A stretch of 64,000 bases of DNA, from NCBI GenBank assembly GCA_037783545.1, contig JBBELK010000518.1:682001-746000 (forward strand). The letters run 5' to 3'. The position numbers and the translations under genes are program-made. The notes under the pieces are model-generated. The model saw only the letters and a program-made list of their open reading frames with translations. It ran no database searches and had not been told where the DNA came from. Within the stretch, counting starts at the first letter, position 1, and each line of letters opens with the position of its first letter. Source of the DNA: Henricia sp. BOLD:AAB3569. Taxonomy: Eukaryota; Echinodermata; Asteroidea; Spinulosida; Echinasteridae. Positions 1 to 64,000 of the stretch are shown in pieces.

Positions 1-1953
1 ACTGTGCCTTATAGCTCAGCTGGTAGAGCGTCTGTCTGGTGAGTTAGAGGTCTTGGGGAAAATCCGAGGGAGTATACCACTGTGCCTTATAGCTCAGCTG
101 GTAGAGTATCTGCCCGGTGTGTCAGAGGTCTTGGGGAAAAGCTGAGGGAGTATACCACTGTGCCTTATAGCTCAGCTGGTAGAGCATCTGCCCGGTGTGT
201 CAGAGGTCTTGGTGAAAACCTGAGGGAGTATACCACTGTGCCTTATAGCTCAGCTCTGGTAGAGTATCTGCCCGGTGTGTCAGAGGTCTTGGGGAAAATC
301 TGAGGGAGTATACCCCTTTGCCTTATACATGTAGCTCAGCTGGTAGAGCATCTGCCCGGTGTGTCAGAGGTCTTGGGGAAAACCTGAGGGAGTATACCAC
401 TGTGCCTTATAGCTCAGCTGGTAGAGCATCTGCCTGGTGTGTAAAAGGTCTTAAGGAAAATATGAGGGAGTATACCACTGTGCCTTATAGCTCAGCTGGT
501 AGAGCGTCTGTCTGGTGAGTTAGAGGTCTTGGGGAAAACCTGAGGGAGTATACATGTACCACTGTGCCTTATAGCTCAGCTGGTAGAGCGTCTGCCCAGT
601 GTGTCAGAGGCCTTATAGGTCAGCTGGTAGAGTATCTGCCCGGTGTGTCAGAGGTCTTGGGGGGAAAACCTGAGGGAGTATACCACTGTGCCTTATAGCT
701 CAGCTGGTGGAGCGTCTGCCCGGTGTGTCAGATGTCTTGGGGAAAACCTGAGGGAGTATACATGTACCACTGTGCCTTATAGCTCAGCTGGTAGAGCGTC
801 TGCCCAGTGTGTCAGAGGTCTTGGGGAAACCTGAGGGAGTATACCACTGTGCCTTATAGCTCAGCTGGTAGAGCATCTGCCTGGTGTGTCAGAGGTCTTG
901 GGGGAAATCTGAGGGTGTATACATGTACTACTGTGCCTTATAGCTCAGCTGGTAGAGCATCTGCCTGGTGTGTCAGAGGTCTTAAGGAAAATCTGAGGGT
1001 GTACATGTATACATGTACTACTGTGCCTTATACATGTAGCTCAGCTGGTAGAGTATCTGCCCGGTGTGTCAGAGGCCTTATAGGTCAGCTGGTAGAGTAT
1101 CTGCCCGGTGTGTCAGAGGTCTTGGGGAAAATCTGAGGGAGTATACCCCTTTGCCTTATACATGTAGCTCAGCTGGTAGAGCATCTGCCTGGTGTGTCAG
1201 AGGTCTTGGAGAAAACCTGAGGGAGTATACCACTGTGCCTTATAGCTCAGCTGGTAGAGCATCTGCCCGGTGTGTCAGAGGTCTTGGTGAAAACCTGAGG
1301 GAGTATACCACTGTGCCTTATAGCTCAGCTCTGGTAGAGTATCTGCCCGGTGTGTCAGAGGTCTTGGGGAAAATCTGAGGGAGTATACCCCTTTGCCTTA
1401 TACATGTAGCTCAACTGGTAGAGCATCTGCCCGGTGTGTCAGAGGTCTTGGGGAAAACCTGAGGGAGTATACCACTGTGCCTTATAGCTCAGCTGGTAGA
1501 GCATCTGCCTGGTGTGTCAGAGGTCTTGGGGAAAATATGAGGGTGTATACATGTACTACTGTGCCTTATAGCTCAGCTGGTAGAGCATCTGCCTGGTGTG
1601 TAAAAGGTCTTAAGGAAAATATGAGGGAGTATACCACTGTGCCTTATAGCTCAGCTGGTAGAGCGTCTGTCTGGTGAGTTAAAGGTCTTGGGGAAAATCC
1701 GAGGGAGTATACCACTGTGCCTTATAGCTCAGCTGGTAGAGTATCTGCCCGGTGTGTCAGAGGTCTTGGGGAAACCTGAGGGAGTATACTACTGTGCCTT
1801 ATAGCTCAGCAGCTGGTGGAGTGTCTGTCTGGTGAGTCAGAGGTCTTGGGAAAAATCTGAGGGAGTATACCACTGTGCCTTATGGCTCAGCTGGTAGAGC
1901 ATCTGCCTGGTGTGGCAGAGGTCTTGGGGAAAATCTGAGGGAGTATACCACTG
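1..1953 (+). repeat. Tandem array of about 25 tRNA-half units (about 78 bp each)
   Basis: Head-to-tail copies of a 73-95 bp unit, running off the left edge. Each unit begins GCCTTATAGCTCAGCTGG. TAGCTCAGCTGG matches the RNA polymerase III A box (TRGCNNAGYNGG) exactly and is followed by TAGAGC, completing a tRNA D arm. Next comes TCTGCC...CAGAGGTC, resembling an anticodon stem plus variable loop. The T arm and B box are replaced by CTTGGGGAAAA and a spacer ending GAGGGAGTATAC. Variants include TACATGTA insertions (for example near 327, 1033, 1160), units opening TATAGGTCAG (near 613 and 1078) and TCAACTGG near 1411. With an A box but no B box, the units are not expected to work as tRNA genes. 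Long open frames here are translations of the repeat. Confidence 0.9.
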
Positions 1954-2026
1954 TGCCTTATAGCTCAGATGGTAGAGCTTCTGCCCAGTGAGTCACAGGT
2001 GTCAGGTTGGAATCCCGATAAAGCCC
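1954..2026 (+). pseudogene. Degenerate full-length tRNA-like sequence ending the array
   Basis: The last array unit is the only one with both internal promoter boxes. The A box TAGCTCAGATGG starts at 1961 and a near-consensus B box GGTTGGAATCC at 2005, 44 bp apart as in a normal tRNA gene. Folding by hand gives 5 of 7 acceptor pairs, a perfect GCTC/GAGC D stem and 4 of 5 T-stem pairs. The anticodon stem is broken and the conserved T-loop C56 is G. This is probably a decayed tRNA or SINE head and the likely ancestor of the array. No amino-acid identity can be assigned. Confidence 0.6.
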
Positions 2027-2588
2027 TTACGACCAAGTGTTGATGCCGCTGTAACTAATCGCCGCGACACAGATTACACTACGAGAGGCATGTCAAACAG
2101 ACACAAGGCGCGTCTAGTTTGCTTATTACTAAAATGGTGCCTTTACATACTTCACTTTATTGAATTGATTTCGCATGGGTGGGCTATCTTGCACTTTTGA
2201 TCATCTTTGAGGAAGCCCTACCCATGCATGCCTATAAGCGGAAGCTAGACAAGTTTTAATACAGTGGAAAGTCACCATAAATGGGCATCGTATCTGAACC
2301 ATACAAGTGTTTGTTTTGGTGGCGTTTGACGCGAACAAATGATTGGGAGCCATGAGCGATGTTCACTGTAGCTGAATGTTCTTTTTGGTGTTCATTATAG
2401 CGAAATTCCACTGTAATAAAATTGGAATGATGGCCAAAAACTCACCTCTCCTGTGTTTTCAGTATCCATGGCAACACGTCCATTTTTGTAGTGTGTAATA
2501 TGAAGCTCCACAGTCTGTGGGCTCCATCTCCAATCTGTGAATACATAATGAACAAAAATTAGCAACTGTGACAGAAATGCAACCAATC
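2027..2588. other. No gene or repeat recognised
   Basis: Mixed-composition sequence directly after the tRNA-like array. Open frames are short (70 codons or fewer) and unrecognised. No transposon ends, promoter or RNA gene were seen. Confidence 0.5.
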
Positions 2589-3203
2589 CAGGCTTTGACA
2601 TTAACCAAAGTCACCAAGGCCAATGGCCTCATGCCCTGCTGAGTTGGCCCTGATGCCCCTTCAAAATACACTTTCAGAAGCCAACTTGGCCATCGTGCCC
2701 TATTGAGCTCGTGCCAATGACGTCATTTTGGGAGTAAAACAATGCTGCGTCAATGTGGAAGCAATGTGCGTGCGCGTTGTGTGTGTCCATAGCGCGCGTA
2801 ACGCGCTATGATGAGGCTCCCATTGGTGAACTAAACCGCATTACGCCCACAAGAGACACACACAACCCGCACGCACATTGCTTCCACAATGACTCAGCAT
2901 TATTTGACTCCCAAAATGGCATATTCGCACGTGTTCGAAAGGGTTCAATCCCAGGCTTTGACATTAACCAAGGCTACCAAAGCCAATGGCCTTATGCCCT
3001 GCTGAGTTGGCCTCATGCCCTGCTGAGTTGGCCTCATGCCCTGCTGAGTTGGCCTCATGCCCTGCTGAGTTGGCCTCGATGCCCCTTCAAGATATACACT
3101 TTCTGAGGGCAACTTGGCCAGCATACCCTATCCCAGGCCTTGACATTAACCAAGGCTCCAAGGCCAATGGCCTCATGCCCCTTCAAGGTACACACTTTCT
3201 GTA
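2589..3203 (+). repeat. Three-copy repeat with a 21-bp internal tandem, split by a foldback
   Basis: GGCTTTGACATTAACCAA and the following GCCAATGGCCT...ATGCCC recur near 2591, 2953 and (with one change) 3135. In the middle copy the 21-bp unit CCTCATGCCCTGCTGAGTTGG is amplified four times in tandem (2990-3073), while the first copy has it about once. The inverted repeat at 2724-2919 lies between copies one and two. The open frames here simply read through the 21-mer, which is divisible by three. Confidence 0.75.
2724..2919. mobile_element. Foldback (MITE-like) inverted repeat
   Basis: Imperfect inverted arms of about 65 bp (2724-2788 and 2853-2919) share CATTTTGGGAGT/ACTCCCAAAATG, GTGGAAGCAATGTGCGTGCG and a GTTGTGTGTGTC block. 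Just inside the left arm is a second perfect hairpin, CATAGCGCG/CGCGCTATG (2788-2810). There is no coding capacity. Target duplications are not clear, so assignment to a DNA transposon family is inference. Confidence 0.6.
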
Positions 3204-4204
3204 AAGCTATACTTTCTGATAAGCTGATAGCAAAAAAAGGACATGTCAAATTGACCTCTCGTGCTCCTTGATCCTGTTTTGCATCTTCCAATTTTATGCG
3301 CAAGTTAATTTTAGCTTTGTTTACAAAACTAGCCACTGTTCAGCCAGGTGTGAAATTCCCAACATGATGACGACGTTAATGAAAACTCGAAACCTATGTC
3401 TACCGATATTTCATTAGTGAGCCAATTTTCTAAAAATACTACAATTTTCATTTTATCTACAATTTTATGAGTGTCTACTTTTTCTGATACACCCTGTATA
3501 ACTTCAAATGTTGATACTTAATATATCTTCAAGCAAACTTGAATCCGTCGTTTTGATTGGTGGATCCATGGCAACCAACAGTGTGATAATGTTTCATAAT
3601 ACTCTTCCGATTCTCATATTGCACTCTGCGTACCGGTAAATGCACCATGGTATTCCAAGATAACTGTGTCCCTACGCACATGACGCATATGCGCGGAGTA
3701 CATGTAGTACTTGCAGAGTGCGCGTGTTATTAGTGCGTCAATTTTGCTTGAAGATAATATTAGTTATCCCGCGAGCATGAGTGGAATACGGCATTATCAT
3801 GATTATGTAGGAACGTGACAGTCAGACGTCACGTGACCACATTCGTGTGACTAACTATGTTCCTTTTTTTGTCTGTCGCCTGAGGTGTATGATTTTTAAA
3901 CATCTATATCTGGGAGGTTTTAATTTTGTCAAAAAATTAGTTAGTCGTACATTATTACATAATGAAACTATTTATAGCCTGATACCCAAAATCTTGGAAT
4001 CGTCTAGATTGTACTGTTACATTGTTTTAAATTGTTATAAATAATATAAAGAAATTTATATTGATAAAATTCTCACTTTGTCTGTTTTGTTAGTTTGCTT
4101 TATTTGTATTTCTTCTTTCAAACAAACAAATAAGAAAGAAACAACCTGCAGTAAAACCCCCGTTGATCATTTTTAATTTAATTTGCTTAACATGCTTAAG
4201 GGCG
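3204..4204. other. No gene recognised
   Basis: AT-rich sequence without a convincing coding region. It includes scattered short palindromic words such as GTACATGTAGTAC near 3698. No transposon boundary or RNA gene was recognised. Confidence 0.5.
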
Positions 4205-4288
4205 GTCCGGTTGGCGTAGTGGTTCTTTCCTCGCCTTTCCTCTGGCGTACCCGTTTCAAATCCTGGGCGTGTATGTGGATTGGGTTTA
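4205..4288 (+). mobile_element. SINE head (tRNA-derived), interrupted by a transposon
   Basis: This is homologous to the full SINE at 11527. It has an A-box-like TGGCGTAGTGG at 4212, a degenerate B box GTTTCAAATCC at 4253, then GTGTATGTGGATTGGGTTT. The SINE resumes at 5081 with GCAGTCCCTTA and then loses similarity. It is split by the inverted-repeat element at 4289-5068, so the SINE is older than that insertion. Confidence 0.75.
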
Positions 4289-5068
4289 CCCCTAGAACTA
4301 TGGGGGATAATGTATCCCCCCATAGGTAATGTTGTTTTTTTTTCCAATATGGCGGCGCCTGAACTTTAAGATCGGACAGAAACGTTTCGGCTAGCACAAT
4401 AATCCGCTGCCCAATCGCCACCAAACTCCGTCTGATAGTTCTTGAGACACTCACCTTGCGTGTGTCTAAGGAATTTCGGTACCATTTGTCCATTAAATTC
4501 TCCTTAAAAATGTTGGGAAATGAACGGGAACATGTGCGATGCGTCCACATGCGTGATCCAGGCATTCGGTAAAAGCCGGAGTTGCCAGAACTCCCAGAGT
4601 TGCCGGAACTGCTTGGATTTTTTATTAGAAAAAGATCACGTCTGGTAACCATTGCGCATTGGTATTCCTTTGTACACAGACTAGGCAGATAGACTTTTTG
4701 AACACAAATATTACAACCAGACAACGGCTAGGCTGTGAGCATACCGGTTTGTTTCGCTGGAATTGTTGGCAAAATAATCATCGTGGCTGGTTATTTCCCT
4801 CAAGGACCTGCGTAGTGGTTATGCCTGACAAGGTTTGGGCGAGTTTTAGGGGGAATTAGTGTGTCACGGTGAGAAAATGACACATTTGTTTTGTGATAGC
4901 GTGTTCATGTTCTTAAAGCTTCTCAGCTCTACTGGTGAAAAGACCACATCCCAATGAAAAATGATAAAGCAAGAGCTGAGATTATCTTAGCTAAGGCGCC
5001 GCCATATTGGAAAAAAACAACATTACCGGTACCTATGGGGGATACATTATCCCCCATAGTTCTAGGGG
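4289..5068. mobile_element. Non-autonomous inverted-repeat DNA transposon with hairpin-bearing ends
   Basis: Terminal inverted repeats of about 75 bp lie at 4289-4363 and 4995-5068. The left end begins CCCCTAGAACTATGGGGGAT and the right end is its complement. Each repeat contains its own palindrome, CTATGGGGGATA/TATCCCCCATAG, so each end can fold by itself. The inner parts read AACATTACC and CCAATATGGCGGCGCC. Both flanks carry GATTGGGTTA (left copy with one extra T, 4278-4288; right 5071-5080), consistent with a target duplication of about 10 bp inside the SINE, as in Mutator-like elements. No transposase is encoded. The 183-codon minus-strand frame over it has no recognisable domain. Confidence 0.8.
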
Positions 5069-5090
5069 TAGATTGGGTTAGCAGTCCCTT

Positions 5091-7106
5091 AGTATGGCGA
5101 GCATCTTTAAAGAATTGTAGAGTATATATTCACAAATACAAAAAAAAATTGTGCTCATCTTTAAAGAATTGAGAAGTTTATTATGGCTTCAGAACTCGTG
5201 TACAAACAGACTGGAAAATTTCTAAGTGTTTCCTCACAAAATCTTAAACTATTCTCACCCGAAATATTGGTTCCCAAATTAATAGCAACAGTTGTAACCT
5301 CAAAATGGCCACAAATACACCGTTGTACACCATGCTGAGGTACAGGTACAAGTAGCCTATCGAGGTTTTAGCCGAGTACAATGACTGACTTGCATTCTTA
5401 AACAGCTAGAATCCCCCCCGTCCACATTTTTAAAGTTTTTCTGTTTATCATGGAGGTGTATGAGTCTACAACACCATGACAACTTGTTTTTCACAAAAAA
5501 TCGACAGGCTTTTGCTTAAAACGTAAAGCAGTTCCCACCCTCTTCACCCGAATTCTGAAACGCTCGAGGTCACTTGGCTTGTTTATCAACAGGGTTTTGA
5601 CGTCATCCTGAGAAACATACAAAACGGCCTGTGCAGTATTGAATGGAAAATACACGAAGTGAATGTTTATCATGCCTGTTTTGTCCTTGTAATTCAAAAT
5701 ACAAACGTGAAAAACACTTCATGTAATATGACAACACTCTACTATTACCTGTTTTGTGAAAAAACGGTGAAATTGTCGCTCACAATGAAGCTCTTTTGAA
5801 GTAAATACTGGTGTATTGCGACGGGTGGTTTTGTCACGGAACGAACGGCATTCATAGCGGTCTGTCTACAGCATTGGACGGTTCACTGCGGGGGAAGCTT
5901 CGACGTGTTTAAACATCGCCCGGTACAATTTAGAATGAGCGACTCATTTTTCTCTTTCTTGGTAATAGAAAAGAAAATCTTTCCGCTCTTTGTTATTCAT
6001 AGTGTCTGGTAAAACATACAATCACGCAGCTACTGGGCATATCTCTGGCTTTTTGGACCAACAAAATTCTTCAAAAAACACCATCTAACAGAGACGGTTT
6101 TCCAAGTTTTTTGCGTGTAAACGTATGGAGCTAACAATCGTGTTGACTTCTCTTTCTCGGGATTACGTCACGGGGTCACGCGAATATCATGAATACCTAA
6201 TGAGCGTTTCAGAAATCGCGAAAATCTCATTTTCGAAAAGCGCACTTCTGCTTGCAATTTATCCACTTAAAACCGACAATAAAAATATAATAAAAATCCA
6301 CGTCGGCAAGAGGGATGTTTGGACTATCGAAAAAAGCCTAAATGCTGGATTTTCGTCAAGGGGGATTCTTCCTCTTTAAAGAAAGTGCAATTTTCTGACC
6401 GATTTCGAGACCGTTTCTGTGCGTGCCGCACGGCATTGCACACATTTTGCAGAATTTTGCGTGTGACGGACCGGGAATAATGAAAATGCGATGCCTGCTA
6501 AATATACCAAAATAAAAGAAGTTCGATCGTGTCCATGCAGGTGAAACTGTTTACTGTTCATGGGGATACTTGTTCGTATTTGTTTAAAATTGTATTCTAA
6601 TAAACGTGTGCAACGGGTGTTGTTTGTCGCCCACAAATTAAAGCATGCCCTTTGCCAGCGTCACAATTTTTAGTGGTAAATTCACTGTAGGGCCTATTCC
6701 GCACGGAGATGGACGAACTGTACCAAGCATAACACAACAACCGCTTGGTCAATTTTTGCAACCAAAGTATTTCTAAAATCTGTTGTAACTTGTGTGTAGC
6801 TAGAGAATCATTTTTCTTCACAATTGAACTTTTGATTTTCCCCAAGTTGCTGCGAGACGTCGATCATTTGCGGAAACAAATAGGCATGACCTTTTGTTTA
6901 AACAAAATCAGAATTTTTGTTTATAGGCCTACACGTTTACCACTAATTAATTCTCGAAAATCAGAAATGTTCACAGATTTACGCCTAACTTACACATTAT
7001 AAACATGATGACCGTAGAAAACCTCCCCTGAAATGGCTTTGTCTGAAGTGCTATAGTCTTTGAGAAATGAGTAAAACAATTATAGTTTTCGTCTCATGAG
7101 ACAAAT
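5091..7106. other. About 2 kb without a recognised gene
   Basis: No coding region could be supported. The longest frames (84-86 codons, 6125-6379 plus strand and 6376-6636 minus strand) lack recognisable motifs. The short palindromic word TAGGCCTA occurs near 6925 and again at 7517 and 9381. Confidence 0.45.
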
Positions 7107-7335
7107 TCAATTCGCCCCAAAACCATTTCGCCCAAGTGCCATTTCGCCCCCAAACCATTTCGCCCAAGTGCCATTTCGCCCCCAAACCACTTTGCCCGAG
7201 TGCAGTTTCGCCCCAAATCACTTTGTTTAAACACTACATCGCCCACATGCTACTTCGCCCAAAAACCACTTCGTGCACAGGCCGAGGTTCAGGGTGAAAT
7301 GGTTCAGGGCGAAGTGGTTTTGGGGCGAAATGACT
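7107..7335. repeat. TTCGCCC minisatellite with an inverted tail
   Basis: About eight TTCGCCC/TTTGCCC words are spaced 15-16 bp apart, making a roughly 31-bp unit (CCATTTCGCCCAAGTG plus CCATTTCGCCCCCAAA) repeated about 2.5 times and then decaying. At about 7295-7335 the motif recurs on the opposite strand (GGGCGAAGTGG, TTTTGGGGCGAAATG), so the block could fold back on itself. It is non-coding. Confidence 0.75.
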
Positions 7336-7802
7336 GCAAACCCTTTTTTGACTGTTTTCTCAAAGGTTAGACGAAGTACGGAGCTGGTTTTTGCTCAGGT
7401 TAGTTTTAATAATGCATATATATCTTCAATCACACAGGGGGATAAAACTATATTTTTAACAGTTTACCAATCATGTATACTATCTTTAAATTTGGCGAGG
7501 AAACGTGATTTTAGTATAGGCCTATAGTAAACATTATGTTTTTTTCTTCGAAAACACAGGACGCATATCAGCTCTCAGTCTCGTCCGATGGCTGAGTAGC
7601 GCTAGCCAGCGAGTGCCGTACGGTTTTCGCAGTCTGTGAAATAAAGACACGTTTCTGCAGCGTACAGGTTCAGCCAAATAACGGCTTCGGTTGCCGGGCC
7701 GATAAACCAAAGCCGAAGTTCGTTGAATCCATTGGGAAAAAAAACTGGCCCCATTGCCACATTTTCGTATTTTTTCCTTTTAAAAACAAATAAAGCACGG
7801 AT
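7336..7802. other. No gene recognised
   Basis: Unique-looking sequence between two repeat blocks. Frames of 93 codons or fewer have no recognisable domain. Confidence 0.4.
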
Positions 7803-8138
7803 ATGGCGTGTGATACGTTGCAATATTCGATAATGCACAAATATATGTGCGATGTTAAATATATATGTGCGATGTTTTTTCATATGTATGCGATGTTAAA
7901 ACACAAACGTCTGTGGCTACCATGAGCAATTTCATAAAGCATCCACACGAAACTGGGGATTGCATTGAATTGTTTTCCTCGTCGATATTATTTTTGGTAG
8001 CTATTCTCATTGCTACGTTAACAGACAAACAAAACCCGTTTTTTACTGAACACGATTCTTTAACGGCGAGTCACCCTTGCAGGCCCCATAACCTTTATTT
8101 CTGACCTTCATTTGTCGCGTAGCCCATTGTGTGGTACG

Positions 8139-8190
8139 GTTTATTCAGAGACGTAGAGATAAATATTTCTCTTTACGTCTCTGAATAAAC
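8139..8190. repeat. Strong hairpin
   Basis: Arms GTTTATTCAGAGACGTAGAGA (8139-8159) and its near-perfect complement (8168-8190) flank an AT-rich loop of about 8 nt. It lies in the centre of the 1-kb inverted-repeat element. There is no poly-T run or gene upstream to suggest a terminator. Confidence 0.8.
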
Positions 8191-8328
8191 AAAGGAGAAA
8201 CGGTTCTCATCGCGCACGTGTCTCTCATCACGTGATACACATCACGTGATTAATAGCTGGGTGCTACCTAACTACAGTCTGGTACCCGGACCAAAAATGT
8301 TTTGACTAGACTGAATTATTCAGTCGTT

Positions 8329-8500
8329 GTATGTGGAATATGTGGAGCGGGAACCAGTCTAGGTGCTACCCACAATTATGTTTATAGACTGGTTCCCGTC
8401 CACATATTCCACACAGGAGAATAGACTGATTCCCGTCCACATATTCCACACTTTCGCAATAAGCGAAACAATCTATAAGGATCGGGAACCGATCTATGAA
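8329..8500. repeat. GGTTCCCG inverted-repeat family, copies 1-2
   Basis: An inverted pair: GTATGTGGAATATGTGGAGC and GGGAACCAGTCTA (8329-8361) against TAGACTGGTTCCCG and TCCACATATTCCACAC (8385-8414). A second partial copy follows at 8421-8451. The right part (GCAATAAGCGAA then GGATCGGGAACCGATCTA) matches 9019-9105 and the hairpins near 20967, 28310, 30480, 32890 and 48143, pointing to a small dispersed family. Confidence 0.65.
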
Positions 8501-8825
8501 AGATCATGCCCACATATCACGAACACCGCGACCTCACACATTGTAATATCCCACATATATGTCGAAATATCGCACATATATTTTTAACATTGCATATATA
8601 TGTCAAATTATTGCACATATATTTTCAACATCGCATACATATGAAAAAACCATTGCATATATATGTCAAATTATTGCACATATATTTTCAACATCGCATA
8701 CATATAAAAAAACATCGCACATATATATCAAACATCGCACATATATGTTCAACATCGCACATATATGTCAAACATCGCACACATATTTGTGCATTATCGA
8801 ATATTGCAACGTTTCACACGCCATA

Positions 8826-9018
8826 CACGGACTTGTCTGACGCGATAACGTGTGCTTTTCCTGTTTGATAACACGTACGTACAGGTACCAGACTTCACAG
8901 CGCTCGGCTTGAAATATGTTAATAAGCCCTACGTCATAGGTATGCAATGCTTAATGAGCAATGCTTGGAATGCGCTCGGAATTTTCCCGAGCGGATTCAA
9001 GAAAAGTCCCAAGACGAT
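8826..9018. other. No gene recognised
   Basis: Short stretch between two small repeats, with no feature supported. Confidence 0.4.
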
Positions 9019-9105
9019 ATAGACTGGTTCCCGTCTACATATTCCACACAGGAGAATTTTGCAATAAGCGAACCAATCTATAGGGATCGGGAACCAATCT
9101 ACAAG
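9019..9105. repeat. GGTTCCCG inverted-repeat family, copy 3
   Basis: TAGACTGGTTCCCGTCTACA at one end and GGGATCGGGAACCAATCTA at the other form short inverted ends around a core with GCAATAAGCGAA. This is the same organisation as the hairpin cores in the 20-48 kb region, about 85 bp long. Confidence 0.65.
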
Positions 9106-10034
9106 ACGATACTGCAGCACGGACGTAGACTGGTTCCCTGTCCTCATAGTAGAGTGTATGGCGCCCTCTCTTGGCGAATGTTGGTGAATGTTGGTTAGCG
9201 CGCGGCGGTCAGTGACAAATATCACGCAGTATCGTCTTGCACCAAGACTAATCAAACCTCGGTATTCCGTAAGGTCTGATTTGATGAAAAACCAAAAATT
9301 TAGCCTTTTACGAGTGAGAAAAATTTTACATTTTATCAGGGAACATAAATTTTTCAGCCAGTCTCTATTAATTTAGTACATAGGCCTAATAGGCCATGGG
9401 CTCAGCCACGAAACCCCACCCCCCCCCCCCCCCCCCCCAGGGGGATTTTTGCAGACCACTATTTTTGGAAACCTTGTCCATAGGGATGTTGAAATCAGGT
9501 TGTCGGCACTTTGCTTGGCGGTGGGTTGACTCGTGAGGGCGCTTTTCAAAATGGCCACCATCATATATTGCTGTAGATCATATAGACGGGTATATTTATG
9601 GGAAAAAGTACCCTTAACCCCCAATAAATTCGAAAAAAAAAGGTTTCTCAACAGTTTCTGGTCCTACTGAATGTGGTGATAACATGTCATGCCACCAATC
9701 ACCGGAAATGGGTGAAATCTCGGTCAATTCCAAGATGGCCGTTGTTAATTGACCTTAAAAATCGCTGAAATGGCTGTAACGTCTTTAATAGTTGGAGTAG
9801 AGCAGTGATTTAAATGTCCAACCTAGGGTTTTCAGGGCCAGGGAATTCACTGGTATCCATTAAATTTCAATCGAACCTTCCACAAACAATAAAAGCCACA
9901 AACTCAAAATGGCGGTCATATTAGGCATATAATGGATAGATCCAGGGGTAGAAACAATAATTTCCCACCTGCTGATGTCAGATGTAGTTTCTTTTATCGG
10001 TCAGTAATTTGCATAACCGTGATATTGTCCTGTG
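9106..10034. other. No gene; contains a 20-nt C run
   Basis: There is no supported coding region. A homopolymer of about 20 C lies at 9419-9438, followed by AGGGGG. The rest is unrecognised; short AAAATGG/AAGATGG words recur near 9550, 9732 and 9908. Confidence 0.5.
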
Positions 10035-10168
10035 GCACGCCTGGCTGCATCAGCCACCGTACGAGCCGCTAAGGCAGGGTGCGCCACTCTACCAGAATTA
10101 CCTCCCTGACAACCTATATGTTTTTGAGACGCGACTTTCAGGTCAGCTCATCCCACGCAGGTTTAATC
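10035..10168 (-). repeat. Diverged inverted relative of the 19988-20106 repeat
   Basis: Blocks such as GAGCCGCTAAGGCAGGGTGC, CACTCTACC and GGTCAGCTCATCCCACGCAG correspond, on the opposite strand, to CAGCGGCTCT, GGTGCACCCTACCT and TGCGTGGGGTGAGCTGACC at 19988-20106 (and at about 27290-27408). Similarity is interrupted, suggesting an older member of a dispersed family. Confidence 0.6.
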
Positions 10169-10318
10169 ATCCCAGCCTAAAGCCTTCCCAACCCAGCTAG
10201 TGGCCAACCCAGCCTAAATAAAGCCGTCCCGGCCGCGTAATTTTTTTTTACACCACTGCGAGGGGAGAACAATGGGGTTTGTACCTTTTTAGCGTCTTGA
10301 GAGGAGACTATATAATAG

Positions 10319-10350
10319 GTTAGGGTTCAGGGTTAGGGTTTAGGGTTGGT
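10319..10350 (+). repeat. Short degenerate telomere-like TTAGGG run
   Basis: About five imperfect TTAGGG/TTCAGGG/TTTAGGG hexamer-heptamers in 32 bp (GGTTAGGGTTCAGGGTTAGG and onward). TTAGGG is the usual metazoan telomere repeat. The run is too short and too embedded to be a telomere, and interstitial decay or chance enrichment is likelier. Confidence 0.6.
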
Positions 10351-10395
10351 TATTTTAAAGGAATTTAGGGTTTTGAATGCGGTCGGTTTGCAACC

Positions 10396-10470
10396 AGCTT
10401 CGTGGTCTGGTTACTAGAAGAGAGCTCAACTTGTAATCATAAGGACCCTGGTTCGAATCTATGCATGTTT
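10396..10470 (+). pseudogene. tRNA-Thr(UGU)-like pseudogene or SINE head
   Basis: GAGCTCAACTTGTAATCATA has the form of a tRNA anticodon arm with loop CTTGTAA, anticodon TGT (threonine). It is followed by a B-box match GGTTCGAATCT at 10450-10460. A degenerate A box (TGGTCTGGTTACTAG) starts at 10403, with an enlarged D loop. The T stem and 3' acceptor are not conserved, so a functional tRNA is unlikely. Confidence 0.55.
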
Positions 10471-10577
10471 GGGATTTTCCGAAATTTCTCGGTTTCTTCT
10501 TTTTCTCTAATAGTGAGAGTAAGAGTTGTCACTATTTCCAAGATTGTCACTCGAGAAGTGTCAGTCATTGGAAACTT

Positions 10578-10715
10578 AGACTATATTCGGGTTGAAAAAT
10601 TGGGGTGTACCCCTCGCTGCGGTGTAAAAAAAAAAACACGCGTACGGGAAACTAAGCCGTAATACCACAATAATCAGGACCCTAGTTTTGTTCACATGAA
10701 GGCGCCCTTGTAGAA
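10578..10715 (+). repeat. Diverged copy of the repeat end found at 20780-20913
   Basis: AAAAATTGGGGTGTACCCC, AACTAAGCCGTAATACCACA and GGACCCTAGTTTTGTTCACA followed by GGCGCCCTTGT parallel the ordered blocks at 20780-20913 (AAATTGGGCGAAGCCCCC, ACCATAATAGCACGG, GGGGACCTAG, ACGAGGGCGCCCTTGT). The family is the same or related; identity is low. Confidence 0.45.
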
Positions 10716-10979
10716 AATACGTGTGCACACGCAGGTCGACTGGTTTTCGGCCCAAATATTTCACATTTATGTATACGAAGATGGAGGTCATAAAACTGCC
10801 GAAAATAAAGCCGCCTTTCCTGAGGTCCGTTTTTCATTCGCCTTGCGTGCGTTACGTTTGCGCTGAGCTGAGCTGCGCTGCGCTCCTCCGTCTGTATCGG
10901 TCTATATGGAGCGAATCAGACGCAAACGGATAAAAAACGTAAGACGGATGAAAAACGGGCCAATGAAATAGCGACTTAA

Positions 10980-11112
10980 AGGCACAGGCTCGTCAGCAAT
11001 GCGCGCGCGCCAAATTCGTTCCACGAAATACGCAGCTCCATGCCTTTGCTATGGAGCTGCGTAATTCGTGGCACGAATTTGGCGCGCGCGCATTGCTGAC
11101 GAGCCTGTGCCT
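10980..11112. mobile_element. TTAA-flanked foldback MITE, copy 1 (133 bp)
   Basis: Almost a complete palindrome. It opens AGGCACAGGCTCGTCAGCAA and closes with the complement. The arms meet around CAGCTCCATGCCTTTGCTATGG. It is bounded on both sides by TTAA (10976-10979 and 11113-11116), the target duplication typical of piggyBac-type elements. It is non-coding and can form a long hairpin. Confidence 0.85.
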
Positions 11113-11526
11113 TTAAAGTGCGGTCGCGGGCGAGGGGCCAAGGCTGCGTTCCACTTACACGAACGTTTACAAACGTTGGCGGCAAAATTGAATGTTAGAG
11201 TAACATTTTGTTCTCAGCAAAAATAGCGGAATACCAGTCGATAAACATATTAATTATTACATACGATTTTGGATGGCAACTCATTATTGTAAATTAAATC
11301 AAATACATTCTGTGCTTAAGCAAATTGTTGTGCTTATAGCTGCGCCATGAAATTGGCCCCTGGTCACGTCCTTATTTCCTAAATTCAAGTACCATCTTGC
11401 TCTGCAAAAAAAAATAGAAGAACCAAAATCAAAATTCCACAAACTAGGTTAAGAATTATGACACATCCTGTCGTCATCTTGACATTTTCAGAATCATTCT
11501 TTCGGTATCCATTTTATTTGTATTTT
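11113..11526. other. No gene; degenerate transposon end at about 11144-11186
   Basis: AAGGCTGCGTTCCACTTACA then CGAACGTTTACAAACGTTGG resembles the left end of the CAGGGCTGCGTTCC element at 22674, so it is probably a decayed relative. The rest of the stretch is AT-rich and unrecognised. Confidence 0.45.
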
Positions 11527-11805
11527 GTCGGGTTGGCGTACGGGTTCTTTCCTCGCCTTTCACCTCTGGCGTCCCGGGTTCGAATCCGGGGCGTGTATGT
11601 GGATTGGGTTTGCAGTCCCTACTTGACCGCGTGGGTTTTCCCCTGGGGCATTTCTCTGGGGGTTTTCCTCCCACTTCTAAAACTGCAACTCCTTCTTCGT
11701 TATCTCAAGTTACTAATATAGTATAGTTAAAGCTAAAACCGTATAGTTGATGGCATAAAGGGCCTTAATTGCCGAAGATGCCATAAAATATACAACAACA
11801 ACAAC
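11527..11805 (+). mobile_element. Full-length tRNA-derived SINE with (CAA)n tail
   Basis: The RNA polymerase III head has an A-box-like TGGCGTACGGGTTC (11534) and a perfect B box GGTTCGAATCC (11577-11587), 43 bp apart. The body contains GATTGGGTTTGCAGTCCCTA and GTTTTCCTCCCACTTCTAAA, then AAACCGTATAGTTGATGGCA, and ends ATACAACAACAACAACA. It is about 280 bp. Fragments recur at 4205, 23803, 46611 and 62989. SINEs depend on a LINE for movement, and none is visible here. Confidence 0.85.
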
Positions 11806-12128
11806 ATTTGTACTTTGGGTCCTTAACCCGTTTGCAATGGAGCGAGGTAAACACTCAGACGCAGGTGATTCAACATATTCATTCTCGTATTTCGATATAA
11901 GATGTTTTCACTGACTGCAGAAATGAAATGATACACGGGTTAGATTTGAATTTCTAGAGAAGTATACCGTATGTGTTTTGCATAATTATGCAGTTTTTAG
12001 TGTCTGCCAATGATAGAAAGTTTTGCGTGTATTTTAAAGGGAACTGTTAATTTTTACTTGTTCTTTGCCAGTATAAAACGAGTAAGCGACACTTGGTATT
12101 AGTGCAAAAGTTAACATCATGCCTTTAA

Positions 12129-12266
12129 AGGCACAGGCTCGTCAATGCGCGAAAGAGGCCAAATTCGTGCCACGAAATACACAGCTCCATGCCTAGCCTT
12201 TGCTATGGAGCTCCGTATTTCGTGGCACGAATTTGGCCTCACGCGCGCAATGACGAGCCTCTGCAT
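12129..12266. mobile_element. TTAA-flanked foldback MITE, copy 2 (138 bp)
   Basis: Same family as 10980: AGGCACAGGCTCGTCAATGC at the left, complementary arms around CAGCTCCATGCC / CTATGGAGCTC, and TTAA at 12125-12128 and 12267-12270. The terminal GCAT instead of GCCT is shared with the copy at 24158, showing that both descend from one insertion that predates the segmental duplication. Confidence 0.85.
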
Positions 12267-12884
12267 TTAATATTATTTAAAATGAGATGATTATTTAACA
12301 CTCCTTTTAGAGCATTTCCTTTAAACTGTTCTTTTGCGCGTGGGACAATTCTCATGGTGTCAATTTCAAGGCGCCGCTAAGCATAACAATTTGCTTAGCA
12401 CATAATGTATTTACTTTATTTTTCAAAAATGGGTTGGCAGCCAAAATGGTATGTGATGTGCATTTACTTATAAAGTGATATTCTGCTATTGTTTCTAAGA
12501 ACACAATTTGATATGCGATTTTGGCTGGTAAGCCATTGTATAAAGCCAAACAATTTTAGCAAAAAGAAGACGTTTGATATAACCTAAAAATCAACATGAA
12601 AATTACAAAAATAAATAAATACAAACCCCATGTCAGGTGTTCCATATTACGTCCGCAAAGCGTCCTTGAATAGATTATGAAGTGCGTGAAACGCAAGCTG
12701 GACCTTTTAAGACATTGTGTGCATTACTGGGTTAAAAATAGCCTCGAAAGGGCAAATACGGGTTGCGGCTGCATGGATCAAGATCGCTTGAGCGGTCATA
12801 TTTGCTGAACATGTTTTTTTAAGACGGGGTTGGTTTAATTGCTAGACCTTTGGATTGAAAATTCGCTGTGACTGCGTACAGTAG

Positions 12885-12894
12885 TATAAATAGG
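12885..12894 (+). promoter_or_regulatory. TATA box ahead of the MADF-like frame
   Basis: TATAAATAGG lies 92 bp upstream of the ATG at 12977, a spacing that allows transcription to start near 12915 with a 5' leader of about 60 nt. It begins 4 bp inside the segment missing from the duplicate copy, so promoter and coding region were gained or lost together. Confidence 0.6.
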
Positions 12895-12976
12895 AGTGCG
12901 CTGGCCCAGAGAAGTCATTCGTATCTCTGCTTTCGACGAGATCACATCGACGTGTACGACAACATAGTATACAAGA

Positions 12977-13574
12977 ATGCCTAGAGTCAGAGCTTCCAAG
13001 AAGTCCACAACTGCTGCTGCTGCTGCTGCCAGAAGAGAGCAGGAAGAACAGCCACTCCAGTCAACGCCTGCTGATGAGGGGCCTGCTGAGGGGCCTACCG
13101 AAGAGCCTGCTGAAGAGCCTGCTGCGGATCCTGAGATGTTGAGCCAGCCAGTCCGGTTCCTGGACCTCCTTCGCCAGTTTTGGGCCGGACCTCCAGACCT
13201 GGATCATCCTTGTCTCAGCGCAGCTCTGAAGACCCAGCCAGGAGAAGACATGACAAGCTGCACATGCCTCCCGAAGATGAACAGAAGGTGGCTGACTGGT
13301 TCGAGGACCACCCTATGTTCTATGACAAGGCGCCCGGCGTGACTACAAGGACACTGCCCTGAAGTCCCGGAAGCTGGAGGAGATAGCTGCCTCTCTGTCT
13401 GTTCCCTGCTCTGCCCACGCCTTGAAGACCTGGCTGGATTCCATGCGGACATCGGCTGGCAAGCTTCTGAAGCCAGGTCCTTCTGGAACAGCGAAGAAGA
13501 ACCCAACGGAGAAGGAGTCCTGGGTGATCCAGAACTTTGGGTTCCTCGCCGACCACATCAAGAGGGTGCCCTGA
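12977..13574 (+). pseudogene. MADF/Myb-SANT-like DNA-binding protein, frameshifted
   Basis: The frame opens with an ATG and a basic/alanine-rich start (MPRVRASKK, then an Ala run), then an acidic Pro/Glu/Ala linker to about residue 55. The conserved part appears in a second frame (EDEQKVADWFEDHPMFYDKA, 13273-13332) and continues in a third (RDYKDTALKSRKLEEIAASL, then LKTWLDSMRTSAGKLLKPG and ESWVIQNFGFLADHIKRV), stopping at TGA 13572-13574. WF..HP.FYD...DYKD...K...L.EIA is the hallmark of MADF-type trihelix DNA-binding domains. These occur in transcription factors and as the accessory Myb-like protein of PIF/Harbinger transposons. Two frame changes (before about 13270 and near 13330-13340) indicate a pseudogene, unless they are sequencing errors. 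The stop coincides with the edge of the segment missing in the duplicate copy. Confidence 0.75.
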
Positions 13575-13707
13575 CTAGAATGCTTTGTACACACACAGAC
13601 AAAACTGGGGCCTGTTTTTGCGCCCAAGTGGAAAAATATCTGGTCTGAGATTTCAAAATGCGTATTCAAACCATGAGCAAGTTCGGAGATTTGGGCTTTC
13701 AGACGCG

Positions 13708-13834
13708 TTGTGCACATTTTACGCAAATCATTCCTGGGCCGAAACGTGCGGCTGCTGCACATGCGCACTTGTAGCTCTGGAAGGGGGCATTATTGACAAA
13801 GTTTCAAATTAACACTGGCAGCCTCGTTTCAGAT
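13708..13834 (+). repeat. Direct repeat flanking a minisatellite, left copy
   Basis: TTGTGCACATTTTACGCAAA through CTCGTTTCAGAT recurs at 14826-14952. The duplicate locus at 25050-25174 has it once, so the region between (minisatellite plus MITE) arrived together with a local duplication of about 127 bp. Confidence 0.8.
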
Positions 13835-13854
13835 CCCAGCCAGCACAAAACCAC

Positions 13855-14327
13855 CGGCCCAGGCCTGGCCCAGAGCTGGCAAGAACTGGCACAGAGAGCT
13901 GGGCCAGGCCTGGCATGCCAGCTCTGGACCAACCTTGTTAATGCTCACGTGGGCCAGGGTTGGGCCAAGGATGGCTAGCCAAGTCGCTGCCAGGTCTGGC
14001 CCAGAGCTGGCCCAAGGCTGGCTGTCAGGGCTGGCCCAGAGCTGGCACTTAGGTGGCCCAAGGATGGCTGCCAGGGCTGGCCCAGAGGTGGCCCCTAGGT
14101 GGCCCAAGGCTGGCTGCCAGGGCTGGCCCAGAGCTGGCACTTAGGTGGCCCAAGGATGGCTGCCTGGGCTGGCCCAGAGGTGGCCCAGAGGTGGCCCAAG
14201 GCTGGCTGCCAGGGCTGGCCCAGAGGTGGCACTTATGTGGCCCATAGATGGCTGCCAGGGCTGGCCCAAAGCTGGCACATAGGTGGCCCAAGGCTGGTTG
14301 CCGGTTGGCCCGGCACTGGCAGGCCGG
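13855..14327 (+). repeat. GC-rich minisatellite (about 45-bp unit)
   Basis: About ten degenerate units built on CTGGCCCAGAGCTGGCACTT and GGTGGCCCAAGGATGGCTGCC. Stop codons are rare in it, so long frames open on both strands (rich in WP, GLAQ or GPA); these are not genes. It is absent from the duplicate copy at 25 kb. The right end abuts the TTAA of the MITE at 14332. Confidence 0.85.
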
Positions 14328-14331
14328 TTAA

Positions 14332-14465
14332 AGGCAGAGGCTCGTCAATGCGCGTGCGAGGCCAAATTCGTGCCACGAAATATGCAGCTCCATAACAAAG
14401 ACATGGGAGCTGCATATTTCGTAGCACAAATTTGGCCGCACGCGCAAGTTGACGAGCCTCTGCCT
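14332..14465. mobile_element. TTAA-flanked foldback MITE, copy 3 (134 bp)
   Basis: AGGCAGAGGCTCGTCAATGC at the left, its complement at the right, arms meeting at CAGCTCCATAACAAAGACAT, and TTAA at 14328-14331 and 14466-14469. It lies between a minisatellite and unique sequence present only in copy 1 of the segmental duplication. Confidence 0.85.
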
Positions 14466-14469
14466 TTAA

Positions 14470-14825
14470 TCATTTGTCTTGTGTACACTATTTGAAGCTT
14501 GTTTTTATTTCTTCCTATCTAACCAGACATGAGTAATTAAAATTAATGTCACCAAACGGCAAGATAATTATAGACAAAGCAACCAGAACATGTATTTCTA
14601 GAAATAAACTTTAATACAACATGTCATTACATACATACATATGTGTGTACATGTATATAAATGACTATCTCGAAAGTGCACGTTTATTTCTTTCATAACC
14701 AAGTTTACTATAATGGGTTCAAGCCATATTATTGACTAAAATAACTTTTTATACTTGTTGGTCAAAAGGCATCAAAGGGATACTGAATGCATTAAAAATG
14801 CTTTGTGTAAATGTGCAGACAAATC
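14470..14825. other. Unique AT-rich stretch
   Basis: Between MITE copy 3 and the direct repeat at 14826. It contains a short CATACATACATATGTGTGTACATGT-like microsatellite near 14629-14655. No gene was recognised. Confidence 0.5.
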
Positions 14826-14952
14826 TTGTGCACATTTTACGCAAATCATTCCTGGGCCGAAACGTGCGGCTGCTGCACATGCGCACTTGTAGCTCTGGAA
14901 GGGGGCATTATTGACAAAGTTTCAAATTAACACTGGCAGCCTCGTTTCAGAT
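14826..14952 (+). repeat. Direct repeat flanking a minisatellite, right copy
   Basis: Near-identical to 13708-13834. Downstream sequence (CATTGTATTACGTCACGCGG onward) rejoins the duplicate locus at 25175. Confidence 0.8.
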
Positions 14953-15340
14953 ATGCTGAGCCATTGTATTACGTCACGCGGCTTTTCATTTGCAAATATT
15001 ATCACAAAAGAAAGCACCTCGTTTTCGATGACAATTTCAAATTCCTTAATCTAGCTTTTAGGTAGTGCACTGATGTCTTTTTAAAACATGTCTGCCAAGA
15101 CTGATACGGCAGAGAAACGTTGGCAGACACAGAACTAGAATTTGCTAAAATTATTGGTTTTTCCCGCTTACCACAGGTTATTTGCTTATCCTTAACGTTA
15201 GCAATTCATAGGATATAGTTAGACGCAGATGCGATTTGACTGCGTGAATGAGAGCGCGAAATTACTTAACCGTAATCTAGACAGTTTCCACCCAGAGGGA
15301 TTACGCCTTGTCACCCATTAGCCGATATAATTACATCAGA

Positions 15341-15782
15341 TTACCGCCCTTTTCCGCGTCGACCTTTCTTCCGTCGTGCGTCGCCCTTTTCTCGGTCGCC
15401 CGTCGCCCTTTTCTCCGTCGCCCTTTTCACCGTCGCCCGTCGCCCTTGTCGCCCGTCGCCCCTTTTCACCGTCGCCCGTCGCCCTTGTCGCCCGTCGCCA
15501 CTTTTCACCGTCGCCCGTCGGCCCTTTTCACCGTCGCGCGCGTCGCCCTTTCTTCTGTCGTGCGGTTCTTAGACGGTATATTGCAATCCGCCCTGTTCCG
15601 CTAACGACCGACTTAAAGGCGCGTGTGATCAAATTGTTTCAAATGTGAAATATCTCCTCAAAACATACGGTTAAAAAAGAAACAAAATATATTCTGACCA
15701 AATTATATTCTGATATATTATGGAGTTTATTTTACGCGGATAGAAATGAAATGTGACATTTCCTGTTTCTGAGAAATCCTAT
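15341..15782 (+). repeat. Oldest-looking copy of the CGTCGCCC minisatellite unit
   Basis: A CGTCGCCC-rich tract (15350-15575) with CACCGTCGCCCGTCGCCCTT-type units, then TGCGGTTCTTAGACGGTATA, CAATCCGCCCTGTTCCGCTA and TACGGTTAAAAAAGAAA. These are the same ordered blocks as in the 22-64 kb array units but more diverged. It has an extra AGGCGCGTGTGATCA after GACTTAA. It joins directly to the right edge of block D1. Confidence 0.8.
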
Positions 15783-15961
15783 TAGTCCAGTCAATCTAAG
15801 CATTTTTTTGGCTCAACCCACCACTAATTGCAACAGAATTGTTTTAACTGGTATGCATTTTAGTAAAGTCTCCTGAACACCATACTAAAAGTCTACCAAA
15901 ATATATTTGGTGGAAAGGTGTCAAATTTGCATAATATGCAAATTACATGCTTCCAAATAGG

Positions 15962-16290
15962 AAAAATTATGTTTCACTATAACTATGTAGGTACCCAATC
16001 AAAGCACATGAAATGTCTAAACCTATGTTTGCATGGTCACAGTACACGATAAACATGTTTCTGAATTGATAGTGTGAACACAAATATGCAAATTATGCAA
16101 ATTATCTGCCGCCATTAGGAAAAATTACATTTTTCACTGTAACTTTATATGTAGGTACCCAATCAAAGCACATGAAGCGTCTAAACCTATGTTCGCATGG
16201 TCACAGTACACGATAAACATGTTTCTGAATTGATAGTGTGAACACAAATATGCAAATTATGCAAATTAGCGGTCACCATTAGGGAAAACA
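15962..16290 (+). repeat. Tandem duplication of about 165 bp within the left transposon arm
   Basis: The block from GGAAAAATTATGTTTCACTA and GTAGGTACCCAATCAAAGCA through GTGTGAACACAAATATGCAA is present twice in tandem, with about 5% differences, and decays further at about 16300-16440. The right arm has one complementary copy (about 19290-19480). Confidence 0.75.
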
Positions 16291-16440
16291 AATATACACT
16301 GTATTTTCGTACGCAATTATCTACTCAAAACGATTTACATGTATTTGTGTAATGTACCCATGATTTTATGGCCAGAGAACATAAACACGTTTCTCAATTC
16401 ATATGGTTAAGATAAATATGCAAATTATGCAAATTAGGTA

Positions 16441-16992
16441 CCGAAATTGTTAAAAAAGTGTTTTTCACCAAAAAATATCTAAACCCTGCTTTTCCTGGTC
16501 AGGAAAATGAAGATAAGCTCACTTCTACAATAATCCATTTGATGACTGTTGGGTAAAATACATAATTCACAGTCGTACGCTTTGGTAGCGACCTGAACCA
16601 TTCCCACAGAGCATGAAAAGGTAACTTTCAACCAATGAAAAGCCAAGAGGGGACGAATGTATCTGTCTGGCGCAACAGTTGTGTCAACCCACCGCCCACC
16701 ATCACCCCTTCTCCGCCTTTGATAATAATTTATGTAAATATTCTCGTGTGGTTTTTAATTCAATTTGATTGGTAATGTATGGCAGAAATTTGCACAGAAG
16801 AGACGGACAGTGCCTAAATTATAAATAGTCTTTGTAAAACGTTCAAGCAGTGGAAAGGCATACTGTTGTTGAACGAGAGTTTACTGTAAATGCCTGATTT
16901 AAGTAACTGAGGCATTATTCAATGTTAAATATAATGTTTTGCAAACACAATCTGATAAGGGCTAGCATTCCAACAATATGTGCCAGCGGTGT
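16441..16992. other. Transposon interior, no gene recognised
   Basis: Sequence inside the 3.83-kb element, between the left arm and a nested MITE. There is no open frame of note. Confidence 0.4.
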
Positions 16993-17143
16993 ATTGACTG
17001 TATCGAATAGCCGCCATCTTGTAGGGCAGTTTCTTTGTTCATTGAGGACTTGCGTGGTTGCACGTATTATGTTTAAATTGTTGAACAGTTTAAATAACAA
17101 AAGGTGCCCCACAAGATGGTAGCTATTCGATACGGTCTACACC
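16993..17143. mobile_element. Nested MITE with GACCGTATCG-type ends
   Basis: Inverted ends: GACTGTATCGAATAGCCGCC and ATCTTGTAGGGCAG on the left against GCCCCACAAGATGGTAGCTA and TTCGATACGGTC on the right. The right portion is also homologous, inverted, to 19619-19665 (GACCGTATCGTTTCGTGGGG and CACCTTTTGTTACTTAAAC), placing a second family member just outside the larger element. Confidence 0.65.
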
Positions 17144-17702
17144 CAGCACGATATGTGGCAAAGGAACTTCCCCCAACGCCCCTATACCTAAACACTCTTC
17201 CCTTTTGTTAACGCACCACCCCCAAACCCACCCCACCCCCCTAAAAGCTGAAAGGAATTCTTTTGAAATTCCTTGGATGTTTGAGACACAATGGGGGAAC
17301 AATGGAAGAGGGAGTGAGGGCACCCAATGCCACATATTGTGCTGCATATACAGCGGTGGACCTGAATAGGGTGGAAAACATCCCCAGCACTGTAGGCAGG
17401 CGTGCTGAAACACAACTTCTGGGGCGTTTTCTTGAGGCCAGCATGTCCTTTTTGTAAAAGATATGCACGCTTGTACCAAGCGTGCCAAGCACTTGAGGCA
17501 AGCTACAGTACGATATGTGACAGAGGACAACTCCCCCTTCCATTTTCCCCATTAGGTCTCAAACATCCAAGGGGGTTTAAATAAATTTCAGGTTTTAAAG
17601 GGGGTGGTGGTGGGTGTTGGTACGCTAACCAAATGGAAGAGTGTGTTGAGGTATAGGGGCGGAAGGGGGGAGTGGTCCCTTTGTCACATATCGTGCTGGG
17701 TG
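17139..17702. mobile_element. Nested inverted-repeat element (564 bp)
   Basis: Imperfect terminal inverted repeats of about 110-150 bp: CACCCAGCACGATATGTGGC, AACGCCCCTATACCTAAACA and CTCTTCCC on the left are mirrored by GGAAGAGTGTGTTGAGGTAT, AGGGGCGGAAGG and CACATATCGTGCTGGGTG on the right. A third internal CAGTACGATATGTGACAGAG lies near 17506, in the left-end orientation. There is no recognisable transposase; frames of 60-135 codons are unremarkable. Confidence 0.65.
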
Positions 17703-18420
17703 TAAAGTTATTTTTTTCTGTAGCAAGGATGCCAAGGGCTTTGTTTGTGGCAAGCGTCCAAGTACCTTTTGGGGCAAGCGTGCCCTCTTTTGTGACAAAT
17801 ATGCAAGGACTTTTGTGGCAGGAATACCGAACATTTTTGGACAAGATGCTTCAGTGGTAAATAAGCCAAGGGCTTTGTTTGTGGAAAGAGTACCATTTAC
17901 TCTTGGGGCAAGCGTGCCCTCAGTGTGGCAAGCGTGCCAAGTACTTTTGAAGCAAGCGTGCATGCCTTCTTTTGTGGCGAATATGTCAAGGACTTTGTGG
18001 CAAGTGTCCCAATTACTTTGTGCCAAATGTGCAAAGGACTTTGCAGCAAGTGTGCCAGGTACTTTGTCCCTTTGTCACATATCGTGCTGGGTGTAAAGTT
18101 ATTTTTTTCTGTGGCAAGGATGCCAAGGGCTTTGTTTGTGGCAAGCGTCCAAGTACCTTTTGGGGCAAGCGTGCCCTCTTTTGTGACAAATATGCAAGGA
18201 CCTTTGTGGCAGGAATACCGAAATTTTTTTGACAAGATGCTTCTGTGGTAAATAAGCCAATGGCTTTGTTTGTGGAAAGAGTACCATTTACTCTTGGGGC
18301 AAGCGTGCCTTGTACTTTTGAAGCAAGCGTGCATGCCTTCTTTGTGGCAAATATGTCAAGGACTTTGTGGCAAGTGTCCCAATTACTTTGTGCCAAATGT
18401 GCAAAGGACTTTGCAGCAAG
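17676..18420 (+). repeat. Tandem duplication of about 383 bp
   Basis: CCCTTTGTCACATATCGTGC, GGGTGTAAAGTTATTTTTTT and the following GCCAAGGGCTTTGTTTGTGG run recur from 18066, in the same order to about 18420. The copies differ by a few small indels, so the duplication is fairly recent. Confidence 0.8.
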
Positions 18421-18680
18421 TGTGCCAGGTACTTTGTGGCAAGTGTGCCATGTACTTTGCGGCAAGTGTGCCATGTACTTTGCGGCAAGTGTGCCAGGTA
18501 CTTTGCGGCAAGTGTGCCAGGTACTTTGCGGCAAGTGTGCCAGGTACTTTGCGGCAAGTGTGTCAGTTACTTTGTGGCAAGTGCGCCAAGTACTTTTGGC
18601 AAGTGCGCGCCAAGTATTTTGTGGCAAGTGTGCCCTCTCCTTCTGTGGCAAGTGTGCCAACGACACTGCAGGCATGCGTG
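17880..18680 (+). repeat. GCAAGTGTGCCA minisatellite (22-23 bp unit)
   Basis: Degenerate units of the form GGCAAGTGTGCCAGGTACTTTGC. They are most regular at 18413-18600 (about eight units) and spread through 17880-18680. On the minus strand the repeat reads as HLPQSTWHTCRKVPGTLAAK-like protein, an artefact of the repeat. Confidence 0.85.
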
Positions 18681-18689
18681 CCCGTTTAA

Positions 18690-19084
18690 CACTTTGCGGA
18701 CATGTTTTCTGTTGCCGAAAATTAGTCCAACAACCAACACATGGTATTTAGGCAAGCTTCAGTGCAAGGCCGAGGCTAGAGCTGTCGGCTGACTTCAAGG
18801 GGTTGACTGGAGTAAATTTATATTTAATGGACTTATAAAATGACCTTGTTTAATTTCTTATTTTTCTATTAGCAATTTGTATGTCTTTTATATTCATATT
18901 TAAATATTTGTTATTCAGGTAAATGTTATACTGTATTTATATTTTTAAAAATATAATTTGACCCTAAAACCACAAAATGAATTTCATAAATTTGGAATCC
19001 GACGTATACGAGTCACTCCATGGACATTGGGTTTAATCACTCAATTTTTCTTTTCATTTTTTTTGTTACAGTGACGGCAGCTAA
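18690..19084. other. Transposon interior, AT-rich
   Basis: AT-rich sequence between the minisatellite and the right arm of the 3.83-kb element. No gene or structure was recognised. Confidence 0.4.
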
Positions 19085-19697
19085 TTTTCAAAATTTGCAT
19101 ATTTGTCAGCTAATTTGCATAATTTGCATATTTGTCGGCTAATTTGCATAATTGAAAAAGATGTTACACTTAATTGAAAAAGTTGTTTATCATGTTCTCT
19201 GGCCATGGCCATAAAAACGTAATTTACACATGTACATCGATTTGAACAGATACCTACGTACAAAGTTGTATTGTAAAACGGTTTTCCTAATGGTGGGCGC
19301 TAATTTGCATAATTTGCATATTTGTGTTCACACTATTAATTCAGAAACATGTTTATCGTGTACAGTGACCATGCAAACAAAGGTTTAGACACTTTATGTG
19401 CTTTTATTGGGCACCTAGATATAAAGTTACATTGAAAAGTATAATTTTCGTAATGGCGACAGGTAATTTGCATATTATGCAAATTTGACACCTTTCCACC
19501 AAATATATTTAGGTAGACTTTTAGTATGATGTTCAGGAGACTTTACTAAAATGCATAGCACTTACAGAAATTCTGTTGCAATTAGTGGTGGGTGAAACCC
19601 TAATTTGACTGGACTATATAGACCGTATCGTTTCGTGGGGCACCTTTTGTTACTTAAACCGTTCAACAATGGAAGCACTGTATGTGCAATCATGCAT

Positions 19698-19932
19698 GGG
19701 GAGAGGCTATAAGCCAGGCACTTCGTGCATGACGTAAGCTTACCCATCACAGCCCGTGTATGAACCCGTCATGGTTGTGGAAGGAAATTGTCCCAATTGA
19801 TGTTGTGACCCCGTACATAGTTAGCAGTCCACATTCGGACCCTTGGTATGCTGTGAACTGTGCGATCCGCATTCGGGCCACGTCTCGTGCTGTGACGTAA
19901 TGCACGAAGTGCCTGGCATATAGCCTCTCCCA
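19698..19932. mobile_element. MITE with GGGAGAGGCTAT inverted ends, copy 1
   Basis: Arms of about 38 bp: GGGGAGAGGCTATAAGCCAG and GCACTTCGTGCATGACGTAA at the left, near-exact complement (TGACGTAATGCACGAAGTGC, CTGGCATATAGCCTCTCCC) at the right. The core is about 155 bp and non-coding. A second copy lies at 26999-27238. Confidence 0.8.
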
Positions 19933-19987
19933 CCACGGTCTATAGTTGATGGCTCCCTGAAAGCCCATTGTGTTTGGTAATCAACCT

Positions 19988-20106
19988 GATTAAACCTGCG
20001 TGGGGTGAGCTGACCTATAGAGCCACGCTTCTTAAAATAGCTCTTTCAGGCAGAGTGGTGCACCCTACCTCAGCGGCTCTTATGAAGGCTGGTGCAATCA
20101 GCCTTG
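19988..20106 (+). repeat. Dispersed repeat, related inverted at 10035
   Basis: GATTAAACCTGCGTGGGGTG, AGCTGACCTATAGAGCC and CAGCGGCTCTTATGAAGG. It is related on the opposite strand to 10035-10168 and is duplicated at about 27292-27408 in block D2 copy 2. Confidence 0.6.
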
Positions 20107-20564
20107 CCACAAGAGGTGCTCCTATACGTGCTGACTGATAAAATATATTACATTTCTCAGTCTCCTCGATCGTTTGGTCAGTAGAGCCGCTCTTTTCACA
20201 TGAAGTGCCCTTGTTAACAACTTTTAGTTCATGGGACTTTTTTGATGGCGTAAAATACTGTTCACTCTTTTTTTAACAAAAGATGAAATAGTGCATCCAG
20301 AATGGTACCCACTTACAAATTCAAGATTGATAAACAAAAATCAATGGTGATGAATAGTGGCACCAGGCACTGACGCCCGCCATTCGTCGTGCAATCAAGT
20401 GGCGATTTTAACGTGTAAGTGATCTGTTCGATGTACTTTTTTGTAAAAACGAAAAATGTCAGATATTGGCTCCCTCAAGTGCACTGTAACAATGATTCGG
20501 ACTAAGTTGTGCCATTGCGTCATTATGACGTCACGTTTTGTCTGTTTGCACTTGTTTTTTAGGA

Positions 20565-20686
20565 GACACGTAAGAAAATCACACATGTATAAGTGAAGTG
20601 TTTCTTATACATGTGTGATTTTCTTACGTGTCCTTTATTATATAGACATAAAACGCCAATGTTGCGTTTTATGTCTAATAAAGGAC
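20565..20686. repeat. Two overlapping perfect hairpins, copy 1
   Basis: Hairpin A: 29-bp perfect arms GACACGTAAGAAAATCACAC... (20565-20593) and complement (20604-20632), 10-nt loop. Hairpin B: GTCCTTTATTA and TAGACATAAAACGC against GCGTTTTATGTCTA and TAATAAAGGAC (20630-20686), 7-nt loop CAATGTT. The two share GTC at 20630-20632. The copy at 27896-28017 keeps both, with one change in hairpin A. Confidence 0.85.
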
Positions 20687-20922
20687 ATTTTGGACTTTGG
20701 GTTCCGACAGTGCAATTTCTGTTATTAGTGTATATAGTAGCGAGTATTTCAGTTTTTTGTTTTTATAATTATGTTTATGCTTTCAAGAAATTGGGCGAAG
20801 CCCCCGTCCTATTTAGGCTGGTTTCGTGGTTATACTGCACGGACAACTGAACCATAATAGCACGGTAGTCGGGGACCTAGTCTCTGTCACACGAGGGCGC
20901 CCTTGTTTCAATTCAATATATC

Positions 20923-21097
20923 TTTTCGAGGTTTTCCGCGCATAATGTCAAAGGTCAGGTGTACCAATAGAGTGGTTCCCGACCCTATCGCTTATTGCGA
21001 AACGCCATCTAGCGAAAGTACAGGATCGGGAACCTATCTATGGAGTTGGTACACCTGACCCTTGACTCATGCATTGTGCGCGGAAAAACCCGGAAAA
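20923..21097. repeat. Long imperfect palindrome with GGTTCCCG core, copy 1
   Basis: Arms of about 60 bp: TTTTCCGCGCATAATG, GTCAAAGGTCAGGTGTACCA and GTGGTTCCCGACCCT, mirrored by AGGATCGGGAACC, TTGGTACACCTGACCCTTGA and GCATTGTGCGCGGAAAA. The loop of about 35 nt contains CGCTTATTGCG. The innermost 75 bp match the GGTTCCCG family seen at 8.4 and 9.0 kb. Other copies are near 28254, 30424, 32831 and 48079. Confidence 0.8.
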
Positions 21098-22172
21098 GGT
21101 CTATTATAATATCGTTTTCTTATAAAATATATCATCTTGGGCGGAATCATTGCATGGGTCAGTTGGAACTATACTTTTATCTTCCATTTGAGTAAGGTAT
21201 TTCATGTTAAATGGTTTAATACAATTTTGGGATATTGACAACCTGGACTTAATTACGAAGAAACAGTGCAGTGTTGATTTTTGGTAATTTTTTCCAGTGT
21301 CAAGCAAACAAAATAATGTGATTTTTGGAAAGCTCGCCAATGTCGTGGAAAGGTTGTACATGCACTATAAGTTCCAAAGGACTAGCTACCATTCCAAAGG
21401 ACTACATTAGTCACTATAAGTCATGGCTTTGCAAAACATGTTTTGCACTATTTGTGATTCACGCATCGCTGTGTATCGTTTCTCCATATGTCGCTCGAAT
21501 AAGACATAAACATAAATAAACCAAAACGCAATATGTACCGAGACATGCATTAATGAATCATTTCAATGAGTGCAGACCAATATTACTGGCGACAGAATTA
21601 TGGGTGTTTAGATGACTGTCACGACTAGGAGCAACTTTCTGTCTCTTAAAATCGTCTGAGCGGAACGCCAGACACCGTAATTACATCGAAATAATGTTCT
21701 CGGCGATCGAGCAAGCTGGCAGGTAAAGAGACCTACAAAAGGACCTACAACCGTTGTTTTTTTTAACTGTCACCCCCACATCTGTTAATGGACTATTCCA
21801 CGCCTTATTTACATATACACAGACGTTAGAAATGATGTTGTATGTACCGTTGGACTAATTGTGATTTTGTAGTTATGCAAGTATTTGTAATTATGGTGTT
21901 CATTATGGCTGTTTAATTTGTATACTGGTACAAAACAAGTTCTTGTGTTTGTTTATTGTGGGCAGATGGCAATAAATCCAGTTCATTTATATTCAGCCTT
22001 TGCATACAGACCATAAACGCTATGTTGTACTTCTGACTAGAGTACCTTTATCGAATCTTAATGCAAACTTAAATTCCAAAGGACTAGCTACCATTCCAAA
22101 GGACTACATTGCACATTGGTAGTCTGGAGGAGACCTGGCCTCCTGAAATACTGCTCTTAACTGAGTGGTCAG

Positions 22173-22545
22173 TTGAGGCTGGGTCCGTGTACTAGGAAAA
22201 CTATTTCTTCCGTCGCTCTTTTCTCCGTCGCCCTTTTTTCGGTCTCTCTTTTCTCCGTCGCCCGTCGCCCTTTTTTCGGTCGCCCTTTTTTCGGTCGCTC
22301 TTTTCTCCGTCGCCCTTTTCACCGTCGCCCTTTTCACCGTCGCCCGCGTCGACCTTTCTTCGTCATGCGGTTCTTAGACCGTATATTGCAATCCGCCCTG
22401 TTCCGCTAACAACCGACTTAAATTGTTTCAAATGTGAAATATCTCCTTAAAACATACGGTTAAAAAAGAAAGAAAATATATTCTGACCAAAAAATCAAGG
22501 AGTCTGATATATTATGGAGTTTATTTTATTGGTCAGTAACGTGCG
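22173..22545 (+). repeat. Array-unit segment with 15-bp minisatellite (22211-22362)
   Basis: Anchor TTGAGGCTGGGTCCGTGTAC, minisatellite of about 151 bp, then TGCGGTTCTTAGACCGTATA and CAATCCGCCCTGTTCCGCTA, TACGGTTAAAAAAGAAAG. It is continuous with the ATTCCAAAGGACTAGCTACC block upstream. This is the first well-conserved member of the array that dominates 29-64 kb. Confidence 0.85.
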
Positions 22546-22673
22546 TATGAACACCTTGTGGCATTTTCTCGGAGCAAATTTATGCAAAGTAGGACGCGTG
22601 TGCACAATGGGAGACTTTTGAAATGTGCGGTTGCAGCAAAGTGCGCATGCTCAATGTGACGTCACCCCCACAT

Positions 22674-23119
22674 CAGGGCTGCGTTCCAAACACGCGAACG
22701 TTTGCAAACGTTGGCAACGTTGGCGAACTTTTTGAGTGGAAAGAATTGTGCGCCACCAACGTCCGCATACGTTGGCCAACGAACTTTTGGATTGTTCGCG
22801 ATGTTCGCAAGTGATTTCAAAATGGCGTGCGCGACATGAAAGATGACAGACGATGGTTTGTAGTTTGGAAAATAACAAATAAATTGGACCTTTCGGGGTT
22901 TTCTCCCTTATCGCTGGCGGTACACAATCAATAGCAACGTGTCACATTTCCTTACAAATTTGGTAAGCAGCAGAGAGCCACATTACAACGTCGATACGAC
23001 TGCTGTGACTGTGGGCGCCGCCATCTTGACAATGTATTTTGGCAAACGATCCATTCCACATTGACCAAACGTTGGCGCCATCGTTAACAAACCGTTCGCG
23101 TGTTTGGAACGCAGCCCTG
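22674..23119. mobile_element. CAGGGCTGCG MITE, full copy 1 (446 bp)
   Basis: Perfect 27-bp terminal inverted repeats beginning CAGGGCTGCGTTCCAAACAC. Just inside lie repeated AACGTTTGCAAACGTTGG/CGTTGGCGAA words, typical of subterminal transposase-binding sites. CAGGG...CCCTG ends are common in hAT-like elements, but a clean 8-bp target duplication is not visible (left ...CACCCCCACAT, right TTAATGGACT). There is no transposase; the 60-90 codon frames inside are not conserved proteins. Confidence 0.8.
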
Positions 23120-23224
23120 TTAATGGACTATTCCACGCCTTATTTACATATACACAGACATTAGAAACAATGTTGTACCGTTGGACTAATTGTTTATTTT
23201 GTAGTTATGCAAGTATTTGTAATT

Positions 23225-23802
23225 GGGTCATTCCACCGGGTTGGGACACAGTAGTGTGACATGATAGTGAAATTTTCATAACTGTTCTAAATGTTTAAAT
23301 ACTTTTAGTTTGTTCCATTCTTTCGAAAATGTACAGTAATTATTAAGTATTATTACAAACATTCACTTAATTTTGGATTTTGGCTATGAAAAAAAAAATG
23401 TGACATGAAATCATTTGTATTTGAGGCATGCTTTTCGCTGACGTAACATTGACACCGTGTCAATGTTACGTCAAATTTTCCAATCACTAATAACTTTATC
23501 AATAATCTTCCGCAGATGCTTCTATTAAGTGTTTCACATTTGTAACACTATGTTCAAATAATCTGTAACGACATTCTACGTTTCTAAGCACAAGATTGTT
23601 GTTAAATTATGACAAGTTGATCCAAAACGGTGTCAATGTTACGTCAGCACGTTTAATGACACCATAAAAACAATTTCATATTATTACTACATAAAAGTAG
23701 TTAAAGATAAAAGTTGATTATATTTTTAAAGGGACTGTCAAAACCTTTATTATAAAGGTAAGTATGCATGTTTAGCATAGATATTTTTTTTACTTTTTTT
23801 AA
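23225..23802. other. Unique insert between the segmental duplicates
   Basis: Starts GGGTCATTCCACCGGGTTGG. It holds a perfect 35-bp palindrome (23439-23473) and a third copy of one half (23631-23647). No gene was recognised. The right edge meets a SINE tail remnant. Confidence 0.5.
23439..23473. repeat. Perfect palindrome with CRE-like TGACGTAA ends
   Basis: Arms TGACGTAACATTGACAC and GTGTCAATGTTACGTCA flank a single central C. GTGTCAATGTTACGTCA occurs again at 23631-23647. TGACGTAA resembles the ATF/CREB half-palindrome, but a regulatory role is not shown. Confidence 0.8.
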
Positions 23803-25560
23803 TTGCCGAATCTGCCATAAAATATACAACAACAACAACATTTGTACTTTGGGTCCTTAACCCGTTTGCAATGGAGCGAGGTAAACACTCAGACGCAGGT
23901 GATTCAACATGTTCATTCTCGTATTTCGATATAAGATGTTTTCACTGACTGCAGAAATGATACACGGGTTGGATTTGAATTTCTAGAGAAGTATACCGTA
24001 TGTGTTTTGCATAATTATGCAGTTTTTAGTGTCTGCCAATGATAGAAAGTTTTGCGTGTATTTTAAAGGGAACTGTTAATTTTTACTTGTTCTTTGCCAG
24101 TATAAAACGAGTAAGCGACAGTTGGTATTAGTGCAAAAGTTAACATCATGCCTTTAAAGGCACAGGCTCGTCAATGCGCGAAAGAGGCCAAATTCGTGCC
24201 ACGAAATACACAGCTCCATGCCTAGCCTTTGCTATGGAGCTCCGTATTTCGTGGCACGAATTTGGCCTCACGCGCGTAATGACGAGCCTCTGCATTTAAT
24301 ATTATTTAAAATAAGATGATTATTTAACATTCCTTTCAGAGCATTTCCTTTAAACTGTTCTTTTGCGCGTGGGACAATTCTCATGGTGTCAATTTCAAGG
24401 CGCCGCTAAGCATAACAATTTGCTTAGCACATAATGTATTTACTTTATTTTGCAAAAATGGGTTGGCAGCCAAAATGGTATGTGATGTGCATTTACTTAT
24501 AAAGTGATATTCTGCTATTGTTTCTAAGAACACAATTTGATATGCGATTTTGGCTGGTAAGCCATTGTATAAAGCCAAACAATTTTAGCAAAAAGAAGAC
24601 GTTTGATATAACCTAAAATCAACATGAAAATTACAAAATTTAATAAATACAAACCCCATGTCAGGTGTTCCATATTACGTCCGCAAAGCGTCCTTGAATA
24701 GATTATGAAGTGCGTGAAACGCAAGCTGGACCTTTAAGACATTGTGTGCATTACTGGGTTAAAAATAGCCTCGAAAGGGCAAATAAGGGTTGCGGCTGCA
24801 TGGATCAAGATCGCTTGAGCGGTCATATTTGCTGAACATGTTTTTTTAAGACGGGGTTGGTTTAATTGCTAGACCTTTGGATTGAAAATTCGCTGTGACT
24901 GCGCACAGATCTGACTAGAATGCTTTGTACACACACAGACAAAACTGGGGCCTGTTTTTGCGCCCGAGTGGAAAAATATCTGGTCTGAGATTTCAAAATG
25001 CGTATTCAAACCATGAGCAAGTTCGGAGATTTGGGCTTTCAGACGCGTTGTGTACATTTTACGCAAATCATTCCTGGGCCGAAACGTGCGGCTGCTGCAC
25101 ATGCGCACTTGTAGCTCTGGAAGGGGGCATTATTGACAAAGTTTCAAATTAACACTGGCAGCCTCGTTTCAGATGCCATTGTATTACGTCACGCGGATTT
25201 TCATTTGCAAATATTATCACAAAAGAAAGCACCTCGTTTTCGATGACAATTTCAAATTCCTTAATCTAGCTTTTAGGTAGTGCACTGATGTCTTTTTAAA
25301 ACATGTCTGCCAAGACTGATACGGCAGAGAAACGTTGGCAGACACAGAACTAGAATTTGCTAACATTATTGGTTTTTCCCGCTTACCACAGGTTATTTGC
25401 TTATCCTTAACGTTAGCAATTCATAGGATATAGTTAGACGCAGATGCGATTTGACTGCGTGAATGAGAGCGCGAAATGACTTAACCGTAATCTAGACAGT
25501 TCCCACCCAGAGGGATTACGCCTTGTCACCCATAAGCCGATATAATTACATCAGATTACC
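23803..25560 (+). repeat. Segmental duplication, block D1 copy 2 (with SINE tail)
   Basis: Opens with the SINE 3' end (GCCATAAAATATACAACAAC) at 23803-23846, then follows copy 1 (11806 onward) without the promoter/MADF cassette (junction at 24908-24911: GCGCACAG/ATCTGACTAG) and without the minisatellite insert (junction at about 25174). It ends at CATCAGATTACCG. Confidence 0.85.
24158..24295. mobile_element. TTAA-flanked foldback MITE, copy 4
   Basis: Orthologous by duplication to 12129-12266 with the same flanks and the same terminal GCAT variant. TTAA lies at 24154-24157 and 24296-24299. Confidence 0.85.
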
Positions 25561-25716
25561 GAAAATGCAATCACAGAATAACACGACTGCTTTGCCACTC
25601 GCAGCGTGGGATATCAAACCACGTTTGTGGATTGTATAGAAAAAAATTTTTGACATTTTCCGCACGCGATTGAAGCTAAAAAAGCGAAAATGCGCACATA
25701 GGCTTTGGATAAATAA
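25561..25716. other. Short unique linker
   Basis: Unique sequence between the right edge of D1 copy 2 and the G-rich tract. In copy 1 this position is occupied by the CGTCGCCC minisatellite unit (15349 onward). Confidence 0.5.
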
Positions 25717-26178
25717 TGGGGGCGGGGGGATGGGGGGATGGGGGGATGGGGAGGGGGGGGTGGGGGTGGGGGGATGGGGGGATGGGGGGGGGGATGAGGG
25801 GGATATGGGGGGGGGGGATGGGGGGATGGGGGGGGGATGGGGGATGGGGGGGGGATGGGGGGATGGGGGGGGGGGGGGGAATGACCAAATGTTCTAGTTG
25901 ATTAAAATTGTATGTGGAGAGGCAAAAAATAGACGGGCAGGTCCTTTTTATAAGGCATTATTCAGAAATGTCAGCGATTTTTGGGCAGTGATTGATGGTG
26001 GGGGGATGGGGGGGATGGGGGGGGGGGGGATGGGGGATGGGGGGGGGGGATGGGGGGGGGAATGACCAAATGTTCTAGTTGATTAAAATTGTATGTGGAG
26101 AGGCAAAAAATAGACGGGCAGGTCCTTTTTATATGGCATTATTCAGAAATGTCAGCGATTTTTGGGCAGTGATTGATG
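25717..26178 (+). repeat. G-rich (GGGGGATG) minisatellite, tandemly duplicated
   Basis: A run of GGGGGATGGGGGGATGGGG-type units (25717-25879), then 118 bp of unique sequence (AATGACCAAATGTTCTAGTT onward). A second, shorter G-rich run follows (25998-26060), and the same 118 bp appears again (26061-26178). Many runs of four or more G make G-quadruplex formation plausible. Frames made of G, W, M and D are artefacts. Confidence 0.9.
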
Positions 26179-26393
26179 GTCAGGGAAAAAATATCTGGTT
26201 ATTTTGCGTTGTGTTTTGGACAGGTTTTAGGCAAAGGTCAGGGTGTACAAGTTGCCATGTACTTTCGTTAAATATTTAACCATCCGCTGCCATTTCGTAA
26301 TATTCTTACGCGGATAGAAATGAAATGTGACATTTCCTGTTTCTGAGAAATCCTATAGACCGTATCGTTTCGTGGGCACCTTTTGTTACTTAA

Positions 26394-26957
26394 AGGTTTT
26401 GTGAGGTGAAAATTATCACCCAGCTGTTTTTATACAGAAATCAAAAGATCAAAGTGTTGCAGACAAAGGGGCAAACTCAAATTTGTTTTCATTTCAAAAA
26501 GAAGTGACATTTTCTCTACTTCAAAAATGTCTTGTCAGGCGAGGGCGCTGTTTGTTGCTGGTCATGGAGGGAACCCACAGTGGAAAAACAAAGAAAGAAC
26601 ATTACATTTCAAACAGTAGCAGTAGCCCATTGATCCATTTTTGACCCAAACAAACTTGTTAGGGTTGTTGCAAATGACATACTAAACAAACTCAGCAAAC
26701 TTATATAGTTCATGATATCAAGAAGCCACTGAAAATGACATTATCTTTTGTACACAAGTCTATGGAGAATTCCTCTGTTTTTCCTGAGATGACATCACGG
26801 CTTTGCTCATGAATATGGAAATTCTCATTAACATAAAAAAAGAAAATGTGCAATTACACCAAAACGCAACTATCAAATTCTCTGAAATTGACCGAAATGT
26901 GTAAAACACATCCTCTACTATTATTTTATGTAATAAAAACCCTATTTCACACGTCCT
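26394..26957. mobile_element. 564-bp TTAA element with empty-site proof
   Basis: Bounded by TTAA at 26390-26393 and 26958-26961, with ends AGG...CCT. The duplicate locus at 19648-19665 reads TGTTACTTAAACCGTTCAAC with a single TTAA and no insert, so the element inserted at TTAA and duplicated it, as piggyBac-type elements do. The terminal inverted repeats are short and imperfect (AGGTTTTGTGAGG against AGGACGTGTGAAA). It is non-coding. Confidence 0.85.
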
Positions 26958-26998
26958 TTAAACCGTTCAACAATGGAAGCACTGTATGTGCAACCATG

Positions 26999-27238
26999 CA
27001 TGGGGAGAGGCTATAAGCCAGGCACTTCGTGCATGACGTAAGCTTACCCATCACAGCCCGTGTACGAACCCGTCATGGTTGTGAAAGGAAATTGTCCCAA
27101 TTGATGTTGTGACCCCGTACATAGTTAGCAGTCCACATATTCGGGCCCTTGGTATGCTGTGAACTGTGCGATCCGCATTCGGGCCACGTCTCGTGCTGTG
27201 ACGTAATGCACGAAGTGCCTGGCATATAGCCTCTCCCA
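26999..27238. mobile_element. MITE with GGGAGAGGCTAT inverted ends, copy 2
   Basis: Duplicate of 19698-19932. The core differs by ACATATTCGGGCC against ACATTCGGACC near 27136. The inverted ends are intact. Confidence 0.8.
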
Positions 27239-27895
27239 CCACGGTCTATAGTTGATGGCTCCCTGAAAGCCCATTGTGTTTGGTAATCAACCTGATTAAA
27301 CCTGCGTGGGGTGAGCTGACCTATAGAGCCACGCTTCTTAAAATAGCTCTTTCAGGCAGAGTGGTGCACCCTTCCTCAGCGGCTCTTATGAAGGCTGGTG
27401 CAATCAGCCTTGCCACAAGAGGTGCTCCTATACGTGCTGACCGATAAAATATATTACATTTCTCAGTCTCCTCGATCGTTTGGTCAGTAGAGCCGCTCTT
27501 TTCACATGAAGTGCCCTTGTTAACAACTTTTAGTTCATGGGACTTTTTTGATGGCGTAAAATACTGTTCACTCTTTTTTTAACAAAAGATGAAATAGTGC
27601 ATCCAGAATGGTACCCACTTACAAATTCAAGATTGATAAACAAAAATCAATGGTGATGAATAGTGGCACCAGGCACTGACGCCCGCCATTCGTCGTGCAA
27701 TCAAGTGGCGATTTTAACGTGTAAGTGATCTGTTCGATGTACTGTTTTGTAAAAACGAAAAATGTCAGATATTGGCTCCCTCAAGTGCACTGTAACAATG
27801 ATTCGGACTAATCGCTACTTGAAATGCACTTTTTAAGTTGTGCCATTGCGTCATTATGACGTCACGTTTTGTCTGTGTGCACTTGTTTTTTAGGA

Positions 27896-28017
27896 GACAC
27901 GTAAGAAAATCACACATGTATAAGTGAAGTGTTTCTTATACATGTGTGATTTTCTTAAGTGTCCTTTATTATATAGACATAAAACGCCAATGTTGCGTTT
28001 TATGTCTAATAAAGGAC
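27896..28017. repeat. Two overlapping hairpins, copy 2
   Basis: Same arrangement as 20565-20686. One arm of hairpin A now reads TTCTTAAGTGTC instead of TTCTTACGTGTC, the only mismatch. Confidence 0.8.
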
Positions 28018-28253
28018 ATTTTGGACTTTGGGTTCCGACAGTGCAATTTCTGTTATTAGTGTATATAGTAGCGAGTATTTCTTTTTTTTTTTTTGATAAT
28101 TATGTTTATGCTTTCAAGAAATTGGGCGAAGCCCCCGTCCTATTTAGGCTGGTTTCGTGGTTATACTGCACGGACAACTGAACCATAATAGCACGGTAGT
28201 CGGGGACCTAGTTTCTGTCACACGAGGGCGCCCTTGTTTCAATTCAATATATC

Positions 28254-28425
28254 TTTTCGAGGTTTTCCGCGCATAATGTCAAAGGTCAGGTGTACCAATA
28301 GAGTGGTTCCCGACCCTATCGCTTATTGCGAAACGCCATCTAGCGAAAGTACAGGATCGAGAACCTATCTATGGAGTTGGTACACCTGACCCTTGACATG
28401 CATTGTGCGCGGAAAAACCCGGAAA
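28254..28425. repeat. GGTTCCCG palindrome, copy 2
   Basis: Same structure as 20923-21097, with GATCGAGAACC replacing GATCGGGAACC in the right arm. Confidence 0.75.
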
Positions 28426-29255
28426 AGGTCTATTATAATATCGTTTTCTTATAAAATATATCATCTTGGGCGGAATCATTGCATGGGTCAGTTGGAACTA
28501 TACTTTTATCTTCCATTTGAGTAAGGTATTTCATGTTAAATGGTTTAATACAATTTTGGGATATTGACAACCCTGGACTTAATTACGAAGAAACAGTGCA
28601 GTGTTGATTTTTGGTCATTTTTTCCAGTGTCAAGCAAACAAAATAATGTGATTTTTGGAAAGCTCGCCAATGTCGTGGAAAGGTTGTACATGCACTATAA
28701 GTTCCAAATGACTAGCTACCATTCCAAAGGACTACATTAGTCACTATAAGTCATGGCTTTGCAAAACATGTTTTGCACTATTTGTGATTCACGCATCGCT
28801 GTGTATCGTTAAAGAGACCTACAAAAGGACCTACAACCGTTGTTTTTTTAAAACTGTCAACCCCACATCTGTTAATGGACTATTCCACGCCTTATTTACA
28901 TATACACAGACGTTAGAAATGATGTTGTACCGTTGGACTAATTGTGATTTTGTAGTTATGCAAGTATTTGTAATTATGGTGTTCATTATGGCTATTTAAT
29001 TTGTATACTGGTACAAAACAAGTTCTTGTGTTTGTTTATTGTGGGCAGATGGCAATAAATCCAGTAAATTTTTATTCAGCCTTTGCATACAGACCATAAA
29101 CGCTATGTTGTACTTCTGACTAGAGTACCTTTATCGAATCTTAATGCAAACTTAAATTCCAAAGGACTAGCTACCATTCCAAAGGACTACATTGCACATT
29201 GGTAGTCTGGAGGAGACCTGGCCTCCTGAAATACTGCTCTTAACTGAGTGGTCAG

Positions 29256-29620
29256 TTGGGGCTGGGTCCGTGTACTAGGAAAACTATTTCTTCCGTCGCC
29301 CTTTTCTCGGTCTCTCTTTTGCCCGTCGCCCTTTTTTCGGTCGCCCTTTTTTCGGTCGCCCTTTTCTCCGTCGCCCTTTTCTCCGTCGCCCTTTTCTCCG
29401 TCGCCCTTTTCTCCGTCGCCCTTTTCACCGTCGCCCGCGTCGACCTTTCTTCGTCATGAGGTTCTTAGACCGTATATTGCAATCCGCCCTGTTCCGCTAA
29501 CAACCGACTTAAATTGTTTCAAATGTGAAATATCTCCTTAAAACATACGGTTAAAAAAGAAAGAAAATATATTCTGACCAAAAAATCAAGGAGTCTGATA
29601 TATTATGGAGTTTATTTTAT
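29256..29620 (+). repeat. Array-unit segment with 15-bp minisatellite (29294-29450)
   Basis: Anchor variant TTGGGGCTGGGTCCG. The minisatellite of about 156 bp is dominated by CGTCGCCCTTTTCTC repeats. It is part of D2 copy 2. Confidence 0.85.
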
Positions 29621-29764
29621 TGGTCAGTAACGTGCGTATGAACACCTTGTGGCATTTTCTCGGAGCAATTTTATGCAAAGTAGGACGCGTGTGCACAATG
29701 GGAGACTTTTGAAATGTGTGGTTGCAGCAAAGTGCGCATGCTCAATGTGACGTCACCCCCACAT

Positions 29765-30212
29765 CAGGGCTGCGTTCCAAACACGCGAACGTTTGCAAAC
29801 GTTGGCAACGTTGGCGAACTTTTTGAGTGGAAAGAATTGTGCGCCACCAACGTCCGCATACGTTGGCCAACGAACTTTTGGATTGTTCGCGATGTTCGCG
29901 AGTGATTTCAAAATGGCGTGCGCGACATGAAAGATATGACAGACGATGGTTTGTAGTTTGGAAAATAACAAATAAATTGGACCTTTCGGGGTTTTCTCCC
30001 TTATCGCTGGCGGTACACAATCAATAGCAACGTGTCACATTTCCTTACAAATTTGGTAAGCAGCAGAGAGCCACATTACAACGTCGATACGACTGCTGTG
30101 ACTGTGGGCGCCGCCATCTTGACAATGTATTTTGGCAAACGATCCATTCCACATTGACCAAACGTTGGCGCCATCGTTAACAAACCGTTCGCGTGTTTGG
30201 AACGCAGCCCTG
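29765..30212. mobile_element. CAGGGCTGCG MITE, full copy 2
   Basis: Both 27-bp ends are intact. It differs from copy 1 by a 2-bp AT insertion (AAAGATATGACAG) and TTCGCGAGTG against TTCGCAAGTG. Confidence 0.8.
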
Positions 30213-30423
30213 TTAATGGACTATTCCACGCCTTATTTACATATACACAGACATTAGAAACAATGTTGTACCGTTGGACTAATTGTTTATTTTGTAGTTA
30301 TGCAAGTATTTGTAATTATGGTGTTAATTATGGCTGTTTAATTTGTATACTGGTACCATAATAGCACGGTAGTCGGGGACGTAGTTTCTGTCACACGAGG
30401 GCGCCCTTGTTTCAATTCAATAT

Positions 30424-30607
30424 ATCTTTTCGAGGTTTTCCGCGCATAATGCATGTCAAAGGTCAGGTGTACCAAAAGAGTGGTTCCCGACCCTATCGGT
30501 TATTGCGAAACGCCATCTAGCGAAAGTACAGGATCGGGAACCTATCTATGGAGTTGGTACACCTGACCCTTGACATGCATTGTGCGCGGAAAACCCCGGA
30601 AAAGGTC
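30424..30607. repeat. GGTTCCCG palindrome, copy 3
   Basis: As at 20923, with CCAAAAGAGTGG in place of CCAATAGAGTGG and a longer stem because ATGCATGTCAAAGG now matches its right-arm partner CCCTTGACATGCAT better. Confidence 0.75.
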
Positions 30608-32197
30608 TATTATAATATCGTTTTCTTATATAATATATCATCTTGGGCGGAATCATTGCATGGGTCAGTTGGAACTATACTTTTATCTTCCATTTGAGTA
30701 AGGTATTTCATGTTAAATGGTTTAATACAATTTTGGGATATTGACAACCCTGGACTTAATTACGAAGAAACAGTGCAGTGTTGATTTTGGTCATTTTTTT
30801 CAGTGTCAAGCAAACAAAATAATGTGATTTTTGGAAAGCTCGCCAATGTCGTGGAAAGGTTGTACATGCAACTATAAGTTCCAAAGGACTAGCTACCATT
30901 CCAAAGGACTACATTGCACATTGGTAGTCCGGAGGAGACCTGGCCTCCTGAAATACTGCTCTTACATGTAACTATAAGTCATGGCTTTGCAAAACATGTT
31001 TTGCACTATTTGTGATTCACGCATCGCTGTGTATCGTTTCTCCATATGTCGCTCGAATAAGACATAAACATAAATAAACCAAAACGCAATATGTACCGAG
31101 ACATGCATTAATGAATCATTTCAATGAGTGCAGACCAATATTACTGGCGACAGAATTATGGGTGTTTAGATGACTGTCACGACCAGGAGCAACTTTCTGT
31201 CTCTTAAAATCGTCTGAGCGGAACGCCAGACACCGTAATTACATCGAAATAATGTTCTCGGCGATCGAGCAAGCTGGCAGGTAAAGAGACCTACAAAAGG
31301 ACCTACAACCGTTGTTTTTTTAAACTGTCACCCCCACATCTGTTAATGGACTATTCCACGCCTTATTTACATATACACAGACGTTAGAAATGATGTTGTA
31401 CCGTTGGACTAATTGTGATTTTGTAGTTATGCAAGTATTTGTAATTATGGTGTTCATTATGGCTGTTTAATTTGTATACTGGTACAAAACAAGTTCTTGT
31501 GTTTGTTTATTGTGGGCAGATGGCAATAAATCCAGTTCATTTTTATTCAGCCTTTGCATACAGACCATAAACGCTATGTTGTACTTCTGACTAGAGTACC
31601 TTTATCGAATCTTAATGCAAACTTAAATTCCAAAGGACTAGCTACCATTCCAAAGGACTACATTGCACATTGGTAGTCTGAATACTGCTCTTAACTGAGT
31701 GGTCAGTTGAGGCTGGGTCCGTGTACTAGGAAAACAATTTCTTCCGTCGCCCTTTTCTCCGTCGCTCTTTTCTCCGTCGCCCGTCGCCCTTTTTTCGGTC
31801 GCTCTTTTCTCCGTCGCCCTTTTCTCCGTCGCCCTTTTCACCGTCGCCCGCGTCGACCTTTCCTCCGTCGTGCTTCGCCCTTTCTTCGTCATGCGGTTCT
31901 TAGACCGTATATTGCAATCCGCCCTGTTCCGCTAACAACCGACTTAAATTGTTTCAAATGTGAAATATCTCCTTAAAACATACGGTTAAAAAAGAAAGAA
32001 AATATATTCTGACCAAAAAATCAAGGAGTCTGATATATTATGGAGTTTATTTTATTGGTCAGTAACGTGCGTATGAACACCTTGTGACATTTTCTCGGAG
32101 TAATTTTATGCAAAGTAGGACGCGTGTGCACAATGGGAGACTTTTGAAATGTGTGGTTGCAGCAAAGTGCGCATGCTCAATGTGACGTCACCCCCAC

Positions 32198-32623
32198 GCG
32201 AACGTTTGCAAACGTTGGCAACGTTGGCGAACTTTTTGAGTGGAAAGAATTGTGCGCCACCAACGTCCGCATACGTTGGCCAACGAACTTTTGGATTGTT
32301 CGCGATGTTCGCGAGTGATTTCAAAATGGCGTGCGCGACATGAAAGATGACAGACGATGGTTTGTAGTTTGGAAAATAACAAATAAATTGGACCTTTCGG
32401 GGTTTTCTCCCTTATCGCTGGCGGTACACAATCAATAGCAACGTGTCACATTTCCTTACAAATTTGGTAAGCAGCAGAGAGCCACATTACAACGTCGATA
32501 CGACTGCTGTGACTGTGGGCGCCGCCATCTTGACAATGTATTTTGGCAAACGATCCATTCCACATTGACCAAACGTTGGCGCCATCTTTAACAAACCGTT
32601 CGCGTGTTTTGAACGCAGCCCTG
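32198..32623. mobile_element. CAGGG MITE, left end deleted (copy 3)
   Basis: GTCACCCCCAC runs straight into GCGAACGTTTGCAAACG, missing the first 20 or so bases of the element. The right end is present with one change (GTTTTGAACGC). The copies at 47448 and 63826 share this exact deletion. Confidence 0.8.
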
Positions 32624-32763
32624 TTAATGGACTATTCCACGCCTTATTTACATATACACAGACATTAGAAACAATGTTGTACCGTTGGACTAATTGTTTA
32701 TTTTGTAGTTATGCAAGTATTTGTAATTATGGTGTTAATTATGGCTGTTTAATTTGTATACTG

Positions 32764-34204
32764 GTACCATAATAGCACGGTAGTCGGGGACCTAGTTTCT
32801 GTCACACGAGGGCGCCCTTGTTTCAATTCAATATATCTTTTCGAGGTTTTCCGCGCATAATGCATGTCAAAGGTCAGGTGTACCAAAAGAGTGGTTCCCG
32901 ATCCTATCGGTTATTGCGAAACGCCATCTAGCGAAAGTACAGGATCGGGAACCTATCTATGGAGTTGGTACACCTGACCCTTGACATGCATTGTGCGCGG
33001 AAAACCCCGAAAAAAGGTCTATTATAATATCGTTTTCTTATAAAATATATCATCTTGGGCGGAATCATTGCATGGGTCAGTTGGAACTATACTTTTATCT
33101 TCCATTTGAGTAAGGTATTTCATGTTAATGGTTTAATACAATTTTGGGATATTGACAACCCTGGACTTAATTACGAAGAAACAGTGCAGTGTTGATTTTG
33201 GTCATTTTTTCCAGTGTCAAGCAAACAAAATAATGTGATTTTTGGAAAGCTCGCCAATGTCGTGGAAAGGTTGTACATGCAACTATAAGTTCCAAAGGAC
33301 TAGCTACCATTCCAAAGGACTACATTGCACATTGGTAGTCCGGAGGAGACCTGGCCTCCTGAAATACTGCTCTTACGTGTGCCGATGCCGACCGGCCGCT
33401 TCCCAGCCGACGGCAGCCGACGTCGGTCCGTCGGTGGCTTGCGCACTGGGATATAAGTCATGGCTTTGCAAAACATGTTTTGCACTATTTGTGATTCACG
33501 CATCGCTGTGTATCGTTTCTCCATATGTCGCTCGAATAAGACATAAACATAAATAAACCAAAACGCAATATGTACCGAGACATGCATTAATGAATCATTT
33601 CAATGAGTGCAGACCAATATTACTGGCGACAGAATTATGGGTGTTTAGATGACTGTCACGACCAGGAGCAACTTTCTGTCTCTTAAAATCGTCTGAGCGG
33701 AACGCCAGACACCGTAATTACATCGAAATAATGTTCTCGGCGATCGAGCAAGCTGGCAGGTAAAGAGACCTACAAAAGGACCTACAACCGTTGTTTTTTT
33801 AACTGTCACCCCCACATCTGTTAATGGACTATTCCACGCCTTATTTACATATACACAGACGTTAGAAATGATGTTGTACCGTTGGACTAATTGTGATTTT
33901 GTAGTTATGCAAGTATTTGTAATTATGGTGTTCATTATGGCTGTTTAATTTGTATACTGGTACAAAACAAGTTCTTGTGTTTGTTTATTGTGGGCAGATG
34001 GCAATAAATCCAGTTCATTTTTATTCAGCCTTTGCATACAGACCATAAACGCTATGTTGTACTTCTGACTAGAGTACCTTTATCGAATCTTAATGCAAAC
34101 TTAAATTCCAAAGGACTAGCTACCATTCCAAAGGACTACATTGCACATTGGTAGTCTGGAGGAGACCTGGCCTCCTGAAATACTGCTCTTAACTGAGTGG
34201 TCAG
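32764..34204 (+). repeat. Transition unit from long form to short form
   Basis: The left part matches long units (palindrome, GGGCGGAATCATTGCATGGG). The right part is the short-unit body (about 33452-34130). A 76-bp GC-rich segment (33376-33451) replaces the usual ATGTAAC between CTCTTAC and TATAAGTCA. From here on, units lack the palindrome and MITE until 46.9 kb. Confidence 0.8.
32831..33020. repeat. GGTTCCCG palindrome, copy 4
   Basis: Same arms as 30424 with GATCCTATCGG in the left arm, giving better pairing with AGGATCGGG. Confidence 0.75.
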
Positions 34205-35509
34205 TTGAGGCTGGGTCCGTGTACTAGGAAAACTATTTCTTCCGTCGCCCTTTTCTCGGTCGCTCTTTTGCCCGTCGCCCTTTTCTCCGTCGCCCGTCGC
34301 CCTTTTTTCGGTCGCCCTTTTTTCGGTCGCCCTTTTTTCGGTCGCCCTTTTCTCCGTCGCCTTTTCTCCGTCGCCCTTTTCACCGTCGCCCTTTTCACCG
34401 TCGCCCGCGTCGACCTTTCCTCCGTCGTGCTTCGCCCTTTCTTCGTCATGCGGTTCTTAGACCGTATATTGCAATCCGCCCTGTTCCGCTAACAACCGAC
34501 TTAAATTGTTTCAAATGTGAAATATCTCCTTAAAACATACGGTTAAAAAAGAAAGAAAATATATTCTGACCCAAAATTTTTTTTCACTGTCAAGCAAACA
34601 AAATAATGTCATTTTTGGAAAGCTCGCCAATGTCGTGGAAAGGTTGTACATGCAACTATAAGTTCCAAAGGACTAGCTACCATTCCAAAGGACTACATTG
34701 CACATTGGTAGTCCGGAGGAGACCTGGCCTCCTGAAATACTGCTCTTACATGTAACTATAAGTCATGGCTTTGCAAAACATGTTTTGCACTATTTGTGAT
34801 TCACGCATCGCTGTGTATCGTTTATCCATATGTCGCTCGAATAAGACATAAACATAAATAAACCAAAACGCAATATATACCGAGACATGCATTAATGAAT
34901 CATTTCAATGAGTGCAGACCAATATTACTGGCGACAGAATTATGGGTGTTTAGATGACTGTCACGACCAGGAGCAACTTTCTGTCTCTTAAAATCGTCTG
35001 AGCGGAACGCCAGACACCGTAATTACATCGAAATAATGTTCTCGGCGATCGAGCAAGCTGGCAGGTAAAGAGACCTACAAAAGGACCTACAACCGTTTTT
35101 TTTTTAACTGTCACCCCCACATCTGTTAATGGATTATTCCACGCCTTATTTACATATACACAGACGTTAGAAATGATGTTGTACCGTTGGACTAATTGTG
35201 ATTTTGTAGTTATGCAAGTATTTGTAATTATGGTGTTCATTATGGCTGTTTAATTTGTATACTGGTACAAAACAAGTTCTTGTGTTTGTTTATTGTGGGC
35301 AGATGGCAATAAATCCAGTTCATTTTTATTCAGCCTTTGCATACAGACCATAAACGCTATGTTGTACTTCTGACTAGAGTACCTTTATCGAATCTTAATG
35401 CAAACTTAAATTCCAAAGGACTAGCTACCATTCCAAAGGACTACATTGCACATTGGTAGTCTGGAGGAGACCTGGCCTCCTGAAATACTGCTCTTAACTG
35501 AGTGGTCAG
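34205..35509 (+). repeat. Short array unit 1 (1305 bp)
   Basis: Order: anchor TTGAGGCTGGGTCCGTGTAC; minisatellite 34243-34443; ATTGCAATCCGCCCTGTTCC; TACGGTTAAAAAAGAAAG; direct repeat CCAAAGGACTAGCTACC followed by CATGTAACTATAAG; a body of about 730 bp with CATCGCTGTGTATCG, AACTTTCTGTCTCTTAAAAT and GGCAATAAATCCAG; then the second CCAAAGGACTAGCTACC repeat. Markers: TTTATCC, ATATACC, GGATTATT. There is no gene: the 96-codon minus-strand frame in the body varies by amino-acid-changing substitutions between units. Confidence 0.9.
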
Positions 35510-36784
35510 TTGAGGCTGGGTCCGTGTACTAGGAAAACTATTTCTTCCGTCGCCCTTTTCTCGGTCGCTCTTTTGCCCGTCGCCCTTTTCTCCGTCGCCC
35601 GTCGCCCTTTTTTCGGTCGCCCTTTTTTCGGTCGCCCTTTTCTCCGTCGCCTTTTCTCCGTCGCCCTTTTCACCGTCGCCCGCGTCGACCTTTCCTCCGT
35701 CGTGCTTCGCCCTTTCTTCGTCATGCGGTTCTTAGACCGTATATTGCAATCCGCCCTGTTCCGCTAACAACCGACTTAAATTGTTTCAAATGTGAAATAT
35801 CTCCTTAAAACATACGGTTAAAAAAGAAAGAAAATATATTCTGACCCAAAATTTTTTTTCACTGTCAAGCAAACAAAATAATGTCATTTTTGGAAAGCTC
35901 GCCAATGTCGTGGAAAGGTTGTACATGCAACTATAAGTTCCAAAGGACTAGCTACCATTCCAAAGGACTACATTGCACATTGGTAGTCCGGAGGAGACCT
36001 GGCCTCCTGAAATACTGCTCTTACATGTAACTATAAGTCATGGCTTTGCAAAACATGTTTTGCACTATTTGTGATTCACGCATCGCTGTGTATCGTTTAT
36101 CCATATGTCGCTCGAATAAGACATAAACATAAATAAACCAAAACGCAATATATACCGAGACATGCATTAATGAATCATTTCAATGAGTGCAGACCAATAT
36201 TACTGGCGACAGAATTATGGGTGTTTAGATGACTGTCACGACCAGGAGCAACTTTCTGTCTCTTAAAATCGTCTGAGCGGAACGCCAGACACCGTAATTA
36301 CATCGAAATAATGTTCTCGGCGATCGAGCAAGCTGGCAGGTAAAGAGACCTACAAAAGGACCTACAACCGTTTTTTTTTTAACTGTCACCCCCACATCTG
36401 TTAATGGATTATTCCACGCCTTATTTACATATACACAGACGTTAGAAATGATGTTGTACCGTTGGACTAATTGTGATTTTGTAGTTATGCAAGTATTTGT
36501 AATTATGGTGTTCATTATGGCTGTTTAATTTGTATACTGGTACAAAACAAGTTCTTGTGTTTGTTTATTGTGGGCAGATGGCAATAAATCCAGTTCATTT
36601 TTATTCAGCCTTTGCATACAGACCATAAACGCTATGTTGTACTTCTGACTAGAGTACCTTTATCGAATCTTAATGCAAACTTAAATTCCAAAGGACTAGC
36701 TACCATTCCAAAGGACTACATTGCACATTGGTAGTCTGGAGGAGACCTGGCCTCCTGAAATACTGCTCTTAACTGAGTGGTCAG
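35510..36784 (+). repeat. Short array unit 2 (1275 bp)
   Basis: Minisatellite 35548-35718 (about 170 bp), two 15-bp steps shorter than in unit 1. Markers TTTATCC, ATATACC, GGATTATT as in unit 1. Confidence 0.9.
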
Positions 36785-38245
36785 TTGAGGCTGGGTCCGT
36801 GTACTAGGAAAACTATTTCTTCCGTCGCCCTTTTCTCGGTCGCTCTTTTCTCCGTCGCCCTTTTCTCCGTCGCCCGTCGCCCTTTTTTCGGTCGCTCTTT
36901 TCTCCGTCGCCCTTTTCTCCGTCGCCTTTTCTCCGTCGCCTTTTCTCCGTCGCCCTTTTCTCCGTCGCCCTTTTCTCCGTCGCCCTTTTCTCCGTCGCCC
37001 TTTTCTCCGTCGCCCGTCGCCCTTTTTTCGGTCGCCCTTTTTTCGGTCGCTCTTTTCTCCGTCGCCCTTTTCTCCGTCGCCCTTTTCTCCGTCGCCCTTT
37101 TCTCCGTCGCCCTTTTCTCCGTCGCCCTTTTCACCGTCGCCCGCGTCGACCTTTCCTCCGTCGTGCTTCGCCCTTTCTTCGTCATGCGGTTCTTAGACCG
37201 TATATTGCAATCCGCCCTGTTCCGCTAACAACCGACTTAAATTGTTTCAAATGTGAAATATCTCCTTAAAACATACGGTTAAAAAAGAAAGAAAATATAT
37301 TCTGACCCAAAAATTTTTTTCACTGTCAAGCAAACAAAATAATGTCATTTTTGGAAAGCTCGCCAATGTCGTGGAAAGGTTGTACATGCAACTATAAGTT
37401 CCAAAGGACTAGCTACCATTCCAAAGGACTACATTGCACATTGGTAGTCCGGAGGAGACCTGGCCTCCTGAAATACTGCTCTTACATGTAACTATAAGTC
37501 ATGGCTTTGCAAAACATGTTTTGCACTATTTGTGATTCACGCATCGCTGTGTATCGTTTCTCCATATGTCGCTCGAATAAGACATAAACATAAATAAACC
37601 AAAACGCAATATATACCGAGACATGCATTAATGAATCATTTCAATGAGTGCAGACCAATATTACTGGCGACAGAATTATGGGTGTTTAGATGACTGTCAC
37701 GACCAGGAGCAACTTTCTGTCTCTTAAAATCGTCTGAGCGGAACGCCAGACACCGTAATTACATCGAAATAATGTTCTCGGCGATCGAGCAAGCTGGCAG
37801 GTAAAGAGACCTACAAAAGGACCTACAACCGTTTTTTTTTTAACTGTCACCCCCACATCTGTTAATGGATTATTCCACGCCTTATTTACATATACACAGA
37901 CGTTAGAAATGATGTTGTACCGTTGGACTAATTGTGATTTTGTAGTTATGCAAGTATTTGTAATTATGGTGTTCATTATGGCTGTTTAATTTGTATACTG
38001 GTACAAAACAAGTTCTTGTGTTTGTTTATTGTGGGCAGATGGCAATAAATCCAGTTCATTTTTATTCAGCCTTTGCATACAGACCATAAACGCTATGTTG
38101 TACTTCTGACTAGAGTACCTTTATCGAATCTTAATGCAAACTTAAATTCCAAAGGACTAGCTACCATTCCAAAGGACTACATTGCACATTGGTAGTCTGG
38201 AGGAGACCTGGCCTCCTGAAATACTGCTCTTAACTGAGTGGTCAG
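36785..38245 (+). repeat. Short array unit 3 (1461 bp)
   Basis: Longest minisatellite class (36823-37179, about 356 bp), with an internal duplication of the CGTCGCCCGTCGCCCTTTT segment. Markers TTTCTCC with ATATACC and GGATTATT, a mosaic combination. Confidence 0.9.
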
Positions 38246-39550
38246 TTGAGGCTGGGTCCGTGTACTAGGAAAACTATTTCTTCCGTCGCCCTTTTCTCGG
38301 TCGCTCTTTTGCCCGTCGCCCTTTTCTCCGTCGCCCGTCGCCCTTTTTTCGGTCGCCCTTTTTTCGGTCGCCCTTTTCTCGGTCGCCCTTTTCTCCGTCG
38401 CCTTTTCTCCGTCGCCCTTTTCACCGTCGCCCTTTTCACCGTCGCCCGCGTCGACCTTTCCTCCGTCGTGCTTCGCCCTTTCTTCGTCATGCGGTTCTTA
38501 GACCGTATATTGCAATCCGCCCTGTTCCGCTAACAACCGACTTAAATTGTTTCAAATGTGAAATATCTCCTTAAAACATACGGTTAAAAAAGAAAGAAAA
38601 TATATTCTGACCCAAAATTTTTTTTCACTGTCAAGCAAACAAAATAATGTCATTTTTGGAAAGCTCGCCAATGTCGTGGAAAGGTTGTACATGCAACTAT
38701 AAGTTCCAAAGGACTAGCTACCATTCCAAAGGACTACATTGCACATTGGTAGTCCGGAGGAGACCTGGCCTCCTGAAATACTGCTCTTACATGTAACTAT
38801 AAGTCATGGCTTTGCAAAACATGTTTTGCACTATTTGTGATTCACGCATCGCTGTGTATCGTTTATCCATATGTCGCTCGAATAAGACATAAACATAAAT
38901 AAACCAAAACGCAATATATACCGAGACATGCATTAATGAATCATTTCAATGAGTGCAGACCAATATTACTGGCGACAGAATTATGGGTGTTTAGATGACT
39001 GTCACGACCAGGAGCAACTTTCTGTCTCTTAAAATCGTCTGAGCGGAACGCCAGACACCGTAATTACATCGAAATAATGTTCTCGGCGATCGAGCAAGCT
39101 GGCAGGTAAAGAGACCTACAAAAGGACCTACAACCGTTTTTTTTTTAACTGTCACCCCCACATCTGTTAATGGATTATTCCACGCCTTATTTACATATAC
39201 ACAGACGTTAGAAATGATGTTGTACCGTTGGACTAATTGTGATTTTGTAGTTATGCAAGTATTTGTAATTATGGTGTTCATTATGGCTGTTTAATTTGTA
39301 TACTGGTACAAAACAAGTTCTTGTGTTTGTTTATTGTGGGCAGATGGCAATAAATCCAGTTCATTTTTATTCAGCCTTTGCATACAGACCATAAACGCTA
39401 TGTTGTACTTCTGACTAGAGTACCTTTATCGAATCTTAATGCAAACTTAAATTCCAAAGGACTAGCTACCATTCCAAAGGACTACATTGCACATTGGTAG
39501 TCTGGAGGAGACCTGGCCTCCTGAAATACTGCTCTTAACTGAGTGGTCAG
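38246..39550 (+). repeat. Short array unit 4 (1305 bp)
   Basis: Same length and near-identical minisatellite to unit 1 (one CTCGGTCG for TTCGGTCG change near 38370). Units 3-4 and 5 repeat the same long/short alternation. Confidence 0.9.
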
Positions 39551-41011
39551 TTGAGGCTGGGTCCGTGTACTAGGAAAACTATTTCTTCCGTCGCCCTTTT
39601 CTCGGTCGCTCTTTTCTCCGTCGCCCTTTTCTCCGTCGCCCGTCGCCCTTTTTTCGGTCGATCTTTTCTCCGTCGCCCTTTTCTCCGTCGCCTTTTCTCC
39701 GTCGCCTTTTCTCCGTCGCCCTTTTCTCCGTCGCCCTTTTCTCCGTCGCCCTTTTCTCCGTCGCCCTTTTCTCCGTCGCCCGTCGCCCTTTTTTCGGTCG
39801 CCCTTTTTTCGGTCGCTCTTTTCTCCGTCGCCCTTTTCTCCGTCGCCCTTTTCTCCGTCGCCCTTTTCTCCGTCGCCCTTTTCTCCGTCGCCCTTTTCAC
39901 CGTCGCCCGCGTCGACCTTTCCTCCGTCGTGCTTCGCCCTTTCTTCGTCATGCGGTTCTTAGACCGTATATTGCAATCCGCCCTGTTCCGCTAACAACCG
40001 ACTTAAATTGTTTCAAATGTGAAATATCTCCTTAAAACATACGGTTAAAAAAGAAAGAAAATATATTCTGACCCAAAAATTTTTTTCACTGTCAAGCAAA
40101 CAAAATAATGTCATTTTTGGAAAGCTCGCCAATGTCGTGGAAAGGTTGTACATGCAACTATAAGTTCCAAAGGACTAGCTACCATTCCAAAGGACTACAT
40201 TGCACATTGGTAGTCCGGAGGAGACCTGGCCTCCTGAAATACTGCTCTTACATGTAACTATAAGTCATGGCTTTGCAAAACATGTTTTGCACTATTTGTG
40301 ATTCACGCATCGCTGTGTATCGTTTATCCATATGTCGCTCGAATAAGACATAAACATAAATAAACCAAAACGCAATATATACCGAGACATGCATTAATGA
40401 ATCATTTCAATGAGTGCAGACCAATATTACTGGCGACAGAATTATGGGTGTTTAGATGACTGTCACGACCAGGAGCAACTTTCTGTCTCTTAAAATCGTC
40501 TGAGCGGAACGCCAGACACCGTAATTACATCGAAATAATGTTCTCGGCGATCGAGCAAGCTGGCAGGTAAAGAGACCTACAAAAGGACCTACAACCGTTT
40601 TTTTTTTAACTGTCACCCCCACATCTGTTAATGGATTATTCCACGCCTTATTTACATATACACAGACGTTAGAAATGATGTTGTACCGTTGGACTAATTG
40701 TGATTTTGTAGTTATGCAAGTATTTGTAATTATGGTGTTCATTATGGCTGTTTAATTTGTATACTGGTACAAAACAAGTTCTTGTGTTTGTTTATTGTGG
40801 GCAGATGGCAATAAATCCAGTTCATTTTTATTCAGCCTTTGCATACAGACCATAAACGCTATGTTGTACTTCTGACTAGAGTACCTTTATCGAATCTTAA
40901 TGCAAACTTAAATTCCAAAGGACTAGCTACCATTCCAAAGGACTACATTGCACATTGGTAGTCTGGAGGAGACCTGGCCTCCTGAAATACTGCTCTTAAC
41001 TGAGTGGTCAG
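39551..41011 (+). repeat. Short array unit 5 (1461 bp)
   Basis: Minisatellite identical in length to unit 3, with one diagnostic change GGTCGATC for GGTCGCTC near 39657. Markers TTTATCC, ATATACC, GGATTATT. The body matches 56345-57404. Confidence 0.9.
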
Positions 41012-42457
41012 TTGAGGCTGGGTCCGTGTACTAGGAAAACTATTTCTTCCGTCGCCCTTTTCTCGGTCGCTCTTTTCTCCGTCGCCCTTTTCTCCGTCGC
41101 CCGTCGCCCTTTTTTCGGTCGATCTTTTCTCCGTCGCCCTTTTCTCCGTCGCCTTTTCTCCGTCGCCTTTTCTCCGTCGCCCTTTTCTCCGTCGCCCTTT
41201 TCTCCGTCGCCCTTTTCTCCGTCGCCCGTCGCCCTTTTTTCGGTCGCCCTTTTTTCGGTCGCTCTTTTCTCCGTCGCCCTTTTCTCCGTCGCCCTTTTCT
41301 CCGTCGCCCTTTTCTCCGTCGCCCTTTTCTCCGTCGCCCTTTTCACCGTCGCCCGCGTCGACCTTTCCTCCGTCGTGCTTCGCCCTTTCTTCGTCATGCG
41401 GTTCTTAGACCGTATATTGCAATCCGCCCTGTTCCGCTAACAACCGACTTAAATTGTTTCAAATGTGAAATATCTCCTTAAAACATACGGTTAAAAAAGA
41501 AAGAAAATATATTCTGACCCAAAAATTTTTTTCACTGTCAAGCAAACAAAATAATGTCATTTTTGGAAAGCTCGCCAATGTCGTGGAAAGGTTGTACATG
41601 CAACTATAAGTTCCAAAGGACTAGCTACCATTCCAAAGGACTACATTGCACATTGGTAGTCCGGAGGAGACCTGGCCTCCTGAAATACTGCTCTTACATG
41701 TAACTATAAGTCATGGCTTTGCAAAACATGTTTTGCACTATTTGTGATTCACGCATCGCTGTGTATCGTTTCTCCATATGTCGCTCGAATAAGACATAAA
41801 CATAAATAAACCAAAACGCAATATATACCGAGACATGCATTAATGAATCATTTCAATGAGTGCAGACCAATATTACTGGCGACAGAATTATGGGTGTTTA
41901 GATGACTGTCACGACCAGGAGCAACTTTCTGTCTCTTAAAATCGTCTGAGCGGAACGCCAGACACCGTAATTACATCGAAATAATGTTCTCGGCGATCGA
42001 GCAAGCTGGCAGGTAAAGAGACCTACAAAAGGACCTACAACCGTTTTTTTTTTAACTGTCACCCCCACATCTGTTAATGGACTATTCCACGCCTTATTTA
42101 CATATACACAGACGTTAGAAATGATGTTGTACCGTTGGACTAATTGTGATTTTGTAGTTATGCAAGTATTTGTAATTATGGTGTTCATTATGGCTGTTTA
42201 ATTTGTATACTGGTACAAAACAAGTTCTTGTGTTTGTTTATTGTGGGCAGATGGCAATAAATCCAGTTCATTTTTATTCAGCCTTTGCATACAGACCATA
42301 AACGCTATGTTGTACTTCTGACTAGAGTACCTTTATCGAATCTTAATGCAAACTTAAATTCCAAAGGACTAGCTACCATTCCAAAGGACTACATTGCACA
42401 TTGGTAGTCTGGAGGAGACCTGGCCTCCTGAAATACTGCTCTTAACTGAGTGGTCAG
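41012..42457 (+). repeat. Short array unit 6 (1446 bp)
   Basis: Minisatellite 41050-41391, one 15-bp unit shorter than unit 5 and sharing its GGTCGATC variant. Markers TTTCTCC, ATATACC, GGACTATT. Its counterpart is at 57405, also 1446 bp. Confidence 0.9.
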
Positions 42458-43718
42458 TTGAGGCTGGGTCCGTGTACTAGGAAAACTATTTCTTCCGTCG
42501 CTCTTTTCTCCATCGCCCTTTTCTCCATCGCCCTTTTCTCCGTCGCCCGTCGCCCTTTTTTCGGTCGCCCTTTTTTCGGTCGCTCTTTTCTCCGTCGCCC
42601 TTTTCTCCGTCGCCCGCGTCGACCTTTCCTCCGTCGTGCTTCGCCCTTTCTTCGTCATGCGGTTCTTAGACCGTATATTGCAATCCGCCCTGTTCCGCTA
42701 ACAACCGACTTAAATTGTTTCAAATGTGAAATATCTCCTTAAAACATACGGTTAAAAAAGAAAGAAAATATATTCTGACCCAAAATTTTTTTTCACTGTC
42801 AAGCAAACAAAATAATGTCATTTTTGGAAAGCTCGCCAATGTCGTGGAAAGGTTGTACATGCAACTATAAGTTCCAAAGGACTAGCTACCATTCCAAAGG
42901 ACTACATTGCACATTGGTAGTCCGGAGGAGACCTGGCCTCCTGAAATACTGCTCTTACATGTAACTATAAGTCATGGCTTTGCAAAACATGTTTTGCACT
43001 ATTTGTGATTCACGCATCGCTGTGTATCGTTTCTCCATATGTCGCTCGAATAAGACATAAACATAAATAAACCAAAACGCAATATGTACCGAGACATGCA
43101 TTAATGAATCATTTCAAAGAGTGCAGACCAATATTACTGGCGACAGAATTATGGGTGTTTAGATGACTGTCACGACCAGGAGCAACTTTCTGTCTCTTAA
43201 AATCGTCTGAGCGGAACGCCAGACACCGTAATTACATCGAAATAATGTTCTCGGCGATCGAGCAAGCTGGCAGGTAAAGAGACCTACAAAAGGACCTACA
43301 ACCGTTGTTTTTTTAACTGTCACCCCCACATCTGTTAATGGACTATTCCACGCCTTATTTACATATACACAGACGTTAGAAATGATGTTGTACCGTTGGA
43401 CTAATTGTGATTTTGTAGTTATGCAAGTATTTGTAATTATGGTGTTCATTATGGCTGTTTAATTTGTATACTGGTACAAAACAAGTTCTTGTGTTTGTTT
43501 ATTGTGGGCAGATGGCAATAAATCCAGTTCATTTTTATTCAGCCTTTGCATACAGACCATAAACGCTATGTTGTACTTCTGACTAGAGTACCTTTATCGA
43601 ATCTTAATGCAAACTTAAATTCCAAAGGACTAGCTACCATTCCAAAGGACTACATTGCACATTGGTAGTCTGGAGGAGACCTGGCCTCCTGAAATACTGC
43701 TCTTAACTGAGTGGTCAG
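42458..43718 (+). repeat. Short array unit 7 (1261 bp)
   Basis: Short minisatellite (42496-42652) with CTCCATCG variants. The unique change TTTCAAAGAG (43115) for TTTCAATGAG is shared only with 59521. Markers TTTCTCC, ATGTACC, GGACTATT. Confidence 0.9.
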
Positions 43719-45001
43719 TTGAGGCTGGGTCCGTGTACTAGGAAAACTATTTCTTCCGTCGCCCTTTTCTCGGTCGCTCTTTTGCCCGTCGCCCTTTTTT
43801 CGGTCGCCCTTTTTTCGGTCGCCCTTTTCTCCGTCGCATTTTCTTCGTTGCCCTTTTCTCCGTCGACCTTTTCACCGTCGCCCTTTTCACCGTCGCCCGC
43901 GTCGACCTTTCCTCCGTCGTGCTTCGCCCTTTCTTCGTCATGCGGTTCTTAGACCGTATATTGCAATCCGCCCTGTTCCGCTAACAACCGACTTAAATTG
44001 TTTCAAATGTGAAATATCTCCTTAAAACATACGGTTAAAAAAGAAAGAAAATATATTCTGACCCAAAAATTTTTTTCACTGTCAAGCAAACAAAATAATG
44101 TCATTTTTGGAAAGCTCGCCAATGTCGTGGAAAGGTTGTACATGCAACTATAAGTTCCAAAGGACTAGCTACCATTCCAAAGGACTACATTGCACATTGG
44201 TAGTCCGGAGGAGACCTGGCCTCCTGAAATACTGCTCTTACATGTAACTATAAGTCATGGCTTTGCAAAACATGTTTTGCACTATTTGTGATTCACGCAT
44301 CGCTGTGTATCGTTTATCCATATGTCGCTCGAATAAGACATAAACATAAATAAACCAAAACGCAATATATACCGAGACATGCATTAATGAATCATTTCAA
44401 TGAGTGCAGACCAATATTACTGGCGACAGAATTATGGGTGTTTAGATGACTGTCACGACCAGGAGCAACTTTCTGTCTCTTAAAATCGTCTGAGCGGAAC
44501 GCCAGACACCGTAATTACATCGAAATAATGTTCTCGGCGATCGAGCAAGCTGGCAGGTAAAGAGACCTACAAAAGGACCTACAACCGTTTTTTTTTTAAC
44601 TGTCACCCCCACATCTGTTAATGGACTATTCCACGCCTTATTTACATATACACAGACGTTAGAAATGATGTTGTACCGTTGGACTAATTGTGATTTTGTA
44701 GTTATGCAAGTATTTGTAATTATGGTGTTCATTATGGCTGTTTAATTTGTATACTGGTACAAAACAAGTTCTTGTGTTTGTTTATTGTGGGCAGATGGCA
44801 ATAAATCCAGTTCATTTTTATTCAGCCTTTGCATACAGACCATAAACGCTATGTTGTACTTCTGACTAGAGTACCTTTATCGAATCTTAATGCAAACTTA
44901 AATTCCAAAGGACTAGCTACCATTCCAAAGGACTACATTGCACATTGGTAGTCTGGAGGAGACCTGGCCTCCTGAAATACTGCTCTTAACTGAGTGGTCA
45001 G
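43719..45001 (+). repeat. Short array unit 8 (1283 bp)
   Basis: Minisatellite 43757-43935 has TCGCATTTTCTTCGTTGCCC, a variant found again only at 60243. Markers TTTATCC, ATATACC, GGACTATT. Confidence 0.9.
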
Positions 45002-46336
45002 TTGAGGCTGGGTCCGTGTACTAGGAAAACTATTTCTTCCGTCGCCCTTTTCTCGGTCGCTCTTTTGCCCGTCGCCCTTTTCTCCGTCGCCCGTCGCCCT
45101 TTTTTCGGTCGCCCTTTTTTCGGTCGCCCTTTTCTCCGTCGCCCTTTTCTCCGTCGCCCTTTTCTCCGTCGCCCTTTTCTCCGTCGCATTTTCTCCGTTG
45201 CCCTTTTCTCCGTCGACCTTTTCACCGTCGCCCGCGTCGACCTTTCCTCCGTCGTGCTTCGCCCTTTCTTCGTCATGCGGTTCTTAGACCGTATATTGCA
45301 ATCCGCCCTGTTCCGCTAACAACCGACTTAAATTGTTTCAAATGTGAAATATCTCCTTAAAACATACGGTTAAAAAAGAAAGAAAATATATTCTGACCCA
45401 AAAATTTTTTTCACTGTCAAGCAAACAAAATAATGTCATTTTTGGAAAGCTCGCCAATGTCGTGGAAAGGTTGTACATGCAACTATAAGTTCCAAAGGAC
45501 TAGCTACCATTCCAAAGGACTACATTGCACATTGGTAGTCCGGAGGAGACCTGGCCTCCTGAAATACTGCTCTTACATGTAACTATAAGTCATGGCTTTG
45601 CAAAACATGTTTTGCACTATTTGTGATTCACGCATCGCTGTGTATCGTTTATCCATATGTCGCTCGAATAAGACATAAACATAAATAAACCAAAACGCAA
45701 TATATACCGAGACATGCATTAATGAATCATTTCAATGAGTGCAGACCAATATTACTGGCGACAGAATTATGGGTGTTTAGATGACTGTCACGACCAGGAG
45801 CAACTTTCTGTCTCTTAAAATCGTCTGAGCGGAACGCCAGACACCGTAATTACATCGAAATAATGTTCTCGGCGATCGAGCAAGCTGGCAGGTAAAGAGA
45901 CCTACAAAAGGACCTACAACCGTTTTTTTTTTAACTGTCACCCCCACATCTGTTAATGGATTATTCCACGCCTTATTTACATATACACAGACGTTAGAAA
46001 TGATGTTGTACCGTTGGACTAATTGTGATTTTGTAGTTATGCAAGTATTTGTAATTATGGTGTTCATTATGGCTGTTTAATTTGTATACTGGTACAAAAC
46101 AAGTTCTTGTGTTTGTTTATTGTGGGCAGATGGCAATAAATCCAGTTCATTTTTATTCAGCCTTTGCATACAGACCATAAACGCTATGTTGTACTTCTGA
46201 CTAGAGTACCTTTATCGAATCTTAATGCAAACTTAAATTCCAAAGGACTAGCTACCATTCCAAAGGACTACATTGCACATTGGTAGTCTGGAGGAGACCT
46301 GGCCTCCTGAAATACTGCTCTTAACTGAGTGGTCAG
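45002..46336 (+). repeat. Short array unit 9 (1335 bp)
   Basis: Minisatellite 45040-45270, about 230 bp, with TCGCATTTTCTCCGTTGCCC. The counterpart at 61395 is 15 bp shorter. Confidence 0.9.
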
Positions 46337-46942
46337 TTGAGGCTGGGTCCGTGTACTAGGAAAACTATTTCTTCCGTCGCCCTTTTCTCGGTCGCTCTTT
46401 TCTCCGTCGCCCTTTTCTCCGTCGCCCGTCGCCCTTTTTTCGGTCGCTCTTTTCTCCGTCGCCCTTTTCTCCGTCGCCCTTTTCACCGTCGCCCGCGTCG
46501 ACCTTTTCTCCGTCGTGCTTCGCCCGTTCTTCGTCATGCGGTTCTTAGACCGTATATTGCAATCCGCCCTGTTCCGCTAACAACCGACTTAAATTGTTTC
46601 AAATGTGAAATATGTGGATTGGGTTTGCAGTCCCTACTTGACCGCGTGGGTTTTCCCCTGGGGCATTTCTCTGGGGGTTTTCCTCCCACTTCTAAAACTG
46701 CAACTCCTTCTTCGTCATCTCAAGTTGATAATATAGTATAGTTAAAGCCAAAAAAAACCGTATAGTTGATGGCATAAAGGGCCTTAGTTGCCGAAGATGC
46801 CATAAAATATACAACAACAACAACAACACAATGCAAACTTAAATTCCAAAGGACTAGCTACCATTCCAAAGGACTACATTGCACATTGGTAGTCTGGAGG
46901 AGACCTGGCCTCCTGAAATACTGCTCTTAACTGAGTGGTCAG
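46337..46942 (+). repeat. Truncated array unit 10 with SINE fragment (606 bp)
   Basis: Minisatellite 46375-46531. After AAATTGTTTCAAATGTGAAA the unit body is replaced by a SINE 3' segment (46611-46828), and the array resumes at ATGCAAACTTAAATTCCAAA. The 134-codon frame reading from minisatellite into SINE is a chimera, not a gene. Confidence 0.9.
46611..46828 (+). mobile_element. 5'-truncated SINE fragment, copy A
   Basis: TATGTGGATTGGGTTTGCAG to ACAACAACAACAACA, matching 11594-11805 without the tRNA head. Its 5' edge falls at TATGTGG following GAAA. The right side has ACAATGCAAAC of the array. The structure is duplicated at 62989. Confidence 0.9.
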
Positions 46943-47447
46943 TTGAGGGTGGGTCCGTGTACTAGGAAAACTATTTCTTCCGTCGCCCTTTTCTCGGTCG
47001 CCCTTTTGTCCGTCGCCCGTCGCCCTTTTTTCGGTCGCTCTTTTCTCCGTCGCCCTTTTCTCCGTCGCCCTTTTCTCCGTCGCCCTTTTCACCGTCGCCC
47101 GCGTCGACCTTTTCTCCGTCGTGCTTCGCCCTTTCTTCGTCATGCGGTTCTTAGACCGTATATTGCAATCCGCCCTGTTCCGCTAACAACCGACTTAAAT
47201 TGTTTCAAATGTGAAATATCTCCTTAAAACATACGGTTAAAAAAGAAAGAAAATATATTCTGACCAAAAAATCAATGAGTCTGATATATTATGGAGTTTA
47301 TTTTATTGGTCAGTAACGTGCGTATGAACACCTTGTGACATTTTCTCGGAGCAATTTTATGCAAAGTAGGACGCGTGTGCACAATGGGAGACTTTTGAAA
47401 TGTGTGGTTGCAGCAAAGTGCGCATGCTCAATGTGACGTCACCCCCA

Positions 47448-47874
47448 CGCGAACGTTTGCAAACGTTGGCAACGTTGGCGAACTTTTTGAGTGGAAAGAA
47501 TTGTGCGCCACCAACGTCCGCATACGTTGGCCAACGAACTTTTGGATTGTTCGCGATGTTCGCGAGTGATTTCAAAATGGCGTGCGCGACATGAAAGATG
47601 ACAGACGATGGTTTGTAGTTTGGAAAATAACAAATAAATTGGACCTTTCGGGGTTTTCTCCCTTATCGCTGGCGGTACACAATCAATAGCAACGTGTCAC
47701 ATTTCCTTACAAATTTGGTAAGCAGCAGAGAGCCACATTACAATGTCGATACGACTGCTGTGACTGTGGGCGCCGCCATCTTGACAATGTATTTTGGCAA
47801 ACGATCCATTCCACATTGACCAAACGTTGGCGCCATCGTTAACAAACCGTTCGCGTGTTTGGAACGCAGCCCTG
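47448..47874. mobile_element. CAGGG MITE, left end deleted (copy 4)
   Basis: Same left deletion as 32198. It retains the unmutated right end (GTTTGGAACGCAGCCCTG), so it is not a direct descendant of the 32198 copy in its present state. Confidence 0.8.
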
Positions 47875-48078
47875 TTAATGGACTATTCCACGCCTTATTT
47901 ACATATACACAGACATTAGAAACAATGTTGTACCGTTGGACTAATTGTTTATTTTGTAGTTATGCAAGTATTTGTAATTATGGTGTTAATTATGGCTGTT
48001 TAATTTGTATACTGGTACCATAATAGCACGGTAGTCGGGGACCTAGTTTCTGTCACACGAGGGCGCCCTTGTTTCAAT

Positions 48079-48264
48079 TCAATATATCTTTTCGAGGTTT
48101 TCCGCGCAAAATGCATGTCAAAGGTCAGGTGTACCAAAAGAGTGGTTCCCGATCCTATCGGTTATTGCGAAACGCCATCTAGCGAAAGTACAGGATCGGG
48201 AACCTATCTATGGAGTTGGTACACCTGACCCTTGACATGCATTGCGCGCGGAAAACCCCGAAAA
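48079..48264. repeat. GGTTCCCG palindrome, copy 5
   Basis: Same arms as 32831, with CGCGCAAAATGCATG on the left and CATTGCGCGCGG on the right. Confidence 0.75.
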
Positions 48265-49387
48265 AGGTCTATTATAATATCGTTTTCTTATAAAATATAT
48301 CATCTTGGGCGGAATCATTGCATGGGTCAGTTGGAACTATACTTTTATCTTCCATTTGAGTAAGGTATTTCATGTTAAATGGTTTAATACAATTTTGGGA
48401 TATTGATAACCCTGGACTTAATTACGAAGAAACAGTGCAGTGTTGATTTTGGTCATTTTTTCCAGTGTCAAGCAAACAAAATAATGTGATTTTTTGAAAG
48501 CTCGCCAATGTCGTGGAAAGGTTGTACATGCAACTATAAGTTCCAAAGGACTAGCTACCATTCCAAAGGACTACATTGCACATTGGTAGTCCGGAGGAGA
48601 CCTGGCCTCCTGAAATACTGCTCTTACATGTAACTATAAGTCATGGCTTTGCAAAACATGTTTTGCACTATTTGTGATTCACGCAGCGCTGTGTATCGTT
48701 TATCCATATGTCGCTCGAATAAGACATAAACATAAATAAACCAAAACGCAATATATACCGAGACATGCATTAATGAATCATTTCAATGAGTGCAGACCAA
48801 TATTACTGGCGACAGAATTATGGGTGTTTAGATGACTGTCACGACCAGGAGCAACTTTCTGTCTCTTAAAATCGTCTGAGCGGAACGCCAGACACCGTAA
48901 TTACATCGAAATAATGTTCTCGGCGATCGAGCAAGCTGGCAGGTAAAGAGACCTACAAAAGGACCTACAACCGTTTTTTTTTTAACTGTCACCCCCACAT
49001 CTGTTAATGGATTATTCCACGCCTTATTTACATATACACAGACGTTAGAAATGATGTTGTACCGTTGGACTAATTGTGATTTTGTAGTTATGCAAGTATT
49101 TGTAATTATGGTGTTCATTATGGCTGTTTAATTTGTATACTGGTACAAAACAAGTTCTTGTGTTTGTTTATTGTGGGCAGATGGCAATAAATCCAGTTCA
49201 TTTTTATTCAGCCTTTGCATACAGACCATAAACGCTATGTTGTACTTCTGACTAGAGTACCTTTATCGAATCTTAATGCAAACTTAAATTCCAAAGGACT
49301 AGCTACCATTCCAAAGGACTACATTGCACATTGGTAGTCTGGAGGAGACCTGGCCTCCTGAAATACTGCTCTTAACTGAGTGGTCAG

Positions 49388-50705
49388 TTGAGGCTGGGTC
49401 CGTGTACTAGGAAAACTATTTCTTCCGTCGCTCTTTTCTCGGTCGCTCTTTTCTCCGTCGCCCTTTTCTCCGTCGCCCGTCGCCCTTTTTTCGGTCGCCC
49501 TTTTTTCGGTCGCTCTTTTCTCCGTCGCCCTTTTCTCCGTCGCCTTTTCTCCGTCGCCTTTTCTCCGTCGCCTTTTCTCCGTCGCCCTTTTCTCCGTCGC
49601 CCGCGTCGACCTTTCCTCCGTCGTGCTTCGCCCTTTCTTCGTCATGCGGTTCTTAGACCGTATATTGCAATCCGCCCTGTTCCGCTAACAACCGACTTAA
49701 ATTGTTTCAAATGTGAAATATCTCCTTAAAACATACGGTTAAAAAAGAAAGAAAATATATTCTGACCCAAAATTTTGTTTCACTGTCAAGCAAACAAAAT
49801 AATGTGATTTTTGGAAAGCTCGCCAATGTCGTGGAAAGGTTGTACATGCAACTATAAGTTCCAAAGGACTAGCTACCATTCCAAAGGACTACATTGCACA
49901 TTGGTAGTCCGGAGGAGACCTGGCCTCCTGAAATACTGCTCTTACATGTAACTATAAGTCATGGCTTTGCAAAACATGTTTTGCACTATTTGTGATTCAC
50001 GCATCGCTGTGTATCGTTTCTCCATATGTCGCTCGAATAAGACATAAACATAAATAAACCAAAACGCAATATGTACCGAGACATGCATTAATGAATCATT
50101 TCAATGAGTGCAGACCAATATTACTGGCGACAGAATTATGGGTGTTTAGATGACTGTCACGACCAGGAGCAACTTTCTGTCTCTTAAAATCGTCTGAGCG
50201 GAACGCCAGACACCGTAATTACATCGAAATAATGTTCTCGGCGATCGAGCAAGCTGGCAGGTAAAGAGACCTACAAAAGGACCTACAACCGTTGTTTTTT
50301 TAACTGTCACCCCCACATCTGTTAATGGACTATTCCACGCCTTATTTACATATACACAGACGTTAGAAATGATGTTGTACCGTTGGACTAATTGTGATTT
50401 TGTAGTTATGCAAGTATTTGTAATTATGGTGTTCATTATGGCTGTTTAATTTGTATACTGGTACAAAACAAGTTCTTGTGTTTGTTTATTGTGGGCAGAT
50501 GGCAATAAATCCAGTTCATTTTTATTCAGCCTTTGCATACAGACCATAAACGCTATGTTGTACTTCTGACTAGAGTACCTTTATCGAATCTTAATGCAAA
50601 CTTAAATTCCAAAGGACTAGCTACCATTCCAAAGGACTACATTGCACATTGGTAGTCTGGAGGAGACCTGGCCTCCTGAAATACTGCTCTTAACTGAGTG
50701 GTCAG
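49388..50705 (+). repeat. Short array unit 11 (1318 bp)
   Basis: Minisatellite 49426-49639 includes three TCGCCTTTTCTCCG 14-bp-class units. Body markers TTTCTCC, ATGTACC, GGACTATT. Confidence 0.9.
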
Positions 50706-52042
50706 TTGAGGCTGGGTCCGTGTACTAGGAAAACTATTTCTTCCGTCGCCCTTTTCTCGGTCGCTCTTTTCTCCATCGCCCTTTTCTCCGTCGCCCGTCG
50801 CCCTTTTTTCGGTCGCCCTTTTTTCGGTCGCTCTTTTCTCCGTCGCTCTTTTCTCCGTCGCTCTTTTCTCCGTCGCCCTTTTCTCCGTCGCCCTTTTCTC
50901 CGTCGCCCTTTTCACCGTCGCCCTTTTCACCGTCGCCCGCGTCGACCTTTCCTCCGTCGTGCTTCGCCCTTTCTTCGTCATGCGGTTCTTAGACCGTATA
51001 TTGCAATCCGCCCTGTTCCGCTAACAACCGACTTAAATTGTTTCAAATGTGAAATATCTCCTTAAAACATACGGTTAAAAAAGAAAGAAAATATATTCTG
51101 ACCAACAAATTTTTTTCACTGTCAAGCAAACAAAATAATGTCATTTTTGGAAAGCTCGCCAATGTCGTGGAAAGGTTGTACATGCAACTATAAGTTCCAA
51201 AGGACTAGCTACCATTCCAAAGGACTACATTGCACATTGGTAGTCCGGAGGAGACCTGGCCTCCTGAAATACTGCTCTTACATGTAACTATAAGTCATGG
51301 CTTTGCAAAACATGTTTTGCACTATTTGTGATTCACGCATCGCTGTGTATCGTTTCTCCATATGTCGCTCGAATAAGACATAAACATAAATAAACCAAAA
51401 CGCAATATGTACCGAGACATGCATTAATGAATCATTTCAATGAGTGCAGACCAATATTACTGGCGACAGAATTATGGGTGTTTAGATGACTGTCACGACT
51501 AGGAGCAACTTTCTGTCTCTTAAAATCGTCTGAGCGGAACGCCAGACACCGTGATTACATCGAAATAATGTTCTCGGCGATCGAGCAAGCTGGCAGGTAA
51601 AGAGACCTACAAAAGGACCTACAACCGTTGTTTTTTTAAACTGTCACCCCCACATCTGTTAATGGACTATTCCACGCCTTATTTACATATACACAGACGT
51701 TAGAAATGATGTTGTACCGTTGGACTAATTGTGATTTTGTAGTTATGCAAGTATTTGTAATTATGGTGTTCATTATGGCTGTTTAATTTGTATACTGGTA
51801 CCAAACAAGTTCTTGTGTTTGTTTATTGTGGGCAGATGGCAATAAATCCAGTTCATTTTTATTCAGCCTTTGCATACAGACCATAAACGCTATGTTGTAC
51901 TTCTGACTAGAGTACCTTTATCGAATCTTAATGCAAACTTAAATTCCAAAGGACTAGCTACCATTCCAAAGGACTACATTGCACATTGGTAGTCTGGAGG
52001 AGACCTGGTCTCCTGAAATACTGCTCTTAACTGAGTGGTCAG
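50706..52042 (+). repeat. Short array unit 12 (1337 bp)
   Basis: Minisatellite 50744-50975 with three CTCTTTTCTCCGTCG units and CTCCATCG. The body has unique changes (CACCGTGATTACATC near 51550, GGTACCAAACAAG near 51797). Confidence 0.9.
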
Positions 52043-52183
52043 TTGAGGCTGGGTCCGTGTACTAGGAAAACTATTTCTTCCGTCGCCCTTTTCTCGGTCG
52101 CTCTTTTGCCCGTCGCCCTTTTCTCCGTCGCCCGTCGCCCTTTTTTCGGTCGCCCTTTTTTCGGTCGCCCTTTTCTCCGTCGC
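52043..52183 (+). repeat. Left half of a split minisatellite unit
   Basis: Anchor at 52043, minisatellite from 52081, interrupted at 52183 after CGTCGC/CCC by the CCAGTT element. The right half resumes at 55681. Confidence 0.9.
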
Positions 52184-53615
52184 CCCAGGTGAAAATTCCA
52201 GTTGAAACCAGTTAAACTTTCAACTGGTTTCAACTGGGATTAATTGGTACCTGTTGAACGCAACTGGAATCAACTGGGGGCCAACTGGAGCCAGTTAGAA
52301 CAACTTTAGAAATCCTGTTAAAACTGGTAATTTTAGCGAGACCAACTGGGACCAGTTATAACCAGTTGAAGAAACCAGTTACCAACTGGTAACATTTTGC
52401 GAGATCAACAGAAACCAGTTGATGAAACCAGTTATCAACTGGTAATTTTCCGACAAGTTGAAATCGATCAAAACCAGTTACATCAACTGTCTGATTTCGC
52501 ATGAGTGTACGCGTTTCAGCACGGGACTATTAAACAAGTTGCACAATTTGCGCTTTTTGGTCACCTTTGTCAGGACGGCCCGGGCCAGTTGGGGCCAGTT
52601 GAAACCAGTTTCCACCCGGGCAATTCTGTGAATGGGCCAGCTGAAACCAGCCGATACAACCAGTTACCAACTGATCACTTTTTTTCCGGCACAGAGCCAG
52701 TTTATAATAAACCCAGTTGCATCTGTGACAGCACAGGGCCAGTGAAACCGGTTGCAGACACCAGTTACCAACTGGTCACTGTGCCAGTTGGAACCATGCA
52801 GTTTTAGAAACAAGTTACCAATTCACTATTGACAGCACCGGGCCAATTGAAACCAGTTGCAGAAACCAGTTATCAACTGGTCCCTTAAATTTTGTCAGCA
52901 CAGGGCCAGTTGAAACCAGTTGCAGGAACTAGTTACCAACTGGTTTCTATATTGAAAGTTCGGGGCCGAAACCAGTTGCAGTAACTAGTTACCAACTGGT
53001 CCTTATTGACAGTATGGGGCCGAAACCAGTTGCAGAAACCAGTTACTAACTGGTTACAGGGCCAGTTGGAACCTAGTTGCAGAAACCAGTTACCAGAGAC
53101 CAGTTGATAACTGGTTTCTAATTCTGCAACCTGTTCAAAAACAGTTTGAAACCAGTTCTACCCAGTTGGAAAACAGTTTAAAACCAGTTCAGGACCAGTT
53201 CTACCCAGTTGGAAAAGAGTTTAAAACCAGTTCAGAACCAGTTGTTCCCAGTTGGAAAACAGTTTAAAACCAGTTCAACCCAGTTGGAAAACAGTTTAAA
53301 ACCAGTTCAAAACCAGTTCAACCCAGTTGGAAAACAGTTTAAAACCAGTTCATGACCAGTTCTACCCACAGTTGGAAAACAGTTTAAAACCAGTTCTATA
53401 CCCAGTTGGAAAACGGTTTAAAACCAGTTCAGGACCAGTTCTACCCAGTTGGAAAACAGTTTAAAACCACTTAAGGACCAGTTCAATCCAGTTGGAAAAC
53501 AGTTTAAAACCAGTTAAGGACCAGTTCTACCCAGTAGGAAAACAGTTTAAAACCAGTTCAGGACCAGTTCTACCCAGTAGGAAAACAGTTTAAAACCAGT
53601 TCAGGACCAGTTCTA

Positions 53616-53696
53616 CCCAGTAGGAAAACAGTTTAAAACCAGTTCAGGACCAGTTGAACTGGTCCTGAACTGGTTTTAAACTGTTTTCCAACTGGG
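53616..53696. repeat. Near-perfect palindrome at an orientation switch
   Basis: 33-bp perfect arms (53623-53655 and 53657-53689) around a single G at 53656, extending to about 40 bp with one mismatch. The minisatellite flips from CCAGTT to AACTGG orientation exactly here and flips back at about 54009. Confidence 0.85.
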
Positions 53697-54741
53697 TTGA
53701 ACTGGTCCTGCACTGGTTTTAAACTGTTTTCCTACTGGGTATACACTGGTCCTTAACTGGTTTTAAACTGTTTTCCAACTGGGTATAGAACTGGTTTTAA
53801 ACTGTTTTCCAACTGTGGGTAGAACTGGTCATGAACTGGTTTTAAACTGTTTTCCAACTGGGTTGAACTGGTTTTAAACCGTTTTCCAAATGGATTGAAA
53901 TGGTCCTTAACTGGTTTTAAACTGTTTTCCAACTGGGTTGAACTGGTTTTAAACCGTTTTCCAACTGGGTACAACTGCATGGTCCTGAACTGGTTTTAAA
54001 CTGTTTTCCAGAACCAGTTCTACCCAGTTGGAAAACAGTCTAAAACCAGTTAAGGACCAGTTCAATCCAGTTGGAAAACAGTTTAAAACCAGTTCAGGAC
54101 AAGTTCTACCCAGTTGGAAAACACAGTTTAAAACCAGTTAAGGACCATTTCAATTCAGTTGGAAAACGGTTTAAAACCAGTTAAGGACCAGTTCAATCCA
54201 GTTGGAAAACAGTTTAAAACCAGTTAAGGACCAGTTCTACCTAGTAGGAAAACAGTTTAAATCCAGTGCAGGACCAGTTCAACACAGTTTAAAACCAGTT
54301 CAGGACCAGTTGTACCCAGTTGGAAAACGGTTTAAAACCAGTTCAACCCAGTTGTAAAACAGTTTAAAACCACTTCTTGACCAGTTCTACCCAGTTGGAA
54401 AACAGTTTAAAACCAGTTCTACCCAGTTGGAAAACAGTTTAAAACCAGTTCTACCCAGTTGGAAAACAGTCTAAAACCAGTTAAGGACCAGTTCAATCCA
54501 GTTGGAAAACAGTTTAAAACCAGTTCAGGACCAGTTGTTCCCAGTTGGAAAACGGTTTAAAAGCAGTTCAACCCAGTTGGAAAACAGTTTAAAACCAGTT
54601 CATGACCAGTTCTACCCACAGTTGGAAAACAGTTTAAAACCAGTTCTATACCCAGTTGGAAAACAGTTTAAAACCAGTTCTATACCCAGTTGGAAAACAG
54701 TTTAAAACCAGTTCAGGACCAGTTCTGTCCAGTTAGAAAAC

Positions 54742-55195
54742 AGTTTTAAAAATGCAATGTATTGTGGGATTCATGTAACTGAACAGATTTACCGTGTACA
54801 AAAAGTAATTTGCTTCAGTTTTGGCAGTTTTTTTGATTTTTTTGTAAATGGGTTGTTACTTGATAATAGGCAAATTGGCAATTGTCGGGAATGAACAAAC
54901 TCAAAGTGGCGAGAGATTAAAATTAAATTTGGTATTCGATTAGTAGGTGTGTGCCAACCATGGGTTACAGGGTGCAGGTTTTTGTGGAGCATAAATAGAA
55001 GTCGCGCATAAAGATAATGTATGAGTATAGTGTATAAGTATAGTGTATGAGTAGTGTATGAGTAGTGTATGAGTAGTGTATGCATGAATAATGTATAAGT
55101 AATGTATGAATATGTATAAGTAATGTATACGACCTAAATAAGACGTCTTTTTTCCAATTGTTTTTTTTTCTCCAATTGGTTCCAATTGAGGAGTG
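54742..55195. other. Non-repetitive core of the CCAGTT element, with a GTATGAGTA microsatellite
   Basis: The only stretch inside the element free of CCAGTT. It starts AAAAATGCAATGTATTGTGG and contains a degenerate GTGTATGAGTA/GTGTATAAGTA tandem (about 55017-55130). Frames of up to 98 codons on the minus strand read the tandem (THTLLIHYSYT-like) and are not credible proteins. Confidence 0.7.
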
Positions 55196-55680
55196 CCAAA
55201 ACTCAGGACCAGTTGTACCCAGTTGGAAAACAGTTTAAAACCAGTTCAGGACCAGTTCAACCCAGTTGGAAAACAGTTTAAAACCAGTTCAGGACCAGTA
55301 CACCAATTGAAAACCTGTTGGAAAACAGTTTAAGCCCAGTTCACAACCTATTGACAACCAGTTGTGAACCAGTATAAAACCAATTCATTCCAATTCAACC
55401 AATTGTGCCTATTAAAAACCAGTTAATTCCAGTTCGAAACCAGTTCAAAACCAGCTACACTAACTTGCACCAGTTGGAAACCAGTTGGAAACCAGTTCAG
55501 AAACAGTTCAATACCAGTTAGACCTATTATAACCAGTTCATTCCAGTTAAAAACCTATTCAAAACCAGTTCATCCTATTGATACCAGCACAGAACCAGTT
55601 GAAAACCAGTAACCAATTCCCAGTTCAACTGGACCAGTTCAGACCAGTTCAACTGGTTTCAACTGGAATTTTCACCTGGG

Positions 55681-56113
55681 GCCCTTTTCTCCGTCGCCTT
55701 TTCTCCGTTGCCCTTTTCTCCGTCGCCCTTTTCACCGTCGCCCTTTTCACCGTCGCCCGCGTCGACCTTTCCTCCGTCGTGCTTCGCCCTTTCTTTGTCA
55801 TGCGGTTCTTAGACCGTATATTGCAATCCGCCCTGTTCCGCTAACAACCGACTTAAATTGTTTCAAATGTGAAATATCTCCTTAAAACATACGGTTAAAA
55901 AAGAAAGAAAATATATTCTGACCCAAAATTTTTTTTCACTGTCAAGCAAACAAAATAATGTCATTTTTGGAAAGCTCGCCAATGTCGTGGAAAGGTTGTA
56001 CATGCAACTATAAGTTCCAAAGGACTAGCTACCATTCCAAAGGACTACATTGCACATTGGTAGTCTGGAGGAGACCTGGCCTCCTGAAATACTGCTCTTA
56101 ACTGAGTGGTCAG
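55681..56113 (+). repeat. Right half of the split unit, lacking its body
   Basis: The minisatellite resumes (55681-55795), then CAATCCGCCCTGTTCCGCTA and TACGGTTAAAAAAGAAAG, the first CCAAAGGACTAGCTACC repeat, and directly TCTGGAGGAGACC...ACTGAGTGGTCAG, the sequence that normally follows the second repeat. About 730 bp of body is therefore missing, as expected from recombination between the two direct repeats. Confidence 0.85.
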
Positions 56114-57404
56114 TTGAGGCTGGGTCCGTGTACTAGGAAAACTATTTCTTCCGTCGCCCTTTTCTCGGTCGCTCTTTTCTCCATCGCCCTTTTCTCCGTC
56201 GCCCGTCGCCCTTTTTTCGGTCGCCCTTTTTTCGGTCGCTCTTTTCTCCGTCGCCCTTTTCTCCGTCGCCCTTTTCACCGTCGCCCTTTTCACCGTCGCC
56301 CGCGTCGACCTTTCCTCCGTCGTGCTTCGCCCTTTCTTCGTCATGCGGTTCTTAGACCGTATATTGCAATCCGCCCTGTTCCGCTAACAACCGACTTAAA
56401 TTGTTTCAAATGTGAAATATCTCCTTAAAACATACGGTTAAAAAAGAAAGAAAATATATTCTGACCCAAAAATTTTTTTCACTGTCAAGCAAACAAAATA
56501 ATGTCATTTTTGGAAAGCTCGCCAATGTCGTGGAAAGGTTGTACATGCAACTATAAGTTCCAAAGGACTAGCTACCATTCCAAAGGACTACATTGCACAT
56601 TGGTAGTCCGGAGGAGACCTGGCCTCCTGAAATACTGCTCTTACATGTAACTATAAGTCATGGCTTTGCAAAACATGTTTTGCACTATTTGTGATTCACG
56701 CATCGCTGTGTATCGTTTATCCATATGTCGCTCGAATAAGACATAAACATAAATAAACCAAAACGCAATATATACCGAGACATGCATTAATGAATCATTT
56801 CAATGAGTGCAGACCAATATTACTGGCGACAGAATTATGGGTGTTTAGATGACTGTCACGACCAGGAGCAACTTTCTGTCTCTTAAAATCGTCTGAGCGG
56901 AACGCCAGACACCGTAATTACATCGAAATAATGTTCTCGGCGATCGAGCAAGCTGGCAGGTAAAGAGACCTACAAAAGGACCTACAACCGTTTTTTTTTT
57001 AACTGTCACCCCCACATCTGTTAATGGATTATTCCACGCCTTATTTACATATACACAGACGTTAGAAATGATGTTGTACCGTTGGACTAATTGTGATTTT
57101 GTAGTTATGCAAGTATTTGTAATTATGGTGTTCATTATGGCTGTTTAATTTGTATACTGGTACAAAACAAGTTCTTGTGTTTGTTTATTGTGGGCAGATG
57201 GCAATAAATCCAGTTCATTTTTATTCAGCCTTTGCATACAGACCATAAACGCTATGTTGTACTTCTGACTAGAGTACCTTTATCGAATCTTAATGCAAAC
57301 TTAAATTCCAAAGGACTAGCTACCATTCCAAAGGACTACATTGCACATTGGTAGTCTGGAGGAGACCTGGCCTCCTGAAATACTGCTCTTAACTGAGTGG
57401 TCAG
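56114..57404 (+). repeat. Short array unit 13 (1291 bp)
   Basis: Minisatellite 56152-56338 is of the unit-12 type (CTCCATCG, paired CACCGTCGCCC), but the body carries TTTATCC, ATATACC, GGATTATT like unit 5. It is a chimeric unit at the left edge of the higher-order duplication. Confidence 0.9.
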
Positions 57405-58850
57405 TTGAGGCTGGGTCCGTGTACTAGGAAAACTATTTCTTCCGTCGCCCTTTTCTCGGTCGCTCTTTTCTCCGTCGCCCTTTTCTCCGTCGCCCGTCGC
57501 CCTTTTTTCGGTCGCTCTTTTCTCCGTCGCCCTTTTCTCCGTCGCCTTTTCTCCGTCGCCTTTTCTCCGTCGCCCTTTTCTCCGTCGCCCTTTTCTCCGT
57601 CGCCCTTTTCTCCGTCGCCCGTCGCCCTTTTTTCGGTCGCCCTTTTTTCGGTCGCTCTTTTCTCCGTCGCCCTTTTCTCCGTCGCCCTTTTCTCCGTCGC
57701 CCTTTTCTCCGTCGCCCTTTTCTCCGTCGCCCTTTTCACCGTCGCCCGCGTCGACCTTTCCTCCGTCGTGCTTCGCCCTTTCTTCGTCATGCGGTTCTTA
57801 GACCGTATATTGCAATCCGCCCTGTTCCGCTAACAACCGACTTAAATTGTTTCAAATGTGAAATATCTCCTTAAAACATACGGTTAAAAAAGAAAGAAAA
57901 TATATTCTGACCCAAAATTTTTTTTCACTGTCAAGCAAACAAAATAATGTCATTTTTGGAAAGCTCGCCAATGTCGTGGAAAGGTTGTACATGCAACTAT
58001 AAGTTCCAAAGGACTAGCTACCATTCCAAAGGACTACATTGCACATTGGTAGTCCGGAGGAGACCTGGCCTCCTGAAATACTGCTCTTACATGTAACTAT
58101 AAGTCATGGCTTTGCAAAACATGTTTTGCACTATTTGTGATTCACGCATCGCTGTGTATCGTTTCTCCATATGTCGCTCGAATAAGACATAAACATAAAT
58201 AAACCAAAACGCAATATATACCGAGACATGCATTAATGAATCATTTCAATGAGTGCAGACCAATATTACTGGCGACAGAATTATGGGTGTTTAGATGACT
58301 GTCACGACCAGGAGCAACTTTCTGTCTCTTAAAATCGTCTGAGCGGAACGCCAGACACCGTAATTACATCGAAATAATGTTCTCGGCGATCGAGCAAGCT
58401 GGCAGGTAAAGAGACCTACAAAAGGACCTACAACCGTTTTTTTTTTAACTGTCACCCCCACATCTGTTAATGGACTATTCCACGCCTTATTTACATATAC
58501 ACAGACGTTAGAAATGATGTTGTACCGTTGGACTAATTGTGATTTTGTAGTTATGCAAGTATTTGTAATTATGGTGTTCATTATGGCTGTTTAATTTGTA
58601 TACTGGTACAAAACAAGTTCTTGTGTTTGTTTATTGTGGGCAGATGGCAATAAATCCAGTTCATTTTTATTCAGCCTTTGCATACAGACCATAAACGCTA
58701 TGTTGTACTTCTGACTAGAGTACCTTTATCGAATCTTAATGCAAACTTAAATTCCAAAGGACTAGCTACCATTCCAAAGGACTACATTGCACATTGGTAG
58801 TCTGGAGGAGACCTGGCCTCCTGAAATACTGCTCTTAACTGAGTGGTCAG
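57405..58850 (+). repeat. Short array unit 14 (1446 bp), counterpart of unit 6
   Basis: Same length as 41012-42457. It differs in GGTCGCTC for GGTCGATC in the minisatellite and in the A/T run at 57916. Confidence 0.9.
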
Positions 58851-60126
58851 TTGAGGCTGGGTCCGTGTACTAGGAAAACTATTTCTTCCGTCGCTCTTTT
58901 CTCCATCGCCCTTTTCTCCATCGCCCTTTTCTCCATCGCCCTTTTCTCCGTCGCCCGTCGCCCTTTTTTCGGTCGCCCTTTTTTCGGTCGCTCTTTTCTC
59001 CGTCGCCCTTTTCTCCGTCGCCCGCGTCGACCTTTCCTCCGTCGTGCTTCGCCCTTTCTTCGTCATGCGGTTCTTAGACCGTATATTGCAATCCGCCCTG
59101 TTCCGCTAACAACCGACTTAAATTGTTTCAAATGTGAAATATCTCCTTAAAACATACGGTTAAAAAAGAAAGAAAATATATTCTGACCCAAAATTTTTTT
59201 TCACTGTCAAGCAAACAAAATAATGTCATTTTTGGAAAGCTCGCCAATGTCGTGGAAAGGTTGTACATGCAACTATAAGTTCCAAAGGACTAGCTACCAT
59301 TCCAAAGGACTACATTGCACATTGGTAGTCCGGAGGAGACCTGGCCTCCTGAAATACTGCTCTTACATGTAACTATAAGTCATGGCTTTGCAAAACATGT
59401 TTTGCACTATTTGTGATTCACGCATCGCTGTGTATCGTTTCTCCATATGTCGCTCGAATAAGACATAAACATAAATAAACCAAAACGCAATATGTACCGA
59501 GACATGCATTAATGAATCATTTCAAAGAGTGCAGACCAATATTACTGGCGACAGAATTATGGGTGTTTAGATGACTGTCACGACCAGGAGCAACTTTCTG
59601 TCTCTTAAAATCGTCTGAGCGGAACGCCAGACACCGTAATTACATCGAAATAATGTTCTCGGCGATCGAGCAAGCTGGCAGGTAAAGAGACCTACAAAAG
59701 GACCTACAACCGTTGTTTTTTTAACTGTCACCCCCACATCTGTTAATGGACTATTCCACGCCTTATTTACATATACACAGACGTTAGAAATGATGTTGTA
59801 CCGTTGGACTAATTGTGATTTTGTAGTTATGCAAGTATTTGTAATTATGGTGTTCATTATGGCTGTTTAATTTGTATACTGGTACAAAACAAGTTCTTGT
59901 GTTTGTTTATTGTGGGCAGATGGCAATAAATCCAGTTCATTTTTATTCAGCCTTTGCATACAGACCATAAACGCTATGTTGTACTTCTGACTAGAGTACC
60001 TTTATCGAATCTTAATGCAAACTTAAATTCCAAAGGACTAGCTACCATTCCAAAGGACTACATTGCACATTGGTAGTCTGGAGGAGACCTGGCCTCCTGA
60101 AATACTGCTCTTAACTGAGTGGTCAG
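58851..60126 (+). repeat. Short array unit 15 (1276 bp), counterpart of unit 7
   Basis: One extra CTCCATCGCCCTTTT unit relative to 42458-43718. It shares TTTCAAAGAG. Confidence 0.9.
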
Positions 60127-61394
60127 TTGAGGCTGGGTCCGTGTACTAGGAAAACTATTTCTTCCGTCGCCCTTTTCTCGGTCGCTCTTTTGCCCGTCGC
60201 CCTTTTTTCGGTCGCCCTTTTTTCGGTCGCCCTTTTCTCCGTCGCATTTTCTTCGTTGCCCTTTTCTCCGTCGACCTTTTCACCGTCGCCCGCGTCGACC
60301 TTTCCTCCGTCGTGCTTCGCCCTTTCTTCGTCATGCGGTTCTTAGACCGTATATTGCAATCCGCCCTGTTCCGCTAACAACCGACTTAAATTGTTTCAAA
60401 TGTGAAATATCTCCTTAAAACATACGGTTAAAAAAGAAAGAAAATATATTCTGACCCAAAAATTTTTTTCACTGTCAAGCAAACAAAATAATGTCATTTT
60501 TGGAAAGCTCGCCAATGTCGTGGAAAGGTTGTACATGCAACTATAAGTTCCAAAGGACTAGCTACCATTCCAAAGGACTACATTGCACATTGGTAGTCCG
60601 GAGGAGACCTGGCCTCCTGAAATACTGCTCTTACATGTAACTATAAGTCATGGCTTTGCAAAACATGTTTTGCACTATTTGTGATTCACGCATCGCTGTG
60701 TATCGTTTATCCATATGTCGCTCGAATAAGACATAAACATAAATAAACCAAAACGCAATATATACCGAGACATGCATTAATGAATCATTTCAATGAGTGC
60801 AGACCAATATTACTGGCGACAGAATTATGGGTGTTTAGATGACTGTCACGACCAGGAGCAACTTTCTGTCTCTTAAAATCGTCTGAGCGGAACGCCAGAC
60901 ACCGTAATTACATCGAAATAATGTTCTCGGCGATCGAGCAAGCTGGCAGGTAAAGAGACCTACAAAAGGACCTACAACCGTTTTTTTTTTAACTGTCACC
61001 CCCACATCTGTTAATGGACTATTCCACGCCTTATTTACATATACACAGACGTTAGAAATGATGTTGTACCGTTGGACTAATTGTGATTTTGTAGTTATGC
61101 AAGTATTTGTAATTATGGTGTTCATTATGGCTGTTTAATTTGTATACTGGTACAAAACAAGTTCTTGTGTTTGTTTATTGTGGGCAGATGGCAATAAATC
61201 CAGTTCATTTTTATTCAGCCTTTGCATACAGACCATGAACGCTATGTTGTACTTCTGACTAGAGTACCTTTATCGAATCTTAATGCAAACTTAAATTCCA
61301 AAGGACTAGCTACCATTCCAAAGGACTACATTGCACATTGGTAGTCTGGAGGAGACCTGGCCTCCTGAAATACTGCTCTTAACTGAGTGGTCAG
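60127..61394 (+). repeat. Short array unit 16 (1268 bp), counterpart of unit 8
   Basis: One CACCGTCGCCCTTTT unit fewer than 43719-45001. It has the private change CCATGAACGC near 61233. Confidence 0.9.
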
Positions 61395-62714
61395 TTGAGG
61401 CTGGGTCCGTGTACTAGGAAAACTATTTCTTCCGTCGCCCTTTTCTCGGTCGCTCTTTTGCCCGTCGCCCTTTTCTCCGTCGCCCGTCGCCCTTTTTTCG
61501 GTCGCCCTTTTTTCGGTCGCCCTTTTCTCCGTCGCCCTTTTCTCCGTCGCCCTTTTCTCCGTCGCATTTTCTCCGTTGCCCTTTTCTCCGTCGACCTTTT
61601 CACCGTCGCCCGCGTCGACCTTTCCTCCGTCGTGCTTCGCCCTTTCTTCGTCATGCGGTTCTTAGACCGTATATTGCAATCCGCCCTGTTCCGCTAACAA
61701 CCGACTTAAATTGTTTCAAATGTGAAATATCTCCTTAAAACATACGGTTAAAAAAGAAAGAAAATATATTCTGACCCAAAATTTTTTTTCACTGTCAAGC
61801 AAACAAAATAATGTCATTTTTGGAAAGCTCGCCAATGTCGTGGAAAGGTTGTACATGCAACTATAAGTTCCAAAGGACTAGCTACCATTCCAAAGGACTA
61901 CATTGCACATTGGTAGTCCGGAGGAGACCTGGCCTCCTGAAATACTGCTCTTACATGTAACTATAAGTCATGGCTTTGCAAAACATGTTTTGCACTATTT
62001 GTGATTCACGCATCGCTGTGTATCGTTTATCCATATGTCGCTCGAATAAGACATAAACATAAATAAACCAAAACGCAATATATACCGAGACATGCATTAA
62101 TGAATCATTTCAATGAGTGCAGACCAATATTACTGGCGACAGAATTATGGGTGTTTAGATGACTGTCACGACCAGGAGCAACTTTCTGTCTCTTAAAATC
62201 GTCTGAGCGGAACGCCAGACACCGTAATTACATCGAAATAATGTTCTCGGCGATCGAGCAAGCTGGCAGGTAAAGAGACCTACAAAAGGACCTACAACCG
62301 TTTTTTTTTTAACTGTCACCCCCACATCTGTTAATGGATTATTCCACGCCTTATTTACATATACACAGACGTTAGAAATGATGTTGTACCGTTGGACTAA
62401 TTGTGATTTTGTAGTTATGCAAGTATTTGTAATTATGGTGTTCATTATGGCTGTTTAATTTGTATACTGGTACAAAACAAGTTCTTGTGTTTGTTTATTG
62501 TGGGCAGATGGCAATAAATCCAGTTCATTTTTATTCAGCCTTTGCATACAGACCATAAACGCTATGTTGTACTTCTGACTAGAGTACCTTTATCGAATCT
62601 TAATGCAAACTTAAATTCCAAAGGACTAGCTACCATTCCAAAGGACTACATTGCACATTGGTAGTCTGGAGGAGACCTGGCCTCCTGAAATACTGCTCTT
62701 AACTGAGTGGTCAG
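61395..62714 (+). repeat. Short array unit 17 (1320 bp), counterpart of unit 9
   Basis: One 15-bp unit fewer than 45002-46336. Otherwise essentially identical, including TCGCATTTTCTCCGTTGCCC. Confidence 0.9.
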
Positions 62715-63320
62715 TTGAGGCTGGGTCCGTGTACTAGGAAAACTATTTCTTCCGTCGCCCTTTTCTCGGTCGCTCTTTTCTCCGTCGCCCTTTTCTCCGT
62801 CGCCCGTCGCCCTTTTTTCGGTCGCTCTTTTCTCCGTCGCCCTTTTCTCCGTCGCCCTTTTCACCGTCGCCCGCGTCGACCTTTTCTCCGTCGTGCTTCG
62901 CCCGTTCTTCGTCATGCGGTTCTTAGACCGTATATTGCAATCCGCCCTGTTCCGCTAACAACCGACTTAAATTGTTTCAAATGTGAAATATGTGGATTGG
63001 GTTTGCAGTCCCTACTTGACCGCGTGGGTTTTCCCCTGGGGCATTTCTCTGGGGGTTTTCCTCCCACTTCTAAAACTGCAACTCCTTCTTCGTCATCTCA
63101 AGTTGATAATATAGTATAGTTAAAGCCAAAAAAAACCGTATAGTTGATGGCATAAAGGGCCTTAGTTGCCGAAGATGCCATAAAATATACAACAACAACA
63201 ACAACACAATGCAAACTTAAATTCCAAAGGACTAGCTACCATTCCAAAGGACTACATTGCACATTGGTAGTCTGGAGGAGACCTGGCCTCCTGAAATACT
63301 GCTCTTAACTGAGTGGTCAG
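62715..63320 (+). repeat. Truncated array unit 18 with SINE fragment, counterpart of unit 10
   Basis: 606 bp, the same as 46337-46942, with the same SINE junctions. Confidence 0.9.
62989..63208 (+). mobile_element. 5'-truncated SINE fragment, copy B
   Basis: Identical in structure and breakpoints to 46611-46828, inherited through the higher-order duplication rather than inserted independently. Confidence 0.9.
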
Positions 63321-64000
63321 TTGAGGGTGGGTCCGTGTACTAGGAAAACTATTTCTTCCGTCGCCCTTTTCTCGGTCGCCCTTTTGTCCGTCGCCCGTCG
63401 CCCTTTTTTCGGTCGCTCTTTTCTCCGTCGCCCTTTTCTCCGTCGCCCTTTTCTCCGTCGCCCTTTTCACCGTCGCCCGCGTCGACCTTTTCTCCGTCGT
63501 GCTTCGCCCTTTCTTCGTCATGCGGTTCTTAGACCGTATATTGCAATCCGCCCTGTTCCGCTAACAACCGACTTAAATTGTTTCAAATGTGAAATATCTC
63601 CTTAAAACATACGGTTAAAAAAGAAAGAAAATATATTCTGACCAAAAAATCAATGAGTCTGATATATTATGGAGTTTATTTTATTGGTCAGTAACGTGCG
63701 TATGAACACCTTGTGACATTTTCTCGGAGCAATTTTATGCAAAGTAGGACGCGTGTGCACAATGGGAGACTTTTGAAATGTGTGGTTGCAGCAAAGTGCG
63801 CATGCTCAATGTGACGTCACCCCCACGCGAACGTTTGCAAACGTTGGCAACGTTGGCGAACTTTTTGAGTGGAAAGAATTGTGCGCCACCAACGTCCGCA
63901 TACGTTGGCCAACGAACTTTTGGATTGTTCGCGATGTTCGCGAGTGATTTCAAAATGGCGTGCGCGACATGAAAGATGACAGACGATGGTTTGTAGTTTG
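63321..64000 (+). repeat. Long-form array unit, cut by the window end
   Basis: Counterpart of 46943 onward with the GAGGGTGGGTCCG anchor. Minisatellite 63359-63515. It includes the left-truncated CAGGG MITE from 63826, cut at 64000. Confidence 0.9.

Follow-up and report, generated by a model that had tools for sequence, protein, structure and literature searches.

A non-coding CACTA-type element in the genome of Henricia sp. with a body built largely of CCAGTT arrays

Animal CACTA transposons of the TRC group (SmTRC1 of Schistosoma mansoni, and elements of Aedes and Tribolium) have termini that begin with CCC; the cited excerpt reports 2-bp direct repeats for 7 of 14 SmTRC1 copies and gives the Aedes end as CCCAGTCAAC (PMC1636069). 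In CACTA elements generally, subterminal repeats of 10-20 bp are described in both orientations (PMC8978399, in excerpt), and in maize En/Spm these repeats act in cis and are recognized by the protein TNPA (PMC2613891, in excerpt). Among neighboring groups, the excerpted account lists a TWA duplication for PIF/Harbinger, AT for ISL2EU, none for Spy and 2-4 bp for the CMC group (PMC4482050). Internal repeats are also described, again in excerpts, for Galileo, in which internal tandem repeats hold extra transposase-binding sites (PMC3688188), and for Tetris, a non-autonomous element whose arrays grow and whose repeats are thought to derive from part of its end (PMC4079207).

The element described here lies in a 64,000-nt stretch of Henricia sp. 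DNA (the window, to which all plain coordinates refer). It shares CCC termini and 2-bp duplications with the TRC elements, as far as these are covered by the cited excerpt (PMC1636069), and its candidate partner encodes Transposase_21; it differs from them in lacking a recognizable gene and in having a body that is nearly all CCAGTT array. As in En/Spm and plant CACTA elements, short subterminal repeats are present in direct and inverted orientation and agree with the 10-20-bp range, whereas the plant elements of the cited excerpts have CACTA ends, 3-bp duplications and subterminal regions of several hundred bases rather than repeats throughout the element (PMC2613891, PMC8978399). Galileo is set apart by its membership of the P superfamily, its THAP domain and its long inverted repeats (PMC3688188, in excerpt), and Tetris by its foldback form, 220-bp repeats and 8-10-bp duplications (PMC4079207, in excerpt). 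Taken as a whole, our analysis indicates, with a probability of about 0.86, that the window element belongs to a family of dispersed elements with inverted ends CCCAGG...CCTGGG, codes for no recognizable protein, and probably depends for movement in trans on a CACTA (Transposase_21) element that resides in the same genome and matches its end at 28 of 30 positions. In the literature consulted (titles and abstracts of the best matches listed, with few subscription journals), we found no animal CACTA element that consists nearly entirely of its subterminal motif, nor any named protein that recognizes subterminal repeats in such animal elements.

Structure and insertion site of the element

The element occupies 52184..55680 (3,497 bp) and is bounded by terminal inverted repeats at 52184..52213 (plus strand, beginning CCCAGG) and 55651..55680 (minus strand). 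These are identical at 30 of 30 positions, or over 32 bp if the flanking palindromic GC is included; this GC constitutes the left (52182..52183) and right (55681..55682) copies of a 2-bp target duplication. The end sequence of the window element is CCCAGGTGAAAATTCCAGTT. A terminal hairpin at 52198..52237 has perfect 16-bp arms, CCAGTTGAAACCAGTT and AACTGGTTTCAACTGG, separated by a loop of 8 bp.

We counted 120 CCAGTT and 34 AACTGG hexamers in the element, a total of 154, where 300 dinucleotide shuffles gave 5.8 on average and never more than 14; the rest of the window (60.5 kb) contains 21 and 7, respectively. In the left arm (52214..53127) both motifs occur in mixed orientation between diverged spacers. 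The central array consists of ~43-bp units, with four CAGTT motifs each in the first plus-strand block (53128..53655), followed by an inverted block (53656..54010, minus strand) and a second plus-strand block (54012..54750); a perfect palindrome with 33-bp arms and a 1-bp loop (53623..53689) lies at the junction of the first two. To the right are a motif-free spacer of 458 bp (54746..55203; no hexamers at 54750-55200), a short plus-strand block of ~43-bp units (55203..55305) and the right arm (55306..55650), a degenerate motif array in which a site phase of ~10.5 bp is kept. The only stop-to-stop ORF of at least 110 aa in the element (54789-55133) falls in the motif-free spacer and has no Pfam match, and no Transposase_21 match was found within the element. 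The preliminary description had reported perfect 30-bp ends, motifs throughout, 43-bp units in alternating orientation and no protein, all of which agree with these data. The terminal repeat carries the motif twice (CCAGTTGAAACCAGTT), and a near copy of this sequence (ACAGTTTAAAACCAGTT) occurs within the 43-bp unit, which suggests that the array grew out of the element's end.

The insertion lies in a 15-bp minisatellite (52080..52181 on the left, 55683..55767 on the right) that is itself part of a ~1.3-kb tandem unit. Twenty-four such units were anchored in the window; one contains the element, and no second copy was found within the 64 kb. Flanks of the sibling units are 96-99.7% alike over their aligning parts, some aligning only partially, and on this basis the insertion would be more recent than the last homogenization of the host array. 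The sibling minisatellites had been proposed as models of the empty site; from the window site alone the duplication could be either 2 or 17 bp. A 17-bp duplication, which several sibling minisatellites fit in this periodic host, was rejected because the other copies show exactly 2 bp.

The tandem array of ~1.3-kb units with their internal 15-bp minisatellite extends over 22187-64000, and, from the spacing of the anchors, 41026-46957 seems to recur at 57419-63335. Two further repeats were noted in the window. Positions 1-2000 consist of tandem ~78-84-bp units, each with a tRNA-like stretch (TAGCTCAGCTGGTAGAGC) that we take to resemble a tRNA A-box region; ARAGORN and Rfam returned no gene for this array. 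A G-rich minisatellite at 25717-26061 (GGGGGGAT) could form quadruplexes.

Dispersed copies and target duplication

The genome from which the window derives (740.7 Mb, 2,104 contigs) was searched with the left 100 bp of the element. The preliminary description had staked its proposal on the presence of other copies, and at least 40 places were recovered, the window's included (the best 40 of 140 candidates; the search gave 79 rows, the extra ones being weaker inverted matches at identical places). The right-end search yielded 43 rows for the best 40 of 150 candidates, of which 40 were used and three adjoining second matches were dropped. A listed right end could be paired with 27 of the 40 left ends, at 1.9-8.4 kb in 26 cases and at 29.8 kb in one. 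Twenty-eight of the 39 other left-end places listed were read; the left 30 bp are those of the window in 26 of these copies and carry one and two mismatches in the remaining two, all 28 having been retrieved with a query that contains this end.

Both ends were recognized in 20 elements (window included). In 16 of these the 2 bp on either side are the same, with GC, CA, TA, AT, CG, TG and AA all represented; counting L030 and L034 once, since they share flanks, gives 15 of 19 independent elements. The target duplication, which the preliminary description had wished to see defined from many copies, is therefore 2 bp and variable in sequence. No matching duplication was seen in L019, L022 and L036, in which the right end is damaged, or in L032, which has one right-end mismatch and a poly-G flank. 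The terminal motif of CACTA elements is CMCWR, which CCCAG fits. For an element with CCC ends and a variable 2-bp duplication the animal CACTA group is the best fit, and a class can be named where the earlier reader had recognized none. The view that this is a mobile element inserted in a minisatellite is likewise upheld by the defined ends and by the copies elsewhere with their duplications.

Flanks are shared across different contigs by L023 and L024 and by L030 and L034, and these pairs are therefore segmental duplications or unmerged haplotypes. In the copy with ends 29.8 kb apart (L020, C153:656217-686030), the left arm and array run for ~7.1 kb and are followed by non-array sequence from TTAA/CCCTTT and by array again near the right end; the interval may contain a nested insertion about 20 kb long. 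A single long array across it was rejected, as seven of eight 25-bp probes lacked the motif. An open 745-aa ORF adjoins the left end of a subfamily B copy (L029 1360-3594, minus strand); it encodes the RNase H and integrase of a retroelement and was dismissed as a partner.

The copies differ in array length. Among the 18 elements in which left arm and spacer were mapped, the central array measures 737 to 4,106 bp (the figure for L025 contains a foreign stretch), while identity across mapped copies is 92-100% in the left arm and 95-100% in the 458-bp spacer. The latter was matched by BLAST in 18 of 29 elements, though only partially in three of the 18. Over its first 900 bp the element aligns at 92-100% to main-subfamily copies, and a 397-bp right arm is 87-100% conserved in the 15 copies where it was mapped as such; in the window and L010 the mapping gave an internal repeat in its place. 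Not every copy has the inverted block; by site counts, seven closed copies are without it (L011, L013, L014, L015, L019, L022, L027). Closed main-subfamily copies hold 99-281 hexamers each, and the short copies of subfamily B (L030, L032, L034, L036) just 21-41.

Transposase_21 families in the same genome

A genome-wide search for Transposase_21 (CACTA) gave 23 matches at 19 places, four genes being matched in two pieces, and five large ORFs scored above the Pfam cut-off, among them one of 792 aa. Four families were probed near an end, and CCAGTT was found there in one; L065 and L066 were probed by a single 550-bp stretch each, in which no CCAGTT occurred, arrays elsewhere being possible. The 792-aa family is represented by two loci (L044, L049) that are 99.85% alike and end at an identical CCTGGG with different flanks, the transposase ORF lying upstream of this end in both. 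Its first 30 bases inward match the window element's end at 28 of 30 positions and differ at two. The last 717 bp, at the 3′ end, contain 24 CCAGTT and 13 AACTGG (37 hexamers), and no hexamer occurs in the 3,411 bp that surround the transposase. By eye, the array unit is ~150 bp long, unlike the 43-bp unit of the window. The preliminary description had called for an autonomous partner, and on the shared end and motif the 792-aa family, known from its right end, is the best candidate; a search for its left end upstream with just five 30-bp probes found no motif. Below an unnamed top hit, the matches of the 792-aa protein that came first were from echinoderms (Anneissia, Acanthaster, Diadema, Apostichopus and Lytechinus), and a PHROGs search with it returned nothing. 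Exact scans for the element end in viral contigs and prokaryote genome contigs found nothing, as expected for an animal genome, nor did an exact scan of viral contigs for 24 bases of the 43-bp unit.

At the protein level the elements themselves did not match any of the five Transposase_21 ORFs, nor did the non-motif sequence inside L021, L025, L030 and L036 match the transposase loci at the nucleotide level. Some of these loci are matched by 32-138-bp stretches of L023, L024 and L031, which have the look of dispersed repeats lying past the remnant of the element.

A second Transposase_21 family, with a 758-aa protein (L043, L045-L048, L050, L061; six loci 98-99% alike), terminates on the right in ...GTAAGGG, as three differently flanked copies show. 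The 1.13 kb before this end (L061 1400-2530 in one copy) contain 54 CATG, or 47.8 per kb versus 5.9 elsewhere in the stretches read, at intervals of mainly 21, 11, 10 and 20 bp (42 of 53). This family has the same plan as the CCAGTT family, with a GGG right end and a motif array whose sites recur at multiples of ~10.5 bp, and differs in its motif, CATG instead of CCAGTT, and in encoding its transposase. Past CCC, the ends of the two CACTA families showed no significant similarity, in an alignment poorly framed by a one-base slip. Matches of the 758-aa protein, again below an unnamed top hit, were from Acanthaster, Lytechinus and Diadema, then from fish, acorn worm and others. As a lead, the matches of both proteins point to an echinoderm host, with the reservation that transposons can pass from one lineage to another. 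In the right flanks of L015 and L062, the two CACTA families are inserted beside nearly identical repeated sequence.

Site spacing, motif conservation and the role of the array

Successive plus-strand YAGTT sites of the window element are 10-11 bp apart in 98 of 158 intervals, and AACTG sites in 21 of 45. Measured against random placements, a control that makes no correction for tandem duplication, the degenerate right arm is phased (0 of 3000 placements equally good), as are the minus-strand sites of the left arm (1 of 3000); the plus-strand sites of the left arm show no phase (1563 of 3000). In comparisons with diverged subfamily B, hexamers appear better conserved than spacers. In the left arm, 8 of 90 hexamer positions are changed relative to the window, versus 70 of 148 others in L029 (p 1.5e-10), 74 of 150 in L030 and 71 of 148 in L036; in the right arm the hexamer and other changes are 8 of 89 and 58 of 196 for L030 (p 7e-5), 6 of 64 and 43 of 180 for L032, and 8 of 90 and 52 of 181 for L036. 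This is support rather than proof of constraint because the repeats align motif on motif, which inflates the contrast. The left arms of the close copies L011, L020, L027 and L033 show no significant motif effect. For the truncated L031 and L035, in which homology stops inside the stretch compared, the left arm gives p 0.1 and 0.2 with the window's hexamers as reference and p 0.004 and 5e-6 with their own. Pooled over the 43-bp arrays, 28 of 971 motif positions versus 58 of 741 others are changed (p 5e-6), and position by position motif conservation is not significant (p 0.11).

The body of the element is an overgrown subterminal array and, judging from its motifs, likely a dense cluster of putative protein-binding sites. 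By analogy with plant CACTA elements, a transposase would recognize the shared end, and CCAGTT would be bound by a companion DNA-binding protein, like TNPA in maize En/Spm, or by the transposase itself. With about one site per DNA turn, the sites would lie on one face of the helix, where neighboring proteins could line up and draw the two ends together; the turn-by-turn spacing of two motifs in two CACTA families suggests such side-by-side binding. The central array would grow and shrink by unequal exchange or slippage, with local inversion, and the arms and ends would be kept by the need for recognition.

Several other origins were considered. YAACKG is a Myb site and CANNTG an E-box, and the preliminary description had noted that CAACTG matches both and had speculatively linked the element to Harbinger-type transposons, whose Myb-like accessory protein would bind it. 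YAACKG matches are indeed dense in the element (28.6 per kb versus 2.1 in the remaining window), but just 100 of 202 CAGTT sites fit YAACKG, which leaves the other half unexplained by Myb. The MADF/Myb-like relic that had been placed at 13 kb was not borne out either, as Pfam found no MADF or Myb domain in the four ORFs at 12.8-13.8 kb. The duplication is 2 bp and variable rather than the 3-bp TWA of the excerpted PIF/Harbinger account (PMC4482050), and the element that shares ends and motif encodes Transposase_21; the duplication and the CACTA partner refute membership of the Harbinger superfamily, the likelihood of which we consider exceedingly small. Nor does the element resemble Spy (PHIS superfamily), which leaves no duplication and inserts at AAATTT. 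A foldback element of the Drosophila FB, Galileo or Tetris type, with repeats that serve as extra transposase sites, would account for end-like internal repeats in both orientations and for the perfect palindrome with its 33-bp arms, and the repeats of Galileo bind its transposase domain according to the cited excerpt (PMC3688188). This origin is very unlikely for the window element: in place of long inverted tandem-repeat arms it has perfect inverted ends of just 30 bp, its array runs mostly in one orientation, seven closed copies have no central inverted block, and its duplications are 2 bp versus the 8-10 bp excerpted for Tetris (PMC4079207). Duplication length refutes foldback membership; the use of extra binding sites, as a mechanism, does not differ in kind from the one favored here. 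A satellite that captured or grew similar ends, with no transposon involved, might be suggested by the host site, itself a minisatellite. With many different flanks and variable 2-bp duplications in 16 of 20 elements, that reading is refuted and has next to no probability.

For a CACTA element with these features, the question is what the long array does. It may be mutational ballast, that is, a deletion derivative expanded by slippage in which binding is limited to the terminal few hundred bases, a reading to which we give somewhat less than even odds. The wide range of array length beside arms and spacer that stay at 87-100%, the lack of position-wise constraint within the array and the short subfamily B copies are consistent with it, whereas the retention of at least 99 hexamers by every closed main-subfamily copy, arm motifs that outlast spacers relative to subfamily B and the shared 10-11-bp spacing of two motifs in two CACTA families argue against it. 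Tentatively, the elements may instead be amplifiers of binding sites that dropped their genes and multiplied the site of an accessory protein about once per helical turn. If so, a main-subfamily copy with roughly 100 to 370 sites would soak up the protein or nucleate a filament of it, and non-coding copies could outcompete or switch off the autonomous element; long, phased arrays that differ in length between copies would be accounted for.

Whichever role the array has, a transposon that is nearly all minisatellite can retain conserved termini with duplicated target bases, and repeat annotation could mistake it for a satellite. The family offers, in one genome, a candidate transposase gene, a short motif and same-ended copies with differing array length, and its 758-aa cousin, with another motif at the same spacing, allows a comparison of how protein and motif change. 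Whether array length sets binding and mobility, and whether a DNA-binding protein and its motif change together, are thereby made testable. A further dispersed array of a short motif, CAACTCGAC/GTCGAGTTG, was observed in both orientations at L060 1229-1757 and in the flank of L063; it is perhaps one more transposon motif.
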